Source: Lysinibacillus sphaericus (GTDB taxonomy: Bacteria > Bacillota > Bacilli > Bacillales_A > Planococcaceae). From it: a stretch of DNA of 64,000 nt. The DNA is taken from contig NZ_CP015224.1 in assembly GCF_001629735.1 (NCBI RefSeq), forward strand, positions 558,001 through 622,000, in the 5' to 3' direction. A program made the position numbers and the translations under genes. Shown here one piece after another: positions 1 to 64,000 of this stretch (position 1 is the stretch's first letter; each line of letters opens with the position of its first letter). The notes below the pieces were generated by a model. That model saw only the letters and a program-made list of their open reading frames with translations, searched no databases and had not been told where the DNA came from.

Positions 1-590
1 ATAATGGATCCAACTGGTTCATAATACCTTTTAATCATGTCTTGAACAGTACTGGTTGAGATGAATGAATTAAAGAATAATTGTTCATTTGGATCATAAG
101 GAAAAGTTAATATTGGCGGTTTGTAAAAGAGACCATGTACATTCATTATCTCTTTAATATCATCTTCTTCATATCCATAAGCTAAAGTATTATAACGTAG
201 ATAATAATCCCTACTAAAAAAATCAAAAAATTCATCCAAATGACCATCCAATATATTTTTGGAAATAAAGAAAGTTTGTATATGTCCATAATACAAAGGG
301 TTAACAGAATTCTTTTCTATATCATCGATTGCTCCCTGAATAGTTTCACCTTCTCCATGTCCAACAACAATTGGAGCAGGCTCAGATGCAATGCCAGGAT
401 CTGAGCCCGCAACATTGGTAAATCCGAAAGCTTGAAAATATAAATGATACATATCATTAGAATAATCTATACCAAGAGCGGTAATATAAACTTCACTTTG
501 AATTTCCTTCGTACCTAAACAGCCGCCTAGAATAAATAATAAAGGAAAAATTAACGTCATTTTGTATGGGGAAGTAAAGTAATGGGACAT
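1..590 (-). CDS. Ger(x)C-type spore germination lipoprotein, partial (C-terminus outside window)
   Basis: Probable C subunit of a GerA-type germinant receptor, a lipoprotein on the outer face of the spore inner membrane. The ATG at 590 follows an AAGGGAG ribosome binding site. A hydrophobic signal ends in a lipobox (LGGC), followed by a GerC-like start (YITALGIDYSNDMYHLYFQAFGF). About 196 residues are visible; the family is usually 350-400, so roughly half lies beyond the window edge. It begins 28 bases after the A subunit gene and is the last visible gene of the operon. The lipobox, the N-terminal pattern and the neighbours support the call. Confidence 0.85.
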   Translation of the reverse strand, partial: MSHYFTSPYKMTLIFPLLFILGGCLGTKEIQSEVYITALGIDYSNDMYHLYFQAFGFTNVAGSDPGIASEPAPIVVGHGEGETIQGAIDDIEKNSVNPLYYGHIQTFFISKNILDGHLDEFFDFFSRDYYLRYNTLAYGYEEDDIKEIMNVHGLFYKPPILTFPYDPNEQLFFNSFISTSTVQDMIKRYYEPVGSI

Positions 591-617
591 ATAAACTCCC
601 TTCTGCTGAAAAAACAG

Positions 618-2018
618 TCAGTCTTTTATTTTAATTCTAAAGGGCATTTTTAAAAAACCTTTAATAAGATTGGGTATACTTACTTTTGAAAATGTAGAAA
701 GGTAAGGATGACCGAAGCTTTCTAATGACGAGATATATGTTAAGAAAAATAAGACACTTAAAACAAAGCCATACATTCCAAAAAAGGAGGCAATTATTAA
801 TGTTGCGACTCTTATTAAAAATACATTGCCTAGTACATTTTGATTAATTAATGTATAGCTAGATATAACGGTAAGTGCTCCAATTACTAATGTTGATGGT
901 GATGTAAATCCTGCTCTTATAGCAGCATCTCCAACTATTAAGCCTCCTAAAACTGCAACCGTTTGACCTACAGCTTTAGGTAAACGTATTCCCGCTTCTC
1001 GAAAAAGGTCAAAAAAAATGAGCATAATAAGAATTTCGAACGAAGAGGAAACAGGTAGTCCAATTTTAGATGCAGATATTGATACTAGTAAGGGAAAGGG
1101 TAGCTGGTTTAGTTGATGGACAGTTAATGCAATCCAAAGTCCAGGTAAAAATATACTTGTTAATAAAGAGGTAATTCTTAAAATTCGTGATAAACTCACA
1201 AATAAAAAATTGGTTTGATCATCTTCAGCTGCTTTCAAAATAAGTAATAAATTTACGGGTCCAATTAAACAGCTTGGACTTCCATCTACCAGTATGACAA
1301 AACGGCCTTTATTGAGGGAACTTACTACAAAATCTGGCCTTCCTGAATAATCCAGGAGGGGAAAGAGGGGCAGCTTATCATAAAGTAATTCCTCAATATG
1401 ATAACTACTTGCAATATTATCTACTTTTATTTTATTTAGTTTGCTTTGTACATTCTTTAACGTATTTTGGTCAATATAGTTTTCAATGTAGAGCAATAAA
1501 ACTTTGGTTTTACTGGTGTCGCCAATTGTAAAATCGTTACTTGATAAATTTTTACTTTTTAATCTCATTCTTATTAAAGAAAAATTGGTATCTATATTTT
1601 CAACAAACCCATCTCTCGGTCCTCTTAATGAGACTTCCATATTTGATTCTTCAATGGATCGTTCAGGAAGTTTAGCTAAATTGGTTGAATATAAGCTATT
1701 TGATGGAACATGGAAAAAATATAAAAAACCTGAGAAAATTTTGCTATTCATTTCATCTGTCTTTGTTCGGTACTCTTTGATTTCAAATACTTCTAAATAA
1801 CGGTTTATAATTTCAACATCATGTAAATGTCCGTGTTCAGCAAGGAATCTAATATTTGGTAATAATGAATTCAAAAAAAGTACACTATCAACTAAACTAT
1901 GGCAATAGACAAATATAACTTCATGCTTTTCATTATTAAACATATAGAATTTACTACTTATCGTTATATCTGATTGGTGGCCTAATTCTTTATAGAGAAA
2001 ATCCTTATTTTCGGTCAA
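618..2018 (-). CDS. Spore germination protein, GerA/GerKA family (receptor A subunit)
   Basis: A subunit of a germinant receptor in the spore inner membrane. The 466 residues have a soluble N-terminal half (about 1-270) and a C-terminal half with several membrane helices (about 280-445). The family pattern PSCLIGPVNLLLIL lies just before the first helix, and SFEILIMLIFFDLFREAGIRLP and VGDAAIRAGFTSP lie in the membrane half. The start is a TTG at 2018 preceded by GGGAG. It overlaps the 3' end of the B subunit gene by 14 bases, which suggests translational coupling. The nutrient it recognises cannot be read from sequence. Confidence 0.92.
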   Translation of the reverse strand: MTENKDFLYKELGHQSDITISSKFYMFNNEKHEVIFVYCHSLVDSVLFLNSLLPNIRFLAEHGHLHDVEIINRYLEVFEIKEYRTKTDEMNSKIFSGFLYFFHVPSNSLYSTNLAKLPERSIEESNMEVSLRGPRDGFVENIDTNFSLIRMRLKSKNLSSNDFTIGDTSKTKVLLLYIENYIDQNTLKNVQSKLNKIKVDNIASSYHIEELLYDKLPLFPLLDYSGRPDFVVSSLNKGRFVILVDGSPSCLIGPVNLLLILKAAEDDQTNFLFVSLSRILRITSLLTSIFLPGLWIALTVHQLNQLPFPLLVSISASKIGLPVSSSFEILIMLIFFDLFREAGIRLPKAVGQTVAVLGGLIVGDAAIRAGFTSPSTLVIGALTVISSYTLINQNVLGNVFLIRVATLIIASFFGMYGFVLSVLFFLTYISSLESFGHPYLSTFSKVSIPNLIKGFLKMPFRIKIKD

Positions 2019-3081
2019 GATGATGAACTCCCTTTTGCTTTTTTTCTACTACATAGAAAACAATCATAAAAAAGAATAAAAATAAAAAAATAGAAAGGAG
2101 ATAAGCGCTTTTTATAAATGACAAAAAATCAGAAACAGACCAAGGAATTAATAATCCTATTGTTAAGCATAAATAACCAACAATTAATATGAATTTTCGA
2201 TTTTTAAAGAAGGACGACACAATATACATAAATAAACATATACGAATAAAAGCCATTGATAATAATTGGAGAACAGATAAAGAATCTAACCTTGTAAAGT
2301 ACTTACCAAATGATAAAACTCTCCATTGCTCGTTAATAGGAAAGAGCATTTTTTGCGTTAGATAAATGCCGAATTCAGATACAGCCGTCACAATAGCGAT
2401 TAAAACGAATAAGACAAACAGAATAGAAAATATGAGTATACCTTTCCTTTTCAGTTTCTCTTTTACATAACCATTTAAAACGATTAAAATAAAGCCCATT
2501 TCTAAAATACCAATACATATGTATAATATTCCCCAATAAATGGACGGAGTATTACTTGTATTTACTGGTAATAATAGTTCGTATTCATTGTTCATTGAGT
2601 TTCCTAAATTGAGAAGAACAAACAAAAAAATGTATAGTGAACAAATAATCAAGGACTGGATAGCTATGGTCTTAAGCCCTTTTAGGGAACCATAAAAGCA
2701 TAATAATATAAATAAAATGACTGTAATAAAATAAGGATAATCAGAGTTAAAACTTTCTTCTGCCCAAATAATCGTAAATTTGAGTGAGACAAACGTTGAT
2801 GACATTAAATAAACGATATATATATAAATGATGAATACGTACAGTGTTTTATTATTTTGGACAGTTTTTAATTCAAGGATTGAACTATTATTTAATGAAG
2901 AAGTTATTCTAGAAATAAATAATGCTAAAAGGAGTATGGGGATTAAACTGAGCAAGGCACTTATCCAAGCTTCACGTTCCACCACTGTAAAAATTGAGGG
3001 AATTAAAACAAAGTGTGCTAAAAAACTAACTGATAAGAATAACAAACAATATACATGGATTGGCTGTAAAACTTTGTTCAT
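2005..3081 (-). CDS. Spore germination permease, GerB/GerKB family (receptor B subunit)
   Basis: A 358-residue, almost entirely hydrophobic protein of about ten membrane helices. It belongs to the endospore germination permease family (APC superfamily) and would form the B subunit of the receptor. The ATG at 3081 has a strong GGAGGGGG upstream. It is the first gene of the operon, followed by the A and then the C subunit. B-A-C is not the order of B. subtilis gerA (A-B-C) or gerK (A-C-B). Family assignment rests on length, helix pattern and context, and on the typical N-terminus (QPIHVYCLLFLSVSFLAH). Confidence 0.88.
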   Translation of the reverse strand: MNKVLQPIHVYCLLFLSVSFLAHFVLIPSIFTVVEREAWISALLSLIPILLLALFISRITSSLNNSSILELKTVQNNKTLYVFIIYIYIVYLMSSTFVSLKFTIIWAEESFNSDYPYFITVILFILLCFYGSLKGLKTIAIQSLIICSLYIFLFVLLNLGNSMNNEYELLLPVNTSNTPSIYWGILYICIGILEMGFILIVLNGYVKEKLKRKGILIFSILFVLFVLIAIVTAVSEFGIYLTQKMLFPINEQWRVLSFGKYFTRLDSLSVLQLLSMAFIRICLFMYIVSSFFKNRKFILIVGYLCLTIGLLIPWSVSDFLSFIKSAYLLSIFLFLFFFMIVFYVVEKKQKGVHHLDRK

Positions 3082-3477
3082 TTTATCATTAACCCCCTCC
3101 TAACAATACTCCCCAAGTCCGAGGTCATCTAATCGAATGGGGTGTATTTTTATTATAGACACACGTAAACGCCTTTATAGCTCTCGAATAAAATATTCAC
3201 TCTCTTCTGAGGATTTATAATAAGTAAACTATGCTGCATTTCAGCTTTTACCCACAACCATTATTGTTATTATGTACAGCCAAACTACCGTACCTAATAA
3301 ACCTCCAATTACTCTACTAATTTTCAAAGCATGTTAAAAAGCAATCAAAAGTAGATTTTGTTTTATTTTATATAACTGCTAATATTTAACTATATTGAAG
3401 CAGTGTGAAACAGTGAAAATGCTAATAAATTTTTAAGAAAAATTGCACCAAATTTAATAAAAGGGGGCTTTTTCAAT
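3082..3477. other. Intergenic region between the ger operon and the orphan regulator
   Basis: About 400 AT-rich bases with divergent genes on both sides, so promoters for both are expected here, but I see no convincing -35/-10 pair. On the minus strand at 3241-3327 a 28-codon frame (TTG start, no ribosome binding site) would encode one hydrophobic helix. It could be a gene relic or chance. Confidence 0.4.
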
Positions 3478-4173
3478 TTGCTTAAGAAGAATATTATCAT
3501 TTTAGAAAACAATCTTTATTTAAAAATGGGCTTAGTGAAAATTCTGGAGAATGACTATAATATTTATTCAGACATTAACTTATCAAAAAATCTTTATGCT
3601 TTAATGAGTCAATACAAACCAGATATTATCGTCATTAATAAGCTTAGTAAAAATAACTTAGAAGATGTCAAACGAATTCGATCCGAATATCCTACTACAT
3701 ATGTTGCTATTCTTACTTCAATTATTTTAGAGGAAGAAATGCACGAGGCTTTGTTAGCTGGTGTCTCAGGGTTTATTTTATATAATATAAAATTAATAGA
3801 ATTAACAAAAGCAATAGACTTAATTTCTAAAGGTGAATACTATTTTGATAGCTCGTCAATGACAACTTTTATAAAAAGCTATTTAAAACTATTCGATTCG
3901 AAGAAAATAATAGCGCATCTTTTTACAAAGCGGGAATATGTCATTTTGCTAATGCTTGCAGAAGGTAAAGACGTACAAGAGATTAGTCAAAACCTTAATA
4001 TTTCCAAAAAATCAATCAAAATGAACATTAATAAGATTTATAACAAATTATCAGTAAAGACTCGCCTACAAGCGATAGAAAAAGCTATTAAAAACAGGTG
4101 GATTCCTTATAATTTAGCTATATCTAATTTATATGTGATGAATTATAATCAAAAACAGACAATACTACATTGA
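3478..4173 (+). CDS. LuxR/NarL-type regulator with a degenerate receiver domain
   Basis: A 231-residue DNA-binding regulator with the layout of a NarL response regulator: receiver-like domain (about 5-120) and a LuxR-type helix-turn-helix (about 149-205, FTKREYVILLMLAEGKDVQ...). The start is TTG at 3478 behind AAGGGGGC. The receiver looks unable to accept phosphate: the expected Asp after strand 3 is Asn54 (DIIVIN), the acidic pocket is Glu-Asn rather than Asp-Asp, and the conserved Lys is replaced in GFILYNIKL. No histidine kinase is nearby. It probably works without phosphorylation. It is monocistronic, with a hairpin right after the stop. Confidence 0.8.
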   Translation: MLKKNIIILENNLYLKMGLVKILENDYNIYSDINLSKNLYALMSQYKPDIIVINKLSKNNLEDVKRIRSEYPTTYVAILTSIILEEEMHEALLAGVSGFILYNIKLIELTKAIDLISKGEYYFDSSSMTTFIKSYLKLFDSKKIIAHLFTKREYVILLMLAEGKDVQEISQNLNISKKSIKMNINKIYNKLSVKTRLQAIEKAIKNRWIPYNLAISNLYVMNYNQKQTILH

Positions 4174-4178
4174 TAAAA

Positions 4179-4203
4179 ATCCGAATATTTCTTATATTCG
4201 GAT
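4179..4203 (+). terminator. Hairpin terminator after the orphan regulator
   Basis: A 10-bp perfect stem (ATCCGAATAT / ATATTCGGAT) starts six bases after the stop codon and is followed by a short T-rich stretch. Confidence 0.65.
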
Positions 4204-4589
4204 AATTTTGCGTTCATTGAAAACCCCTACCACGTAAGAATTCCACGTATTTTCTCCCACTTTAACTGATTGTATCTACTTGGTGCTCCTGACAATAAAA
4301 TGATTGACTGCCATAACAAAAGTGCTTAAATTACAAATAATTCTTTTTTCTTATATCTAATTATCAATTTGTGTATCATTTGAAACAAATATTGATTTTG
4401 AAGACATGTGAATAGATGTTATGGTAATGGTTAATTAATATAGGTATATTTAATTATTCCGAAAGAATTTAATAGCAATCTTTGCTCGCTGGGTTTTAAA
4501 AAAAGTGTAATAAACCATAATATTGTTACCAGTTCTATATAGGTGTATCTATATTGGTAGAGAAATTCGTAAGAAATAGAGGTGAGAGT
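4204..4589. other. AT-rich intergenic region upstream of the Mga-like regulator
   Basis: No reading frame looks real here. The stretch is very AT-rich and presumably carries the promoter of the next gene; I could not single out a convincing promoter. Confidence 0.4.
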
Positions 4590-6083
4590 ATGTATAATTT
4601 TTTAGATCGTTTCACTTTACAAAAGGTGCAACTGTTAGATCATATCCATAATGAAAAACGATTCTTTTCTAGTCAGGAGTTAGCTAAAAAAATGGATTTA
4701 TCTGAAAGAACCATCTTAAAAATAGTGACAGAACTCTCAAGTGATTTAGAAAAATTTGATGAAGCTATTTTTTTAAACGAACTGAAACAAAAGCAATTTA
4801 AATTGGATTATAAAGATTATTTTTCGATTAAAACAATCGAAAGATTTTACCTGCAAAATTCGTTAGCATATAAAATTTTCAATGATATTTTTTATAATAA
4901 ATTAGTCGATTTTAATATGTTTATTATAGAAAATTTTACAAGTCAAGCTTCTATATATCGTCAAATAAATAAAATTAAACCTTTATTAAATGAATTTCAA
5001 TTAAAATATACGTCTCAAGATTTCATTACACTTGAAGGATCTGAAAAACAATTTCGTTACTTTTACTATTTGTTCTATTGGAATTCATGTTGGGGAGAAA
5101 CTTGGCCTTTTTTAGGAATATCTAGAGAGGAAATAGTAGAAATTATTAAGGACTATAATCGAGAATTTCAAATTTCCGTATTATACTTGCTAGCGATTTG
5201 CTTAATACGGGCTAAAATGGGTTTTGTCATAGAAGATGACGTGGCATATACAAGATATACAGAACATCATTATCAATTTGAAAAATTTTCACAAACATTT
5301 AGTGTTTTATTTAAAAAATTCACAAACCTGAATGATGAAGCAATAGAGAAAGAGATAAAGTTTTCATTTTCATTTCTAGAGTCTCAGCATCGTTATGAGA
5401 AAAGTGAAAGTTCCATAAGTTTAATGATGAATTTTGGTCAATACCATAATCAAGAATTATTTGTACAAGCTACTTTGTATTGGATGGAGAAATTTAGGAA
5501 GTTCTTTTCAATTACTTTAGATATAGAGGAATATGGAGTACTGTTTGTAAACTTACTGAACCTTCATTATCATACATTGAATTTTTCTGGTCCTGCATTT
5601 TTATTTAAAGAAGACCTTTATAAAAAGAGATTTGATTGTCATGCTACTATACAAATTGAAATTATGAATCAATTTTACGACTATCTTTTAGAGAATGAAG
5701 AATTTTATAAGGTTTTTGAACGAAGAGAGCTTTTAATTGGTAGATATCATAGATTACTAAAGCAATCAATCGATGTTCTTAAAAGAAGCACCATAAAAAT
5801 AAAAATATACTCCTTGATTCATGATGTTCATTATTTATTCGATAAGGTCAAACGCGTCTTTTCGCATGTTGATTATTGTACAAAAGATGAAGAAGCCGAA
5901 TTGATCATTACTGATCGCCTATACTTAAATATTGCTAAAGACAAAGAAGATATTTTTGTATGGGATTCTATACCTGGGAGAGAGGATTTTTTCAGGCTAG
6001 GTAAAAGACTTCAAAAGATTTACTTTACTAAAGAACAACAGCCAGACCAATTACTTTTAAAAACATTATTAAGTCAAGTATAA
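4590..6083 (+). CDS. Mga/AtxA-like transcriptional regulator
   Basis: A 497-residue regulator that I place in the Mga/AtxA family. It has an N-terminal winged helix-turn-helix (about 1-60, FSSQELAKKMDLSERTILKIV), then a second HTH-like region and PRD-like helical domains, and an EIIB-like C-terminus (about 425-480). I start it at the ATG at 4590 because GAGGTGA lies just upstream; an in-frame TTG at 4554 would add 12 residues but has a poor site. It is monocistronic and very AT-rich. Its targets are unknown. If PRD-like histidines are phosphorylated, PTS sugar status could affect it, but that is inference. Confidence 0.72.
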   Translation: MYNFLDRFTLQKVQLLDHIHNEKRFFSSQELAKKMDLSERTILKIVTELSSDLEKFDEAIFLNELKQKQFKLDYKDYFSIKTIERFYLQNSLAYKIFNDIFYNKLVDFNMFIIENFTSQASIYRQINKIKPLLNEFQLKYTSQDFITLEGSEKQFRYFYYLFYWNSCWGETWPFLGISREEIVEIIKDYNREFQISVLYLLAICLIRAKMGFVIEDDVAYTRYTEHHYQFEKFSQTFSVLFKKFTNLNDEAIEKEIKFSFSFLESQHRYEKSESSISLMMNFGQYHNQELFVQATLYWMEKFRKFFSITLDIEEYGVLFVNLLNLHYHTLNFSGPAFLFKEDLYKKRFDCHATIQIEIMNQFYDYLLENEEFYKVFERRELLIGRYHRLLKQSIDVLKRSTIKIKIYSLIHDVHYLFDKVKRVFSHVDYCTKDEEAELIITDRLYLNIAKDKEDIFVWDSIPGREDFFRLGKRLQKIYFTKEQQPDQLLLKTLLSQV

Positions 6084-6443
6084 AGTGTGGGGATTTCATT
6101 GATTTTGAGACAAGAAAACTGAAACAAGAATTATTTGATTATTTTGAATACTATTCTTAAAAATAGTAGAAAAACATAATGGTTATACATCTGACTGCTT
6201 CATTTTTATGAGTGCATACCATCTTGCTTTAGACAAAGAATCATCATTGTACTACCTTTAACCATTTTCAAATGAAGGGGTTAAAATACATAGTCTTTTT
6301 GGTTACCTTTCTGTATAAAGTAGTTTGGGTACTTGGGAAACGAACCGGTGATAAAGTAAGACCAAACGTTTTTGTTATTAAGTGAATAACCGTTAATTCA
6401 TACAAATTTTCGTTTGCTATATTTCCAATCGAAGGGGGTAATT
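6084..6443. other. Intergenic region, possibly with a decayed reading frame
   Basis: About 360 bases between the Mga-like gene and the chemoreceptor. Short protein-like stretches appear on the plus strand around 6100-6160 and 6200-6330 but are broken by several stops, so a gene relic is possible. I looked for a sigma-D promoter before the chemoreceptor and found none. Confidence 0.35.
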
Positions 6444-8156
6444 ATGATGTTACGCAATCTTTCTACAATGAAAAAATTATTAGTTTTAATGTTAATATCC
6501 ATTTTTACAGTTGGTATTATTCAAGTCGTTGGATACAATACGATGAAATCTTTAAAAAATAATATAGAGGATATATTTAAGGACCGCTTAGAACCAGGTA
6601 TAGTTTTGACTGATTATAGGCTAAATAACCGTATTATTTTAACATACATGTATCGTTCCTTCCATTACACTGATGAAAAAACGATTAATGAAATTCATGC
6701 TGGGGTAAAGAAGGCTTTTGAAGAAAATGAAATGAATCTTCAATTACTTAATGACACCAGCTTAAAGTCAGATGAAGCAGAAATAATAAATGAACTGATT
6801 GATGAATATCCAAGTTTTAAAGAAACTATGGAAAAAGTATTCGAATTAAGTCTTGCCAATAAGAATGAGGAAGCATTAAATCTCTATTATTCTATTGCTG
6901 AGCCTGAGTATAATAGGATTTTATCAAAAGGTCGAGAGTTAACACAATTAAATAGAGACTATGCAAGCTCTTTGTATAAGGAAAGTGTAGAAGAAGTAAA
7001 TAAAAATACTAGGTATACATTGATCATTTCAACGGTATTAAGCATACTGTATGTTGTGTTCGGTTTTATTGGTGTCCGTACATATATAACAGCTCCAATA
7101 GATAAAATAAAAACTGCTGTCCAACGGGCAGAAGCGGGAGAATTAAATTTTAGTGTAGACTATGATTCTAAGGATGAAATTGGCGTATTATCTGCATCAC
7201 TTAATCGTATGATTACTAAATTAAGAGATTTAATAGGTCAGGTGAAGCAATCGTCTGAACATATGGCAGCGTTTTCTAATGAACTCACGGCAAGTACGGA
7301 ACAAACAAGTAAAGCCAGTGAGCATATTGCAACTGTTACGTTAGATATTGCAAGTGGAACAGAGCATCAAGTTCGAACACTAATAGAAACAGAAGATATT
7401 GTTACGCAAATGGCCCAAGATGTCCAAACAATCGAAAGTAATTCAACTAGCGTATCAGAGGCAGCTATTCATGCAGAACAAATTTCGGTGGATGGAAATG
7501 AAATTATTAAAAACGCTGTTCAGCAAATGAACAAAATCCAAACGTCTATTGATAGTCTAAATAATGTGATTTTTGGTTTAGGAGATCGCTCATCAGAGAT
7601 TGGGCAAATTGTAGAAGTTATTACAAGTATTGCTGAACAGACGAATTTATTAGCATTAAATGCAGCTATAGAAGCGGCAAGAGCAGGGGAAAATGGTAAA
7701 GGATTTGCTGTGGTTTCAGAAGAAGTTCGAAAATTAGCTGAAGAATCCTCTTTGTCTGCACGGAGAATTTCTGTATTAATTGATGGGATTCAAACGGAAA
7801 CGAATAGAGCGGTAGATTCAATGCAATTCACAACAAATGAAGTGGTTATAGGTATAAACTGTGTAAACACGGCAGGAGAATCCTTTAAGAAAATTCAACA
7901 TGCTACCAAGGAAGTTTCGGCTCAAGTTCAGGGGATTTCTACTTCAGTAGAGCATATGGCGATAGAAATGAGACATATGACTGATTCTATGAAGCAGATC
8001 AACGGAATCGCTCAAAGTTCTGCGGAGGGAACACAAAATATTTCGGCAGCTACTGAAGAACAGCTAGCTTCCATGGAAGAAATTACTGCATCTACTTTTA
8101 CACTTTCTAAAATGGCAGAAGAATTACAAAACAAAACAAATACGTTTAAAGTTTGA
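6444..8156 (+). CDS. Methyl-accepting chemotaxis protein
   Basis: A 570-residue membrane chemoreceptor that would signal to CheA/CheW. Order: TM helix 1 (about 10-30), an extracytoplasmic four-helix-bundle type sensor (about 31-188), TM helix 2 (about 190-212), HAMP (about 213-268) and a cytoplasmic signalling coiled coil whose conserved tip is at about 393-440 ([19 protein letters not shown]). The start is ATG 6444 (or 6447) behind GAAGGGGG; an in-frame TTG 30 bases upstream has no site. It stands alone and ends at a strong terminator. The ligand is unknown. Confidence 0.95.
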
Positions 8157-8345
8157 CGTGGCAGATTTTTTAAGAAGTACATAAGAGGAATTGAAGTTAT
8201 TCTACAATTATTTCAGTTAAAGGATAATCGAAGTTCTTAGGCAAGGATAAAAGGATTTGATAAACAGCTAAGTAAAAAGATACGCTTGATGTTACACTTA
8301 CTCCCTATAACCAGCCAGGTACTCTAGACATTTGCACAAATGAAT

Positions 8346-8385
8346 AACCAGAAGCTCCTATTATAGGTGAGCTTCTGGTTTTTTT
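8346..8385 (+). terminator. Rho-independent terminator
   Basis: A 12-bp perfect stem (AACCAGAAGCTC / GAGCTTCTGGTT) is followed directly by seven T. It lies about 190 bases after the chemoreceptor gene. Confidence 0.85.
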
Positions 8386-8632
8386 GTGTGAAATTATAGG
8401 AGTTAGATAGATTCCTTAGACGTCATCAATCTGGGCTATTCATAAGTAGGTGCTAGCCTGATGTCAATGCCTTTTCTATCGCTTAATAACATAGCTGGGA
8501 TAACCTAATTTCGTTACTCCCTTCATTCTTTTTTGCTGAACGGTCAAATTCAGATTCTCAAGGACATGTTGCAATAGTTTTAGAAGGTATAGCATATATT
8601 GAACTTTAATTCTCAAAATAGGAGTGGGGCAA

Positions 8633-9427
8633 GTGAACGATATCGAGCTATTGTTAAAAAAATTAAAGTACTTTGATAAAAAATTTAAGTTCATGATCCA
8701 GCAAAACAAAGATCATCTTCTAATTAATTATGATGAGCTATGTGAATTAATGGATGATTATTCTTCTTTTATAATCAATCGTGATAATGAAAAACAATGG
8801 AAACATATCAAACAATCGATAGAGATACTATCATTAATCGACAATTTAAGAAATAATTCTGCTGTTTGTGTCCAAATCCTAGAGAAACATTGGGCGGTAT
8901 TACTAAGTCATGAAGAGAAAGAGATGACCGATTACTTTCGTAATATAGGAGCTTGTATTTGCAAGGAATTTGGAGGTTTTCAAGTTACCAGTCAATCGAA
9001 GGTACTTTTGATAGGTTCTGGGTCTTTTCCCATAACATTATTAATGGTTGCAGAACAAACAGGAGCAGACGTTTTTGGAATAGATATTGATGATGAGGCG
9101 ATTCAGCTGAGCAAACATCTAGTAAATAAATTAGGAAGTCATTTATCCATTCAAATTGATAAGAAGACATTAGAGGAGCTAACAGTTATGCAGCAAATTA
9201 GTCATGTTATATTTAGTTCCACCGTAAGTAATAAATATGACATTTTAGACCAATTATATGATGTGACAAATAAAGATGTGCTGATTGCTATGCGTTATGG
9301 AAATGGACTAAAGTCTCTTTTTAACTACCCTAGGCAAAATGTAGACGAAAATAAATGGCATATAATAGAAGAAGTTATGCAACCTCAACATGTCTTTGAT
9401 GTTGTTTTATATCAAAAGGTACAATGA
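8633..9427 (+). CDS. cntL: Nicotianamine synthase-like aminobutanoyltransferase (CntL-like, opine metallophore synthesis)
   Basis: Likely transfers an aminobutyrate unit from S-adenosylmethionine onto an amino acid (D-His in staphylopine, L-His in pseudopaline). The protein is 264 residues; S. aureus CntL is about 271. A helical N-terminal half (about 1-118) precedes a Rossmann-like SAM domain with KVLLIGSGSFPIT at about 122 and GIDIDDEAI after strand 2. I start at GTG 8633 because AGGAG lies eight bases upstream; a GTG at 8624 sits inside that site. The next gene encodes a clear CntM-like dehydrogenase, which strengthens the call. No CntK-type histidine racemase is beside it, so the amino acid used is open. 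No Fur or Zur site was seen just upstream. Confidence 0.85.
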   Translation: MNDIELLLKKLKYFDKKFKFMIQQNKDHLLINYDELCELMDDYSSFIINRDNEKQWKHIKQSIEILSLIDNLRNNSAVCVQILEKHWAVLLSHEEKEMTDYFRNIGACICKEFGGFQVTSQSKVLLIGSGSFPITLLMVAEQTGADVFGIDIDDEAIQLSKHLVNKLGSHLSIQIDKKTLEELTVMQQISHVIFSSTVSNKYDILDQLYDVTNKDVLIAMRYGNGLKSLFNYPRQNVDENKWHIIEEVMQPQHVFDVVLYQKVQ

Positions 9428-9450
9428 ATTTAATAGGTGAGGAGAAAGCT

Positions 9451-10788
9451 ATGACTTATTTTAATCATGTATTACTGTTAGGAACAGGGCCTACAGTCAT
9501 TCAATTAGCTGTGAATTTCAAAAATTTTTTCAAGAGTAAAATTGCTATTGCAGGTCGAGAATCTGTACGTTCCAATATTTTCTTTGAAGCAGTTGTTCAG
9601 CATCAGCTTGTACTTAAGGTGTCTGTACAAAATACACAACATCAGGCTGTTTCAGGAGTATGTAAGATTGATGCATGTTTTAAGGGGTATCATAAAATAT
9701 CTGGAAAGTGGGATACTGTTGTCCTTTGTGTGACGACAGATTCTTATCTAGCTGTATTAGCACAAATTGATACGAAAGTATTGAAGGAGGTTAGTAGCTA
9801 TATATTAATCTCACCTACATTTGGTTCTAGTCTTTTAATGGCTAATTTTCTAAAGAATCTTTGCCCTCATGCAGAGATCATTAGTTTTTCCACATATTAT
9901 GGAGATACTAGATGGATAGGTGGAATTCCATCAAATGAAGTTTTGACAACAGGAGTGAAGAATACAATTTATATTGGCTCAACCTACTCAACGTCTTCTA
10001 GACTAGTTAGAATTACTGAATTATTTAAGGATTTGGGAATTCATTTGAAAAAATTAGCTTGTCCCCTTGAGGCAGAAACAAGGAATATTTCTTTGTACGT
10101 CCATCCTCCCTTATTTATGAATGATTTTGCATTAAAAGCAGTATTTGAGGAGGATAACGTAACAAAATATGTGTATAAGCTTTATCCTGAGGGGCCTATT
10201 ACTTATACTATGATTAGGCATTTACTAACCTATTGGGGAGAAATGATGAAAATCACAAACCACTTCAATATTCAACCTCTCAATTTATTAAAGTTTATGG
10301 TAGATGATAATTATCCATTGCAGCCAGCAAGTATAAATAGACAGGAAATCGAGAATTTTAATAAACTTGAATCTATACATCAAGAATATTTGCTCTATAT
10401 TCGTTATGCTTCTTTATTAATTGATCCATTTTCTATACCAAACAAAGAAGGAAAATACTTTGATTTTTCGGCAATCCCTTTTAAAGGAATGTATAAAAAT
10501 CTTGATGGAGAATGGGATATTCCTAGAATGCCAAAAGAGGACTATTTTCGTATGAAAATCATACAAGGGATTGCGAGTGCCCTGAAATTGGAAAGCCCAA
10601 CGCTTGATCATTTTGTCCAAACCTACGAAAAAAAACTACAGCAAGTTGTGGCTACATCTAGGAATAAAATATTTTCTGATGCCTTCCAAATAAAATCCTA
10701 TTCACAAGAAATCGAGATGATTTGTAAGGATTTAATTTTAAGTGAAAAACAAAAGACAGGGAAGAAAATATGTAACAGGATTAATTAG
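9451..10788 (+). CDS. cntM: Staphylopine-type opine dehydrogenase (CntM-like)
   Basis: Would reductively condense the CntL product with a 2-oxo acid (pyruvate or 2-oxoglutarate in known relatives) using NAD(P)H, giving an opine metallophore. The 445 residues start with a Rossmann motif (LLLGTGPTVIQLA). Strings typical of CntM follow: LISPTFGS, ISFSTYYGDTRW, LTTGVK, AETRNISLYVHPPLFMNDF, YPEGPIT, YLLYIRYASLLIDPFS, YFDFSAIPFK. ATG 9451 follows GGTGAGGAG at six bases; an ATG at 9424 overlaps the cntL stop but has no site. The two genes are almost contiguous. No Cnt-type export or ABC import genes are nearby. Confidence 0.93.
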   Translation: MTYFNHVLLLGTGPTVIQLAVNFKNFFKSKIAIAGRESVRSNIFFEAVVQHQLVLKVSVQNTQHQAVSGVCKIDACFKGYHKISGKWDTVVLCVTTDSYLAVLAQIDTKVLKEVSSYILISPTFGSSLLMANFLKNLCPHAEIISFSTYYGDTRWIGGIPSNEVLTTGVKNTIYIGSTYSTSSRLVRITELFKDLGIHLKKLACPLEAETRNISLYVHPPLFMNDFALKAVFEEDNVTKYVYKLYPEGPITYTMIRHLLTYWGEMMKITNHFNIQPLNLLKFMVDDNYPLQPASINRQEIENFNKLESIHQEYLLYIRYASLLIDPFSIPNKEGKYFDFSAIPFKGMYKNLDGEWDIPRMPKEDYFRMKIIQGIASALKLESPTLDHFVQTYEKKLQQVVATSRNKIFSDAFQIKSYSQEIEMICKDLILSEKQKTGKKICNRIN

Positions 10789-10903
10789 TTATTAAGTTTT
10801 CAATCAGTCGTATCATTAAGCTGGCTTTAGCGGTCGTATGAAAACTAAGAATTAGCGGACTCTTCAAAAGTCTGAAGTTATTGCTAAATAAATGCGTAGT
10901 GCA

Positions 10904-10936
10904 AGCCACCAATTAGTAGATGGGTGGTTCTATTTT
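10904..10936 (+). terminator. Weak hairpin terminator after cntM-like gene
   Basis: A 7-bp stem (AGCCACC with GGTGGTT, one G-T pair) is followed by a T-rich run. It may end the cntLM transcript. Confidence 0.5.
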
Positions 10937-10941
10937 AAATT

Positions 10942-10960
10942 GACAATGATAATCATTATC
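10942..10960 (+). promoter_or_regulatory. Fur box
   Basis: GACAATGATAATCATTATC differs at one base from the classical 19-base Fur consensus. TTGACA at 10940-10945 overlaps it as a possible -35. Iron-loaded Fur would block transcription toward the AraC/lipoprotein/cupin genes. Confidence 0.88.
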
Positions 10961-10963
10961 GAT

Positions 10964-11001
10964 AAGGTGGAGATAGACGAGCATCGTCATCTCCACCTTT
11001 T
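10964..11001 (+). terminator. Strong hairpin directly downstream of the Fur box
   Basis: An 11-bp perfect stem (AAGGTGGAGAT / ATCTCCACCTT) with an inner 4-bp stem (ACGA/TCGT) is followed by TTTT. It starts four bases after the Fur box and about 205 bases before the next gene. It could be a terminator or leader attenuator, or the body of a very short iron-regulated RNA. Confidence 0.6.
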
Positions 11002-11208
11002 CGCATGTTAGGCTAAATACGTTTGAATAATATTGCAGAATGGACCTTCTGTAAAAAGATAGAGGAACAGACCTAAAATGTCTGTGTCTTTTAGCTACAT
11101 CAGTAGCTTATTGAAGGGTATACGCTGTTTATGGTCAAAAGTTATTCAAGATGTACAGCTAGAATTTTACGATTACTGGTAAACAATTTTTGAAATGAGG
11201 TATGCAAT

Positions 11209-12036
11209 TTGAACATCGATGTAAATCAGTTAGCAGAATATTTAGCACATATTCCATTTCAAGTAGAAGGAATATATCGATATGCTAGTAATTCAGGTGT
11301 GCCATACGCTGACTATACAGATGCTTTTCCTGGATTTGTTTTTCCACTTAATGGAAAAATACAATTTCATTTCAATGGCACACCTTATATCTTTTCTCCA
11401 GGAAAAATTGTGCATGGCGGTGCAAAAATGAAACTGGATCAAAAGAATTTTGATAATACGAATTGGGAATATATCCTTGTTCTCTATCGCATATGTAACT
11501 CAGAACCGCAGGAGGCAGGCTTTTCTCATCAACATTTTGAATTATCAACTGGACAATCTCCTCGTCTTATCGAATTAGTTATGCGTCTTTGGCATGTGTA
11601 TAATCAGCGCGGAGGCATTTCTAGGTTTCAGACTGAAATGCTATTTCGTGATGTATTGAATGAGGCTTTATTATGTGTGGTTAATCGGCAAAATAGCTGT
11701 CAATCACATATTTTATTTGAGCAGGTATCTTCCTATATTCATGAACACTATTATCAAAGCCTTACAATTCCCTTGCTTGCAGAACAATATAACGTGAATC
11801 GAAATCGGCTATCTTATGTATTTAGAAAACATGCAGGGATGGGACCAGCAGAATATTTATTGAAATACCGTATAAACATGGCACAAGAAATGCTCTTTAA
11901 AAGTGATGCTCCTGTACAACAAATTGCGCAGGCTGTCGGAATGGATGACCCCTTTTATTTTAGTAGAGTGTTTAAGAAACAATTTGGTATACCTCCTAAA
12001 GAGTTTCGTGAGAAGTTCATTAATAATCCATGCTAG
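11209..12036 (+). CDS. AraC-family transcriptional regulator
   Basis: A 275-residue regulator with a cupin-like ligand-binding N-terminus (about 20-100, with FVFPLNGKIQFHFNG) and two C-terminal AraC helix-turn-helices (about 180-270, ending VGMDDPFYFSRVFKKQFGIPPKEF). The start is TTG at 11209 with GAGG eight bases upstream. It lies downstream of the Fur box and directly before a siderophore-type binding lipoprotein. Regulators of this kind, such as B. subtilis Btr, activate iron-siderophore uptake genes when bound to their ligand. That role here is inferred from context. Confidence 0.88.
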   Translation: MNIDVNQLAEYLAHIPFQVEGIYRYASNSGVPYADYTDAFPGFVFPLNGKIQFHFNGTPYIFSPGKIVHGGAKMKLDQKNFDNTNWEYILVLYRICNSEPQEAGFSHQHFELSTGQSPRLIELVMRLWHVYNQRGGISRFQTEMLFRDVLNEALLCVVNRQNSCQSHILFEQVSSYIHEHYYQSLTIPLLAEQYNVNRNRLSYVFRKHAGMGPAEYLLKYRINMAQEMLFKSDAPVQQIAQAVGMDDPFYFSRVFKKQFGIPPKEFREKFINNPC

Positions 12037-12119
12037 TTTCAACAAGCATCCATTCAAATCTATCAATGCCTTTACTATACTAATGGCATATCAAAGATCA
12101 TATGTTGGAGGAATTTAGG

Positions 12120-13100
12120 ATGCAAAAGATGAAAGGATTGTGTTTCTCAATACTTTTATTAGCTGGAATACTAGGAGGCTGTAATGAAACACCAACTGAA
12201 AATAAAGGAATATCTACAAAAGAGACATCTACTTCAGCGATTCAGCAGGATACTACTGATTGGCCAAGAACCATTAAGGATGCCTTAGGTAAAGAAATAG
12301 TTATCGAGAAGAAACCTGAAAAAATAGCGTCGCTTTGGTATTTTTACCCAGAAATATTAGTTGCACTGGGTGAGCCGCCTACAGCTTCTACAGATAAAGA
12401 GTATCTATCTTCTTTAGCCTATTTAAATGGAAAACTAGATTCAACCGAAGAATTAGGAGATAAATTGTCTCCTAGTATTGAAAAAACTCTATCGACCGAG
12501 CCTGATTTTATTTTAGCAACAGAACATCATGAAAAACTGTATGAATCACTTGAAAAAATAGCGCCAGTCATTACTTTAAAATACCAGGATATTTATGAAG
12601 ATTGGCAATATGGTCTCCGTACAGTAGCCGAGATTATTGGCAAAGAGGACGAAGCTGAAAAAGTAATTGAAAAAATGATGCAAGCAATTACAACTGGGCG
12701 TGAAGATTTAAAATCGATTGAAGGAGAGTCAGTAGCACTTATAGTGTCATGGGATGGAAAAACTTTTAATGTTTTGGGTGAAGATAACCCTGTTTATACA
12801 CTTGCGTTTGATAAAGAAAAGGGGTTGGGACTTACACCAGATATCACATTTAATGGTAAGAGCAATCAGTTTTCTGCGTTCGAAGGAATTTCAACTATTC
12901 AAGCAGACCATATTTTCCTTATAGGGGATATAACCAAAAAAGAAACATTACTGAGTGAGTTAAATGAAAATAATGTTTGGAATAATATGAACGCGGTAAA
13001 GAAAGGAAATATTCATTTGATGGATACATCTGCTATTACTGGTGGCCCACTAGCTATGGAATACGCTTTGCAAAATATAACAAAAGCTCTAAAAAATTAA
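12120..13100 (+). CDS. Iron-siderophore (FecB/FhuD-type) ABC transporter binding lipoprotein
   Basis: A 326-residue lipoprotein that would capture a ferric chelate for an ABC importer. A signal peptide ends in a lipobox (ILGGC), then a Thr/Ser-rich linker, then a cluster A-1 binding fold starting at about 45 (WPRTIKDALGKEIVIEKKPEKIASL). ATG 12120 is preferred because GGAGG lies eight bases upstream; an ATG at 12102 lies before that site. No permease or ATPase gene follows, so it must share a transporter encoded elsewhere. Whether it binds the opine made by the cntLM-like pair is unknown; Cnt systems use a different type of binding protein. Confidence 0.88.
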   Translation: MQKMKGLCFSILLLAGILGGCNETPTENKGISTKETSTSAIQQDTTDWPRTIKDALGKEIVIEKKPEKIASLWYFYPEILVALGEPPTASTDKEYLSSLAYLNGKLDSTEELGDKLSPSIEKTLSTEPDFILATEHHEKLYESLEKIAPVITLKYQDIYEDWQYGLRTVAEIIGKEDEAEKVIEKMMQAITTGREDLKSIEGESVALIVSWDGKTFNVLGEDNPVYTLAFDKEKGLGLTPDITFNGKSNQFSAFEGISTIQADHIFLIGDITKKETLLSELNENNVWNNMNAVKKGNIHLMDTSAITGGPLAMEYALQNITKALKN

Positions 13101-13127
13101 GTAGAACAAATAAAGGGAGAGAAGTAT

Positions 13128-13457
13128 ATGTATTATCAAGCTATTAATCTGAATGAGAGTGCAGCTCAAATAAATGAACTATGGGCACCAAAAGTTATTG
13201 GTGAAATACACGATTTCCAATTCAAGCTGGTTAAGATTGATGGAGATTTTATATGGCATGAGCATCAAGGAGCGGATAAAGTATTTATTGTCCTCCAAGG
13301 AGAGCTATTTATCGCTTTTCGCGATGGCCAGGTGAAAATTTCACAAGGGGAGATGGTTATAATTCCAGGTGGCCCTGCGCATAAGCCTTTTGCCGAAAAA
13401 GAATGCCATATTATGCTAGTGGAGCCTAAAGGCATAGTAAATACTGATAGTAAATAA
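13128..13457 (+). CDS. Small cupin-domain protein
   Basis: A 109-residue single cupin. The metal-site motifs are visible: WHEHQGADKVFIVLQGE (motif 1) and PGGPAHKPFAEK (motif 2). It sits 27 bases after the lipoprotein gene with its own AGGGAGAG site, so it is probably cotranscribed, and a terminator follows. Cupins of this size bind a metal ion and a small ligand, but the reaction cannot be deduced. The iron-linked context is suggestive only. Confidence 0.8.
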   Translation: MYYQAINLNESAAQINELWAPKVIGEIHDFQFKLVKIDGDFIWHEHQGADKVFIVLQGELFIAFRDGQVKISQGEMVIIPGGPAHKPFAEKECHIMLVEPKGIVNTDSK

Positions 13458-13472
13458 AATAACAAAAATTCT

Positions 13473-13497
13473 AGAGCTGCATAGTCAGCTCTTTTTT
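13473..13497 (+). terminator. Rho-independent terminator
   Basis: AGAGCTG / CAGCTCT stem with a six-base loop and a T tail, 16 bases after the cupin gene. Confidence 0.82.
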
Positions 13498-13703
13498 ATT
13501 GAACGAACGAGGCAAGCTAGAGATGGAGATAAGTGTGTTAATAACAATATATCGACCTTCAGAAGAACTATTTTATAGGAGTAAAGTATCAAAAAAATAG
13601 AATGAATTTCGAGGAAAAAAATGTTGAAAAATACTTAAATTGTAATATACTTATTTGGTAGGGTCTCATACTATAGTATTTATAAATTTATTGGAGGTAT
13701 TTT

Positions 13704-13910
13704 ATGTCAGACAGAAGTTTCGTAGCAACATTATTACTTTGTTTCTTTTTAGGAAGTCTAGGTGTTCACCGTTTTTATGCTGGTAAAATCGGTACAGGAA
13801 TTTTAATGTTTTTAACATTAGGTGGATTGGGTATTTGGACAATTATTGATTTAATTATGATAATCGTTGGTAAATTTACTGATAAGGACGGCAACATTAT
13901 TAAATCGTAA
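13704..13910 (+). CDS. TM2-domain membrane protein
   Basis: A 68-residue protein with two membrane helices joined by a short turn. The family signature is clear: LLCFFLGSLGVHRFYAGKIGTGILMFLT then GGLGIWTIIDLI. ATG 13704 follows GGAGG. The function of bacterial TM2 proteins is not well defined. It is monocistronic and ends at a terminator. Confidence 0.9.
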   Translation: MSDRSFVATLLLCFFLGSLGVHRFYAGKIGTGILMFLTLGGLGIWTIIDLIMIIVGKFTDKDGNIIKS

Positions 13911-14005
13911 TAGAACATAATTAGTAAATTATTGAAATATAAAAACGATGGGCTTGTACATAGATTATTTTCAGCTTGTTGATTTTATTTATAGTAATGC
14001 GATAA

Positions 14006-14045
14006 AAGAAGGGAGACTTTTCTAAATGTCTACCCTTCTTATTTA
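14006..14045 (+). terminator. Rho-independent terminator after the TM2 gene
   Basis: Stem AAGAAGGG...GAC / GTC...CCCTTCTT followed by a T-rich tail, about 100 bases after the stop. Confidence 0.75.
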
Positions 14046-14132
14046 TTTAGTGGTTAACTAATTGAGCGGATCTTATTGTTTAAGTACTTTAAGCTAACAG
14101 TATACTGCAGCTACATTAAAATAATCACTTTT

Positions 14133-14456
14133 TTAGTAATAATAGCTATCATTCATCATCTCTACTACAACGCCTATTACAAATGAAATAATCGTGATAA
14201 TGATTGATATAGCTATACCAAACAAAGCATATATTAAAGCTGATTTTGCTGCTTTAGGTTGTGTATCTTTCCATACAAAATAGATAATAATTCCAAGTAT
14301 AGGGAAACAGCATAAACTGAGTACATTAATCCAAATGTTTGGTGTATCATTTTTTGCCGCAGTTACTTGACCGCTAAATTTTAATATGTTAACGCCACAG
14401 TGTAGACAAATTTCGGCATTCTCGTTAACGCTAGAACCACAATTGGGACAATACAT
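14133..14456 (-). CDS. Zinc-ribbon membrane protein (paralogue 1)
   Basis: A 107-residue protein with an N-terminal zinc ribbon (CPNCG...CLHCG, residues 3-26) and two membrane helices (about 50-105). ATG 14456 has GGAGG eight bases upstream; an ATG six codons earlier lies before that site. It is a paralogue of the next gene upstream: both share the pattern INVLSLCCFPILGIIIYFVW-KD-(Q/E)KP-AAKSAL. The function is unknown; zinc-ribbon/membrane proteins of this size are common in Bacilli. Confidence 0.82.
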   Translation of the reverse strand: MYCPNCGSSVNENAEICLHCGVNILKFSGQVTAAKNDTPNIWINVLSLCCFPILGIIIYFVWKDTQPKAAKSALIYALFGIAISIIITIISFVIGVVVEMMNDSYYY

Positions 14457-14626
14457 ATTAAAGACCTCCTGCATCTTAGAAAATGCCCATTTACCAACTT
14501 TTTTCTGCTGTTCAGCTAATTAGTATAGTATCGATAACGGTTGAACGTACATCCCTTATAGAGCATATTTAGCTAAAAAAGATTATGTTCACTACAATAA
14601 ATACCTTACATATGTAATCACTCGAT

Positions 14627-14908
14627 TTAGGAACTAAATAATCCTATAAGGAGCATGGCAATATAGAATAATATGATAAGTCCTAAGTTAATAAAGAAGA
14701 AAGTTAAAGCAGATTTAGCCGCAATTGGTTTTTCGTCTTTCCAAACAAAGAACAACACTAATCCAACAAGTGGCACACAGCAAAGTGTAAGTATGTTAAC
14801 GGCCAAGTTGGGTTTGTCTTCACCACTTGCATTTTTTACGCGGACTCCACAGTGGATACAAATTTCTGCGTGCTCCGAAATTTGTTCGCCGCAATTTTTA
14901 CAATACAT
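14627..14908 (-). CDS. Zinc-ribbon membrane protein (paralogue 2)
   Basis: A 93-residue relative of the protein at 14133-14456: zinc ribbon CKNCG...CIHCG at residues 3-22, then two helices (about 35-60 and 68-92). ATG 14908 is preceded by GGAGG. It lies 18 bases after the DUF2085 gene, so those two are probably cotranscribed. Tandem duplication is the simplest origin of the pair. Function unknown. Confidence 0.82.
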   Translation of the reverse strand: MYCKNCGEQISEHAEICIHCGVRVKNASGEDKPNLAVNILTLCCVPLVGLVLFFVWKDEKPIAAKSALTFFFINLGLIILFYIAMLLIGLFSS

Positions 14909-14926
14909 AATAGGTCCTCCAGTATT

Positions 14927-15289
14927 TTATAGATTTCTTCCAACATATTGGCCAAGTAAAAAAAATTGGTAACCAATAGTATAGAAAAGATAAATAATGC
15001 CGATTCCACCAGGTAATCCAGTGAGGAACCGCCTATTATTATTACTTGTCCATTTACCAAATAATTGTCCTATACCATCGATAGCCATTGGTAAAATTAA
15101 TAAGGCTATAATCCATAAATCAAATCTTCCTAAAAGTATGACTAATAGTATGGATAAGAGATAGCCTACTGCCATACCAGTACACCTTGCACATAGTGGG
15201 AATTTTTTCCCATTATAATGAAATGACCGGTCTGGTCTTTGATGGCAAAAGAAAACAACCTTCAAAAGAAAATTAATACTATTTTCCAA
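14927..15289 (-). CDS. DUF2085 family membrane protein
   Basis: A 120-residue membrane protein with three or four helices. The family signature is visible: a CHQRPDRSF motif near residue 15, then PLCARCTGMAVGY near residue 31, giving Cys/His clusters that may bind a metal. The start is TTG at 15289 behind AAGGAG. It heads a small operon with the zinc-ribbon gene downstream. Function unknown. Confidence 0.82.
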   Translation of the reverse strand: MENSINFLLKVVFFCHQRPDRSFHYNGKKFPLCARCTGMAVGYLLSILLVILLGRFDLWIIALLILPMAIDGIGQLFGKWTSNNNRRFLTGLPGGIGIIYLFYTIGYQFFLLGQYVGRNL

Positions 15290-15966
15290 AACTGTAACTC
15301 CTTTATTATTCTAGCGTATAGTATATAACATAAATAGAATTTATGGAATATACTACATAATTTAGTTTTAAATATATAATTTTTTAAATATTGATTGAAT
15401 GAGAAATTAGTTGTTCGGAAAGATAGTTCAAAAGAGCGTTTGACAGAGGATAATAAAGTTTTTTTTGAGCTATTAAGAAGTCGACAGCTTCGGCAAAGAT
15501 ATATAGGCCATCTTTATATTATGGGGGGTCAATAGTAATAAATAAGTGCGGTTTCCAAAGCTGATTGAGTAGTTGAAACTCATCAGCTTTTTTCAGTTAA
15601 AGTGATTATCGCATTGTGAAAAAGGTTGAGGAGAAAGGGGCAAATGTTTCAATTTCTTTAAAAGTGATAGAGCGTTTACCTTGTCTCTGGCTTATATAAG
15701 CGGAAAAATTTAATGTAACGGCAGGGGAAAAAGACAAAGAGCTGATATTACTTCTCTTATTCATATTGTTAAAGTTTACTATAGATTATTTTACATAGTA
15801 TTTAGAATATTAATAATAAATTAGAATGTTTTTATTATTTTTCTGTTAAAATTACTATGTTAACCAATATTTTGGTAGTGTTAATTTTGACAATTACCTT
15901 GAATTCATTCATTGGATTAAACAATACCCTTATTAAATAGGAAAATGGGGAGGTATTACTCTAAGT
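15290..15966. other. 677-base intergenic region between divergent genes
   Basis: No reading frame looks real. It contains an isolated terminator-like hairpin (15558-15594) with no obvious gene upstream of it, which suggests a lost gene. The last 200 bases are AT-rich and should carry the promoter and leader of the SLH protein gene; the ribosome binding site GGGGAGGT is at 15947. Confidence 0.45.
15558..15594 (+). terminator. Orphan terminator hairpin
   Basis: AAGCTGATTGAGT / ACTCATCAGCTT stem (one bulge) with a following T run. No intact plus-strand gene precedes it. Confidence 0.6.
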
Positions 15967-17832
15967 ATGAGTAAATGGAGGAAATCGAAGTATTTAAAAG
16001 CAATAACAGCAATGGCATTAACGGCTTCAACAGTAGTGGTGGTAGCACCGATTGCATCAGAAGCAAGTAGCTTTAAGGATGTCCATCGAACGCATCCATT
16101 TTATGACGACATTAAGCATTTACATGATCGTGGCATGATTAATGGGTTCCAAGATGGCACATTTAAACCTGAACAAAACGTAACACGTGGACAAGCTGCT
16201 AAAATTATTGCAAGTGTTTTAGGACTAGACACATCCAATGTTAGCAATCCCAATTTTAAAGATATTTCTACTACTCAGCCATATTTTGGAGCTATTGCGG
16301 CTTTAAAGCAAGAGGGGATTATTGATGGGTATGAAGATGGAACATTTCGTCAGGGTGATTATATTCAACGTAACCATGTAGCAAAGATTTTAGCGAACGC
16401 GTTTCATTTAAAAGCTTCGAATACAAATTCATTACCATTCACGGATGTGCGTGCTGAGTACAAAGAAGCGATTGCTGCTTTATATGAAAACAACGTAACG
16501 AATGGCAAGACAGCTACATTATTTGAAGGTTCTTCAAATGTAACACGAGGGCAAATGGCTGCATTTATTAATCGTTCAGAAGCGGTTGGTCCTTCGATTT
16601 CTCACCCCTCTCAAAGTGTAACGTTTAAAGTTGAAGACTATACAGCGAATGAAATGACTATTAATGGTAAGACCTATCTTTTTAATGATTCAGTAAAGTC
16701 AATTTTTACCACTGAAAACAGAACCGCACTATTGGAGGCTGAAATTACAGCAACAATTAAAAATGGTGTGATGACAAAAGTAAATAATGTTGTTTTAAAT
16801 AATGCAGGTTCAGTAGAGAAGGGAGTTGTATTCAATACAAATGCAACGCTTGATTCCATAACAATTAACGCAGATGGTGTGACAGTTAAAAATATATCGG
16901 TTACAGGAAAAGCGACTATTACCCCAACTGTTAAAACAAAAGTGGAATTTGATGGAGCCACAGTTACTGACGGAATTTTAGTAGATACCATGGATGGAGC
17001 TAATGCTTCTTTAGAAAATAAAATTGCAAATCAAAGTACACCTGTATTGAAAATTAAAAATTCGCATACTGGAAAAGTACATGTCAAACGAAATAATATT
17101 TCGATTGTGTCGAACACAGTCATTCCTGAAATTATTATGACAGCTGCTATATCCGCTATCAATATTGATGGAGCAGCAAATAAGGTAACAATAGATTCTA
17201 CGGCAAAACTGAATATGACTGGAAATGTAAAGTTTGAACGACTTTTGCTTTCCACGCCCGCGGAATTAGCGTTAAATGCTGCTGGTGTAGTTAATTATTT
17301 AACGATTCTAAACCCTGATGCAAGAGTTTCAATCGGTTCAGATTTACTAATAAATAACTTATCGATCCCAACAGGTTCATCTGTAACAAAGATTATTACG
17401 AATTATGCCTCGGTGGCTAGCAAAATTAAGGCAATTATTGGAGGTTCTTCGCCGAGTACTGGGGCACCAAACACAGGTGGAGGAAATGTGGCCCCTGATC
17501 CAGTTATTCCCCCAGAAAAAGTGAATGAATTTAATGTTAAGAATGCTGAGGAATTAAAACAAGCATTAAAAAAAGCTAAAGCAGGAGACGTAATTAAATT
17601 AATAGCTCCAGTGTCTTCAGATGTAACATTAACAGATTTAGTCATGATTGATTTGAATGGTCATACCTTGATGGGGAATGTAACGATAACAGCTCCAACA
17701 GCTAAAGGGAGATATTCTTTAATGCCAACTGGTAGTACTGGTATTATTGCAGGTGATTTAATCATTGATGCACCAAATGTTAACATCAGTTTAGATGGGT
17801 TATCTGTTGAAGGAAACACAGTAATTGAGTAA
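15967..17832 (+). CDS. SLH-domain cell-surface protein
   Basis: A 621-residue secreted protein anchored to the wall by three S-layer homology domains, which normally bind pyruvylated secondary wall polymer. Order: signal peptide (about 1-33), SLH1 (about 35-88, INGFQDGTFKPEQNVTRGQ), SLH2 (about 96-150, IDGYEDGTF), SLH3 (about 156-207), then a repetitive beta-rich region (about 215-500), a Gly/Pro linker, and a C-terminal beta-rich module (about 520-621) that looks like a short parallel beta helix. It lies 79 bases upstream of a giant secreted nuclease gene with no terminator between, so the two are probably an operon. Confidence 0.92.
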   Translation: MSKWRKSKYLKAITAMALTASTVVVVAPIASEASSFKDVHRTHPFYDDIKHLHDRGMINGFQDGTFKPEQNVTRGQAAKIIASVLGLDTSNVSNPNFKDISTTQPYFGAIAALKQEGIIDGYEDGTFRQGDYIQRNHVAKILANAFHLKASNTNSLPFTDVRAEYKEAIAALYENNVTNGKTATLFEGSSNVTRGQMAAFINRSEAVGPSISHPSQSVTFKVEDYTANEMTINGKTYLFNDSVKSIFTTENRTALLEAEITATIKNGVMTKVNNVVLNNAGSVEKGVVFNTNATLDSITINADGVTVKNISVTGKATITPTVKTKVEFDGATVTDGILVDTMDGANASLENKIANQSTPVLKIKNSHTGKVHVKRNNISIVSNTVIPEIIMTAAISAINIDGAANKVTIDSTAKLNMTGNVKFERLLLSTPAELALNAAGVVNYLTILNPDARVSIGSDLLINNLSIPTGSSVTKIITNYASVASKIKAIIGGSSPSTGAPNTGGGNVAPDPVIPPEKVNEFNVKNAEELKQALKKAKAGDVIKLIAPVSSDVTLTDLVMIDLNGHTLMGNVTITAPTAKGRYSLMPTGSTGIIAGDLIIDAPNVNISLDGLSVEGNTVIE

Positions 17833-17911
17833 TTGACTAATAACTTTTCTGTAAATTCCTTTGCAAGATAGAGAAAAGGTTAAAAGATAAAAAATCTAAG
17901 GAGCTAAATGA

Positions 17912-20900
17912 ATGAAGAAATATGAATTTAATGTCGTTTCCAAAATAGCGTTATCATTTTTACTTGTAATTTCTATGATTTTGCCCTATCTAACAGTTGT
18001 AAAGGCGGAAACGACAGAAGCTATTGGAGTGGGGGAAGCTGTCAACCAATTTGATCCCAATTCAGCTAGGAATAATGTTACTGTGGAAGGATATATAGTT
18101 GGGTTTGTTAAAGGTGAAACTTCGTATTCAGTGATAGCAGATAGCGACACAAATCTGGCTATTGCCGACACACCTGGTGAAACAGATGTCACGAAAATGC
18201 TGTATATTCAATTACCAACCTCCCCAAGCTCATATAGAGCCAACTTTGGTTTAAAAACAAACCCAAGTAATCTTGGGAAAAAAATTAAAATAACAGGGTC
18301 ACTAGATAAATATTTTGGTAGTCATGCAGGGCTAAAATCACCCACTTCAATTGAGTTCGTTGGAAGTGAACCAACAGAACCGACTAATCCTTCTGTCACA
18401 GAAGGGACAATTGCCGAAGCTCGTGCAGCTGTTGGAACAGACCGTATAGTTCAGATTCAAGGGACCGTTACAGCAACACCTGGTAGCTGGGGTGGCAAGG
18501 CCTTCTATGTACAGGATGAGTCTGCAGGGGTATATGTTTTCTCTAATTCAACTGAAGCAGGGAGCTTAGCTGTTGGAGATATTGTCAAAATCACAGGGAA
18601 AACGAGTTTATTTAGTGGAGAAGTTCAATTTAATTCGCCAACAATTGAACGCATTTCTTCAGGGACAGCACCAGCACCACAAATAGTTAATCTACCCATT
18701 GATGACAGTATACAAGGTAAGTTAATTACACTGGAAAATGTGAAGATTAAAGATTTAGCGTCATCTGGTACGTATGGAACATTTGAGTTTAAAGCAGCTG
18801 ATGCAGAAAATAACGAGCTTTTAATTCGCCATGATAACCGTACGGGCTATCAGTTCTCTCAATTTGAAGCAGATGGGTTCAATAACAATGATGTGATTAC
18901 AGTGACAGGGATTGCTTCCATTTTTAACGGGGCATATCAGTTAAAAACGTTAAACGCGGAAAGCTTTCAATTAGTATTAAATTATGTGCCTACAGAAGTA
19001 ACGAATGTGAAAGCTTTTCCAGCAACGGGTGAAGTTTTTGCAGGTACAAAGGTAACATTGTCTACAGATACACCAAATGCAACAATCTATTACACGTTAG
19101 ATGGTTCCGAACCGTCAACAGCTAGTGAGGTTTATAATACAGCAGCGGGCATTGTTGTAAATGAAGCAATGACGATTAAAGCATTTGCTACAGCAACGGG
19201 CTTAAACGATAGTGGAATGACGACCTTTAATTTTACAATTAAAGATGCACCAACCCATATTTCGATTACGGAAGCACGTAATAAAGAAATAGGACAAGTG
19301 GTAACCGTATCAGGTATTGTAACAGCAAAATTAGAAACAGCGACTGCTCACATTCAAGATGAAGACGGCGCGGCGATAGCTATTTATCCTGTAGATAGTC
19401 TTACTGCAAAAGTCGGTGATCGGGTGTTGGTGCAAGGTAAAGTAGATGAATATAGTGGACTAAAGCAATTAACGAATATTTCGCTTGTTGGCATGCCTGT
19501 TCCTTCTACAATACCAGAGGCACATATTATTAAAAGTATTGAGGTTGGAGAAGACAATGAATCGAAATTAGTAACCATTAAAAATGTTGCTATTACTGGT
19601 TCAGGTCAAAACTTTACCGGAACTGATGATGCAGGCACATTTGCTATTTATGATAAAACAAGAGACTCTGGTTTAGTAAGTGGAAAAACGTATGGGGAAA
19701 TTACAGGCATTGTTGGTCAATATACAAATCATCAACTCCTCCCGCTTCGCATTATTGAAGATGTAACAAAGGTTCAGGATATCAAAGCTTCTCACGTTGG
19801 TGGAATAACAGCTGGTACGAAGGTTACGCTTTCTACCATGACAGAAGGTGCAACGATCTATTACACATTGGACGGCTCTGCACCAACAACAGCTAGTACA
19901 AAGTATACAGGGGAAATTATTGTTAATCAGCCATTGACGATTAAAGCGATTGCAGTGAAAGAAGGTTTAACGAATAGTGCGATTGCTACATTTGTTTATG
20001 AGATGATTGATACTAACAATGCCACAATTAGCGATATTCAAGGGGCAAGCCACCTATCGCCATATGTCAATTTAGCAGTAAATGATGTAGAAGGAATTGT
20101 AACATTCGTTATTAATTCAAGTAGCTTCATTATGCAAGAAGGCGAGACAGCATTCGATGGCGTAAAATCGACAGCGATCAAGGTAAGTAAGTCGGCACAT
20201 AATGTAGTAGTAGGGGACGTTATTAAAGTATCAGGAAATGTAACTGAAGCGGGTGGCAACTCTCGATTAAGAGATACGCAAATTTCAGCAACCAATATTA
20301 CAAAAACAGGTAAAGCAGTAATTCCAGAGCCTCTTGTGATAGGAGAGGATCTATTCCCGCCAAATAAAATTATTGATAATGATGGCTTGGCAATTTTTGA
20401 TCCACAAGAAGATGGCATCGATTTTTGGGAATCCATTGAGTATATGCGAGTATCGTTCCCAGAGGCGAGAGTGATTGGACCGATGTACAATAATGATTCA
20501 CCAATTGTTGTACCAAGCACAACAAATAATACATTTAATGTGAATGGCGGTTTAAATATTGCAGCCGATGATTATAATCCAGAAAAAATTATGCTTGAAG
20601 GAGTAGCTGGAAAAAATTATGATTCAGGGGATCGCTTTAATGAACCGCTTATCGGATTTGTAGAAAACTTTACAGATGGCTATCGACTGAACACGAATAA
20701 TGTTTTTCCTAATGTAACAAAGGCACATCTTCAACAAGAAGTGACGCATCTTCAACCAGTAGCGGACAAATTAAATGTCGCTTCTTATAATATCGAAAAC
20801 TTTTCGAATAATCCTGCCAATACATCTAACGAAAAAGTAGACAGAATTGCAGCGACATTTGTAAATAATATGAAGTCACCAGATATTATTACATTAGTCG

Positions 20901-22051
20901 AAGTTCAAGATAACGATGGTCAAATTGATTCAGGAAATGCAGATGCATCTGAAAGCTACATGCGATTAATTCATGCGATAAAAGCTGCGGGTGGTCCTGC
21001 TTATGATTGGATTGATGTCATGCCAATTAACAATACAGTAGGCGGTGCACCAGGCGGTAATATTCGTGTTGGCTATCTATATAATCCGACACGTGTTTCA
21101 TTAGTGTCAGGTATAAAAGGGTTAGGCAACCAAGCGAATACATGGACAGCAGATGGAAGCCTTGCTTTAAATCCTGGCTTTGTTGATCCATCAAAATTTG
21201 TAGATACACGAAAACCAATTGCAGCGGAATTTGAATTCCAAGATGAACGTGTAGTTATTATCGGAGCTCACTTAAATTCTAAAGGTGGGGATGGTTCACT
21301 TTGGGGACCAACACAGCCACCAGTTTTAGAATCAGTTAAGAAACGTATTCAACTTGCTCAGGCCATCAATGATTTTATCGATGAAGGACTTGCCATAAAT
21401 CCGAATTTAAATTTCATAGTGGCAGGGGACATGAATGACTTTGAGTTCACACCAGCACTTGAAACATTGAAAGGAGATGTTTTAACGAATATGATAGATA
21501 AAGCCCCAGAGCAAGATCGTTTTACGTACTTCTTCCAAGGGAACAATCAAGTGTTGGATCATATTTTAGTTTCGAATCATCTTGCGGATGTTACGGAAAT
21601 TGACCTAATTCATATGAATGCGAACTTTACAGAGGCACAAGGCAGAGCATCGGATCATGACCCTGTATTAGTTCAAATTGATTTGCAAGCAGGAAAAGAA
21701 GAAATACCAACACCAATAGTACCTGAAAATGTATATAGCTTTAATCACTACAAGACTGGTAAATTAATAGTGAATCGTCCAAGCATTTCATTAACGTTAG
21801 GGGAAAATACCATTATTAAAAATGGCATTGCAGTATTTAGTCAATATGCCGAATTCCATGGCGAAGGATTTGCAAACAAAACTGTAGTGATCAGTCCTAA
21901 AAAAGGAAATGCGATTATTGACTTTAAAGGTACGAAAATTGGTTCCATTATTATTGAAGGAAAAAATGTAAAAGAAATCCGTAATTTACCTGCTGGATCG
22001 ACCATAACGTATACAAAAGGGGCATCGGCAGAGGAAATTGAATTTAAGTAA
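17912..22051 (+). CDS. Large secreted multidomain nuclease (YhcR-like, endonuclease/exonuclease/phosphatase fold)
   Basis: A 1379-residue extracellular enzyme likely to degrade nucleic acid or another phosphodiester. Order: signal peptide (about 1-31), OB-fold-like domains as in B. subtilis YhcR (about 35-360), chitobiase-C-like repeats with ATIYYTLDGSEPSTAS (about 370-450) and ATIYYTLDGSAPTTAS (about 640-700), further OB-fold domains between and after them, and an EEP catalytic domain (about 954-1260). Catalytic motifs are intact: SYNIENF, LVEVQDND, GAHLNSKG, AGDMNDF, LDHILVS, SDHDPV. A C-terminal beta-rich module (about 1270-1379) follows. I see no LPXTG sortase signal and no SLH domain, so anchoring may depend on the upstream SLH protein. 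Confidence 0.9.
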   Translation: MKKYEFNVVSKIALSFLLVISMILPYLTVVKAETTEAIGVGEAVNQFDPNSARNNVTVEGYIVGFVKGETSYSVIADSDTNLAIADTPGETDVTKMLYIQLPTSPSSYRANFGLKTNPSNLGKKIKITGSLDKYFGSHAGLKSPTSIEFVGSEPTEPTNPSVTEGTIAEARAAVGTDRIVQIQGTVTATPGSWGGKAFYVQDESAGVYVFSNSTEAGSLAVGDIVKITGKTSLFSGEVQFNSPTIERISSGTAPAPQIVNLPIDDSIQGKLITLENVKIKDLASSGTYGTFEFKAADAENNELLIRHDNRTGYQFSQFEADGFNNNDVITVTGIASIFNGAYQLKTLNAESFQLVLNYVPTEVTNVKAFPATGEVFAGTKVTLSTDTPNATIYYTLDGSEPSTASEVYNTAAGIVVNEAMTIKAFATATGLNDSGMTTFNFTIKDAPTHISITEARNKEIGQVVTVSGIVTAKLETATAHIQDEDGAAIAIYPVDSLTAKVGDRVLVQGKVDEYSGLKQLTNISLVGMPVPSTIPEAHIIKSIEVGEDNESKLVTIKNVAITGSGQNFTGTDDAGTFAIYDKTRDSGLVSGKTYGEITGIVGQYTNHQLLPLRIIEDVTKVQDIKASHVGGITAGTKVTLSTMTEGATIYYTLDGSAPTTASTKYTGEIIVNQPLTIKAIAVKEGLTNSAIATFVYEMIDTNNATISDIQGASHLSPYVNLAVNDVEGIVTFVINSSSFIMQEGETAFDGVKSTAIKVSKSAHNVVVGDVIKVSGNVTEAGGNSRLRDTQISATNITKTGKAVIPEPLVIGEDLFPPNKIIDNDGLAIFDPQEDGIDFWESIEYMRVSFPEARVIGPMYNNDSPIVVPSTTNNTFNVNGGLNIAADDYNPEKIMLEGVAGKNYDSGDRFNEPLIGFVENFTDGYRLNTNNVFPNVTKAHLQQEVTHLQPVADKLNVASYNIENFSNNPANTSNEKVDRIAATFVNNMKSPDIITLVEVQDNDGQIDSGNADASESYMRLIHAIKAAGGPAYDWIDVMPINNTVGGAPGGNIRVGYLYNPTRVSLVSGIKGLGNQANTWTADGSLALNPGFVDPSKFVDTRKPIAAEFEFQDERVVIIGAHLNSKGGDGSLWGPTQPPVLESVKKRIQLAQAINDFIDEGLAINPNLNFIVAGDMNDFEFTPALETLKGDVLTNMIDKAPEQDRFTYFFQGNNQVLDHILVSNHLADVTEIDLIHMNANFTEAQGRASDHDPVLVQIDLQAGKEEIPTPIVPENVYSFNHYKTGKLIVNRPSISLTLGENTIIKNGIAVFSQYAEFHGEGFANKTVVISPKKGNAIIDFKGTKIGSIIIEGKNVKEIRNLPAGSTITYTKGASAEEIEFK

Positions 22052-22148
22052 TGATACTTGCAGGAACAATGTAAAGCATATGCTAAACATACTTTATTTT
22101 GATAATTAAACAGTACGGACAGTATTCATGAAGTACAGTAAAAAAATT

Positions 22149-22176
22149 AGCCATTCCAAACTTTTGGAGTGGCTTT
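22149..22176 (+). terminator. Rho-independent terminator after the nuclease gene
   Basis: Stem AGCCATTCCAA / TTGGAGTGGCT (one G-T pair) followed by TTTT. Confidence 0.78.
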
Positions 22177-22209
22177 TACTTTACCTCATTCATAACTAGC
22201 CTATAGTAG

Positions 22210-22347
22210 ATTCATTTCTGTGGACAAGAATTCTTTCAACGGCAGATATTTGATGGTCCTATGTATTTTAAATATGAAAACGAAAAAATTGACGAAAAAA
22301 AACTAAATAGATATTATAGATATGTTAAGTCTTTAATAGGGCGGTAA
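22210..22347 (+). pseudogene. Possible gene-tail remnant
   Basis: A 45-codon open frame without a start codon ends at TAA 22345. Its residue mix is protein-like (IFDGPMYFKYENEKIDEK) and unlike the surrounding non-coding DNA. It may be the C-terminal scrap of a lost gene. I do not recognise the family, and chance is possible. Confidence 0.25.
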
Positions 22348-22516
22348 GACCCGACAAACTAAACGTTATTTTATGCTACGTAATCTTTAATGAGGTAGTT
22401 AAACATTAAGGGTTTAATGACTCATAATTGAAAAGGTATATAACTTTTGCGGTGTCTTTTGCCTTAATTACAGATATTAAAGGTCTATAATATATTTTGA
22501 TGTGGAGGAAAAAAGG

Positions 22517-23422
22517 ATGAATAAATACGATTGTGTAATTATAGGTGGTGGCCCTGCTGGTTTAAGTGCTGCCTTAACATTGGGAAGGGCGCGCAGAAAG
22601 ATTGCTATATTTGATAATGGAACTAATCGAAATCGTGTAACTCAAGAGTCGCATGGTTTTTTAACAAGAGATGGGATAAAGCCACAAGAATTTAAGAATA
22701 TAGCTAGTAAAGAAATAAAATCTTACCCATCTATATCTATGTTAGATCAAACAATTATCGAGATAACTAAAAATGATAAAAGCGGTTTATTTCTTGTCAA
22801 AACTTCGGAAAATAAATCATATATGTCTGCAAAAGTATTGTTAGCTACTGGAATACAAGAGGAGTTTCCCCTCCCGCAAATCAGACAATATTATGGTAAA
22901 AGCTTGTTTAGCTGTCCTTATTGCGATGGTTGGGAGCTGAGAGACAAGCCATTGGCTATCATAGCAGAAAAAGAGGAGCATATTAAACATATGACCAAAT
23001 TGGTTTTTAATTGGTCACAGGATTTAATCGTTTTTACGAATGGTCATCAACTTTCCGATAACGTTCAAAGTGAATTTGAACGTAAAAAAATTAAACTGTA
23101 TACAGAATGTGTAAAAAACTTGCATGGGGAAGATAGTAACTTAATTAGTATTGAATTAGAAACAGGTGAACATATTTTAAGAAGTGGTGGATTTGTCGTA
23201 CCTAATTTTTATCGTCCAAATAAATTTGCTAAACAGCTAAATTGCCAAGTTGATGAAAATGGGATAATTATTACTGATGGTGCTGGACGAACAACAGCGG
23301 CTGGAATATATGTTGCAGGTGAAACGGAAAAGGGGGGTGCCTCTTCTTTAATGATCGCTGCTGCGGAAGGTTTTAAGACAGCCTCTAGTATAAATTTGGA
23401 TATCACAATAGATAGGTTTTAA
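22517..23422 (+). CDS. Thioredoxin reductase-like FAD/NAD(P) oxidoreductase
   Basis: A 301-residue flavoprotein of the thioredoxin reductase-like family. It has an N-terminal FAD Rossmann motif (VIIGGGPAGLSAAL), an ATGIQE strand, a redox pair CPYC at about 133-136 (SCPYCDGWE), and a C-terminal FAD motif (GIYVAGE). It lacks the usual CATC of classical TrxB and has CPYC instead, which is common in TrxR-like enzymes of uncertain substrate. ATG 22517 has GGAGG eight bases upstream; a GTG at 22502 precedes that site. It is a single gene ending at a terminator. Confidence 0.88.
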   Translation: MNKYDCVIIGGGPAGLSAALTLGRARRKIAIFDNGTNRNRVTQESHGFLTRDGIKPQEFKNIASKEIKSYPSISMLDQTIIEITKNDKSGLFLVKTSENKSYMSAKVLLATGIQEEFPLPQIRQYYGKSLFSCPYCDGWELRDKPLAIIAEKEEHIKHMTKLVFNWSQDLIVFTNGHQLSDNVQSEFERKKIKLYTECVKNLHGEDSNLISIELETGEHILRSGGFVVPNFYRPNKFAKQLNCQVDENGIIITDGAGRTTAAGIYVAGETEKGGASSLMIAAAEGFKTASSINLDITIDRF

Positions 23423-23431
23423 GTAAAAGGT

Positions 23432-23467
23432 TAGCTGATGAGTATAGAAAATTCATCAGCTATTTTT
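23432..23467 (+). terminator. Rho-independent terminator
   Basis: Perfect 10-bp stem TAGCTGATGA / TCATCAGCTA followed by TTTTT, ten bases after the oxidoreductase stop. Confidence 0.85.
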
Positions 23468-23484
23468 GTAAATAAAGGATAAAG

Positions 23485-23690
23485 TTAATATACCTAGTTG
23501 AGCGGACAGAGAAAGAACTTGGATATGTTATACTATGAATACAGAATAACTGGCTAAAGGTACCTGATTATTATGAATAGTTGCAAAGGGACAAGTACAA
23601 CGAAAAATCTGCAAAGATAGGATATATTGAGTATGATGAATGATTTACATCTTTCTCAAAGTGGGTTGACGATTATGTAGTTTTAGTCAT
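23485..23690 (+). pseudogene. Decayed small reading frame
   Basis: One frame reads through as plausible protein with three internal stops: YLVERTEKELGYVIL, then IQNNWLKVPDYYE, then LQRDKYNEKSAKIGYIEYDE, then FTSFSKWVDDYVV. This looks like a small gene killed by nonsense mutations. A terminator follows at 23695-23727. I do not recognise the family. Confidence 0.35.
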
Positions 23691-23694
23691 AATT

Positions 23695-23727
23695 GCATCT
23701 TTACTATTATGGAAAGATGCCTTTTTT
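23695..23727 (+). terminator. Terminator after the decayed frame
   Basis: GCATCTTT / AAAGATGC stem followed by TTTTTT. Confidence 0.7.
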
Positions 23728-23938
23728 ATGAATAAAATTTCAATTGGGCCTAAGTTATTAGGTAAATAAATGATCAGCATGTATCTTCCTATTTTTTTTA
23801 TAGTTATATTTTTATATGATTATGTTTTAGCTCTTTCGTTTAAGGTTATGTCAGAAAATATGAATAGTCTCAAATTGATGAACTTTTATTTCGCGATTTA
23901 CTTTTTATATAAAGGATGGTACACTTAAAACTATTGAA

Positions 23939-23954
23939 AAACAATATATTGTGT
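23939..23954 (+). promoter_or_regulatory. NrdR-like box
   Basis: AAACAATATATTGTGT closely matches the NrdR palindrome consensus (acaCwAtATaTwGtgt), and its ACAATATATTGT core is a perfect palindrome. It lies just upstream of the riboswitch of the nrd operon. NrdR sites usually occur in pairs; a second clear copy was not found, so binding is less certain. Confidence 0.6.
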
Positions 23955-23960
23955 TCGTTT

Positions 23961-24113
23961 TGTATAGGTACTACTATATGTAGTTTAATAGGGAAGTTCG
24001 GTACTATTCCGACGCTGTCCCCGCAACTGTAAAGCTGACGATGATTGTAACCACTGTGCATTCGCATGGGAAGGAAATCAGAGATTGAAGCAAAGCCAGG
24101 AGACCTGCCTTTA
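23961..24113 (+). promoter_or_regulatory. Cobalamin (B12) riboswitch aptamer
   Basis: Conserved elements occur in order: AATAGGGAAGTTCGGT, GACGCTGTCCCCGCAACTGT, AACCACTG, and the B12 box AAGCCAGGAGACCTGCC at 24093-24109. The aptamer is followed by an intrinsic terminator (24191-24222) and then by nrdHIEF-dut. Binding of adenosylcobalamin would be expected to promote termination and shut the operon off. Boundaries are approximate. Confidence 0.93.
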
Positions 24114-24190
24114 TAAAACAAATTTATCATTTCTTCGGGGATTAAGAGATGGGAACGTCAGTATTTTTAGTATGTTAACGTTTCCATGTA

Positions 24191-24222
24191 AGCTATCTCT
24201 TTAGAAGAGGTAGCTTTTTTAT
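24191..24222 (+). terminator. Riboswitch expression-platform terminator
   Basis: AGCTATCTCTT / AAGAGGTAGCT stem (one G-T pair) with a run of six T then ATTTT. It ends about 20 bases before the nrdH start. An upstream pairing option (GGGAACG near 24150 with CGTTTCC near 24179) could belong to the switching structure. Confidence 0.82.
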
Positions 24223-24243
24223 TTTATGAAAAGAGGGATTACT

Positions 24244-24468
24244 ATGAAACTTTATACGAAAACAATCTGTCCAAAATGCCTTTGGGTAAAATCCGAATTA
24301 CAACGAGCAGGACTTGAAGCAGAAATTGTTAATATTGATCACGATGAACAAGCTAAACAAACAATTATTGATGCAGGTTTTTTAAGTGTGCCTGTTTTAG
24401 AGGTGGATGAAACATTTATAGGGGATGTTCAGGAAATTGTTTCTCGTATTGAGATGATTACACTATGA
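24244..24468 (+). CDS. nrdH: Glutaredoxin-like NrdH redoxin
   Basis: A 74-residue thioredoxin-fold redoxin that would reduce the class Ib ribonucleotide reductase NrdE. The CPKC redox motif is at residues 9-12 and a SVPVLEVDE segment carries the cis-Pro. ATG 24244 is chosen because AAGAGGG lies seven bases upstream; an ATG at 24226 precedes that site. It is the first gene of nrdHIEF-dut and overlaps nrdI by four bases (ATGA). The operon is downstream of a cobalamin riboswitch. Confidence 0.88.
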   Translation: MKLYTKTICPKCLWVKSELQRAGLEAEIVNIDHDEQAKQTIIDAGFLSVPVLEVDETFIGDVQEIVSRIEMITL

Positions 24469-24824
24469 TCGTTTACGCTAGTCGTACAGGAAATGTCCGC
24501 AATGTAGTATCTAAACTAAGGGCAGAATCTATTGAACTCTCAGAGGAATTAAGCTTGAATAAGCCTTATCTTTTAATTACATACACAGATGGTTTAGGCG
24601 ACATTCCAGCAAAAGTGCAACGTTTCTTAGATAAAAACAGAGATTTTTGTAAAGGAGTAGTTGCTAGTGGCAACAGTAACTTTGGACATCATGTATTTGG
24701 CGCAGCAGGAGAGAAAATTGCTACTACCTATCATGTACCATTAGTGAGGAAATTAGATTTGCGCGGCAATCAAACAGATTATGAAGCTATACAAACGTTT
24801 TATGAAACGAGGGTAATGGGATGA
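24465..24824 (+). CDS. nrdI: Flavodoxin-like NrdI protein
   Basis: A 119-residue flavodoxin-like protein needed to build the Mn(III)2-tyrosyl radical cofactor of NrdF. The N-terminal FMN phosphate loop is VYASRTGNVRNV, with TYTDGLGDIP and VASGNSNFGHHVFG forming later FMN contacts. Its length is normal for the family. It overlaps nrdH and nrdE by four bases each, which suggests translational coupling. Confidence 0.93.
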   Translation: MIVYASRTGNVRNVVSKLRAESIELSEELSLNKPYLLITYTDGLGDIPAKVQRFLDKNRDFCKGVVASGNSNFGHHVFGAAGEKIATTYHVPLVRKLDLRGNQTDYEAIQTFYETRVMG

Positions 24825-26914
24825 AAACTTATTTAAAGCTTAATAATGACGTACTGAATCGTTATAGTACAACGGGGCTACTAGAGTTAGAAAAGGATCG
24901 TGAGGCTACGCGCCGCTACTTTTTAGAATATGTCAACGTACGTTTACGTTACTTTATAGATATAGAGGAAAAAATCCGCTATTTAGTTGATGAAGGCTAC
25001 TACGAAAAAGCTTTTATCGACATGTACGAGATGGATTTTATTAAAAAGTTGTACAAAAAAGCGTATGATTATAATTTCCGTTTCCCATCATTTATGAGTG
25101 CTAGCAAATTTTATGACAGCTACGCTATGAAAAGTCGTGATGGAGAAGAAATCTTAGAAAAATATGAGGACCGGATTGTCATTATTGCCTTGTACTTGGC
25201 ACAGGGGAACACGGTACTAGCAGAACGTTCTGTGGAAGCGATGATGGAAGCCTATCAACCTGCAACGCCTACTGCATTAAATAGTGGGAAGAAAGCTCGT
25301 GGCGAATTAGTAAGTTGCTTTAAATTATCCATGGATGACTCCATGAATAGCATCGCTGAAAATATTGGTTATTGTTTAGAGCTATCACGTCTAGGTGGAG
25401 GGGTCGGGGTCAACTTAACGGATTTACGTCCTTTAGGTGATCCAATTAAAGAAATACTAAATCGTGCAAGTGGTGTGATTCCAGTGGCGAAACTATTAGA
25501 AAATTCTTTTAGTTATTCTAATCAGCTTGGTCAGCGTAATGGCTCAGGAGTTGTTTACCTAAATATTTTCCATGCAGATATAGAGAATTTTATTTCATCA
25601 AAAAAACCAAATGCTGATGATAAAATTCGCCTCGCAACACTATCAACAGGTATTATTATACCAAGTATTTTCTTCGAACTGATGAAGCGTGATAAAGATA
25701 TAGTGTTATTTAGTCCATATGATATTTTTAAAGTATATGGTAAACGAATGTCGGAAATTTCAATTTCTGAAATGTACTATGAACTACTAGATAATCCTAA
25801 AATCCGTAAAATTAAACGTTTGAATGCGCGTAGACTCTATACAGAGGTAAAAAAAGCTCAATTCGAATCCGGTTATCCCTTTGAAATTTTTGATGATAAT
25901 GTTAATGACGTACATCCACTAAAAAATATCGGTCGCGTAAAAATGTCAAACTTATGTACTGAAATCTTGCAAGTTCAAGAAACTAGTGTTATCACAGATC
26001 AAGATCAACCTAACGAATATGGGTTAGATGTGTCGTGTAATTTAGGGTCAATTGATATCCACGCAGCGAGTAAAGTAAATGATTTTGAAGCATTAATCGA
26101 TACAGCTATGCACTTATTAACAAATGTATCCCAAATGACGCACATCAAAAATGTTCCGTCGGTCGCAAAAGCCAATCAATTAATGCACTCAGTAGGTCTA
26201 GGGTGTATGAATCTCCATGGACATCTTGTTACGGAGGGAATTATGTATGGCTCGAAAGATTCTATTCATTTCATGGACCGCTTTATGGAAGCAATGAACT
26301 ATTATTCTCTAAAATCATCGATGGAAATGGCTAAAGAAAAAGCAGAAACGTTCTATCGATTTGAAGATAGCGATTATGCTTCAGGTATCTATTTTGATCA
26401 ATATGTAAATAAGACTGAAGAAGAGCTTTCACCTGCTGTATTAAAAGCACTCGGAAACATTCCAATCATTACTAGTAAAATGTGGGGATTATTAAAGCAA
26501 GATGTTATGCAATATGGCTTATTCCATTCATATCGTTTAGCTATAGCACCAACTGGTAGTATTTCGTACATTCGTAGCTGTACGGCCTCCATCTCTCCAT
26601 GTACAGAACGTGTAGAGGTTCGTGATTATGCAGATAGTCGAACAATTTATCCAATGCCACATTTAACAAATGAAAACAGTCATCTATATGTAGAGGCATA
26701 TGATGTTGATCCTTATGATTTAATTGATTTATACGCAGCTTCTCAAAAACATGTTGACCAAGGTATTTCAATGACTCTTTATGTCACTGATAATTGGACA
26801 ACAGAACAACTAGCTAAAGTATACATTTATGCATGGGTTAAAGGGATTAAGTCCGTTTACTATGTTCGTCAACGATTACAAAGCTTAGAGGAGTGTGTAG
26901 CATGTCAAATATAG
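24821..26914 (+). CDS. nrdE: Class Ib ribonucleotide reductase large subunit NrdE
   Basis: The 697-residue catalytic subunit, which reduces ribonucleoside diphosphates. Typical segments are LNSGKKARGELVSCFKL (active-site Cys), GGGVGVNLTDLRPLG, and NLCTEI...GLDVSCNLGSID (finger-loop and Cys pair partner). The C-terminus carries the redox pair CVAC. There is no ATP-cone domain, as expected for class Ib. It overlaps nrdI at its start and nrdF at its end. Confidence 0.97.
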   Translation: MKTYLKLNNDVLNRYSTTGLLELEKDREATRRYFLEYVNVRLRYFIDIEEKIRYLVDEGYYEKAFIDMYEMDFIKKLYKKAYDYNFRFPSFMSASKFYDSYAMKSRDGEEILEKYEDRIVIIALYLAQGNTVLAERSVEAMMEAYQPATPTALNSGKKARGELVSCFKLSMDDSMNSIAENIGYCLELSRLGGGVGVNLTDLRPLGDPIKEILNRASGVIPVAKLLENSFSYSNQLGQRNGSGVVYLNIFHADIENFISSKKPNADDKIRLATLSTGIIIPSIFFELMKRDKDIVLFSPYDIFKVYGKRMSEISISEMYYELLDNPKIRKIKRLNARRLYTEVKKAQFESGYPFEIFDDNVNDVHPLKNIGRVKMSNLCTEILQVQETSVITDQDQPNEYGLDVSCNLGSIDIHAASKVNDFEALIDTAMHLLTNVSQMTHIKNVPSVAKANQLMHSVGLGCMNLHGHLVTEGIMYGSKDSIHFMDRFMEAMNYYSLKSSMEMAKEKAETFYRFEDSDYASGIYFDQYVNKTEEELSPAVLKALGNIPIITSKMWGLLKQDVMQYGLFHSYRLAIAPTGSISYIRSCTASISPCTERVEVRDYADSRTIYPMPHLTNENSHLYVEAYDVDPYDLIDLYAASQKHVDQGISMTLYVTDNWTTEQLAKVYIYAWVKGIKSVYYVRQRLQSLEECVACQI

Positions 26915-27870
26915 TGTATGAGGCAGTCAACTGGAACAAAGCAACAAGTGAACTGGCCCAAATTTTTTGGGACCAGCAATGGAAGCAAATTTGGTTTCCC
27001 GAAGAAATTGCAGTGAGTAAAGATATTCAACAGTGGAAAAGTTTTGAGCATCAGGACACGTATAAAAAAGTGTTTGCAGGATTAACCTTGCTGGATACCG
27101 TTCAGACAAATATTGGGATGAATCGTGTTGCTGCTTATACAGATGATTTACAGGAAAAGGCTGTATTAACCGTTTTTGATGCATTTGAGGCAATACATGC
27201 TAAATCATATTCTTATATATTTACAACGCTTTGTACAAACGAGGAAATAGACGAGCTCTTTGAATGGGTAAAGAAAAATGAATATTTACAATATAAGGCA
27301 AATAAAATAGCGGATATTTATAATAGTATTGAAGAAGGGGACGCTGAGAGCTTATGGAAAGCGATGTTTTCATCCGTTATGCTTGAATCCTTCCTTTTCT
27401 ATTCTGGCTTTTTCTACCCATTATACTTAGGTGGGCAAGGTTTTTTAAGAAACAGTGCTGAAATTATTTCCCTCATTTTGCGCGACGAATCCATTCATGG
27501 TGTTGCAGTAGGATTTTTTGCTCAAAATCTATATAAGCAATTTTCAAAAGAAAAGCAAGAAGCTTTACAATTATGGGGCTATGAATTACTGCTGGATTTA
27601 TATCAGAATGAAATGAAATATACAGAGGACATTTATGCGGAGACAGGATTATCGCCTGAGGTAAAAGCCTATGTGCGTTATAATGCAAATAAAGCCTTAA
27701 TGAATGTTGGTTTTGAAGCTATGTTTCCTGAAGAAGAAGTGAATCCAATCGTTATGAATGGAATTCGTAATGAGGGCTCCACATATGATTTCTTTTCACA
27801 AAAGGGGGCTACCTATGCTAAGGCAAAAGTAGCGCCAATTACAGATGACACATTTAATTTTAATCGTTAG
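26902..27870 (+). CDS. nrdF: Class Ib ribonucleotide reductase small subunit NrdF
   Basis: The 322-residue radical-bearing subunit, with a ferritin-like helical fold and a dimetal-tyrosyl cofactor. Metal ligand segments are visible: LLDTVQ, FEAIHAKSYSY (ligands and radical Tyr), MLESFLFYSGF and RDESIHG. ATG 26902 has GAGGAG eight bases upstream; a GTG three codons earlier is within that region. It overlaps the nrdE end by 13 bases. It would need NrdI for manganese activation. Confidence 0.96.
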   Translation: MSNIVYEAVNWNKATSELAQIFWDQQWKQIWFPEEIAVSKDIQQWKSFEHQDTYKKVFAGLTLLDTVQTNIGMNRVAAYTDDLQEKAVLTVFDAFEAIHAKSYSYIFTTLCTNEEIDELFEWVKKNEYLQYKANKIADIYNSIEEGDAESLWKAMFSSVMLESFLFYSGFFYPLYLGGQGFLRNSAEIISLILRDESIHGVAVGFFAQNLYKQFSKEKQEALQLWGYELLLDLYQNEMKYTEDIYAETGLSPEVKAYVRYNANKALMNVGFEAMFPEEEVNPIVMNGIRNEGSTYDFFSQKGATYAKAKVAPITDDTFNFNR

Positions 27871-27881
27871 GATGAAGAACA

Positions 27882-28319
27882 ATGAATGTAGAAGTAAAAA
27901 TCAAAAGAATGCATGAAGATGCAATGCTACCCATGCAAGCTAACCCTGGCGATGCTGGGATGGACCTCTATTCCATTGAAACTGTAGAGATACCTGCTGG
28001 TGGGACTAAATTAATTAAAACAGGAATTCAAATTGAATTACCAAAAGGAACGGAAGCACAAATTCGACCAAGAAGTGGACTAGCCTTAAAACATAGTATT
28101 ACAGTGCTCAATAGCCCAGGAACAATCGATGAAGGCTATAGAGGGGAAATCGGTGTAATTTTAATTAATCATGGTCAAGATACGTTCTTCGTAGAAAAAT
28201 CTATGCGAATTGCCCAGATGGTGATTCAATTTGTCCCTACTATTCAACTCTTGGAAGTTAATGAATTATCTCAAACGGTTCGTGGAACTTCGGGATTTGG
28301 AGCGAGTGGTACAAAATAA
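27882..28319 (+). CDS. dut: dUTP diphosphatase
   Basis: A 145-residue trimeric-type dUTPase that hydrolyses dUTP to dUMP, limiting uracil in DNA and feeding dTMP synthesis. All five motifs are present: [34 protein letters not shown] and [11 protein letters not shown]. It lies 12 bases after nrdF and is the last gene before a strong terminator, so it shares the B12/NrdR control of the reductase genes. Having dut in the nrd operon links both steps of dNTP supply. Confidence 0.96.
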
Positions 28320-28344
28320 GATTAAGTTTTCAATAGGCGTTTGT

Positions 28345-28384
28345 AAGGATTGAGTTTGGTATGTACTGAACTCAATCCTTTTTA
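28345..28384 (+). terminator. Rho-independent terminator of the nrd-dut operon
   Basis: A 12-bp perfect stem (AAGGATTGAGTT / AACTCAATCCTT) and a T-rich tail. Confidence 0.85.
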
Positions 28385-28478
28385 TTTTTCCCTAGAATAA
28401 TCTAATCAATTTATATTTAAACATAGGTTGTCACATTTGTGTAACGTAGGTTCAGTAGGATTTATATGAGGTGATAAT

Positions 28479-28745
28479 ATGGCAGAAGAGTTTGGCATTA
28501 ACCGAATGGTTGCTGGAGCGGATCAATATATCAAGGATTTAATGGATATTTTTAATGATTATGGCTGTCATTGGGCATTTTATGCATTTCGTGAAGATAC
28601 GTGGGATGGTATAGATTTTGAATTAGGTAATAAACCTGTCGGGGAGGCATATTGGAATGCGAAGGCTAATAGAGAGCTACCCTATAGACAAGCAATAGAA
28701 GTAGATAATTCTATTTGGGAGGTCTTAAAAATAGATAGCAAGTAA
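28479..28745 (+). CDS. GH5-like glycoside hydrolase C-terminal fragment
   Basis: An 88-residue protein that resembles only the last part of GH5 cellulase-type enzymes (AGADQYIKDLMDIF...GCHWAFYAFREDTWDGIDFELG). The catalytic glutamates of a GH5 barrel would lie in missing or earlier parts, so it is unlikely to be an active hydrolase. It has a good site (GAGGTG) before ATG 28479 and its own terminator, so it may still be expressed. It is either a truncated relic or a recruited stand-alone domain. Confidence 0.55.
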   Translation: MAEEFGINRMVAGADQYIKDLMDIFNDYGCHWAFYAFREDTWDGIDFELGNKPVGEAYWNAKANRELPYRQAIEVDNSIWEVLKIDSK

Positions 28746-28782
28746 TATGGTTTGTTCGCTAAGATCAAATAAAAAGTATATG

Positions 28783-28815
28783 AGTAGTACAAACCATCGT
28801 TTGTACTACTTTTTC
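28783..28815. terminator. Bidirectional-type terminator between convergent genes
   Basis: A 12-bp perfect stem (AGTAGTACAAAC / GTTTGTACTACT) with T run after it on the plus strand and A-rich sequence before it. Confidence 0.8.
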
Positions 28816-28897
28816 ACATGGCGTTCAGAGCTCTAAATCATGACATCTATTCAATCAATATATTGCTGCTGGAATTAGATAGTAAGCTGTATATCAT

Positions 28898-29134
28898 CTA
28901 GTTCCGAAAATAGTTACGTGCTAGTAGAGTGGCAGTATGATATTCAGCAGGCAATTCATCCTCAAAAAAAATAGCCTCTACGGGACAAACTAATTCACAA
29001 GCGCCACAATCGATACAGATATCAGGGTTAATGACATATTGTGTATCTGTATTTACAATGCAATTTACGGGACAGACATCTAAACAAACGGCTGCTTTTT
29101 CATCCCTACATAATTCTGTAATTACAAAGGCCAT
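28898..29134 (-). CDS. Ferredoxin with two iron-sulfur sites
   Basis: A 78-residue low-potential electron carrier. The first cluster region is CRDEKAAVCLDVCPVNCI and the second CIDCGACELVCPVEAI, the pattern of Bacillus-type 7Fe/8Fe ferredoxins. The end is acidic. ATG 29134 shares a base with the TAA stop of the upstream ywhD-like gene, so the two are translationally coupled. The electron partner is not evident. Confidence 0.92.
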   Translation of the reverse strand: MAFVITELCRDEKAAVCLDVCPVNCIVNTDTQYVINPDICIDCGACELVCPVEAIFFEDELPAEYHTATLLARNYFRN

Positions 29135-29649
29135 TATAAATCCTCCCCTAATTGATGTTTTAATTCTTCAGGCGAGTGCTTCCAATACTGTTCATTAAAT
29201 TCAGATAAAAATTGGAAAAGTAGTTTTTTTGATTTGGGATCGACATGACTTAGGATAAATGTCCCTTTAAGTGCTTTATCTAAATAATTTACTTGCTCTG
29301 GCAACGATTTATAGCCAAGTTTAATGCGTCGTTCTTCCTTTGCTACCCGTACTTCACTTGCAGTACATCCCGCATAATAAGGTCCATTTTCCCCGACCTG
29401 AAGAGCTACCCAAACGATCCAATAACGATTATAATCGTCACTAGCATGAGCTAAATCTGGTGAAAAACGCACTTTTTTTTCAATAATACTTCGCCCATGT
29501 AAGGCTTCTAAGTCTATAAATACGTGTTTTTTTTCACAATCTATAATAATAGGCGTTACATTATTTAAATCAAGGGTACCTACGCCGTAACCCCCATCTC
29601 CATCGGTTGAATCATTACTTAAGATGGTAAAATGTATCTTTTCTTTCAT
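29134..29649 (-). CDS. ywhD: YwhD family protein
   Basis: A 171-residue cytosolic protein that matches the YwhD family by its pattern (FTILSNDSTDGDGGYGVGTL, NNVTPIIID, YWIVWVAL, ENGPYYAGCTASE). I start at the ATG at 29649, preceded by GGGGGTG; a longer frame adds 17 residues without a site. The stop overlaps the ferredoxin start by one base. The biochemical role of YwhD is not established. Confidence 0.85.
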   Translation of the reverse strand: MKEKIHFTILSNDSTDGDGGYGVGTLDLNNVTPIIIDCEKKHVFIDLEALHGRSIIEKKVRFSPDLAHASDDYNRYWIVWVALQVGENGPYYAGCTASEVRVAKEERRIKLGYKSLPEQVNYLDKALKGTFILSHVDPKSKKLLFQFLSEFNEQYWKHSPEELKHQLGEDL

Positions 29650-29987
29650 AGAAAACACCCCCACATACTTTCTACAATATTTACATATTCCGATTTCCAA
29701 ACAATTTATAGTACAAAAAATAGCACACTTATTACGATAGCTTTAAAAAAGAATCTAATTGAACGTTTTAGTAGCAATTTTAAACTATGCGTAAGGGCTG
29801 CCTAGGATTTCTCCTTATACTTTTTAGATTAAAAAGTATAACTGAACTATACAGCTTATTATCCTTTGTTGTCTTCGGACTTACGTCTGAATTGTTATGA
29901 TCTGGTAAATTAACTATATACAGTTATGGATATTTCGCTTAAAAATTTTGGAATTTCACGTAATTAAGGAACTTGAAAAATAGTCTA

Positions 29988-30200
29988 TTAAGAGGATGAT
30001 TTAGGATAAATGGAGCTCAACCATTCTCCTAGTCTGTTGAAAAAGTTTACTTGACTAAGGGGAGGTAGTGCCATCCACAGACATTCTGCTGCACGACAAC
30101 ATTCAATTCTTCTGCCATCATTATGAAAAAACGCATCTTTCCTATATTTATTTTCATCCATCCCTTCAAAAAAACGATATATAATTTCAAGCTCACTCAA
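29988..30200 (-). CDS. Hypothetical small protein
   Basis: A 70-codon frame from TTG 30200, or about 57 codons from an ATG at 30161. The composition is protein-like, with a Cys cluster (IECCRAAECLW) and an amphipathic C-terminal part. Neither start has a convincing ribosome binding site, so this could be a relic. Family not recognised. Confidence 0.35.
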   Translation of the reverse strand: MSELEIIYRFFEGMDENKYRKDAFFHNDGRRIECCRAAECLWMALPPLSQVNFFNRLGEWLSSIYPKSSS

Positions 30201-30702
30201 TTAGCGAAACAATGATTTTAACAATTTATATTTTATTTTATTAGCATAGAATTTAGTCTGTTAATATTTTACATTTATATCGTTAGAAAAGCTATTAGCC
30301 CTACTATTATTTTAAAAAATAAATGGAATCTAAAAAAATAGAAAGTTAAAGTTTCCAGCAATAAATAACTGTTTTTTCTGCATCTTGTCTTCATTTCTCT
30401 ATGAGTTTCTATTTATAGGTAATTATTTATGAAATAATTACCTATACGACCAATTTGGTATTAAAATTACCTTATTTTTAGCGTTTATTTATTGGTAATG
30501 TAGTTATATTATTGTCTTGTAAAGCAAATTTAAGATTGATTGGTATATTTCATCATGAAAATTTTTGAAGGCTGCTTTATCCATAACTATTAGTAATTAT
30601 TATTTGAGAGAACGTATTATACATATTAATAAAATTTAATAGAGCGGTAATATTGTTCTCACAGAATAATATAATTTATTTGAATTCTGGAGGAATATAC
30701 AA
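30201..30702. other. Long AT-rich leader of the S-layer-like gene
   Basis: About 500 bases with no coding signal. It contains a perfect 14-bp inverted repeat (30415-30445) and ends in a strong GGAGGA site at 30690. Long untranslated leaders are known for S-layer genes, which need abundant, stable mRNA. Confidence 0.5.
30415..30445. repeat. Perfect 14-bp inverted repeat in the S-layer gene leader
   Basis: ATAGGTAATTATTT / AAATAATTACCTAT with a three-base loop and no T tract on the plus strand. It may be a regulatory hairpin or mRNA stability element rather than a terminator. Confidence 0.6.
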
Positions 30703-33180
30703 ATGACGAAACATAACAAAGGTCGTAAATTTTTTGCAACTACTGCTACAGCAGCACTTGTAGCATCAGCAATCGTACCGGTAGCATCAGCTGCTGAATT
30801 TAATGATGCAGGTAGCATTTCATCATGGGCAAAAGAAGCAGTACAGTTTTTAACTGACAAAGGTTTCATCCAAGGTGACGAAAAAGGAAACTTCAACCCA
30901 GCTGGTACACTTACTCGTGCTGAAGCTGCTGAAATTTTATCAAAAGCATTAGACTTAAAAGCTACTGGAACAGAAGATTTTACAGATGTAGATGAAAATG
31001 ACTGGTTCTATAATGCAGTGCTTGCCACTTCACCAGAATTATTTGATGGTATGGGTAATGGTAAATTTGAACCGAAAGCACAATTAACAAGAGAACAAGC
31101 TGCAAAAGTTATCGTACAAGGTTATCAATTAACTGGTAAAGCAGACCTTAGTCAATTCTCAGATGCTTCTAAAGCTTCTAAATGGGCTGTATCTTACTTA
31201 GAAACAGCTGTTGAAAATGGTGTAATCAATGGTAAAGGATCATTATTAGCACCACAGGATAAAATTAGCCGCGAAGAATTTGCTACTATGGTAAAGCGTA
31301 CAATTGATGCAGTTCAAGAAGTAATACCAGCAGTAGAATCTGTAAAAGGGCTTAACGCAAAAGAATTTGAAGTGAAGTTCAACACAGCTGTTGATGGAAA
31401 AGATGCTGCTGTAACAGCGAAATACGCTATTGACGGGGTAGCTATTACGAACGCAAAAGTTTCTGAAGACGGAATGACTGTTATTTTAACAACTGATAAA
31501 GAAATTAAATTAACAAATGGCAAAGTAACTGTAAACCCAATCAAAACAAAAGCAGATGCAAAAGTTCTAACTGAAGAGTTTAATAAATTAATCACATTTG
31601 CTGATACAACTCCTGTTAGCGTAAATTCTGTTGAAGCAAAAGGCACAACAGCAGTAATCACTTTCGATGAGCTTGTACAAAACGAAGGAACAGTTAGCTT
31701 AAATGGTACTGAACTTGCTAAAGATCGTTATACTTTATCTGGAAAGACATTAACAATCAAAGGCTTAACTGCTGAACAGACTTATAAAGTAGACATCGTA
31801 GGAGCAACTGACTTTGCTAATAATATTGCAAATCCGATTGCAGTGAACTTCACGGTTCTAAAAGCAGACGTTGATAATTCAAAACCAACTGTTTCAACTG
31901 CTGTGAATGGTACAGAAATTACGTTTGATTTCTCAGAAGAATTAATGAAGCAAAATCTTGATGCAGATGCGGGCGCTACTGCTGAAGAATATGCAAAAGT
32001 AACGGTTGGTTCTACGGTTTACTACTTAAAAGATGCTGATATGAAAGATGCAGAAGATAAAACTGTATTTACTATTGATGCAAAAGCTGCATTAGGTACA
32101 GCTACATTCATTAATGCGGACGTTAAAGTAGAAGGACAAAAAGATTTAGCTGGCAATGCAGGAGATGCATTTGAGTTCAAGGCTATTCTATCTAAAGATT
32201 TAACACCTGCTACACTTGTATCTGCTTCTACTAAAATGTTAGTAGCTGATGATGTAAATGCTACTACTGATGTAGATGCGCTATACCTTACTTTTAGCGA
32301 ACCAGTAAAAGTAGATGGTAAATTAACTCTTAAAACTCAAAATGGTATTGCTTACACTACTGGAAAAGAAACAGTTGTAAAAGCAGATGCTGGTTATGAT
32401 GTAGATGGTAACGGTAAAATTGAGGGTGCAGAGAAAAATACGGTGAAAGTGGACATTGATTTAGATAGTAATTCAACATATACATTTGAATTATCTGCTA
32501 AAGCAGTGGCTGACTTAGCTGGCAACGTAACTGCAGATACAATTACATTCAATGTGACAACTGGAACGTATGAAGCTACACCAGAAACTACTACAGATTC
32601 ATTAGTACTTGGGACAACACCAGTTGTTGTAACAGATAACAATGTATTCACTGTTGAATATGCTGCTGATGTGACTGCAACAGCAACAAATGCTTCTAAC
32701 TACACACTTGGAGGAAAAGAGCTACCTGCTGGCACTCAACTTCAATTTGTGGACGGCACTAAAAAAGTACGATTCACTTTACCAGAAGGTTCTATCACGG
32801 CAAATGGTAATTATGTACTTGAAGCTAAAAATGTAGTAGATACAAAAGGTAACACTCTTAAAAATGGAAAAGCTACAACTCTAGTGGCTCTTAAAGAAAA
32901 TATTGTACCTGTAGCTTCTAAAGTAACAGTAGTAGATAGCAAAACATTTACAGTTGACTTCACTGAAAGTATTGCTGATCAAGCTACACCAACAGGTTTA
33001 ACAGTAAAAATTGCTGGTTCAACTGTAGAAGTGGCTAAAGCTGCTGTAGCTAATGGTAAATTAACTGTGACAACTAAAGCTGACTATGCTTTAACTGATA
33101 GCATTGTAGTTGAATTTAAAGCTACAAACCTTGTTGATGCTAATAACAACAAAGTAAAAGACGGTTCAATTTCAAAATAA
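30703..33180 (+). CDS. S-layer protein with SLH domains
   Basis: An 825-residue secreted surface protein. The signal peptide (about 1-30, HNKGRKFFATTATAAL) closely resembles that of L. sphaericus S-layer proteins. Three SLH domains follow (about 32-205), then repeated Ig-like/Big beta domains to the C-terminus. An EF-hand-like loop occurs at about 566-577 (DVDGNGKIEGAE), so calcium may stabilise one domain. ATG 30703 follows GGAGGA. The gene has GC-neutral, biased codons typical of a highly expressed gene. It is probably one of several S-layer paralogues. Confidence 0.92.
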   Translation: MTKHNKGRKFFATTATAALVASAIVPVASAAEFNDAGSISSWAKEAVQFLTDKGFIQGDEKGNFNPAGTLTRAEAAEILSKALDLKATGTEDFTDVDENDWFYNAVLATSPELFDGMGNGKFEPKAQLTREQAAKVIVQGYQLTGKADLSQFSDASKASKWAVSYLETAVENGVINGKGSLLAPQDKISREEFATMVKRTIDAVQEVIPAVESVKGLNAKEFEVKFNTAVDGKDAAVTAKYAIDGVAITNAKVSEDGMTVILTTDKEIKLTNGKVTVNPIKTKADAKVLTEEFNKLITFADTTPVSVNSVEAKGTTAVITFDELVQNEGTVSLNGTELAKDRYTLSGKTLTIKGLTAEQTYKVDIVGATDFANNIANPIAVNFTVLKADVDNSKPTVSTAVNGTEITFDFSEELMKQNLDADAGATAEEYAKVTVGSTVYYLKDADMKDAEDKTVFTIDAKAALGTATFINADVKVEGQKDLAGNAGDAFEFKAILSKDLTPATLVSASTKMLVADDVNATTDVDALYLTFSEPVKVDGKLTLKTQNGIAYTTGKETVVKADAGYDVDGNGKIEGAEKNTVKVDIDLDSNSTYTFELSAKAVADLAGNVTADTITFNVTTGTYEATPETTTDSLVLGTTPVVVTDNNVFTVEYAADVTATATNASNYTLGGKELPAGTQLQFVDGTKKVRFTLPEGSITANGNYVLEAKNVVDTKGNTLKNGKATTLVALKENIVPVASKVTVVDSKTFTVDFTESIADQATPTGLTVKIAGSTVEVAKAAVANGKLTVTTKADYALTDSIVVEFKATNLVDANNNKVKDGSISK

Positions 33181-33196
33181 TTAAGCCGATCATTGA

Positions 33197-33234
33197 AAAA
33201 AGCTCTGTGGAACAATTTCCACAGGGCTTTTTTG
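33197..33234 (+). terminator. Rho-independent terminator of the S-layer gene
   Basis: Stem AAGCTCTGTGGAA / TTTCCACAGGGCTT (one G-T pair) with six T. Confidence 0.87.
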
Positions 33235-33272
33235 TTAGTCAATATAGTTTCTACTATTATAAGAGGCAACAT

Positions 33273-34400
33273 TTATTTATAAGGAAATTCTTTTGGAATC
33301 GGTCCGAATGCAATCCAATGATATTTAAAATATTTCCCCACCAAAAATACCACAATCCACGTAATAAATAGAGCAACAATAAAACCTCCGACACTCCAAA
33401 CATGAAATAAGAGACTATTACCGCTGACAGGAATTTGGCGATAAAGGAAGAGGAAAAAAGGATGTAGTAGATAAATGCCAAATGATAATGTACCAAGATT
33501 AATAAGGGCATTTACCAAGGCTTTATTCCCTCTATTAAAAATCCAGAAAGAAAGCTGTAACAAGACGATACAGGCCGTTAAAGATTGTAGCTGAAAGACT
33601 AGTTCAAATACGATACTGTTGGCTAAATAGGTTGAAGATGAATAAACAAAGTAATATAGATAAATATTATAAATTGTAGAAAATAACCAAATAGCCCAAA
33701 TGAAATAAATAGAAATCGGAAAGTTTTTTTGGGTTAGTTGGAACCACCGTTTATATTTTTCAAAATAAACCCCTAAAAATCCACCAGCCAAGAAATAAAG
33801 TATATAAGAGAATGAAATACTCCCTCTATAAGGATACTGCCAATACTCAGCATTTAATAGGATAAAAATCCATTGAAGAGCTAGTCCTGTCCAAATCAGA
33901 AGAGGGGATAGGGCAGGTTTTTTCTTTAAAATATATAAGAATAACGGGAACATTAGATAGAACTGCACCATAATAAATATATAATATAAATGAGTATATG
34001 CTTTTCCAATTAATAGTTTCTGAAGAAATTCAACACTAAAAAGGGCGTGCCATGCTAATGAAAAATCGCACGTCACATAAAATTGCATAGCGGCAAAATA
34101 AAAGACAGAAAAAAAGAGATAGGGAATAAGTATTTGGGTCACTCTTTTTTTATAAAAACAAACAATCATTTTTTTGGTGAAATCCTTTTGGATATAGTTG
34201 TAAAATAAAACAAACCCACTTAAAAAAATAAAAACAGGGACAGCAAATTTAGGAAAAATATTGAAGAAAACATAAATAGAGTAGAGTTTTGATTCGCTGG
34301 ACAAAGCTGTAACAGGTGTACTAGTAGAATGGATAAGAAGTACAGCTAGTATAGCTAAGGCTCTAGTAATATTTAATTCATCAATATGTGCTCGTTTCAT
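33273..34400 (-). CDS. Membrane acyltransferase (acyltransferase 3 family)
   Basis: A 375-residue integral membrane protein with about ten helices of the acyltransferase 3 family, which moves acyl groups (often acetyl) onto surface sugars. The N-terminal signature is visible: LNITRALAILAVLLIHS, then FAVPVFIFLSGFVLFY. ATG 34400 has GGAG upstream. It lies convergent to the S-layer gene, sharing no operon. Acceptor unknown; a cell-wall polymer or exopolysaccharide is plausible. Confidence 0.88.
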   Translation of the reverse strand: MKRAHIDELNITRALAILAVLLIHSTSTPVTALSSESKLYSIYVFFNIFPKFAVPVFIFLSGFVLFYNYIQKDFTKKMIVCFYKKRVTQILIPYLFFSVFYFAAMQFYVTCDFSLAWHALFSVEFLQKLLIGKAYTHLYYIFIMVQFYLMFPLFLYILKKKPALSPLLIWTGLALQWIFILLNAEYWQYPYRGSISFSYILYFLAGGFLGVYFEKYKRWFQLTQKNFPISIYFIWAIWLFSTIYNIYLYYFVYSSSTYLANSIVFELVFQLQSLTACIVLLQLSFWIFNRGNKALVNALINLGTLSFGIYLLHPFFLFLYRQIPVSGNSLLFHVWSVGGFIVALFITWIVVFLVGKYFKYHWIAFGPIPKEFPYK

Positions 34401-34570
34401 ATAATCATCTCCAAAAATAGTTGATAGTTTTTGAGTTCCCTGAATGTAATGCTTATATACATTAATGGTATGTTTAGAACCATGAATTTAGACAATTTTT
34501 TATCAGAATCGTCTAGTATTACGGTCATGGCTTACTATAATGAATTTTTATGTCAGGCGGGTGTCAAACA

Positions 34571-34604
34571 ATAAAAAAGCTACCATGCCTGATGCATAGT
34601 AGCT
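34571..34604 (-). terminator. Minus-strand terminator
   Basis: On the minus strand AAGCTACTATGC pairs with GCATGGTAGCTT (one G-T pair), followed by T6. Confidence 0.72.
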
Positions 34605-34627
34605 TGAAGTACTGAAAAAAGTATTTT

Positions 34628-34664
34628 AAAAGCCTTCCTACATTCATATGTAAGAAGGCTTTCG
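34628..34664 (-). terminator. Minus-strand terminator of the YhdH-type oxidoreductase gene
   Basis: A stem of AAAGCCTTCTTACAT / ATGTAGGAAGGCTTT type (one mismatch), about 30 bases after the stop at 34691, followed by T-rich sequence. A second hairpin follows at 34571-34604. Confidence 0.75.
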
Positions 34665-34690
34665 TTCGCACTTTATATAGGAGTATCTAT

Positions 34691-35683
34691 TTATAATTTC
34701 ACAAGAAATCGACCTCTTGCTTGACCTTTCAATAAAATAGGTAAAACATTTGGAAGTTGCTGTAATGTTACCTCTTGATAAATGAAGCCTTCAAGGTTAG
34801 CTGGTTTAAAATCAGTTGCTAAACGATCCCATATGTTCAATCGTACATCCATTGGACAATAAACAGAATCAATTCCAAGTAAATTTACACCTCTTAAAAT
34901 AAAGGGGAAGACGCTTGTAGGAAGGTTTGTTCCTGCTGTTAACCCACTGCTAGCAACAGCACCGCCATACTGAATTTGACTTAATAAAGAGGCAAGTGGT
35001 TCTCCTCCAACAGAATCGACAGCTGCAGCCCATTTTTGTTTGCCTAATGCTCTAATCTTCCCATCAAATACCTCTTCACGAGCTACAATTGAAGTGGCCC
35101 CCAGGTTATTCAAGTATTCATGTTCTGAATCTTTCCCTGTACTTGCTTCTACTTGATAACCTAGTGTTGAGAGAATTGAGACAGCGAAACTACCTACACC
35201 ACCAGTTGCCCCCGTAACAAGGATTTTTCCATTCTCAGGACTAATGCCATTTTCCTGTAATCTTTGAATCGACAAAGCAGCCGTAAATCCTGCTGTTCCT
35301 ATTATCATTGCCTCTTTGAGAGAAAGACCGCTTGGACATGGAACAATCCATTTAGATGGGATTCGAGCGTATTCACTAAATCCTCCAAAATGAGATACGC
35401 CAATTTCATAGCTTGTTGCAATTACCTTGTCACCCTCTTGAAAGCGAGAATCTTCAGAGGATACAACAATCCCAGCTAAATCAATCCCAGGTACGAAAGG
35501 ATAGGAAGTAACGATTTTACCATCCTGTATAGCTGCCAGACTGTCTTTATAATTAATGCCAGAGTAGCTTACTTTAATTAATACCTCACCATTCGGAAGA
35601 TCATTTAAAGTAAGATCATTAACTTTCACTGTAAAATTTTCATCTTGATTGACTACCAACGCTTTAAAGTTTTCTACTGTCAT
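34691..35683 (-). CDS. YhdH/YhfP family quinone oxidoreductase
   Basis: A 330-residue medium-chain dehydrogenase/reductase of the YhdH/YhfP group, relatives of acrylyl-CoA reductase AcuI. GroES-like N-terminus with SYSGINYKDSLA and PGIDLAGIV; Rossmann NADPH loop ILVTGATGGVGSFAV at about 150. No catalytic zinc ligands, as expected. ATG 35683 lies nine bases after AGGAGG; an upstream ATG would place that site inside the coding region. A TetR regulator is divergent 127 bases away and is probably its controller. Confidence 0.9.
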   Translation of the reverse strand: MTVENFKALVVNQDENFTVKVNDLTLNDLPNGEVLIKVSYSGINYKDSLAAIQDGKIVTSYPFVPGIDLAGIVVSSEDSRFQEGDKVIATSYEIGVSHFGGFSEYARIPSKWIVPCPSGLSLKEAMIIGTAGFTAALSIQRLQENGISPENGKILVTGATGGVGSFAVSILSTLGYQVEASTGKDSEHEYLNNLGATSIVAREEVFDGKIRALGKQKWAAAVDSVGGEPLASLLSQIQYGGAVASSGLTAGTNLPTSVFPFILRGVNLLGIDSVYCPMDVRLNIWDRLATDFKPANLEGFIYQEVTLQQLPNVLPILLKGQARGRFLVKL

Positions 35684-35734
35684 CGTAAACATCCTCCTAC
35701 AATCTAATTCCATTAAACAGTATCAAAATTATTC

Positions 35735-35797
35735 TGACCGGTCAACATAAAATTGGAAAATGCACTCTGTTCATGTATAATGACTTGTATCAAGTCA
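35735..35797. promoter_or_regulatory. TetR operator candidates and promoter
   Basis: Two palindromes flank a strong plus-strand promoter (TTGGAA 35753, TATAAT 35776, spacing 17). TGACCGGTCA at 35735-35744 lies upstream of the -35. TGACTTG-tat-CAAGTCA at 35781-35797 overlaps the expected transcription start. Both share TGAC/GTCA half ends. They are good candidates for autoregulation and for control of the divergent oxidoreductase. Confidence 0.7.
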
Positions 35798-35809
35798 TTG
35801 GAGGCTTCT

Positions 35810-36400
35810 ATGAAAAAGAAAGAGGAAGAACGAAAAAAACAGATAATGAAAGCAGCCTTTGATGCTGTTTCAAAATTAGGCTACGATAATGTCACATTAC
35901 AAGATATAGCCAATCATGCAAATGTTTCGAAAGGGGTAGTCCACTATTACTTTACGAGCAAGCAAAACATATTATTAGAATTACTGGAATCCACAACAAA
36001 CAAAATCTATAGTTTTGAAATAAAAGAAATCGCCAAATACGAGACAGCAATTGAAAAACTTCACGCCTATTTAAATGCTGTTTTTGTATCCCCTCAAGAT
36101 AATAAAAAATTTTACAGAGTGTATTTAGATTTTTTAGCCCAAGCGAATGGAAATGAAGCGTATAAGAAAATAAACTTAAAATTTTATGAGAATTGCTGGG
36201 GAATCGGACAAGAAATTATTAAGTTGGGACAACATGAGGGTGTGTTTTGTCAGGATATGGATTCCCTCGCAAGTGCAAAAATGATGAGGGCGATGATTGA
36301 TGGTTCTTTGATACAATGGTTAACCGATGATTTAAAAGAACAACATCAATATTATAAAGAAACATGTTTGAATAGTATTTTAAAATTATTAAAAACGTAG
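35810..36400 (+). CDS. TetR-family transcriptional regulator
   Basis: A 196-residue one-component repressor. The N-terminal helix-turn-helix is typical (VTLQDIANHANVSKGVVHYYFTSKQNILLELLE, about 25-57), followed by an all-helical ligand domain. ATG 35810 has GGAGG seven bases upstream; earlier in-frame starts lie before the promoter -10 region or the palindrome. It is divergent from the oxidoreductase. The effector is unknown; it may be an electrophile or a CoA ester that the oxidoreductase handles. Confidence 0.9.
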   Translation: MKKKEEERKKQIMKAAFDAVSKLGYDNVTLQDIANHANVSKGVVHYYFTSKQNILLELLESTTNKIYSFEIKEIAKYETAIEKLHAYLNAVFVSPQDNKKFYRVYLDFLAQANGNEAYKKINLKFYENCWGIGQEIIKLGQHEGVFCQDMDSLASAKMMRAMIDGSLIQWLTDDLKEQHQYYKETCLNSILKLLKT

Positions 36401-36408
36401 AAATTTTA

Positions 36409-36435
36409 AAGCCTTACAGCTATGATGTAAGGCTT
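36409..36435 (+). repeat. Terminator hairpin, copy 1 (direct repeat flanking IS relic)
   Basis: A 27-base hairpin (stem AAGCCTTAC / GTAAGGCTT) right after the TetR gene. Identical sequence recurs at 37078-37104. Here the T tract is missing because the IS relic follows directly. Confidence 0.85.
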
Positions 36436-37077
36436 CAGACTGTAGACAAACTCAATGAAATAAAGTAAAGCCGTTGATTTCCACTACGGGCGGACGCTTT
36501 CCGCGGGCGGGGTCGAGCTGCTTCCCTCGCTTCACTCAGTCCAGGATCTCGACTTTCCCGCTTTTCCCGCTGGAGTCACCACCCTTCGTTCCCATCAACT
36601 TCTACATAAAGTACCCCATCTACATAGGTAAATTTTTGGAGTGATAATACATCGAAACCTTTGAATGGTGCTAAGTGTCAAGCCTTTCCCAATGTACAGA
36701 AAGTAAGAATCACAAAAAATTCATTCAACGCCATATTGGGGAACTGTATGCGGAGGAAGCTGAACATTTACGCCATTCCTATGACATCAAACAAATTTAT
36801 GCAAGCGTAAGGAAACGATTGAGCATGTCTTTGCCGATGCAAAGGAAAAGCATGGTATACGATGGACAACCTAGAGGTCTGAAAAATTGTCCATGCAGGC
36901 CTATACTTACTCTCTTGCTACCAAAAAACTAGCCGTGGCAGGCGGCTTCAAAGAGTTCTTATACTTGAAGAGTCTGTTTTATTGGATATCAAATTATCAT
37001 TTTTAAACATAATGAAAGAGAAAAAATGACAAAAGGAATCGAGTGTGAACTTCTCAATTCCTTTTGTCGACAGACTG
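36436..37077 (+). mobile_element. Remnant of an IS1182-type insertion sequence
   Basis: A 642-base element bounded by imperfect inverted repeats: CAGACTGTAGACAAA at the left and the complement of CAGTCTGTCGACAAA at the right (13 of 15 match). The left part carries a GC-rich repeat (36470-36590) unlike the host DNA. The right part holds the C-terminal end of an IS1182-family transposase with frameshifts. A complete element should be about 1.6-1.9 kb, so most was lost. Identical 27-base hairpins flank it. Confidence 0.78.
36670..36960 (+). pseudogene. IS1182-family transposase C-terminal remnant
   Basis: Reading across frames gives LSQCTESKNHKK, then RHIGELYAEEAEHLRH, then KETIEHVFADAKEKHGIRWTT, then KLSMQAYTYSLATKKLA, which follow the order of the C-terminal part of IS1182-type (DDE) transposases. 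At least one frameshift and a TAG stop separate the pieces. It cannot encode an active transposase. Confidence 0.8.
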
Positions 37078-37104
37078 AAGCCTTACAGCTATGATGTAAG
37101 GCTT
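37078..37104 (+). repeat. Terminator hairpin, copy 2 (direct repeat flanking IS relic)
   Basis: Identical to 36409-36435, here followed by a run of T, so it is a full terminator and probably the original one of the TetR gene. The pair looks like a target duplication that covers the whole hairpin. Confidence 0.85.
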
Positions 37105-37434
37105 TTTTTCTGTCCAAAAATGAAAAGGTAAATCTACTTAATAGAATTTTTAGTAGTAAAAAATGGTCCTGATATAACCAAATAAGGATACATTTTTAAT
37201 ATTATACCTTTAAATTGTATTAAAATCTTAAATTACCATTTAAATTTTCGGAAAAAACGATAAAAAAAGAATAGTTTTACTGTTTCAATATTGAAATTTC
37301 TGACAATAAAAGATGTGAAATTGTAAAATACTGTTTTTGTATGCATTGGTTTGCTCTTTATGCAGTCATTTATGCATGATAAAATCTATGTTTTCAATAA
37401 TCCAAACTGTATAAAAATTAAAAATAATGTCGAG

Positions 37435-37463
37435 TTGAGTCAATTTTTCATTTTCTTTATACT
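37435..37463 (+). promoter_or_regulatory. Sigma-A type promoter of the arginase gene
   Basis: TTGAGT and TATACT separated by 17 bases, ending 33 bases before the arginase start. I did not find the -24/-12 pattern of sigma-L promoters that control roc genes in B. subtilis. Confidence 0.65.
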
Positions 37464-37495
37464 GTGAAAGTAATTATTGGAGAGGAGAAATTATT

Positions 37496-38401
37496 ATGCG
37501 CAAAGAAGTTACGATTATTGGGGTGCCAATGGATTTGGGTCAAACAAGAAGAGGAGTTGATATGGGGCCAAGTGCCATACGATATGCTGGGCTAACAGAT
37601 CGACTTGAGGGTCTTGGATATTCCATTCAAGACGAAGGGGATTTGACTATCGAACTTGTTAATAAAGAAGTAGAAATAGAAGCAACAACTAACTTGAAAA
37701 ATTTAAAAACGGTAGCAGATGCTAATGACAAGCTTGGTCAAAAAGTAGATCAAGTTATTTCCTCAAAACGCTTTCCTTTAGTTCTAGGAGGAGATCATAG
37801 TATTGCCATTGGTACATTAGCAGGTGTTTCCAAACATTATGAGAATCTAGGTGTTATTTGGTACGATGCCCATGGTGATTTAAATACTGGTGAAACTTCA
37901 CCTTCAGGTAATATTCATGGAATGTCTTTGGCAGTAAGCTTAGGACTTGGTCATCCAGAACTTACAAATATTGGTGGTTATGCGCCAAAAGTTAAGCCTG
38001 AAAATGTTGTTATTATTGGGGCACGTGATTTAGATCCGGGTGAGAAGCAACTAATTAAGGAAATTGGTATAAAGGTCTATACGATGCATGAAATCGATCG
38101 TTTAGGCATGACGACCGTAATGGCTGAAACGATTGAATATTTAAAGGAGCGCACTGATGGTGTCCATTTATCGTTAGATTTAGATGGCCTTGATCCTAAT
38201 GATGCTCCGGGTGTAGGAACGCCAGTGGCAGGTGGTATTAGCTACCGTGAAAGTCATCTAGCTATGGAAATGCTATCAGAATCAAATATTATTACTTCTG
38301 CAGAGTTTGTAGAGACAAACCCGGTATTAGATAAATATAATAAAACAGCTATCGCTGCCGTAGCTTTAATCAGCTCACTCTTTGGCGATACATTACTTTA
38401 A
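37496..38401 (+). CDS. rocF: Arginase
   Basis: A 301-residue Mn-dependent enzyme that hydrolyses arginine to ornithine and urea. Metal and active-site motifs are complete: GGDHS, WYDAHGDLNT, SGNIHGM, SLDLDGLDPNDAPGVGTPV and AEFVETNPVLD. ATG 37496 follows GAGAGGAGAA. A RocE-type amino acid permease gene lies 276 bases downstream, so uptake and breakdown of arginine are side by side, but rocD and rocR are not in this window. Confidence 0.96.
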   Translation: MRKEVTIIGVPMDLGQTRRGVDMGPSAIRYAGLTDRLEGLGYSIQDEGDLTIELVNKEVEIEATTNLKNLKTVADANDKLGQKVDQVISSKRFPLVLGGDHSIAIGTLAGVSKHYENLGVIWYDAHGDLNTGETSPSGNIHGMSLAVSLGLGHPELTNIGGYAPKVKPENVVIIGARDLDPGEKQLIKEIGIKVYTMHEIDRLGMTTVMAETIEYLKERTDGVHLSLDLDGLDPNDAPGVGTPVAGGISYRESHLAMEMLSESNIITSAEFVETNPVLDKYNKTAIAAVALISSLFGDTLL

Positions 38402-38677
38402 GCAAACGATAGGGAAGTTGCAAGAGCGATAAGGAAGAACTTTTTAATAAAATTAGGTCGCCACAACCGAACATTAGAAAATTGCTCTCCCTAATAGTAG
38501 TTTACAATAGAACGAATTAATGCTCTAGACTAAACGGGAACTTTTATTTGTCAGAAAATTGACTGTTCACAAAATAGATTAAATTTTAAAAATCAAATCT
38601 ATTGATATTTCTAATAGTTATCTTTTTGCACCTACAAAAGTAAGTGCTTACAAGATAGTAGCATAAGGGGTTTTTTT

Positions 38678-40105
38678 ATGGCATCAGAACAATATGAATT
38701 AAAAAGAAGTATGAAAGCTAGACACTTGTTTATGATCTCACTTGGAGGCTGTATAGGAACAGGGTTTTTCCTTGGATCAGGCTTTACCATTAATCAAGCC
38801 GGCCCAACAGGTGCTATTCTTTCGTATTTAGTAGGCGGGTTAGTGATGTATCTAACGATGCTTTGTTTAGGTGAATTATCAGTAGCTATGCCAGTATCTG
38901 GTTCATTTCAAACATACACGACGAAATTTATTGGTCCTGCTACAGGCTTTGCTGTTGGCTGGCTTTATTGGCTGGGGTGGGCGGTAACGGTTGCCCTTGA
39001 ATTTTTAGGGGCTGGACAACTTATGCAAAGATGGTTTCCTGAATCACCCGTATGGATGTGGTGTTTAATTTTCGGGGCCTTGCTCTTTTTATTAAATGGT
39101 TTATCAGCAAAGGCATTTGGTGAAGCAGAGTTTGTTTTTTCTAGCATTAAAATTTTAGCTATCATTATGTTCCTAGGAGTTGGGGGAGCAGCGATGTTTG
39201 GCTTGATCGATATGAAGGATGGAACGAATGCCCCATTCCTTACTCATTTTTATGAGGGTGGACTATTTCCAAATGGTGTAACAGCATTGCTTATAACGAT
39301 GATCACTGTGAATTTTTCATTCCAAGGGACAGAGTTAATTGGTATTGCTGCAGGTGAAAGTGAAAATCCAGAAAAAACGATTCCTAAATCTATTAAACAA
39401 ACCGTATGGCGTACGCTTTTCTTCTTTGTTCTATCCGTTGTTGTGCTTGCAGGTATGATTCCTATGGATAAAGCTGGAGTTGTTGAAAGCCCATTTGTAG
39501 TTGTATTGGATAGTATAGGTATACCTTATGCGGCTGACATCATGAACTTCGTTATTTTAACAGCGTTATTATCGGTTGCTAACTCGGGTCTATATGCAGC
39601 AACGCGTATGTTATTCTCTCTTTCCGTTGAAAAAATGGCTAGCCCAGCTTTAGGGAAGGTGAATAAGAGAGGGATTCCTATGAACGCATTATTAATAACA
39701 CTTGCTGTAGCTGGATTATCACTTCTGTCTAGTGTTTTCGCTGCAAAAACTGTTTTTGTTTGGCTTTTATCGCTTGCAGGTTTAGGCGCTCAAATAGGCT
39801 GGATTGCCATTACAGCATCACAAATCGCTTTTAGACGTTCCTATGTACGACAAGGTGGAAAAGTGGAGGATTTAAAATTCAAAGCTCCACTTTATCCCAT
39901 TATTCCAATTATCGGTTTAGTCGCAAACTGTATTGTTATGGCAAGCTTGGCATTTGATCCATCGCAACGATTAGCACTTTATTGTGGTGGAGCATTCTTT
40001 ATCGGCTGTTATGTCGTTTATTACGTAAAAGTGAAGAAGACTAAGGTGATGAAAATAAGCCAACAAGAAGTACAGTTAAAATTAGAGCAAAAAATGTATC
40101 TTTAA
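38678..40105 (+). CDS. rocE: Amino acid permease, RocE-like (arginine/ornithine)
   Basis: A 475-residue APC-superfamily transporter with about 12 helices. The N-terminal signature of the AAT family is clear: LKRSMKARHLFMISLGGCIGTGFFLGSG, then QAGPTGAILSYLVGG. A conserved loop NFSFQGTELIGIAAGESENPEKTIPKSI marks the RocE/GabP/AnsP group. The substrate is inferred from the adjacent arginase gene; other basic or neutral amino acids cannot be excluded. AAGGGG precedes the ATG. A terminator follows. Confidence 0.88.
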   Translation: MASEQYELKRSMKARHLFMISLGGCIGTGFFLGSGFTINQAGPTGAILSYLVGGLVMYLTMLCLGELSVAMPVSGSFQTYTTKFIGPATGFAVGWLYWLGWAVTVALEFLGAGQLMQRWFPESPVWMWCLIFGALLFLLNGLSAKAFGEAEFVFSSIKILAIIMFLGVGGAAMFGLIDMKDGTNAPFLTHFYEGGLFPNGVTALLITMITVNFSFQGTELIGIAAGESENPEKTIPKSIKQTVWRTLFFFVLSVVVLAGMIPMDKAGVVESPFVVVLDSIGIPYAADIMNFVILTALLSVANSGLYAATRMLFSLSVEKMASPALGKVNKRGIPMNALLITLAVAGLSLLSSVFAAKTVFVWLLSLAGLGAQIGWIAITASQIAFRRSYVRQGGKVEDLKFKAPLYPIIPIIGLVANCIVMASLAFDPSQRLALYCGGAFFIGCYVVYYVKVKKTKVMKISQQEVQLKLEQKMYL

Positions 40106-40111
40106 CTATGG

Positions 40112-40141
40112 GAGTAGCTGCTAAGACGGCTACTCTTTTCT
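40112..40141 (+). terminator. Rho-independent terminator after the permease gene
   Basis: GAGTAGC / GCTACTC stem followed by TTTT, seven bases after the stop. Confidence 0.72.
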
Positions 40142-40347
40142 ATTTTCCCTTCTAAATTCCACAAATTTAGAAAATGAAGGACGTATTTCATAAAAAATTG
40201 TTCCTATAAAAAGCGGGGAAAATTTATTGATTATCGATAAAAAAATATTGAAATAAGATAATTAATCGTATATTCTTCATACAAGAAGAATTTAGTTTTG
40301 CAAGCTAAGTTCCTCAAACTTTGTATCATTACTGAGGTGGATGAATG

Positions 40348-41118
40348 ATGAAGAATTTTTTGAAAGACTTAGGGTACTTTACGTACCATCAATCATTATC
40401 TTGTATTTTTCCTGTAGTTATATTTATGACTCTCGCGCTCTCAAAAGTAATTCATATACCAGGCGTTGCAAGATACGATTTCATTTTAATAATCTGTCTA
40501 GTGACACAATACTTGATGTATAAATTTGGTCTAGAATCGAAAGATGAAATAAAAGTAATCTGTCTGTTTCATATTATTGGGCTTGTTCTTGAACTTTATA
40601 AAGTGAATGTTAATTCTTGGTCTTATCCAGAAGAGGCTTGGTCAAAAATTGGAGGTGTGCCATTATATAGTGGCTTTATGTATGCGAGTGTAGCCAGTTA
40701 TATTTGCCAAGCGTGGCGCAGGTTTGATTTAAAGATTGTCAATTGGCCAAAAAGTTATATAGCTATTCCACTGGGGGCCATGATTTACTTGAATTTTTTC
40801 ACACATCATTTTATGTATGATTTGAGATGGCTGTTAATGGCTTTACTGTTCATTGTGTTTTACCGTACTGTTGTCAAATTTACTGTACGGGATAACATCT
40901 ATCAAATGCCAATTGTCGTGTCATTCTTTTTAATTGGATTTTTCATTTGGATTGCGGAAAATATTGCTACATTTTTTGGTGCATGGTCATACCCCAATCA
41001 AGAGGTAGCTTGGACGATCGTTCATTTTGGGAAGATTAGTTCTTGGTTTTTACTTGTCGTTATTAGCATTATGATAGTGGCACAGCTCAAATTATTTTAT
41101 CGAGACTCGGAAGAGTAA
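40348..41118 (+). CDS. yoaT: DUF817 (YoaT-like) membrane protein
   Basis: A 256-residue membrane protein with about eight helices. The DUF817 signature is visible: VNSWSYPEEAW, GGVPLYSGFMYASVASYICQAW, TFFGAWSYPNQ. GAGGTGG lies seven bases before ATG 40348; an ATG one codon earlier is also possible. Function unknown; the family is annotated YoaT in B. subtilis. It is followed at 130 bases by a PNPOx-fold gene. Confidence 0.85.
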   Translation: MKNFLKDLGYFTYHQSLSCIFPVVIFMTLALSKVIHIPGVARYDFILIICLVTQYLMYKFGLESKDEIKVICLFHIIGLVLELYKVNVNSWSYPEEAWSKIGGVPLYSGFMYASVASYICQAWRRFDLKIVNWPKSYIAIPLGAMIYLNFFTHHFMYDLRWLLMALLFIVFYRTVVKFTVRDNIYQMPIVVSFFLIGFFIWIAENIATFFGAWSYPNQEVAWTIVHFGKISSWFLLVVISIMIVAQLKLFYRDSEE

Positions 41119-41248
41119 AAGAGAAAAATAAAATCTTCCCTAATTCGATAGTTTGAAGTTGTACCCACCGGTTTTCATCAAACTGTGCCTTTTTTACGTG
41201 TCCTTCCTGCTGTAGACTCCTCTGTAGAAGAGAATTGGGGGTTGAAAA

Positions 41249-41836
41249 ATGGAAACGGACATTCGAATGCATCTAAAAGTATGTACAGATGACAGCCATA
41301 TCAAGCAATTTTTAGAAGACGGACAAACTGCTTTTCTTGGATTAGTGGATGAACATATGCCTTATGTTATTCCATTAAATTATGTCTTTAAAGATGGATA
41401 TTTTTATTTTCATGGAGCGAATGAGGGGAGAAAAATAAATATTATCGAGAACAATCCAAATGCATGCATTACTGTATGCGAATCATTTGGAACAATGGTA
41501 GATCCCATTCCTGCTGAAACGGATACGGCATATATGAGTGTTGTGGCGAATGGTCAAATAGAAATAGTAACAGATTTGAATGAATCAACGGCTGCCATGC
41601 AGGCAATGCTTGATAAATATGTACCGAGCTATTACCTTACTCATTTATCGAAAACACATATCGAAAAGTATCAGTCTTCTTTAGGGAGTAAAACATTGGT
41701 ACTGAAGGTGAAACCTATTACTATAACAGCCAAAGAAAATAAATTAAATGAACAAATGAAATTTTATCCAGGGAGAATAGTAACGCAAGATATGTCTCGA
41801 AAAACTTCTTCTACTGCCATTGATTCATCCAATTAA
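41249..41836 (+). CDS. Pyridoxamine 5'-phosphate oxidase-fold (flavin-binding) protein
   Basis: A 195-residue split-barrel protein of the NimA/pyridoxamine phosphate oxidase-related group that usually binds FMN or heme. Visible pattern: AFLGLVDEHMPYVIPLNYVF and GYFYFHGANEGRKINIIENNPNACITV. ATG 41249 follows GGGGG. Members range from nitroimidazole reductases to proteins of unknown function. Upstream DUF817 gene is codirectional and may share a transcript. Confidence 0.85.
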   Translation: METDIRMHLKVCTDDSHIKQFLEDGQTAFLGLVDEHMPYVIPLNYVFKDGYFYFHGANEGRKINIIENNPNACITVCESFGTMVDPIPAETDTAYMSVVANGQIEIVTDLNESTAAMQAMLDKYVPSYYLTHLSKTHIEKYQSSLGSKTLVLKVKPITITAKENKLNEQMKFYPGRIVTQDMSRKTSSTAIDSSN

Positions 41837-41856
41837 TACACTTAAAAGATGAAATT

Positions 41857-41916
41857 GAAGCGAAGCGAGGGGAGCCGCTCCTTCCCGTGGAAATGAACGA
41901 CTTTACTTATTTCGAT
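41857..41916 (-). repeat. Decayed copy of the IS-end repeat
   Basis: GC-rich stretch that matches the left part of the IS relic at 36454-36540 in reverse orientation: shared blocks include GAAGCGAGGG, CCCGT, GTGGAAAT and CTTTACTT. An internal piece is missing. It lies just after the PNPOx-fold gene. Confidence 0.55.
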
Positions 41917-41923
41917 ATACAAA

Positions 41924-41958
41924 AAGATTTGGAAATATGTTATTTCCGAATCTTTTTT
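41924..41958 (+). terminator. Rho-independent terminator after the PNPOx-fold gene
   Basis: A 13-bp stem (AGATTTGGAAATA / TATTTCCGAATCT, one G-T pair) and six T. Confidence 0.83.
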
Positions 41959-42011
41959 ATTTGGTTTCCAAAATAAACTATTCTTATTTATAGATATAGC
42001 TATAAGTAAAT

Positions 42012-42019
42012 GCTATAAT
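42012..42019 (+). promoter_or_regulatory. Extended -10 promoter of the VanR-like operon
   Basis: TGCTATAAT carries a TG-extended consensus -10, about 50 bases before the start codon. The -35 is poor. Confidence 0.55.
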
Positions 42020-42069
42020 GCCTGTGAAAAATCATGGGAAATAAGAGGATAGAAAGAGGGGCTGTTCGT

Positions 42070-42756
42070 TTGAACATTTTAGTAGTCGACGATGAAAAAG
42101 AAATTGCAGATTTAATTGAGCTTTATTTAAAAAATGAAAATTATAATGTATTTAAATATTATTCAGCTCAGGAGGCATTAGCTTGTATTGAGCGTGAAGG
42201 TTTAGATTTAGCTATTTTAGATATTATGATGCCAGAGATTGATGGCTTTACCATTTTGCAAAAAATACGTGAAACCTATAATTTCCCTGTGATTATGCTA
42301 ACGGCGAAGGAAGAAGAAATTGATAAAATAAATGGATTTTCTTTAGGAGCAGATGATTATATTACGAAGCCTTTTCGACCATTAGAGCTGGTCGCTCGCG
42401 TTAAAGCACAGTTGCGAAGATTTACGTTATACAATCAAAGTTCCAAGCCACATGAGGATACGATTGATTTTGCAGGTTTAATGATTAACAAAAATACAAG
42501 ACAAGTCTTGTTAAATGAAAGACAATTATCCCTTACACCTACAGAGTTTTCTATATTGTGGTATTTAAGCTCGAATAGAGGGAAGGTTATTAGCTCAGAA
42601 GAGTTATTTCAGGAAATTTGGGGAGAGAAGTATTTCAATAGTAATAATACGGTTATGGTTCATATACGGCATTTGCGCGAGAAAATGAGAGATTCTGTAG
42701 AGAACCCAAAATTTATTAAAACGGTTTGGGGAGTGGGGTATACCATTGAAAAATGA
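42070..42756 (+). CDS. OmpR/VanR-type response regulator
   Basis: A 228-residue response regulator. Receiver domain 1-120 with acidic pair DDE near residue 8, phosphorylation Asp in AILDIMMPEIDG (about 51) and Lys in ADDYITKPF (about 101). C-terminal winged helix (about 135-225) with LTPTEFSILWYLSSNRGKVISSEEL. I use TTG 42070 because AGAGGGG lies eight bases upstream; an in-frame ATG 36 bases earlier has no site. Overlaps the kinase gene by 11 bases. The pair with a VanS-like kinase and a following D,D-carboxypeptidase resembles VanR-S-Y sets. Confidence 0.9.
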   Translation: MNILVVDDEKEIADLIELYLKNENYNVFKYYSAQEALACIEREGLDLAILDIMMPEIDGFTILQKIRETYNFPVIMLTAKEEEIDKINGFSLGADDYITKPFRPLELVARVKAQLRRFTLYNQSSKPHEDTIDFAGLMINKNTRQVLLNERQLSLTPTEFSILWYLSSNRGKVISSEELFQEIWGEKYFNSNNTVMVHIRHLREKMRDSVENPKFIKTVWGVGYTIEK

Positions 42757-43873
42757 GTTTGGAAGACTGAAGAGGAAAATGATTTTACAAATTATCTTTA
42801 TTCTTGTCGTGGCCATTTTATTTGGTCTTATTATCAACTTCGCCCTCATCGATGGTGTTTTGCAAGCGCCTTTTGCTAATGCTTTTATGTCCTTCTGTGA
42901 AAATGTTTTACAATTAGATTATTATGCAGCCCGACAAGCTTATTTTGTATTATTCCAACAAAATAAACCCCTTTGGCTAACGATTGGATTCATTTTATTA
43001 CTTCTAGTTATTTTTTATATGGCCCTATCTCGTTTTACTCGCTATTTTCATCAAATTAGTTCTAGTATTTCCATGCTTTCTGACGAGTCAGAACAGGAGA
43101 TCCGTCTTCCCGCAGAGCTAGATTTTTTAGAGAAAAAATTAAATGATGTAAAAAATAAATTAGAAAAACGAGCGAGGGATGCGCAAGAGGCGGAGCAACG
43201 GAAGAATGACCTCGTTGTTTATTTAGCACACGATATTAAAACTCCTTTGACTTCGATGATTGGCTACTTAAGCCTTTTAGACGAGGCTAAGGACATGCCT
43301 ATAGAGCAAAAAGAAAAATATGTAACGATTACGCTCGAAAAATCTTATCGGCTTGAGCATTTAATTAACGAGTTTTTTGAAATCACTCGATTTAATTTAC
43401 AATCCATTATTTTAGAGAAAGAATCAATACCTTTAAACTATATGTTGATGCAAGTCGCCGATGAATTTTATCCATTGTTAGCACCTAGAGGTCAAAAGGC
43501 AATCGTCCATATAGATGGAGAGATTACGATATATGCAGATGGAAATAAATTAGCAAGAGTATTTAATAATATTTTAAAAAATGCAATGGCCTATAGTGAT
43601 CCAAACAGTACAATTGAAATTAGTGCTAAAAATGAAAATAATGAGACATTTATTTCGTTTTCAAATACAGGGAAGACTATCCCTTCTGAAAAACTAAAGA
43701 TGATATTTGAAAAGTTTTATCGTTTAGACAATGCGAGATCCACACAAACTGGTGGTGCGGGACTAGGATTAGCTATTTCAAATGAAATTGTACAAGCCCA
43801 TGGAGGAACCATTACAGCTACTTCAAGTAACGAAAAAACTATATTTACTGTCATGCTTCCGAGTAATTCTTAA
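42746..43873 (+). CDS. VanS-like sensor histidine kinase
   Basis: A 375-residue membrane kinase: TM helix 1 (about 12-34), a short outer loop, TM helix 2 (about 75-95), then the H-box VVYLAHDIKTPLTSMIGYLSLL (His about 164), N-box NILKNAMAYSDP and G-boxes ISFSNTGKTIP and GGAGLGLAIS. This arrangement and the YLAHDIKTPLTS motif are typical of VanS. The start is TTG at 42746, with GAGTGGGG before it. It overlaps the regulator gene. Signal unknown; cell-wall stress or glycopeptides are plausible. Confidence 0.9.
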   Translation: MKNEFGRLKRKMILQIIFILVVAILFGLIINFALIDGVLQAPFANAFMSFCENVLQLDYYAARQAYFVLFQQNKPLWLTIGFILLLLVIFYMALSRFTRYFHQISSSISMLSDESEQEIRLPAELDFLEKKLNDVKNKLEKRARDAQEAEQRKNDLVVYLAHDIKTPLTSMIGYLSLLDEAKDMPIEQKEKYVTITLEKSYRLEHLINEFFEITRFNLQSIILEKESIPLNYMLMQVADEFYPLLAPRGQKAIVHIDGEITIYADGNKLARVFNNILKNAMAYSDPNSTIEISAKNENNETFISFSNTGKTIPSEKLKMIFEKFYRLDNARSTQTGGAGLGLAISNEIVQAHGGTITATSSNEKTIFTVMLPSNS

Positions 43874-43888
43874 GAAACCTTAAGAATT
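43865..43888. repeat. Perfect 10-bp inverted repeat at the kinase stop codon
   Basis: AATTCTTAAG / CTTAAGAATT with a four-base loop, including the TAA stop. There is no T tract, so it may be a weak stop or mRNA processing hairpin between kinase and carboxypeptidase genes. Confidence 0.5.
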
Positions 43889-43963
43889 CACTAATAGTTA
43901 ATTAAAATAAAGCTCCTCTTTTTATGTTTGAATAAAGACATAATGAGAAGGAGTTGTTTTTAT

Positions 43964-44878
43964 ATGTTCAAGAGAAAAGGAATTTTTACTATACTATTCA
44001 TGTTCGTCATGCTGTTTGTTTATTTTATATGGGCCAAAGAAACGCCTGTAAGCTTACAAGTTAACACGCAGTCGTTCGACACGCCAACAAAGAGCGGCGA
44101 TATGATGAATGTTAATTTATATAGCTCAAATGCTATTTTAGTGAATTTGGATGACAATAAAGTTTTGATAGATAAAAATAGCGAGGAAGTTATTTACCCT
44201 GCGTCATTAACAAAAATGATGACGGTTTTAGTTGCTATCGAGCAGATTCCTAATTTACAGGAAGAAATTGTTTTAGGGAACAATATATTTAATAATTTAT
44301 ACGAAGCGAATGCATCACTTGCTGGTTTTCTCCCAAATGAAAAGCTAACGCTAGAGGATTTATTATATGGTTCTATGCTGCCATCAGGGGCAGAGGCTTC
44401 CATCGGTTTAGCTGAATATATTGCTGGTTCGGAAAGAAAATTTGTAAATCTAATGAATGAAAAGGCCCAACAGTTAGGCATGAAAAATACTCATTTTATG
44501 AATACTACTGGATTGCATCATTCAGATCATTATACGACTGTTAAAGATATGTCTTTACTGTTGCAATATGCATTAACAAATGATGAGTTTCGTCAAGTTT
44601 ATACAGCCGAAAGATATTCTATCAAACCTACAAATCGTCATCCTGAGGGGATAACTTTTACAAATAAAATGTTTCAAAATATGACAACAAGAGCATTACC
44701 AGGCGGAGAAATTTTAGGTGGAAAAACAGGTTATACTGACGACGCGGGTTTATGCTTAGCAAGTTTAGCTACAATAAATGGACAAGAATACATCCTAGTA
44801 ACAGTGGGAGCGGAAGGAAATTCCCGAACAGAACAATATAATATAACAGATGCATTTTCCGTGTATAGTCAATTATAA
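43964..44878 (+). CDS. D-alanyl-D-alanine carboxypeptidase (S11 family)
   Basis: A 304-residue membrane-anchored penicillin-binding protein that would trim the terminal D-Ala from peptidoglycan stems. N-terminal helix (about 5-25) as signal anchor. Catalytic motifs: SLTKMM (SxxK, Ser about 81), SGA (Sx[N/A]-type, PSGAEAS) and KTG (GGKTGYT). It is shorter than typical DacA/DacF and lacks the large C-terminal domain. ATG 43964 has AAGGAG ten bases upstream. Placement after VanRS-like genes suggests regulated expression. Confidence 0.9.
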   Translation: MFKRKGIFTILFMFVMLFVYFIWAKETPVSLQVNTQSFDTPTKSGDMMNVNLYSSNAILVNLDDNKVLIDKNSEEVIYPASLTKMMTVLVAIEQIPNLQEEIVLGNNIFNNLYEANASLAGFLPNEKLTLEDLLYGSMLPSGAEASIGLAEYIAGSERKFVNLMNEKAQQLGMKNTHFMNTTGLHHSDHYTTVKDMSLLLQYALTNDEFRQVYTAERYSIKPTNRHPEGITFTNKMFQNMTTRALPGGEILGGKTGYTDDAGLCLASLATINGQEYILVTVGAEGNSRTEQYNITDAFSVYSQL

Positions 44879-45026
44879 ATTAGTGTAGAAGATTAACCTT
44901 TAGAGAATCGTCATAAATCAACCAATGCTGAATTAATAGAAAATTACTAATTGTTTTATTTTTCATCCTTCAAAAAATGCTTTATAGTAAATGTATTCAA
45001 ACATGTTTGCTACTAAGGAGGATACA

Positions 45027-45422
45027 ATGGGGAGATTAGTGCATTTTGAAATTCATGTAAGTGACATGGAGAGAGCAAAGAATTTCTATGGGAACGTTTT
45101 TGGTTGGTCATTTCAAGATTGGAGTGACTACGCAGGGATGCCCTATTTTGGGGCAGTAACAGGTGGTGAGGATGAGCATGGCATTGATGGCGCTTTAATG
45201 CAACGTCAAGGTCCTCCTCCGGAGCCAAACCAAGCTATGAATGGATTCGCCTGTACGATGGGTGTAGAAAGTTATGATGTAACAGAAGCAAGTATTCTTG
45301 AAAATGGTGGTCAAGTAGCCATGCCCAAGTATGCATTACCCGGTATGGCATGGCAGGGATACTATATGGATACGGAAGGGAATGTATTTGGTATTCATCA
45401 GCCAGATAAAAATGCAAAATAA
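45027..45422 (+). CDS. VOC (glyoxalase/bleomycin resistance fold) protein
   Basis: A 131-residue protein of the vicinal oxygen chelate superfamily: VHFEIHVSDMERAKNFYGNVFGWSF opens the first babab unit and YYMDTEGNVFGIHQ closes the last. ATG 45027 lies just after AAGGAGG. Metal-binding His/Glu positions are present, but the substrate is unknown. Stand-alone gene. Confidence 0.88.
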   Translation: MGRLVHFEIHVSDMERAKNFYGNVFGWSFQDWSDYAGMPYFGAVTGGEDEHGIDGALMQRQGPPPEPNQAMNGFACTMGVESYDVTEASILENGGQVAMPKYALPGMAWQGYYMDTEGNVFGIHQPDKNAK

Positions 45423-45533
45423 GCAAACTGATGTAGCATTTGCCTAGTAAGTAGGGAAAAGTGCTTGAAGGGGTCATAAAAACTCAGAGCAAACCGACTT
45501 CATCAAAACTAACCCCCTATGCAAACAACTAGT

Positions 45534-45571
45534 AAGACTTATGTTCTTTTACGGACATAGGTCTTTTTTTA
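45534..45571 (+). terminator. Rho-independent terminator after the VOC gene
   Basis: AAGACTTATGT / ACATAGGTCTT stem (one G-T pair) and T7. Confidence 0.8.
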
Positions 45572-45703
45572 ATTGGTGGTAACGCATCGTCAGAAGGGAT
45601 GAAAGTGGTTAAATTTTCAAATTGATAATGTTTTATTTTGGTAAATTTGGTATCTTTAATAAAGGAGTTTGAATTGCTACATAGTGATCAAGGAGTAAAT
45701 GGA

Positions 45704-46834
45704 ATGAAAAGAAGAAAACGAATGTTATTATCAGTGGCATCCCTCTTGTTATTAAGTTCTTGTAATAGTGAGATGGAGGAGGTCACGAAGGATGAGAAAA
45801 AGTATATATCGTCTATTCAAAAAAAGGAAACGTATGAAATTCAACAACCTGCTAAATTTAATATTGCTAGAGGCTCCATTATTAAGAATATGAATAATGC
45901 ATTAAATATGAATGAAATAGAAAGAGGTTTAATGGAATTATCAGTCAATCATTTTTCCACAGAGAAGTTCTATATGCAGGAAGGTCAATATTTAAGTGGT
46001 AAAACAATTAGCCAATGGCTAAGTAGAAAAACCAATGAAGATGTGGGTTTAAACCCCGCTATTGAACATCAAACCGATAATGTATTAGAGGATGAAAAGA
46101 GGTATCCCTTAATCCTTTCTCATGTATTGGAACAAGATTTTATTAATAAAGAAACTAATAAAATAGAGGGAATGTCAATCGCCATATCGTTAAATGAATA
46201 TTATGATATACGAGTAACTGATGATGAAGGTTTAATTTACACTGGGCAAGTGAAGGTAGACCAAAATAATGATGAAATTGATGATGTCAAAATCTTTGGT
46301 AAAAAAGTAGCTGAAAAGATAGTTAAAGATATTAGGGGAAATGTAAAAATACCGAATGTTCCTATTTACCTTACGTTATTTCAGGAATCGAATATAAATG
46401 ATATTATTCCAGGGGTATTTTTAGCAGAAACGTTTATTCCTCATGGGGAAGCTACCATTACAAAATGGGCTGAAATAGATAAGAAATTTTATATATTCCC
46501 TTCGGAAGCGTTATATACTTTAGACCAGAATATGTATACAAAACTATTGCTTTTCAAAGAGGATATTCAGAAAGGATTTAAACATTTAAACCTAAAAATA
46601 TTTGGCAAGCTACAATATGAAAAAGGCAAATTAACAGATATTCAAATAGAGGTGAACGCTCCACTTATAAATGAACCAGAGCTGATTGGTCTATTACAGC
46701 TCATAAGTACCAATTTAAATAGCATATTAATTGATTATACTCCCATTACAGTTCGGATCATTGATCAGCAACAAGATGTAGGAATTGTCCTTTGGGACCC
46801 TCTTGAAAAACAAATTTTTGCAACGCCTATTTAA
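45704..46834 (+). CDS. CamS/YerH family lipoprotein
   Basis: A 376-residue lipoprotein of the CamS sex pheromone precursor family. Signal peptide ends in the lipobox LSSC (Cys about 21). Family pattern: RGLMELSVNHFSTEKFYMQEGQYL, LNPAIEHQTDNV, LSHVLEQDF, VPIYLTLFQESNINDIIPGVFLAE. In enterococci and staphylococci, peptides from such signal sequences act as sex pheromones. ATG 45704 has AAGGAG eight bases upstream. It is a single gene here, away from the gat locus where relatives often lie. Confidence 0.88.
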   Translation: MKRRKRMLLSVASLLLLSSCNSEMEEVTKDEKKYISSIQKKETYEIQQPAKFNIARGSIIKNMNNALNMNEIERGLMELSVNHFSTEKFYMQEGQYLSGKTISQWLSRKTNEDVGLNPAIEHQTDNVLEDEKRYPLILSHVLEQDFINKETNKIEGMSIAISLNEYYDIRVTDDEGLIYTGQVKVDQNNDEIDDVKIFGKKVAEKIVKDIRGNVKIPNVPIYLTLFQESNINDIIPGVFLAETFIPHGEATITKWAEIDKKFYIFPSEALYTLDQNMYTKLLLFKEDIQKGFKHLNLKIFGKLQYEKGKLTDIQIEVNAPLINEPELIGLLQLISTNLNSILIDYTPITVRIIDQQQDVGIVLWDPLEKQIFATPI

Positions 46835-46944
46835 CTTCTCGACATCGTAAATGTTTATTTTAGGCTAGCTGTTAATAAAGAGGTCAAACTTTTCATGGAT
46901 GATAATACCTATATTATCCTTTATAGTAAGTGTTTAAAAAGTAC

Positions 46945-46977
46945 AGGTGCCCATATAACTGAGGCACCTCTTTTTTT
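46945..46977 (+). terminator. Rho-independent terminator after the CamS-like gene
   Basis: AGGTGCC / GGCACCT stem followed by T7. Confidence 0.8.
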
Positions 46978-47017
46978 ATGGCAAATGGCATTGCAATCTT
47001 TAAAATGAATGGGTATG

Positions 47018-47040
47018 ATGAAAATGATAATCATTTTCAT
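47018..47040 (+). promoter_or_regulatory. Fur box upstream of the LLM monooxygenase
   Basis: The core GAAAATGATAATCATTTTC is near the Fur consensus, and the 23-base palindrome extends three bases on each side. It lies 21 bases before the monooxygenase ATG, so repression by iron-loaded Fur is likely. Confidence 0.85.
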
Positions 47041-47060
47041 TTAAAAGGAGTGAAGTATCC

Positions 47061-48344
47061 ATGAAAAGACATCTCATTATTGGTATGCATCTAGCTGTGC
47101 ATGACAAGGATGGTGAGAAAGGTGCATTGATTGATGAACATATTGCATTCGCAAAGCGTGCGGAGGCGGCTAAATTAGATTTTCTATTTAAGGCAGATTA
47201 TTTAATGGCTCATCCAGAATTAATGGCTAAAACAAAAGGTACAGTTGGGTTAGACCCTAGCTTTTTATTGGCAACAGTGGCCAGAGAAACGAAGCAAATA
47301 GGATTAGTAACGACCATTTCTACATCCTTTACACCACCCTATTTGATTGCCCGTCAATTACAATCCTTGAATTGGATTAGTGGTGGGCGTGTAGGGTGGA
47401 ATATTGTGACTTCCATTGATGGTGCTTATAATTTTAGTAACGAGCCTATGCCTTCCTCAGAGGAGCGGTATGCTAAAGCGGCTGAATGTACTAAGATTGT
47501 GAAGCAGCTATGGCATAGTCATCCATATGAAATGTTAGAAACAGATGGTGATATAGAGAAAATAAAAGAACTTATGAAGCCTATCAATCATGAGGGAGAG
47601 TTTTTCCATATAAAGGGGCCGTTAAATATACCGATGCATCCGGCAGGAGAAATGCCATTATTTCAAGCAGGAGCATCGGACGTAGGGCGACAATTTGCAG
47701 CAGCCGTATCGAATGCCATTTTTGCGGCGACACCAGCTATGGAGGTTGGTATTGAAATGCGTAATGATTTACGGAAACGTGCTGTTAACGTGGGACGTAC
47801 AGCAGATGATATACGGTTATTACCAGGACTCTATTTCTTTATTGGAGATACATATGAAGAAGCATTAGACATGTACCATCATGCACACGCACATTTAACC
47901 CTGGAGCGTCGTTACGATGCTTTAGAATCAGTTATAGGTTTGAATGTTCGGCATATGGCACTTCATGATCCTGTAACAGTGGATATGTTACCACCTGAGA
48001 ATCAGAAAGTACGCAGTCGAACACATGCTAAACTTGTTCGTCGTTACATCATGGAAAATGAACCATCTGTTGAGGGATTGCTTGCTCGTCCAGAAGTAAT
48101 TGGATCTGCACATCTTGTAGCAATCGGCACATCACATGATATTGTCGATCAAATCGTTACTTTTTATGAGAAGGGGGCATTGGATGGCTTTATTGCTGTT
48201 CCAGGTGGTCCTGCGAAATCTTTGGATTTATTCTTTAGCGATGTTATCCCTATGTTAGTAGAGCGTGGGTTATTCCGGGCTGAATATGAAGGTAGCACAT
48301 TACGGTCCCATTTAGGCTTAAACATGCAATTATCTAATAAATAA
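47061..48344 (+). CDS. NtaA/DszA-type FMN-dependent (LLM-class) monooxygenase
   Basis: A 427-residue luciferase-like monooxygenase of the NtaA/SnaA/DszA group. TIM-barrel signatures: LDFLFKADYL, TTISTSFTPPYLIARQLQSLNWISGGRVGWNIVTS, PLFQAGASDVGRQFAA. Relatives cleave C-N or C-S bonds (NTA, EDTA, dibenzothiophene sulfone) with FMNH2 supplied by a reductase. The strong Fur box suggests a role under iron starvation, for example freeing metal from a chelate, but this is inference. AAAGGAGTG precedes the ATG. Confidence 0.9.
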   Translation: MKRHLIIGMHLAVHDKDGEKGALIDEHIAFAKRAEAAKLDFLFKADYLMAHPELMAKTKGTVGLDPSFLLATVARETKQIGLVTTISTSFTPPYLIARQLQSLNWISGGRVGWNIVTSIDGAYNFSNEPMPSSEERYAKAAECTKIVKQLWHSHPYEMLETDGDIEKIKELMKPINHEGEFFHIKGPLNIPMHPAGEMPLFQAGASDVGRQFAAAVSNAIFAATPAMEVGIEMRNDLRKRAVNVGRTADDIRLLPGLYFFIGDTYEEALDMYHHAHAHLTLERRYDALESVIGLNVRHMALHDPVTVDMLPPENQKVRSRTHAKLVRRYIMENEPSVEGLLARPEVIGSAHLVAIGTSHDIVDQIVTFYEKGALDGFIAVPGGPAKSLDLFFSDVIPMLVERGLFRAEYEGSTLRSHLGLNMQLSNK

Positions 48345-48348
48345 ACGT

Positions 48349-48380
48349 AAAAGGGCAAACAAATCGTTTTGCCCTTTTAT
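48349..48380 (+). terminator. Rho-independent terminator
   Basis: AAAAGGGCAAA / TTTTGCCCTTTT stem directly after the monooxygenase gene. Confidence 0.82.
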
Positions 48381-48382
48381 TG

Positions 48383-48583
48383 CTAGAAGCTCATCCGAAT
48401 ATTAATAGGATAAAGATAGGGTGATTCGGGTTGTTCAATTGCTACCCAATTATCAATATGGATGACAGGTAAGCTTGCCCCCTCATAAGTTGTTTGACCA
48501 ATTGTGCCGACTACTTCGAGCCATGTATCTTCTGTGAGCGTAGGTGCCTCAGAGAATTCTGTTAGAAAGCCTACGATATTGCT
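48383..48583 (-). pseudogene. YcgQ/DUF1980 C-terminal remnant
   Basis: The last about 65 codons read as the C-terminus of a TIGR03943/YcgQ-type protein (SNIVGFLTEFSEAP, EDTWLEVVGTIGQTTYEG, ESPYLYPINIRM). The rest of the gene is gone, and the 5' side is fused to the AraC-type gene in another frame. It has no start or site of its own. It is a relic of a deletion. Confidence 0.6.
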
Positions 48584-49739
48584 TAGGGGTGATACCCGTA
48601 AATTTCTTAAAAACTTTAATAAAATAGCTTTGGTCTGTGAAATTAAGTAAAGAGCCAATATCTAAAATTGGATAGTTTGTAAATGTTAAAAGCTTTTTCG
48701 CCTCATCGATTCTTTGTTGCTGAATATATTCAGTAAAGGAAATCCCAACTTCTTTTTTAAATAAAGAAGAAAGATAATTAGGGCTTAAATGGCAAATAGC
48801 TGAAAGTTGATCGAGAGTTATATCCCCATATAATTGATTTTCAATAAAATGGACACAAGTAGTAATGGGTGCTGAAAATTTCCTTGTACTAGCTTGTGCC
48901 ACTCGGCTAGTATAGTCGTAAATAGCTTCCTCCATTAACGAAAGAATGTCGATTAAATTATTTTGATCCTCTAGTTTTTGAATATAAAAATCACTTAATG
49001 TAAAGGCTGTTTCTTCGTTTAACCCACCTTCAATCGCTGCACGACAAATTAGGGCAATCCCAGTAATCATCAAATATTGTACACTTTTTAAATTATTGCG
49101 TTTTGAAAGTACTCCTAGTTCCGCTTGTTCAACAATGGAATAATTCAAGACTTCTGTTAATTTCTCCATACGCCCATTTTTCACATTGTCTAACAATATT
49201 TTTTCGTAGTAAAGATTTGTATGAACGATATCATTTCTTCTGGCATACGAAAGCTCAAGCGCTGTATGTCCCTCATGACGAATGAGGGGCTTTAGCTCTT
49301 GATTATAATGAATAACCGCTGTTTTATTTAATTTTCGCTGATAGATGGAATAATAAACAAATAAACTAATAGCTAAGTATTCCTGATAATGAAGAGTAGG
49401 AATAGGCTCATGCTCATAATCAGTGATTTCCTCCATTTGTGGTGAAAGAGAGGGTCCGACAATTAAGGCTCCCAAATATTGTTCGTTTATCGTGAGGTTG
49501 ATAAAGAAAAAATTAACATTAGCGATCGTGAAAAAAATCGGGTAGTCGGTTGAAGACGTATGGTAAGGATATGTTTTCAATTGTTCCTTTATAGAACAAT
49601 AGGATGAATGATTGAGACATTCCGCTGATGCATATTCAAAAATTATTTCTCCCGATGCATGAATATAAGAAACAGGAAGATGATGTATTTCATAAATTAA
49701 TTGACTTATGTATTGAAGGTCGATAGTGGATATTTTCAC
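48549..49739 (-). CDS. AraC-family transcriptional regulator with N-terminal sensor
   Basis: A 396-residue regulator with an N-terminal sensory region of unknown ligand (about 1-280) and a C-terminal AraC helix-turn-helix pair (about 295-392, ITLDQLSAICHLSPNYLSSLFKKEVGISFTEYI). GTG 49739 has GAGGTG eight bases upstream. It is divergent from an SDR dehydrogenase gene, which is its most likely target. Its last codons lie inside the remnant of a YcgQ-like gene, so its natural 3' end may have been altered. Confidence 0.87.
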   Translation of the reverse strand: MKISTIDLQYISQLIYEIHHLPVSYIHASGEIIFEYASAECLNHSSYCSIKEQLKTYPYHTSSTDYPIFFTIANVNFFFINLTINEQYLGALIVGPSLSPQMEEITDYEHEPIPTLHYQEYLAISLFVYYSIYQRKLNKTAVIHYNQELKPLIRHEGHTALELSYARRNDIVHTNLYYEKILLDNVKNGRMEKLTEVLNYSIVEQAELGVLSKRNNLKSVQYLMITGIALICRAAIEGGLNEETAFTLSDFYIQKLEDQNNLIDILSLMEEAIYDYTSRVAQASTRKFSAPITTCVHFIENQLYGDITLDQLSAICHLSPNYLSSLFKKEVGISFTEYIQQQRIDEAKKLLTFTNYPILDIGSLLNFTDQSYFIKVFKKFTGITPKQYRRLSNRIL

Positions 49740-49904
49740 GTTCTACACACCTCAGTCCTTAATGGTGCTATCAAAATGAAAGCAGTTTCAATTTTTATGA
49801 ATAGACAATAGGAAAGTACTATTTTGTGTAAAATAATACAATAAAAAAGGGGAAAGTAGCAATAAAATAGACCATGTATTCAACATACTAGGGAGGAATG
49901 GAAG

Positions 49905-50663
49905 ATGGAACTTTTAAATAAAATTGCAGTTGTAACAGGTGCAGGGAGCGGTATTGGAAGAGCAAGCAGTTTAAAGCTTGCTAGCAACGGTGCAAAAGTC
50001 GTGATTGTTGATTTCAACAAGGAAACGGGAGAAGAGACATTAAACTTGATGAAAGAGCAAGGCGGAGAAGGAATCTTCGTTCAGGCCGATGTTTCGAACA
50101 GTGAAGATGTAGAGAAATATGTGAATGCTGCTGTTGAAACATATGGTCGTATTGATGTGTTTTTCAATAATGCAGGCGTGATTCAGAAAATCTCCCCATT
50201 AACAGAGATTACTGATCATGAATATGATCGTATTATGGCAATCAACGTAAAAGGTGTTTTTCTTGGCTTAAAACATGTGATTAAAGTTATGGAAGGACAA
50301 GGTAGCGGCTCGATTATAAATACGGCTTCAACAGCGGGCGTTCGTAGCGAGCATAGTATGGCCATTTATTCTGCAAGTAAGCATGCGGTTGTAGGTTTAA
50401 CGAAATCTGCTTCATTAGAATATGTGAAAAAAGGTATTCGTATCAATGCGATTTGTCCTGGCGGAGTAGAAACAGCGTTAACAAACAGTGTCACTGCTAT
50501 GTTTGAAACAGGTGGCTATATTCCAGAGGAAATTCCAAATATGAGAATGGGACGCTACGCTAAACCAGAAGAGTTAGCAGAAATGGTTGTTTTCCTAGCT
50601 TCAGACAAAGCAAGCTATATGACAGGCTCTATCGTAGTGGTTGATGGCGGCTTAACATTGTAA
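49905..50663 (+). CDS. Short-chain dehydrogenase/reductase
   Basis: A 252-residue SDR oxidoreductase. NAD(P) loop TGAGSGIGRASSL, NNAG (FNNAGVI), catalytic Ser (INTASTAG) and YSASK. C-terminal pattern YMTGSIVVVDGG is typical of glucose 1-dehydrogenase/3-oxoacyl reductase-like SDRs. The Asp after strand 2 (VDFN) points to NAD(H) preference. ATG 49905 has GGGAGG upstream. Substrate unknown. Divergent AraC gene may regulate it. Confidence 0.9.
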   Translation: MELLNKIAVVTGAGSGIGRASSLKLASNGAKVVIVDFNKETGEETLNLMKEQGGEGIFVQADVSNSEDVEKYVNAAVETYGRIDVFFNNAGVIQKISPLTEITDHEYDRIMAINVKGVFLGLKHVIKVMEGQGSGSIINTASTAGVRSEHSMAIYSASKHAVVGLTKSASLEYVKKGIRINAICPGGVETALTNSVTAMFETGGYIPEEIPNMRMGRYAKPEELAEMVVFLASDKASYMTGSIVVVDGGLTL

Positions 50664-50670
50664 AATGAAG

Positions 50671-50705
50671 AAATCCAGTGCAAGACTAGCCACTGGATTT
50701 TTTCA
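50671..50705 (+). terminator. Rho-independent terminator after the SDR gene
   Basis: AAATCCAGTG / CACTGGATTT stem with T6. Confidence 0.85.
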
Positions 50706-50718
50706 TGTTTGATTGGGG

Positions 50719-52380
50719 CTATAAAGTGAATTTTTTTAGCTCATTCATTAATGTATCCGTCATTTTTTGAAGATCGACGATTTTTGTATTTATTTTCTGG
50801 AAGGATACTAGTTGTTCCTGCGTGGATGCTGAAATTTCCTCTGTACCCGCCGCCGTTTCTTCTGTAATCGCAGAGATATTTTCAATCGTCCCATTCACTT
50901 GCTGGCTCATTTCATTTGTTTGCATCATTTCCTTAGTAAGATGCTGTAAATCTTGATGGATATCGGTGATATGATTAGTAATGGCTGCAAATGAATGTTC
51001 CGTTTCTAGCATTGATTGTGCTTGCTCATTTGAAAGCTCATGCCCTCTTTCAGCCGTAACTAGAATGTGGTCGATACCATCTTTAATATGAGTCACCATC
51101 GAAGAAATTAAATTTGTGGCATTTTCAGTTTCCGAAGAAAGCTTTTTAACCTCATCGGCTACAACGGCAAATCCTTTTCCTGCTTCGCCAGCACGGGCTG
51201 CTTCAATAGCCGCATTTAAAGCTAATAAATTTGTTTGACTGGCAATGGTATGAACAGCATTAGCTGCTCCTTCAATTTCCGTTGTAAATTGTGAAAATTG
51301 AGTAACTGCATTCTTTATTGCTAGTGAAGCGCCTTGAATATCTTTTGCAATGGTAGATTGTTTTTCCAATGTATACTGCCCATTTTGAACGGCATCCAAT
51401 GCCTGTTTACCATGTATAGCTGATTGCTCCGTTGTGTGAGCAACGGATTTAAATTGATCCGACATATTATTCATGAGCATCGCGACCGATTGTATATCTT
51501 CTGACATCGTGTAACTACCCTTTGCTAATTCGTCAGTAGATACGGCTACTTGATTGCTACCTTCGTTAATATTTTGCATATGGCTTGTTACATCCTGTGT
51601 AAATAAACTAACATCCTTGCCTATTTGATCAATGGACAACACAGTGCTTCTTAAATTCGTCATCATTTGTGAAAAACTTTCCGTCAATCGATCAATCTCG
51701 TAACGGCTATTTGATTGATAGGAAAGGGTGGAGGTATCTATTGTAAGGTCCCCAGTAGCCGCGCTCTGCGCACATTCTACAATTTGGTTGATAGGTTTGG
51801 TAATTCTTTTAGCAGCTACATAGGAATAAATAATCGTTGCTAAGATTAATAGGATACTGCCTATGATAGCTGTTGTAATAATAAAACCAATTTTTTGCTT
51901 TGTTACTTGTATCATCTCTTGATACCATTCATTTGTTTCTTTTTTTAACAAATACATATCATTTAAAATGCCTTTAATTCGAAGAGATTGCTTTTTAATT
52001 TCTGAACGATTGTCATCTTGGAAACCCGATTTTGTAGCTTTTTCAAGCTCTGCAAATTTATTCGATATTTTATTGATTAATTTTTGATGTTCAGGAATTT
52101 TTGTCAGAGATGCTAATGCATCTAAATTGACTTTTGTTTCTTGTAATATAGCAAGCGCTTCGTTTTTATTGGCCTCACTATCTAAATAGGTGTAGTTGTT
52201 TAATGATTGGCTAGCAACTACGAAGCTTTGTTCAAGCTCTTTCACTGAGAGTAATAGTGCGGTATCGTCTTGTGCTGTTGTTTGAATGGAAAATGTTTGA
52301 ACAATAATAAAACCAATCATCCCCATTGCCAGCAAGATGGGGATCAACGTGTTCATAAATAATTTCTTTCGTAGTGTCAC
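50719..52380 (-). CDS. Methyl-accepting chemotaxis protein
   Basis: A 553-residue chemoreceptor. TM helix 1 (about 7-29), helical outer sensor domain (about 30-165), TM helix 2 (about 167-190), HAMP (about 192-245) and signalling coiled coil with the tip [19 protein letters not shown] near residue 385. It overlaps the upstream BMP lipoprotein gene by four bases (ATGA). No transporter gene lies nearby, so the lipoprotein most likely delivers ligand to this receptor. The operon has a sigma-D-type promoter. Confidence 0.95.
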
Positions 52381-53363
52381 TGGCTATCCCTCTTTTCTGC
52401 AGAAACTTTTATCGAGCCTGCAACAATCGCTTCACGGGCTTTTTCAATAGCGACTTGTTGCTCAGACTTTAATGTAATCACACGGATATCAGCTAGTCCA
52501 ACACCTTGCTCGGCTAGCCCTAGAGCCAAGGATTTTTCAGTTAATTTACCTTCGTCCACCAATGTTTTTGCGAGTTGAAAAACGGCATGGTCAACATTCT
52601 TTAACATAGAAGTGACGACTGTTTTTTCAGCAATATAAAATTGATCGATATCAACCCCAGCTGCATAAATTCCCATCTCTTCAGCTTTTTTAATCGCCCC
52701 AAAGCCTGTAAAACCAGCAGCGTGGTAAATAAAATCAACTTGATGTTGAATATATTTATCAGCGATTGCCGCACCAGCCTGTGTATCATCAAAGGTTCCT
52801 GCATAGTCACTCATAATTTCAATATTTGGGTTTACATAGTGAGCTCCTTCTATAAAACCATTTTCAAAGTGATGGATAACAGAAGCATCTGCCCCACCAA
52901 TAAAGCCGATTTTTCCTGTTTTGCTTGTCATAGCAGCCACCATACCAACTAAGAAGCTTCCTTCCTGCTCCTTAAAGGTAATAGAAATAATGTTGTTCAC
53001 ATCTGACTGTCCATCAATCAATACAAACTGTTGCTCCGGGAATTGCTTCGCAGTCTTTTCTAGTGCCTCTTGTACAGAGAAACCGAGACCAATGATAATA
53101 TCATATTTTTCTTCTACAAGCTCCTGTAGTTTTTCCTCATAATTTCCATCTGGTGCCTCTTTATAATCAAATAAAATACCAAGCTCATCCCGCGCCTTTT
53201 CAAGTCCTTTAAAAGCAGAATCGTTGAATGATTCATCTCCAAGTCCAGCATCCGATAGTAAAACGCCTATCTTATAGTCTTCCTTTGATGTTTCTGTCTG
53301 AGCCGATGAACAACCTGCTATTAATAGAGCAATCAAAAGACAAGCCACCATTAATTTCTTCAA
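52377..53363 (-). CDS. BMP/Med-family binding lipoprotein
   Basis: A 328-residue lipoprotein of the BMP family (PnrA/TmpC/Med type), usually nucleoside or purine-related binding proteins of ABC importers. The signal peptide ends in LIAGC; the mature part has the periplasmic-binding fold ([61 protein letters not shown]). TTG 53363 follows GGAGG at 11 bases. Translational coupling to a chemoreceptor and absence of transporter genes suggest a sensing role. Confidence 0.9.
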
Positions 53364-53403
53364 AATGTGTACTACCTCCTGTTGTTTCCTAGTTATAAAG
53401 TAT

Positions 53404-53430
53404 ATATCGGCAAAAATTTAATATTTTTAG
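53404..53430 (-). promoter_or_regulatory. Sigma-D-type (motility) promoter
   Basis: On the minus strand CTAAA and GCCGATAT are separated by 14 bases, matching the sigma-D consensus (TAAA, about 15, GCCGATAA). It ends about 40 bases before the BMP lipoprotein start. Confidence 0.75.
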
Positions 53431-53754
53431 TCTGATGTCAGACGACGAATAAAATAAATTTCTGTAGAATCTATAAGAATATATATCCAAATCTATATAC
53501 ATAATAAGTTAATAATCTAAAGCTTGATGACTAATCAAGTAATAAATTTATTAAAGTTTCCCACTTTCCCACGTATGTACAATAACAAAAAAGCCCAACG
53601 CAATTTGTTAAATAGACTATACTAATAAGAGGATATTAGATTTGTTAATTAGATGTTGAAAATATCGTAAAGTATGTATTCAATAAATGGAGCGTATGGT
53701 TGTTTTTTGTGGAGTGCGCAGCTCACAGCGGGAGGCGTAATGAGGTCTTTGAAG

Positions 53755-54276
53755 CCCTTATCAGAGTTCAAATGTTACTCTCCTCCAACAAGAAAAAGCA
53801 AAACGAGCGGAAAAGACAATTTACCTTACAATTACAGTTATAGCAAATTTCTATGACTACCTTTATCGGAATGAAGAAGTGTAAAATGACATGATGGAAA
53901 AGCTGATGAAACAACTGTTTACAGAGAGACACTCACGTTATAAAAGTTTTTTACATCATGTAAATAAGGATTAACCCTCTATCAGAAATATACTTAAATT
54001 AAAGGAACCACGAAAAAAAGTAGACACACTCACAAAGGACAAGTGCAGCAAGGATTAGAAGCAACCCCCAATATTCGAAATACATTCTTAATTCAATTGT
54101 TATTTAACAAAGGATTGCATATTGGAGAAGCTCTCGCTCTTTTCATGGAGGGTTTCATTTTTGATCATGGCAAGGGACATCGAATTCGTTTAGTGGATCG
54201 AAGGGAATTAGAAAATGGTGCAATATTAAAGACTGCTGAACGAGAAATGTATGTTTCGCCTCCATTTTCTAAATAA
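53755..54276 (+). pseudogene. Decayed tyrosine recombinase (site-specific integrase)
   Basis: Reading across frames gives TIYLTITVIANFYDYLYRNEEV, NDMMEKLMKQLF, YKSFLHHVNKD, NILKLKEPRKKVDTLT, then RNTFLIQLLFNKGLHIGEALALF and IFDHGKGHRIRLVDRRELENG. These follow the N-terminal and early catalytic parts of a tyrosine recombinase. In-frame stops and at least one frameshift separate them, and the C-terminal catalytic Tyr region is absent. Confidence 0.78.
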
Positions 54277-54291
54277 AATAATTGATTAAGA

Positions 54292-55116
54292 TTAGGCTTG
54301 AAGAGCTTTTTGTAATGATTTTTTCATTGCTTCTACAAAGTTCTGACGTGTCTCTTCAGATAATTCTAATAAGGAAAGATAGGGATTTAGATCTTCTAAT
54401 TCGACTAATAAAAGCTCCCCTTGTTCGCTTCGACAGGCATCAACTCGTTGAATCCCCCAGTCAAGATTATTCCAGTCGATAAAACGTTTAGCAAAAGCTA
54501 AATCTTCTTCTGTAGCTACATACTCTTTCAATTCCCATCTTTTATCTTTATCTGGTGCATAAAGGGCGTATTGAAGTTCTTTATCGATAAAATAAAATGA
54601 GACTTCATATTCAAAATTGATAAATGGTTGTACTAATGTATTTTTCGATTCTGAATTAACTTTTTCACTCAATTCATCTTTTGTAACAAAATCCATCCCG
54701 ATAGAATCTGCTCCATCTTTCGGCTTTAAGATATACGTGTCTACATCAGGGAGTTTATTTAAGGAATCAAGAGTATCAATCGTTGGAATAACAGGAAAAT
54801 GAGCATTTGTTAGTTCTATTAAATATTCTTTTCCGTTTATGTCAGCCTTTCCATTAAACGAATTATATGTGTTTAAATGTCTAGAAACAATTCGGTTACG
54901 GAATGCTTCATATTTGTCTTTAAAATTTGCAACTGGACCTGCATTTCGGAAAACAATTAAATCAACATCATTTTCAAATGATTCAATATCTTCAGGATGA
55001 CAGATGACCAAACTAAAGGTTTCTCTAAGTTTAGAGGTTAGAAATAAATCCTCTTCATAATAGTTTCTTCCTTTTGCTTCATAATATAAATCTGTTACAA
55101 ATAATAATGTCTTCAT
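54292..55116 (-). CDS. ATP-grasp-like protein under T-box control
   Basis: A 274-residue soluble protein with an ATP-grasp-like layout: N-terminal pre-ATP domain (MKTLLFVTDLYYEAKGRNYYEEDL), central VDTYILKPKDGADSIGMDFV (nucleotide-binding Lys), LVQPFINFEYEVSFYFID and C-terminal LLVELEDLNPYLSL (metal ligands). Such enzymes ligate carboxylates to amines with ATP. ATG 55116 has GGTGAAGG upstream. A T-box leader precedes it, so it responds to an uncharged tRNA. Substrates unknown. Confidence 0.75.
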   Translation of the reverse strand: MKTLLFVTDLYYEAKGRNYYEEDLFLTSKLRETFSLVICHPEDIESFENDVDLIVFRNAGPVANFKDKYEAFRNRIVSRHLNTYNSFNGKADINGKEYLIELTNAHFPVIPTIDTLDSLNKLPDVDTYILKPKDGADSIGMDFVTKDELSEKVNSESKNTLVQPFINFEYEVSFYFIDKELQYALYAPDKDKRWELKEYVATEEDLAFAKRFIDWNNLDWGIQRVDACRSEQGELLLVELEDLNPYLSLLELSEETRQNFVEAMKKSLQKALQA

Positions 55117-55162
55117 TACGCCTTCACCTGCTTTTCTTAAATTTTTATTGTGAAAATATTCT

Positions 55163-55435
55163 CTAAAAAAAAATCCCGTCTCAGTAAGAGACGAGATTGA
55201 AACTCGCGGTACCACTCTTGTTTAATAAAGTGTTTGAATAACACTTTACTACCCTTTACAAACGTACTATCATACGTTGTCCCTTGTAACGGAGGAAACC
55301 GATAAAGCCTACTAAACATTCGACTTTACTTCTCAGAGATGATTTTCGGTTATTATCTGAACACTGGTTTTCAGCAAAACACCAGCTCTCTTTGGAACAG
55401 AAACAATAACGTACTCTTTCTCTTCATAGAATTTT
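55163..55435 (-). promoter_or_regulatory. T-box riboswitch leader
   Basis: On the minus strand: stem I elements (AGAGAGCTGGT, GCTGAAAACCAGTG, CTCTGAGAAGT), the T-box AAGAGTGGTACCGCG (55205-55219), and an intrinsic terminator AATCTCGTCTC / GAGACGGGATT with T8 (55163-55198). The likely specifier is ATC (Ile) at 55341-55343, followed by a purine as expected; AAT is a less likely reading. Uncharged tRNA would favour readthrough into the ATP-grasp gene. Confidence 0.93.
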
Positions 55436-55460
55436 ATATAAAGTAAATTAATTTTTTATG

Positions 55461-55489
55461 ATTATATATTAGACAGAAAATAAAATCAA
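55461..55489 (-). promoter_or_regulatory. Sigma-A promoter of the T-box leader
   Basis: Minus-strand TTGATT and TATAAT separated by 17 bases, just upstream of the T-box leader. Confidence 0.75.
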
Positions 55490-55543
55490 TGGAATTTTAA
55501 AATTAGGTCTTGATATATTGTGCGTAGGGCTTTTATCTAAATT

Positions 55544-56812
55544 TTAAACAGCTCCAAATAATTTTAATAAATTAATAATAATAATGCCGATAACACCAAA
55601 GTCTGAATCACCAAATGTTGTGCCTTCGTAGCCGATGTCTCCCATAAAAATCAGAAGTATCGCAGGAATAAAGCTAATCAATAAACCGTTGGCAAAGGCA
55701 CCTGACATGGCACCAACTCTGCCTCCTGTAGCATTACCAAACACACCTGCTGCAGCGCCAGTGAAGAAGTGGGGAACTAGCCCTGGAACAATCACTTTCA
55801 GTCCGATGAAAGGTAGTATAAACATTGAAACAAGTCCAGCTAAAAAACTAAATAAGAAACCGATGATAACAGCATTTGGGGCGAAGGGGAAAATAGTTGG
55901 GCAATCGAGTGCAGGCTTTGTATTTGGTACAAGTTTATCAGCAATGCCTTTAAAGGCTGGAATAATTTCAGCAATTAACATCCGTACACCAGCTAAAATG
56001 ATATAAACACCAGCTGCAAATGTAATCGCTTGCATAATGGCGAAAATAATGAAGTTAGATCCATCAGATAGTTGAGCCTCAATATAGGAAGGCCCTGCGA
56101 AAAACGCTACAATGATAAAGAATACACTCATAGTTAAAGAGATGGCGACAGAGGTATCTCGTAAAAAGCCAAGTGACTTAGGTACCTGTATATCCTCTGT
56201 TGATTTTGCTTTATTGCCAAAGAGCTTTCCGATTTTAGCTGATACATAGTAACCAACACTACCAAAGTGACCGACAGCAAAATCATCATTGCCTGTTATT
56301 TGGCGGACAGTTGGTTGCAAAATAGCAGGGAATACTACCATACAAAGCCCCAGTATAATAGAGCCGACGATGATAAGAGGTGTCCCACTCATTCCACCAA
56401 CAGATAAAGAAGCAGCGATTAAGCAAGCCATGAATAATGTATGATGCCCAGTTAAAAAGATATATTTTAATGGCGTAAATCGCGCAAGTAATAAGTTGAA
56501 AATCATCCCAAATACCATAATGAGTGCAGTTGCTGTTCCGAAATTAGTTTGAGCAGCTGCTACGATAGCTTCGTTGTTAGGAATAACTCCCTGAACTTGA
56601 AAAGCATGGTCGAACATTTTACTAAAATGATCTAACGAGCCAATTAAGACTGTTGCTCCTGCCCCAAGAATCACGAAGCCCATAATTGTTTTTAAAGTAC
56701 CAGAAAGAACAGTGGAGCTTGATTTCTTTTGAATTAATAAACCAACAAATGCGAATAGGCCGACTAATATAGCTGGTGTTCCTAAAATGTCATGCATGAT
56801 AACATCTAACAT
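55544..56812 (-). CDS. PTS IIC component, ascorbate (UlaA/SgaT) family
   Basis: A 422-residue membrane transporter with about 11 helices of the AG (ascorbate-GAT) PTS superfamily. Typical pieces: LSGTLKTIMGFVILGAGATVLIGSL, FGTATALIMVFGMIFNLLLARFTPLKYIFLTGHH, GGMSGTPLIIVGS and GATGGRVGAMSGA-like repeats near the end. ATG 56812 has GATGAGGTG upstream. It is last in the operon IIA-IIB-IIC. The sugar cannot be fixed from sequence; ascorbate is only the family prototype. Confidence 0.92.
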   Translation of the reverse strand: MLDVIMHDILGTPAILVGLFAFVGLLIQKKSSSTVLSGTLKTIMGFVILGAGATVLIGSLDHFSKMFDHAFQVQGVIPNNEAIVAAAQTNFGTATALIMVFGMIFNLLLARFTPLKYIFLTGHHTLFMACLIAASLSVGGMSGTPLIIVGSIILGLCMVVFPAILQPTVRQITGNDDFAVGHFGSVGYYVSAKIGKLFGNKAKSTEDIQVPKSLGFLRDTSVAISLTMSVFFIIVAFFAGPSYIEAQLSDGSNFIIFAIMQAITFAAGVYIILAGVRMLIAEIIPAFKGIADKLVPNTKPALDCPTIFPFAPNAVIIGFLFSFLAGLVSMFILPFIGLKVIVPGLVPHFFTGAAAGVFGNATGGRVGAMSGAFANGLLISFIPAILLIFMGDIGYEGTTFGDSDFGVIGIIIINLLKLFGAV

Positions 56813-56846
56813 ACCAACACCTCATCCTATCCAATTTTTTTTTTGC

Positions 56847-57110
56847 TTAAAGCCAAGGTTCCAGCTTTTCCTTAATTTCCGATATATTCATCATATTGAC
56901 GATACTCACGATGATTGCGTTGTCTTTCGCTAATTCATTCACAATATCGGCCGCACCTAAATAAATATCAGCTTTCTCCGCCTTTGCGGATGCTAAATCC
57001 GTATGGGTCACCTCAGCCTCTTTGCCCATAGCCTCTAATGCCTTCTTTACATTTAATTCTAAAATAAAGCTACTTCCTAATCCGCTACCGCACACGACTA
57101 ATATTTTCAT
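56847..57110 (-). CDS. PTS IIB component, ascorbate-type
   Basis: An 87-residue cytoplasmic phosphocarrier. The phospho-Cys loop is near the N-terminus (VVCGSGLGSSF, Cys7). Its length and motif fit UlaB/SgaB. It overlaps the IIA gene by four bases and lies 34 bases before the IIC gene. It would pass phosphate from IIA to the sugar carried by IIC. Confidence 0.92.
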   Translation of the reverse strand: MKILVVCGSGLGSSFILELNVKKALEAMGKEAEVTHTDLASAKAEKADIYLGAADIVNELAKDNAIIVSIVNMMNISEIKEKLEPWL

Positions 57111-57565
57111 CCTGCTGACTCCTTTGTCGTAAATTGTTTAATTTTCTCACTTATGTCTTCCTCATGCTGACAAGCAATTAGGCTATCAACCTGATTCGGA
57201 TGTTGTAGCACTAAGGTTAGATCAGCCAATGCCTGTAGATGTGAAGTATTGTCCATAGCAGCTAAAACAAAAATTAAAAAGACAGGCTGATTAGGGCTGA
57301 AAAAAACAGGCTGCTGTAAACATAGCAAACTTACTGCTAGAGCATAGACACCGTCTGATGGTCGTGCATGTGGAAGAGCGACTTTCGGTGTAATAACGAC
57401 ATAAGGACCATATTGCTCAATGGATTGAATCATTGCCTCGATATACCGCTGTTCAATTTTGTTTTGACGGACTAATGGGGTGGCAGCTAAACGAATAGCT
57501 TCTTGCCAGGACGGAACAACGTTTGCAATTTGGATACAATCCTTTGTCAGCAATTTGGTTAGCAA
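57107..57565 (-). CDS. PTS IIA component, mannitol/fructose/ascorbate type
   Basis: A 152-residue PTS EIIA-2 domain protein with the phospho-His in LPHARP (about His 66). The start is TTG at 57565 with AAAGGAGG seven bases upstream. It heads the IIA-IIB-IIC operon. No metabolic enzyme gene is in the operon, so the fate of the sugar phosphate is unknown. Confidence 0.9.
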   Translation of the reverse strand: MLTKLLTKDCIQIANVVPSWQEAIRLAATPLVRQNKIEQRYIEAMIQSIEQYGPYVVITPKVALPHARPSDGVYALAVSLLCLQQPVFFSPNQPVFLIFVLAAMDNTSHLQALADLTLVLQHPNQVDSLIACQHEEDISEKIKQFTTKESAG

Positions 57566-57629
57566 ATACTTTCCTCCTTTCTAATAAATATATCCCCATT
57601 GCATTTTATTACGGCTATCTGTGGAATTA

Positions 57630-58402
57630 TGTCAGAACTGAAGACATTTTTAATCGCTGTGCTACTTTGTAAATCGACATTTTGACAAACTCATCAATGG
57701 CATTATCTAAACGAGTTTTAGGATATATAAATTGAATCTTTCTCTGAAGCGTCACATCCTGTAAATCCTTTTCATTAGTAGACCTGATTTTAACTATTCT
57801 TCAATTAAGGCATCAGAAACGAAGGCTAAGTTCTTTAAGAAGGTCAGCATTTTTTTATTGTACTCACAGAATCCAATTCGATGGTATAAGTAGAAGGCTG
57901 AAAAGGGTCCATCCACTTTTCGATAAAGTGATTCGTGGAGCTAGAAGAAGTATGCAATAAAAGCTTATTTTTAAGAACATCCTCTTGGGTGATGCTCTTT
58001 TAGAAGCAAGTTCATGTGTTGGACTGATGCCAAAACAAGGGAATCCTCTCCGATTGTCTCGTATTGAAGGGCAGTATTTTCCTGTTTAGTTCCCTTAATG
58101 AGCCCAAAATCTATTTCCTGAAGCGCCACTTTATTTTCAATTTCAGGAGCTGTTTTTACCTCTAACGAAATACGAATCTCTGGATAAGCCAGTGAAACTT
58201 GATGAATTAAATCTGGCATAAAAATATGTGCAGGTAATCCGCTTGCTCCTAGTCGTAGGGAGCCAATATGGCCAGCTAATAGGTTTTCAATAAAGCGAAG
58301 CGAAACATGCAGGAGCAGCAAAAGCATAGGTTGATTTATCAGATGAAGGGCAAAAGCTTGTAGCAGATGCTTACTTATTACGAGGAAACAAAGAGATACC
58401 AT
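57630..58402 (-). pseudogene. Decayed LysR-type regulator
   Basis: A frame at 57971-58402 reads as the first part of a LysR effector domain (LRLGASGLPAHIFMPDLIHQV, PEIRISLEVKTAPEIENKVALQEIDFGLI). Downstream, other frames continue it (STNHFIEKWMDPFQPSTYTIELDSV, LAFVSDALIEE) with frameshifts and stops. The N-terminal helix-turn-helix is missing. It probably once regulated the adjacent PTS operon or a lost neighbour. On the plus strand near 58355-58467 a short tail-like frame (YHLLSASYLSEDQRGK) may be another gene scrap. Confidence 0.7.
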
Positions 58403-58658
58403 TTATTATCCGCAAGCTATTTAAGTGAAGATCAACGTGGGAAAACAACATTTGTAATGGATAAATAATAAGCACTATCTTAAATTCACGACATTTTAAA
58501 ACAATGAGAAGGATATATGGTCCTCATTGCTAGAAATGGAGCGAATTTTTTCTTGCAAAAAAGAGATGATAAAAAGTAGTCCATATTTGTTCTAACTTTG
58601 ATAATTTCGCTTACACTGACTATAGGACGAACTTTGTTTGATATGAGGGGGAATTGAT

Positions 58659-59957
58659 ATAGCTAAAAAAATCGGCATTGTTGCGCTACTATTTTTCGGT
58701 GTTTACGTGCTTTGTATGTACTGGTATATATTCCACAGTGGAGGGGGCAAAATTCCAAGTGCCTTACAGGGAACTGCTGCTGATCCAGTGATGTTTATGT
58801 CTGGTAAGGAACTATTATTAAGTGGTGAATACTCAAAAATACGGAACTTTTTATTTTTTGTAGCTACTCCCTTGGAATGGCTTGTTTACTTCATGATATT
58901 ACTGTTTGGTGTCTCACGTTATTTTGAGAAAGTGAGCACATCCCAAACAAAGTGGAAGCTTTTGCAAAATGCAACCTACTTATTTTTATTGTCATTACTA
59001 GTCTATGTCGTTTTATTCCCACTGGACTATTATCGTTATTATCTCAGTAAAAGCTATGGCATCAGCACGCAAGCATTTGGATCTTGGATGAAGGATGGTG
59101 TCATTGATTTTTGGGTGAACTTTGGAATGACCTTGATCATAGTGACAGTGCTCTATTGGCTCATTAAAAAGAGTGAAAAAAGATGGTGGCTCTATGCATG
59201 GCTATTAACCATCCCCTTTTCAATTTTTGTGATGTTTATTCAGCCAGTTGTGATCGACCCTTTGTACAATGATTTTTATCCGTTAAAAAATAAAGAGCTG
59301 GAAAGCAAAATACTTTCACTTGCTACCCAGGCACATATCCCAGCAGAGCATGTTTACGAGGTGAATATGGCTGAGAAGACGAATGCCCTAAATGCTTATG
59401 TGACAGGGATCGGTAGCAATTCAAGAATTGTTCTTTGGGATACTACATTAAACAGATTGACGGATAATGAAATTTTGTTTATTATGGCGCATGAAATGGG
59501 GCATTATGTTGAAAAACATATTTATTTTGGCATTGTAGGCTATCTTTTACTCTCTTTAGTTGGTTTATGGCTAACCGCCAAAATTATGCGACGCTTAGCT
59601 TCACGATATGGACAGGTATTCAACATTAATAAAATTAGTAATATTAGCTCCTACCCATTATTTTTACTAATTACTTCCATATTATTATTTGCTTCCAATC
59701 CCGTGTCTAATTATGTATCCAGATACCAGGAATCGAGAGCAGATCAATATGCGATTAACTTGATGAATGATCGGGAAGCGGCTGTAACGGCATTTCAAAA
59801 GCTAACCATTTCAGGCTTAAGCGAGGTCAATCCACCGCTTTTGGTGAAATGGTTCCGTTATACACATCCTCCAATGCTGGAGCGTATTGATAAGGTCGCT
59901 GATAATGGCGAACAGAAACAAGAGGGTCCTTTAAAGGAAGAACAGAAGAAAAAGTAA
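58659..59957 (+). CDS. M48 family (Ste24-like) membrane metalloprotease; start codon uncertain
   Basis: A membrane zinc protease with the motif HEMGHYVEKH (ligands His, His) and downstream Glu in ESRADQYA. About seven helices; catalytic domain about 220-400 (cytoplasmic). Homologues handle prenylated or misfolded membrane proteins. A strong site (GAGGGGG, 58645) is followed by a frame that opens with ATA at 58659 (AKKIGIVALLFFGVYVL); no ATG, GTG or TTG is in frame there. The first usable start, GTG 58707, lacks a site and would cut the first helix. Confidence 0.85.
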   Translation: MAKKIGIVALLFFGVYVLCMYWYIFHSGGGKIPSALQGTAADPVMFMSGKELLLSGEYSKIRNFLFFVATPLEWLVYFMILLFGVSRYFEKVSTSQTKWKLLQNATYLFLLSLLVYVVLFPLDYYRYYLSKSYGISTQAFGSWMKDGVIDFWVNFGMTLIIVTVLYWLIKKSEKRWWLYAWLLTIPFSIFVMFIQPVVIDPLYNDFYPLKNKELESKILSLATQAHIPAEHVYEVNMAEKTNALNAYVTGIGSNSRIVLWDTTLNRLTDNEILFIMAHEMGHYVEKHIYFGIVGYLLLSLVGLWLTAKIMRRLASRYGQVFNINKISNISSYPLFLLITSILLFASNPVSNYVSRYQESRADQYAINLMNDREAAVTAFQKLTISGLSEVNPPLLVKWFRYTHPPMLERIDKVADNGEQKQEGPLKEEQKKK

Positions 59958-60040
59958 ATAAATAGGTTTTCTCAGTAAGTAAGTTGGGTAGTCTATGGAA
60001 AAGATGTATCAAAATTTGGTCGTTTATAGGGGACATCATC

Positions 60041-60859
60041 ATGCGTAATGTGATTATTATTACACTTTCTTCCGTTTTAGTAGCCTTTGCTTATAATTTT
60101 TTGTTAATTCCTCATGAAATTTTAAGTGGGGGATTAAGCGGTATTGCTATTATGCTTGGGATTATAACGCCGTTGAATACCGGGGTATTAAACTTACTAT
60201 TGAACTTACCTCTGCTCATTTTAGGTGTGATGAAGCTTGGGAAACGATTTATTAGCTATACAATTCTATCGGTGGCTGTTTTATCAGTAAGTTTATATAT
60301 TATTCCGATTTACAAGGCCACACAAGAGCCAATTCTTGCTTCCTTATTTGGTGGGGTCATCGTAGGTGTTGCAATGGGGTTGATTTTCCGAGCAGCAGGC
60401 TCCTCTGGAGGCTTTGATATTATTGCTATGCTACTAAGCCGTAAACGTGATTTTCCGCTTGGTACTTTAATTGCTGCTATGAATGGTATCGTAGTGGCAG
60501 CTTCCGGCTTTGTCTTTAGCTGGGATGCAGCGCTATTAACGCTTGTTTCCATTTATGCTACCGGAAAAGTAGTGGACACGATTCATACAAGCCATATTAA
60601 ATTAACCCTTATGATTATTACGAATAAAGGCGAAGAGGTCAAACAGCAGTTATTAGAAAAGCTTCATCGAGGGGTAACGATTATCGATGCGAAAGGAGCC
60701 TATTCTGGCGAAGGCCGTAAAGTGTTAATTACGGTTATTACACGCTATCAACTGGCTGATGTAAAAAGTACGATTAAGGAAACCGATCCTAAGTCGTTTG
60801 TGAATATTTTGCAAACAACCGAGGTGATGGGGATGTTTGATCGTGGTACAAGTAAATAA
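60041..60859 (+). CDS. YitT family membrane protein
   Basis: A 272-residue protein with five or six helices (about 1-175) and a C-terminal DUF2179 domain (about 200-270, VTIIDAKGAYSGEGRKVLITVITRYQL). Signature LIPHEILSGGLSGIAIML near the N-terminus and AAGSSGGFDIIAMLLSRK. ATG 60041 follows GGGGAC. Function is unknown in the family. It is followed by a strong terminator. Confidence 0.92.
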   Translation: MRNVIIITLSSVLVAFAYNFLLIPHEILSGGLSGIAIMLGIITPLNTGVLNLLLNLPLLILGVMKLGKRFISYTILSVAVLSVSLYIIPIYKATQEPILASLFGGVIVGVAMGLIFRAAGSSGGFDIIAMLLSRKRDFPLGTLIAAMNGIVVAASGFVFSWDAALLTLVSIYATGKVVDTIHTSHIKLTLMIITNKGEEVKQQLLEKLHRGVTIIDAKGAYSGEGRKVLITVITRYQLADVKSTIKETDPKSFVNILQTTEVMGMFDRGTSK

Positions 60860-60870
60860 CGCTATTCTCA

Positions 60871-60915
60871 ACACATGATTTCGATTATACTAATTATAAT
60901 CGAACGTGTGTTTTT
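60871..60915 (+). terminator. Rho-independent terminator
   Basis: Long stem (ACACA...TTCGATTATA / TATAATCGAA..TGTGT) with T7. Confidence 0.83.
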
Positions 60916-60957
60916 TTATTTTAGAGGTAACTAGTTGATCTTGGAAGGGGAATGGAA

Positions 60958-61332
60958 ATGGAAAAGGAAACGATTCATGCAAATTGTCTTCAGCTGCAAG
61001 GAACAACGTATGACTATAAGGAAGAATGGCAAGCAGATCGCTATCATATAGGCGGGAAGATGTATGCCATGATTGGAGGAAATACCACAGGTAGGCCAGT
61101 GCTAACGTTAAAATGTGAGCCTGCGCGAGCAGAGGAATTAAGAGAAGCCTATGCCAGCATTATACCTGGCTACTATATGAATAAAACGCATTGGAACTCC
61201 ATTTATATGGATGCTGAAGATGTCCCGATGGATTTGGTAGAGAATCTTATTAAGCATTCGTATGAACTTGTTTTTAGTAAATTAACGAAAACAGCACAGC
61301 AGGAAATCTACCTATTGGAAGCAAAAGAATAA
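60958..61332 (+). CDS. MmcQ/YjbR family protein
   Basis: A 124-residue protein of the MmcQ/YjbR family, a double-wing DNA-binding-like fold. Pattern: DYKEEWQADRYHIGGKMYAMI, LTLKCEPARAEELREAYASIIPGYYMNKTHWNSIYMDAEDVP, and a C-terminal helix with LIKHSYELVFSKL. ATG 60958 has GGAAGGGG seven bases upstream; the ATG at 60952 is too close. Function unknown. Confidence 0.88.
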   Translation: MEKETIHANCLQLQGTTYDYKEEWQADRYHIGGKMYAMIGGNTTGRPVLTLKCEPARAEELREAYASIIPGYYMNKTHWNSIYMDAEDVPMDLVENLIKHSYELVFSKLTKTAQQEIYLLEAKE

Positions 61333-61355
61333 CAAGACTCCTATGAGTAAGGGAT

Positions 61356-61395
61356 AGCGCATCTACCTTGATTATTGGTAAATGCGCTTATTTTA
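61356..61395. terminator. Hairpin terminator between convergent genes
   Basis: AGCGCAT..ACC / GGT..ATGCGCT stem followed by a T-rich run. Confidence 0.65.
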
Positions 61396-61398
61396 TAA

Positions 61399-61746
61399 TC
61401 AATTATAACCACGCTCACCATAAGGATTTAGTGTGTCGAGCCATTTTTGCTCTAGCTTTTCAAGCTCTTTTTTAGCATCGAAATAACCCTCTTCCTTCTT
61501 CTTTAAATACTCAACGATTTTCACCTCGAAGGCATCTTGACCAAATGAATTGTAGTCCGCCTGAAGCTCCTTATTCGTATGTGTATTAGTTTTGAGCATA
61601 AATTGAAAACCATTTAACCGTTTCAAATTATTAAAGCTACCGACAAATACTTTATCTGTTTGTGTATTCGTCATTGTAAAAACACCCGCTTCAATTTTCA
61701 TGTCCTTATACATTTCTTTTAGTTCTTTTTTATGATCCATTTTCAT
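61399..61746 (-). CDS. GIY-YIG nuclease family protein
   Basis: A 115-residue protein that reads as a GIY-YIG-type nuclease domain with a variant first motif (AGVFTMTN...KVFVGSFNNLKRLNG) and a helix with FQFMLKTNTHTNKELQADYNSFGQDAFEVKIVEYL. Asn in TNKELQ and Glu are candidate catalytic residues. Probably cotranscribed with the DUF2087 gene 11 bases upstream. Substrate unknown. Confidence 0.72.
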   Translation of the reverse strand: MKMDHKKELKEMYKDMKIEAGVFTMTNTQTDKVFVGSFNNLKRLNGFQFMLKTNTHTNKELQADYNSFGQDAFEVKIVEYLKKKEEGYFDAKKELEKLEQKWLDTLNPYGERGYN

Positions 61747-61757
61747 GACCTGCCTTC

Positions 61758-62513
61758 TTATTTTTTTACCCAGTAAGCACTACCGTCTGCTTTACGGTCC
61801 AGAAAACCGTATTCAATTAAGTAACGGCGTATATGAACATAGTCTTCATACATGGGTTTGATGATTTCATTCAATTCTTTTTCCGTATATTGTTTTTCTT
61901 TGTCAAAAAGCATTGAGATGGCACGAAGTACTATAATTTTTTGTTTTTCACGCTTAGGAAAACGAACTAGCTCCTTACCAACACCATGTGGAAATAATTT
62001 CGCTAATACTTGTTGTTCTTCTGAGAGAGTGACATTATAGCGATCGTCAACCATTGTAGCTGTTTTATGAATAGACACAAACGTATCCTCCTTTCGATCT
62101 TGTTCCTTCAGTAATTCCATCATGACTAATAACGTCTTGGCTTGGCGTTCTTTTTCCTTTAACGCAAAACGGTGATGACGAATAGTCGTGGCACTGCCAA
62201 TCTCTAATTCTTTTTTTATATCCTGATCTGATTTACCTTCATAAAATAAGCGTAAAATATGACTTTGATGCTCAGTTAAGCCGGTCATTTTTTTATTGAG
62301 TCCATTTAAGTAATGAAATACAGACTGGTGTGTAATTGTAATATGGTGCTGCATCATTTTTTCGGCTTCATACAGTAAGCCATCGTACGGGTAAATAATT
62401 CCTTTTTCTATTTCTTCTCCACATAGTAGACAAGTGAAATGTGTCTCATCGTCGATATAACCCTTTTTTAGATTATCGATAGGGGCTTGCCAAAATAGTT
62501 CATTTACATCCAT
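61758..62513 (-). CDS. DUF2087 protein with LuxR-like helix-turn-helix
   Basis: A 251-residue regulator-like protein. Cys pair near the N-terminus (CLLCGEE), a LuxR-like helix-turn-helix (about 75-115, LTEHQSHILRLFYEGKSDQDIKKELEIGSATTIRHH), and a C-terminal DUF2087 domain (about 165-250, ELVRFPKREKQKIIVLRAISMLF). ATG 62513 has GGAGG seven bases upstream. A perfect palindrome lies 60 bases upstream and may be its operator. Confidence 0.85.
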   Translation of the reverse strand: MDVNELFWQAPIDNLKKGYIDDETHFTCLLCGEEIEKGIIYPYDGLLYEAEKMMQHHITITHQSVFHYLNGLNKKMTGLTEHQSHILRLFYEGKSDQDIKKELEIGSATTIRHHRFALKEKERQAKTLLVMMELLKEQDRKEDTFVSIHKTATMVDDRYNVTLSEEQQVLAKLFPHGVGKELVRFPKREKQKIIVLRAISMLFDKEKQYTEKELNEIIKPMYEDYVHIRRYLIEYGFLDRKADGSAYWVKK

Positions 62514-62572
62514 TAGGAATCCTCCGTTAAAAACAAACGATTTTTATATTTGTTTGCTTATTTATTATTAAA

Positions 62573-62591
62573 ATAACAAATTGTTTGTTAT
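62573..62591. promoter_or_regulatory. Palindrome upstream of the DUF2087 gene
   Basis: ATAACAAA-TTG-TTTGTTAT, perfect 8-3-8, about 60 bases before the start of a helix-turn-helix gene. Related TTTGTTT/AAACAAAC copies lie between it and the start. A possible operator. Confidence 0.5.
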
Positions 62592-62599
62592 AAAGCAAT

Positions 62600-62632
62600 A
62601 AAAAACACATCGTTTTCTAAACGATGTGTAAA
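62600..62632 (-). terminator. Minus-strand terminator of the ABC exporter operon
   Basis: On the minus strand ACACATCGTTT pairs with AAACGATGTGT and is followed by T5. Confidence 0.8.
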
Positions 62633-62647
62633 AACGTTGGCAACTAT

Positions 62648-63523
62648 TTATTTATATTTTCTTTTAAACAAAAGGAGGGAGGCAATTGCTAGGATGAGTA
62701 TTGTACCAACGATAATGAGGATGCTCGTTGAGGCATGAAGGGTATTACCATGAAGCTCATAGACAATACCATAATTAATTTTATAGTCATTCACATAGGA
62801 GACCGGTGTACCTTCAAAGATATTGGTAATGGAGCTTTCCATAAATGTGTTTCGTAAGAGTAATGTAGTATGACTAACCGGAAAATACATAATTAAATTT
62901 TGTGCAAAGCTTGGTAGAGCACCAAGTGGGACATAAACACCGCATAAAAATCCGAGTAGTGTACCGACAATAGTTCCTAATGTTGAGAAGGCATTTTGTG
63001 TCGACACAAACAAGGAAAGAAATAGATTCAAGACACTTGCGAGCAAGACAGATAATAAGATAATGCCAAGTACTTGAACAAAATGTGTAGGGCTTAAAAG
63101 CTTACCGCCTGTTGCTACTATAAAAATTTCACAGCCAATTAATGCGATAAAGGAAAAAATACTGCCAATTATTAATGCATTGAGTACATAGCTCATTTGT
63201 ATGGTGGCGCGGGAAAGAGGGGCAGTTAAAAAATCGGCCATTGCCTTTGATTCCTGATCCTTTATGGCAATACTATATGCACCAAGTGTTGTTGAAACGG
63301 CAATCATCGATAGTAACCCTGCTACAACCCATTCGTTCACCATGGTAATCACTTCAGGTGTGGCTTCCGTGATTCGTTCAATGGCATCTACTTGCATTTT
63401 TTGGAGGAATACGGCGTAAAGCACAATGACGATAATCACCGATAGTAGAGAGAAGAACACTTGTGTTTTATCTCGCCTAAATACTTTGTTATTTCGTTGT
63501 ACTAAGCTCATTAAGGCTTCCAT
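62648..63523 (-). CDS. ABC-2 type transporter permease
   Basis: A 291-residue membrane permease with six helices and a large outer loop after helix 1 (about 45-65). The ABC-2 signature lies in the second half (STLGTIVGTLLGFLCGVYVPLGALPSFAQNLIMYFPVSH). It overlaps the ATPase gene by one base and is clearly its partner. Substrate unknown; such pairs often export lipids, peptides or drugs. Confidence 0.9.
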   Translation of the reverse strand: MEALMSLVQRNNKVFRRDKTQVFFSLLSVIIVIVLYAVFLQKMQVDAIERITEATPEVITMVNEWVVAGLLSMIAVSTTLGAYSIAIKDQESKAMADFLTAPLSRATIQMSYVLNALIIGSIFSFIALIGCEIFIVATGGKLLSPTHFVQVLGIILLSVLLASVLNLFLSLFVSTQNAFSTLGTIVGTLLGFLCGVYVPLGALPSFAQNLIMYFPVSHTTLLLRNTFMESSITNIFEGTPVSYVNDYKINYGIVYELHGNTLHASTSILIIVGTILILAIASLLLFKRKYK

Positions 63524-64000
63524 TATGCAACATCCCCCTCTGCCATAATATGAAGAAAGACATCGTCCATCGTTCCTTTAATCACTTCAAAGGAGGCGAT
63601 GAGTGGCTCCGCTTTCTTTAAAAGGGAGAGAGCTTGTAGGGTGGACTCCAAACGGATTGTATAGATCTCCTGTTTCTCGGTATAGGAAATGGCGTGTTCT
63701 TCCAGCCATTTAACACCGTCTATTGGATTATTGAAAACAACGGCCATAGAGTCATAGGCATACTTTGTTTTCAACGCATCAGGCGTACCCTGTGCGACAA
63801 TTTTTCCTGCCTTTAATACAAGGACCTGATGGGCGACTGCCGCTTCCTCCATATAATGGGTTGTTAAAAACACAGTCATATTCGTTTCGAGTTGGAGCTG
63901 CTTGATGGCCTGCCAAACTAATTGTCGTGTTTGTGGATCTAAGCCGGTTGTAGGTTCATCTAGAAATAATATAGTTGGACGATGAATAAGTGCACGTGCA
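63523..64000 (-). CDS. ABC transporter ATP-binding protein, partial (N-terminus outside window)
   Basis: The C-terminal part of an ABC ATPase whose frame is open to the window edge. Seen: Walker B and D-loop ILFLDEPTTGLDPQTRQLV, H-loop LTTHYMEEAA, then a C-terminal extension of about 70 residues typical of DrrA-type ATPases. The Walker A motif and signature loop lie beyond the edge. It pairs with the ABC-2 permease downstream. Confidence 0.92.
   Translation of the reverse strand, partial: ARALIHRPTILFLDEPTTGLDPQTRQLVWQAIKQLQLETNMTVFLTTHYMEEAAVAHQVLVLKAGKIVAQGTPDALKTKYAYDSMAVVFNNPIDGVKWLEEHAISYTEKQEIYTIRLESTLQALSLLKKAEPLIASFEVIKGTMDDVFLHIMAEGDVA

Follow-up and report, generated by a model that had tools for sequence, protein, structure and literature searches.

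A cntLM gene pair in Lysinibacillus sphaericus: probable remainder of a staphylopine-type operon with a predicted yersinopine-like product

Two adjacent genes in Lysinibacillus sphaericus resemble cntL and cntM of opine-metallophore synthesis and stand without their usual partners, which raises the questions of what such a pair makes and where it came from. The window analysed here is a stretch of 64,000 nt (contig NZ_CP015224.1, positions 558,001 to 622,000, forward strand), in which the pair is arranged as follows:

8620..8624, + strand: AGGAG, likely ribosome-binding site of cntL (sequence)
8633..9427, + strand: cntL, nicotianamine-synthase (NAS)-like aminobutyrate transferase, 264 aa (profile and structure matches)
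9424..10788, + strand: cntM, opine (staphylopine-type) dehydrogenase, 454 aa (profile and structure matches)

The two genes overlap by 4 bases. The mechanical ORF list puts the cntL start at GTG 8624, but the start at GTG 8633, as given in an earlier sequence-only reading, is preferred because AGGAG 8620-8624 sits 8 nt upstream of it. CntL matched PF03059 (4e-9), NF033601 (266 bits, under the equivalog cut-off of 350) and the S. aureus CntL structures (about 1e-61). CntM matched PF10100 (592 bits), NF033600 (511 bits, under the cut-off of 675) and staphylopine dehydrogenase structures (about 1e-113); both proteins thus score under the NCBI equivalog cut-offs. Residue E84 of CntL (counted from 8633), which we take to be the catalytic Glu, was invariant in 14/14 CntL aligned. 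By these matches CntL and CntM belong to opine-metallophore enzyme families, as the earlier reading had proposed, and the NAS-like gene lies directly upstream of the CntM-family dehydrogenase gene, the arrangement that marks opine-metallophore biosynthesis.

The same reading had reported the usual partners missing, and genome-wide searches bore this out for CntK, CntA and CntE. The host genome, which is complete and of the Lysinibacillus group, contains a single PF10100 match. A search of it with the G047 CntK protein gave no match; across 32 genus genomes the same query recovered its own gene in G047, besides a split copy (G038) and a fossil (G030). Whole (G047) or split (G038) cntK and true cntA co-occurred in the same 2 of these 32 genomes. 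No CntA orthologue was found in the host genome (best CntA-like protein 36-37% identical, compared with 67-78% among true CntA), nor a CntE orthologue (best CntE-like protein 23% identical, in a search run without a positive control), and no full cnt operon that would make the pair redundant turned up elsewhere in it. The DapF-family Pfam model PF01678, tried as a test for CntK, gave no match here and was rejected as uninformative, because a Lysinibacillus CntK likewise gets no Pfam match. No Zur box with ≤3 mismatches occurs in positions 1-26000 of the window, so there is none near cntL; elsewhere in the genome there are four Zur box-like sites with ≤1 mismatch. The locus therefore lacks the CntK upstream, CntA, CntE and Zur-box control of a classical staphylopine cnt operon. 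Within six ORFs of cntM there is no importer and exporter pair, nor is there a yersinopine-type EamA exporter with a FecCD importer beside cntLM. According to the parts of PMC7438024 that describe its map, importer and exporter genes lie near cntM in all clusters except that of the Vibrio orphan CntM2.

Two features in front of cntL bear on the origin of the pair:

8559..8609, + strand: degenerate 3′ terminus of the histidine racemase gene cntK, old stop TAA at 8607-8609 (aligned at nucleotide level to the L044 gene, which is intact)
8570..8610, + strand: two-block conserved element TGCAATAG - 14 nt - GCATATATTGAACTTTAAT, candidate promoter (column conservation)

In GCATATATTGAACTTTAA the old cntK frame can still be read as AYIEL-stop. 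This remnant is too short for tblastn, which detects a cntK fossil only in L043 of G030. These alignments mark the pair as the remainder of a cntKLM-ABCDF-E operon. It shares orthologous CntL/CntM, gene order, a cntK remnant in front and CntM D150 with the staphylopine/bacillopaline cnt operon (cntKLMABCDFE; S. aureus, Paenibacillus), whereas no CntK, CntA or CntE orthologue was found in the host, no Zur box lies near the pair, and Met137 and Ala261 of CntL are replaced. The ancestor would have had a Zur box and cntK as well as genes for import (ABCDF) and export (CntE), all lost in the host lineage. An independent cntK loss in L046 was favoured (87/78), and one single loss in the Lysinibacillus group was not rejected (AU p 0.21).

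The element overlapping the remnant is well conserved. Among 12 cntK-less loci (omitting L056, a copy of L055), 7/8 columns of TGCAATAG and 16/19 of GCATATATTGAACTTTAAT were invariant, compared with 3/14 in the spacer and 5/37 cntL fourfold sites. In a genome search with a tolerance of ≤3 mismatches, the only exact match was the one at cntL; two further sites had 2 mismatches and five had 3, and the control gave one match. A sigma-E-like promoter upstream of cntL was rejected, since its motif occurs at chance in the window (10 found, 7.6 expected), and therefore only the conservation of the element is retained. No RNA family was found in 8100-14000 up to E 0.1.

Substrate preference was read from individual residues. 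In CntM, the Arg at 9556-9558 corresponds to S. aureus R33 and the Asp at 9904-9906 to S. aureus D150. Both occur in 17/19 aligned CntM, and the other two (L057, L058) pair R33 with A150; the broken L042 and L059 were excluded from this alignment and from dN/dS. The residues associated with NADPH and with pyruvate are both retained in host CntM, the residue-150 rule for the oxo acid being that of PMC7438024. The different oxo acid suggested earlier is not supported, because the pyruvate-associated residue is kept; no racemase together with D150 is the yersinopine-type combination.

A different amino acid, also suggested earlier, fared better, by inference, because the racemase is absent and a CntL residue change is common to 28 loci. 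Host CntL has Ile at 137, directly after GSGxxP (codon 9032-9034), and Val at 261 (codon 9404-9406), where racemase-linked CntL have Ala (both numbered from GTG 8624). Residue 137 was Met in 44/44 loci with a neighbouring cntK (split in L042) and non-Met in 28/28 loci with no cntK or only a fossil (L043), with cntK absence outside the genus judged within stretches of about 6-20 kb. L122 and L125, first set apart as 'K?', were later found to have cntK. The archaeal NAS 3fpe has Leu at this position. The comparison leaves out P. aeruginosa and Y. pestis CntL, the 44 loci include many close kin, and the 28 hold fewer distinct CntL because L147 is alike to L132 and L055 to L056. The correlation rests on few independent events, since one single cntK loss in the Lysinibacillus group was not rejected and the other cntK-less type is possibly ancestral. 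S. aureus CntL is described as using D-His and not L-His (in part of PMC9598555), and P. aeruginosa CntL as reacting with L-His only (in part of PMC5719457). The change common to the compared racemase-less relatives suggests that CntL went over from D- to L-histidine, which would make CntL 137 a one-residue, testable candidate for D-/L-histidine use; the published rule uses cntK presence only. Among the literature matches listed and the passages covered, which do not extend to the text of Luo 2021 (FASEB J, CntL structure) and Laffont 2019 ('simple rules'), none names a D-/L-His residue in CntL.

We consider it reasonably probable that cntLM encodes a working two-enzyme opine-metallophore synthase left from a staphylopine-type operon, with an L-histidine-adapted CntL, a pyruvate-using CntM, a yersinopine-like product and a separate Fur-box cassette behind it. 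CntL would have adapted to L-histidine by a Met to Ile/Leu change in its SAM-loop motif, and would join the SAM-derived aminobutyrate to L-histidine to give the intermediate yNA. CntM would couple yNA to pyruvate with NADPH. With L-histidine, SAM and pyruvate as predicted substrates, the product would be of the yersinopine type, because CntL would take L-histidine and CntM pyruvate with NADPH. The predicted chemistry (no racemase, L-His, pyruvate through D150, two enzymes) resembles the yersinopine pathway of Y. pestis as outlined in part of PMC7438024. Unlike that pathway, the host is Gram-positive and has no adjacent FecCD importer or EamA exporter, and its product is predicted; the one sequence compared, a Y. 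pestis PDB chain, matched CntM at 215 bits. Pseudopaline (P. aeruginosa) and other racemase-less clusters (Bacillota L129-L135, L057, L058) also lack cntK beside cntL, and CntL 137 is non-Met in the nine Bacillota loci. However, the Bacillota clusters have EamA beside cntM (3 tested), whereas the host has no exporter, and 5/9 have A150 (where the pattern read it), compared with D150 here. The Vibrio orphan CntM2, as described in part of Morey and Kehl-Fie 2020, is likewise a CntM without nearby transporters, but it lacks CntL, which the host has, and lies beside an acyltransferase gene. The literature retrieved holds nothing on this gene pair in Lysinibacillus; among the matches listed, PMC11237614 and PMC12067966 (in part) mention clusters for bacillopaline, found in two strains of Paenibacillus and in 'P. 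jepli'.

The sequence-only reading had placed an AraC regulator, a FecB-type lipoprotein and a cupin behind a Fur box, and all were recovered downstream of cntM:

10947..10961, + strand: Fur box TGATAATCATTATCG, 1 mismatch, within the segment ATTGACAATGATAATCATTATCGATAA, before the araC unit (box scan)
10964..10999, + strand: terminator-like hairpin between cntM and araC (MFE -23.7 kcal/mol, z -5.6)
11209..12036, + strand: AraC-family regulator (HTH_18 7e-23)
12102..13100, + strand: FecB-type substrate-binding lipoprotein (PF01497 3e-23)
13128..13457, + strand: small cupin (PF07883 6e-9)

The segment ATTGACAATGATAATCATTATCGATAA was present in 10/10 aligned loci, with one variable column (G for A in L045, L060). 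None of 200 shuffles folded as well as the hairpin, which was strong also in L045 and not in L091 (3 folded). The FecB gene, which comes without a permease, is two ORFs after cntM, yet in a separate unit. L060 was left out of the fecB dN/dS.

The alternatives differ in what they make of these neighbours and of the lost ones. That cntLM and araC-fecB-cupin form a single pathway, in which FecB imports the metal-loaded opine as first suggested, appears distinctly unlikely. The cassette does adjoin cntLM at two different sites (the host, L055 and L056; and L045), lies beside cntL alone in L088 and a cntM remnant in L060, and is about 5 kb off in L043. Moreover, a complete FecBCD set is found near L045 and L043, FecCD-type importers serve other racemase-less clusters (in part of PMC7438024), and 10/11 genus genomes with FecB (≥80%) also have a PF10100 match, compared with 17/32 overall (hypergeometric p 0.002, relatedness ignored). 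However, the hairpin and the cassette's own Fur box part the two units, the cassette is unlinked to cntLM in G044, G054 and G047 and occurs without it in G040, and a FecB orthologue (≥80%) is absent from 7/17 genus genomes with a CntM match. Among solved structures FecB comes nearest to proteins that bind siderophores, such as ferrichrome and hydroxamates. It hardly resembles the Vibrio/Arsenophonus opine-cluster FecB (E 0.005 or worse), and to that of a Paenibacillus plasmid it is 23% identical at 2e-10. Uptake through FecB is not supported because of this separate Fur box, the unlinked or absent copies in relatives and the siderophore-type homology, by which the cassette is an independent Fur-box (iron) unit.

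The loss of the partners, Zur box and cntK, together with copies that are broken or partly lost in G029, G032, G038 and G048 (4 of the 22 family genomes scoring above the cut-off for PF10100), could mean that cntLM is a decaying relic, little or not expressed and on its way to loss. This is very unlikely: in 13 of these 22 genomes cntL and cntM stand side by side as open frames without cnt partners (G101 and G199, under the cut-off, were omitted from this neighbourhood count), the upstream element is conserved, and the reciprocal losses in G032 (cntL without cntM at L088, cntM with a broken cntL at L054) are such that each gene survives there in one good copy. Judged by dN/dS well under 1 (references the host locus, L048 and L044), both genes are under purifying selection, with values of 0.13-0.48, mostly <0.36, for cntL and 0.10-0.25 for cntM inside the Lysinibacillus-type set. 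CntL might instead still act on D-histidine that is made by an unrelated racemase or obtained externally, so that the product would be staphylopine itself. The pair does descend from a racemase-linked operon, host CntL is closer to racemase-linked L044 (61% identical) than to other cntK-less Bacillota L130, L133 and L135 (27-29%), and a PLP-dependent histidine racemase is described from a lactic acid bacterium (in part of PMC11602996). Yet no CntK was found, host CntL lacks the Met that all 44 racemase-linked CntL compared have, and position 261 has also changed in 13/14 cntK-less Lysinibacillus-type CntL (L046 keeps Ala), and we regard this as unlikely.

For the L-histidine-using synthase that we favour, transport would fall to unlinked general transporters, or none would be needed if the product acts intracellularly. 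Being without the exporter is described as harmful to S. aureus (in part of PMC9598555), which counts against an exporter-less pathway. A broader proposal, still doubtful, is that transporter-less cntLM is a portable pair whose yersinopine-like product would work intracellularly in the manner of nicotianamine in plants, buffering or loading metals, perhaps at a developmental stage such as sporulation, with a promoter drawn from the old cntK tail and the residue after GSGxxP as the D-/L-His switch. The literature searched held nothing joining metallophore, sporulation and mother cell. No mobile element was identified as carrier of cntLM, the shared block running from the cntK tail to the end of cntM. 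Intact cnt operons occur in the family members G047, G146 and G079. The genomes that keep the biosynthetic pair alone, in several places and under selection, raise the question of whether an opine metallophore can be useful without dedicated transport; among relatives the cntLM unit was found in about eight different neighbourhoods.

Profile and structure matches established that the window holds a real CntL/CntM-like enzyme pair. CntL matched PF03059 and scored 266 bits against the NCBI CntL model, below its equivalog cut-off, while S. aureus CntL structures matched it at ~1e-61. CntM scored 592 bits against PF10100 and 511 against the NCBI model, below that model's cut-off, and staphylopine dehydrogenase structures matched it at ~1e-113. 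The two genes overlap by 4 bases, and the cntL start at GTG 8633 agrees with an AGGAG at 8620-8624. The sequence-only reading had found the usual cnt partners missing, and this held genome-wide: in the one-contig 4.69 Mb genome (99.99% complete; the window is C1:558001-622000), we found no orthologue of the racemase CntK, of CntA or of the exporter CntE, the CntE search having no positive control. CntK of G047, a Lysinibacillus genome with an intact operon, had no match in this genome; among 32 genus genomes it matched itself, a copy split in two (G038) and a fossil (G030). The best match to G047 CntA was just 36-37% identical; matches of at least 78% occurred in G047 and G038 only, the rest being at most 41% among the matches listed. 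The best CntE-like protein was 23% identical. CntM is single copy in the whole genome. A DapF-family Pfam model was discarded as a CntK test; Pfam was also blank for a Lysinibacillus CntK.

PF10100 matches were present in 24 of 261 family genomes, 22 of them above the cut-off. Neighbourhoods were counted over ~20 kb around each of these 22, plus a second site in G032, leaving out the two below the cut-off (G101, G199). Only three carry an intact full cnt operon (G079, G146, G047). One, G038, has a rearranged, broken operon in which ~3 kb carrying a DDE transposase ORF interrupts cntK:

5068-8026 of locus L042 (G038): split cntK, with an insert carrying a 597-aa DDE-transposase ORF

In G038, cntM also has a stop, and genes belonging to the ABCDFE part precede cntK. 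Two genomes have a different cntK-less type (G112, G113), one has cntL and cntM at separate sites (G032), and in two the genes are broken or almost lost (G048, G029). The remaining 13 have open cntL and cntM with no cnt partners (the window's genome, G030, G033, G034, G035, G036, G044, G045, G046, G052, G054, G056 and G067, the last from another genus).

The cntK-less loci, except L046 (G045), retain a decayed cntK end directly 5′ of cntL, terminated by the old AYIEL-stop. This short remnant was seen in the window by nucleotide alignment and is invisible to tblastn, which detects a fossil solely in L043 (G030). A common block of ~2.2 kb, from the cntK tail to about the cntM end, is ~79-95% identical between the intact copies compared (72-77% for L046), and its flanks differ, falling into about eight neighbourhoods when grouped by reading of shared gene clusters. 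In G045, cntL and cntM stand alone at the site of G047's whole operon. The tree puts the cntK-less copies close to the G047 operon, with 12 in one clade (100/99); L046 is placed outside G047 (87/78), and a single cntK loss is still compatible (AU p 0.21). Since the G067 copy is nested within the 12-copy clade, lateral transfer is suggested. The cntLM pair is a real, new form of an already known pathway.

Pairwise dN/dS was computed against three references. Against the window's genome, values in the Lysinibacillus-type set were 0.13-0.28 for cntL and 0.14-0.23 for cntM; with L048 and L044 (which has an intact cntK) they were wider (cntL 0.18-0.48, cntM 0.10-0.25), the top cntL values coming at low divergence. 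G032 shows reciprocal loss, with cntL lacking cntM at L088 (G032:C21) and cntM beside a broken cntL at L054 (G032:C40).

We take CntM R33 to indicate NADPH use, and the window CntM carries R and D at the equivalents of positions 33 and 150. SaCntM prefers NADPH, according to PMC5719457. Morey and Kehl-Fie (2020; PMC7438024) link Asp at 150 to pyruvate and Ala to 2-oxoglutarate, and cntK presence to D-His and absence to L-His. A different oxo acid, as had been proposed, is therefore unsupported, since CntM keeps the pyruvate-linked D150. The proposed different amino acid gained support by inference from CntL. Directly after GSGxxP, CntL has Met in 44/44 loci with tblastn-detected cntK (including the split L042). 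All 28 others have Ile, Leu, Val or Thr there: 14 Lysinibacillus-type (L043 with its cntK fossil among them), nine other Bacillota, four gammaproteobacterial and one Paenibacillus plasmid copy almost identical to L132, where outside the genus "no cntK" means none in the fetched stretch. An EamA gene adjoins cntM in all three checked of the nine other Bacillota loci. Position 261 (counted from GTG 8624) divides the loci alike, the sole exception being L046, still Ala. Archaeal thermonicotianamine synthase has Leu at the GSGxxP-adjacent position. SaCntL accepts D-His and not L-His (PMC9598555), and PaCntL reacts with L-His only (PMC5719457). The natural reading is that the CntL change would reflect an altered histidine form, although the correlation covers few independent events; the predicted product is most likely a yersinopine-like opine.

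A Zur box lies 5′ of cntK in the three intact family operons (1-2 mismatches) and 5′ of cntL in G112 and G113 (2 mismatches). None was found near cntK of the broken G038 operon or near the window cntL; elsewhere in the window's genome there are four Zur sites with at most one mismatch, 2-mismatch sites being at background level. Upstream of cntL, 12 cntK-less loci share TGNAATAG, a constant-length 14-nt spacer and GCATATATTGAACTTTAAT, conserved far above fourfold sites of cntL. This element looks like a candidate promoter built from former coding sequence. One possibility is that a sporulation sigma factor reads it, but the sigma-type motif alone occurs at chance frequency.

The AraC, FecB and cupin genes and their Fur box (10947-10961) are present downstream of cntLM as described earlier; the suggested FecB-linked uptake route is unsupported, given the cassette's own Fur box, its unlinked cases, the siderophore-type FecB and a hairpin:

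10964-10999: strong terminator-like hairpin between cntM and the Fur cassette, just past the Fur box

The hairpin is also strong in L045 (G036), and the corresponding stretch of the unlinked L091 has no such fold. By eye, its arms show paired changes between the window and L045. The Fur-box segment is identical in 10/10 aligned araC-fecB-cupin loci, linked or unlinked, save one variable column. A FecB orthologue (at least 80%) occurs in 11/32 genus genomes, 10 of which also have a CntM match (17/32 overall). The cassette adjoins cntLM in the window, L055, L056 and L045, adjoins cntL in L088 and lies ~5 kb off in L043; it is unlinked in G044, G054 and G047, and G040 has it but no cntLM. FecB is nearest to FhuD, FeuA and similar proteins rather than to opine-cluster FecB. 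With moderate confidence, we regard the cassette as a neighbour of cntLM, not a partner. The uptake idea is still alive for G036 and G030, because a second, complete FecBCD set lies close by in both. At L060 (G029), the same site as L045, araC-fecB-cupin is retained, while of cntLM just a 3′ piece of cntM survives. A fused form of the split regulator and binder, a 639-aa AraC-substrate-binding-protein fusion (L090:3855-5774, minus strand) with a Fur-like box immediately upstream (5807), lies ~3 kb from G054's unlinked cassette.

No dedicated exporter for the cntLM product was found in these searches. In S. aureus, CntE loss is harmful, according to PMC9598555. The product may be handled by a general exporter, act intracellularly or be freed upon lysis. 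Plasmids of the insect symbiont Arsenophonus nasoniae (L144, four records) carry an opine cluster with no racemase in the stretch, comprising genes for a binding protein, permease, ATPase, CntL, CntM and a DMT transporter.
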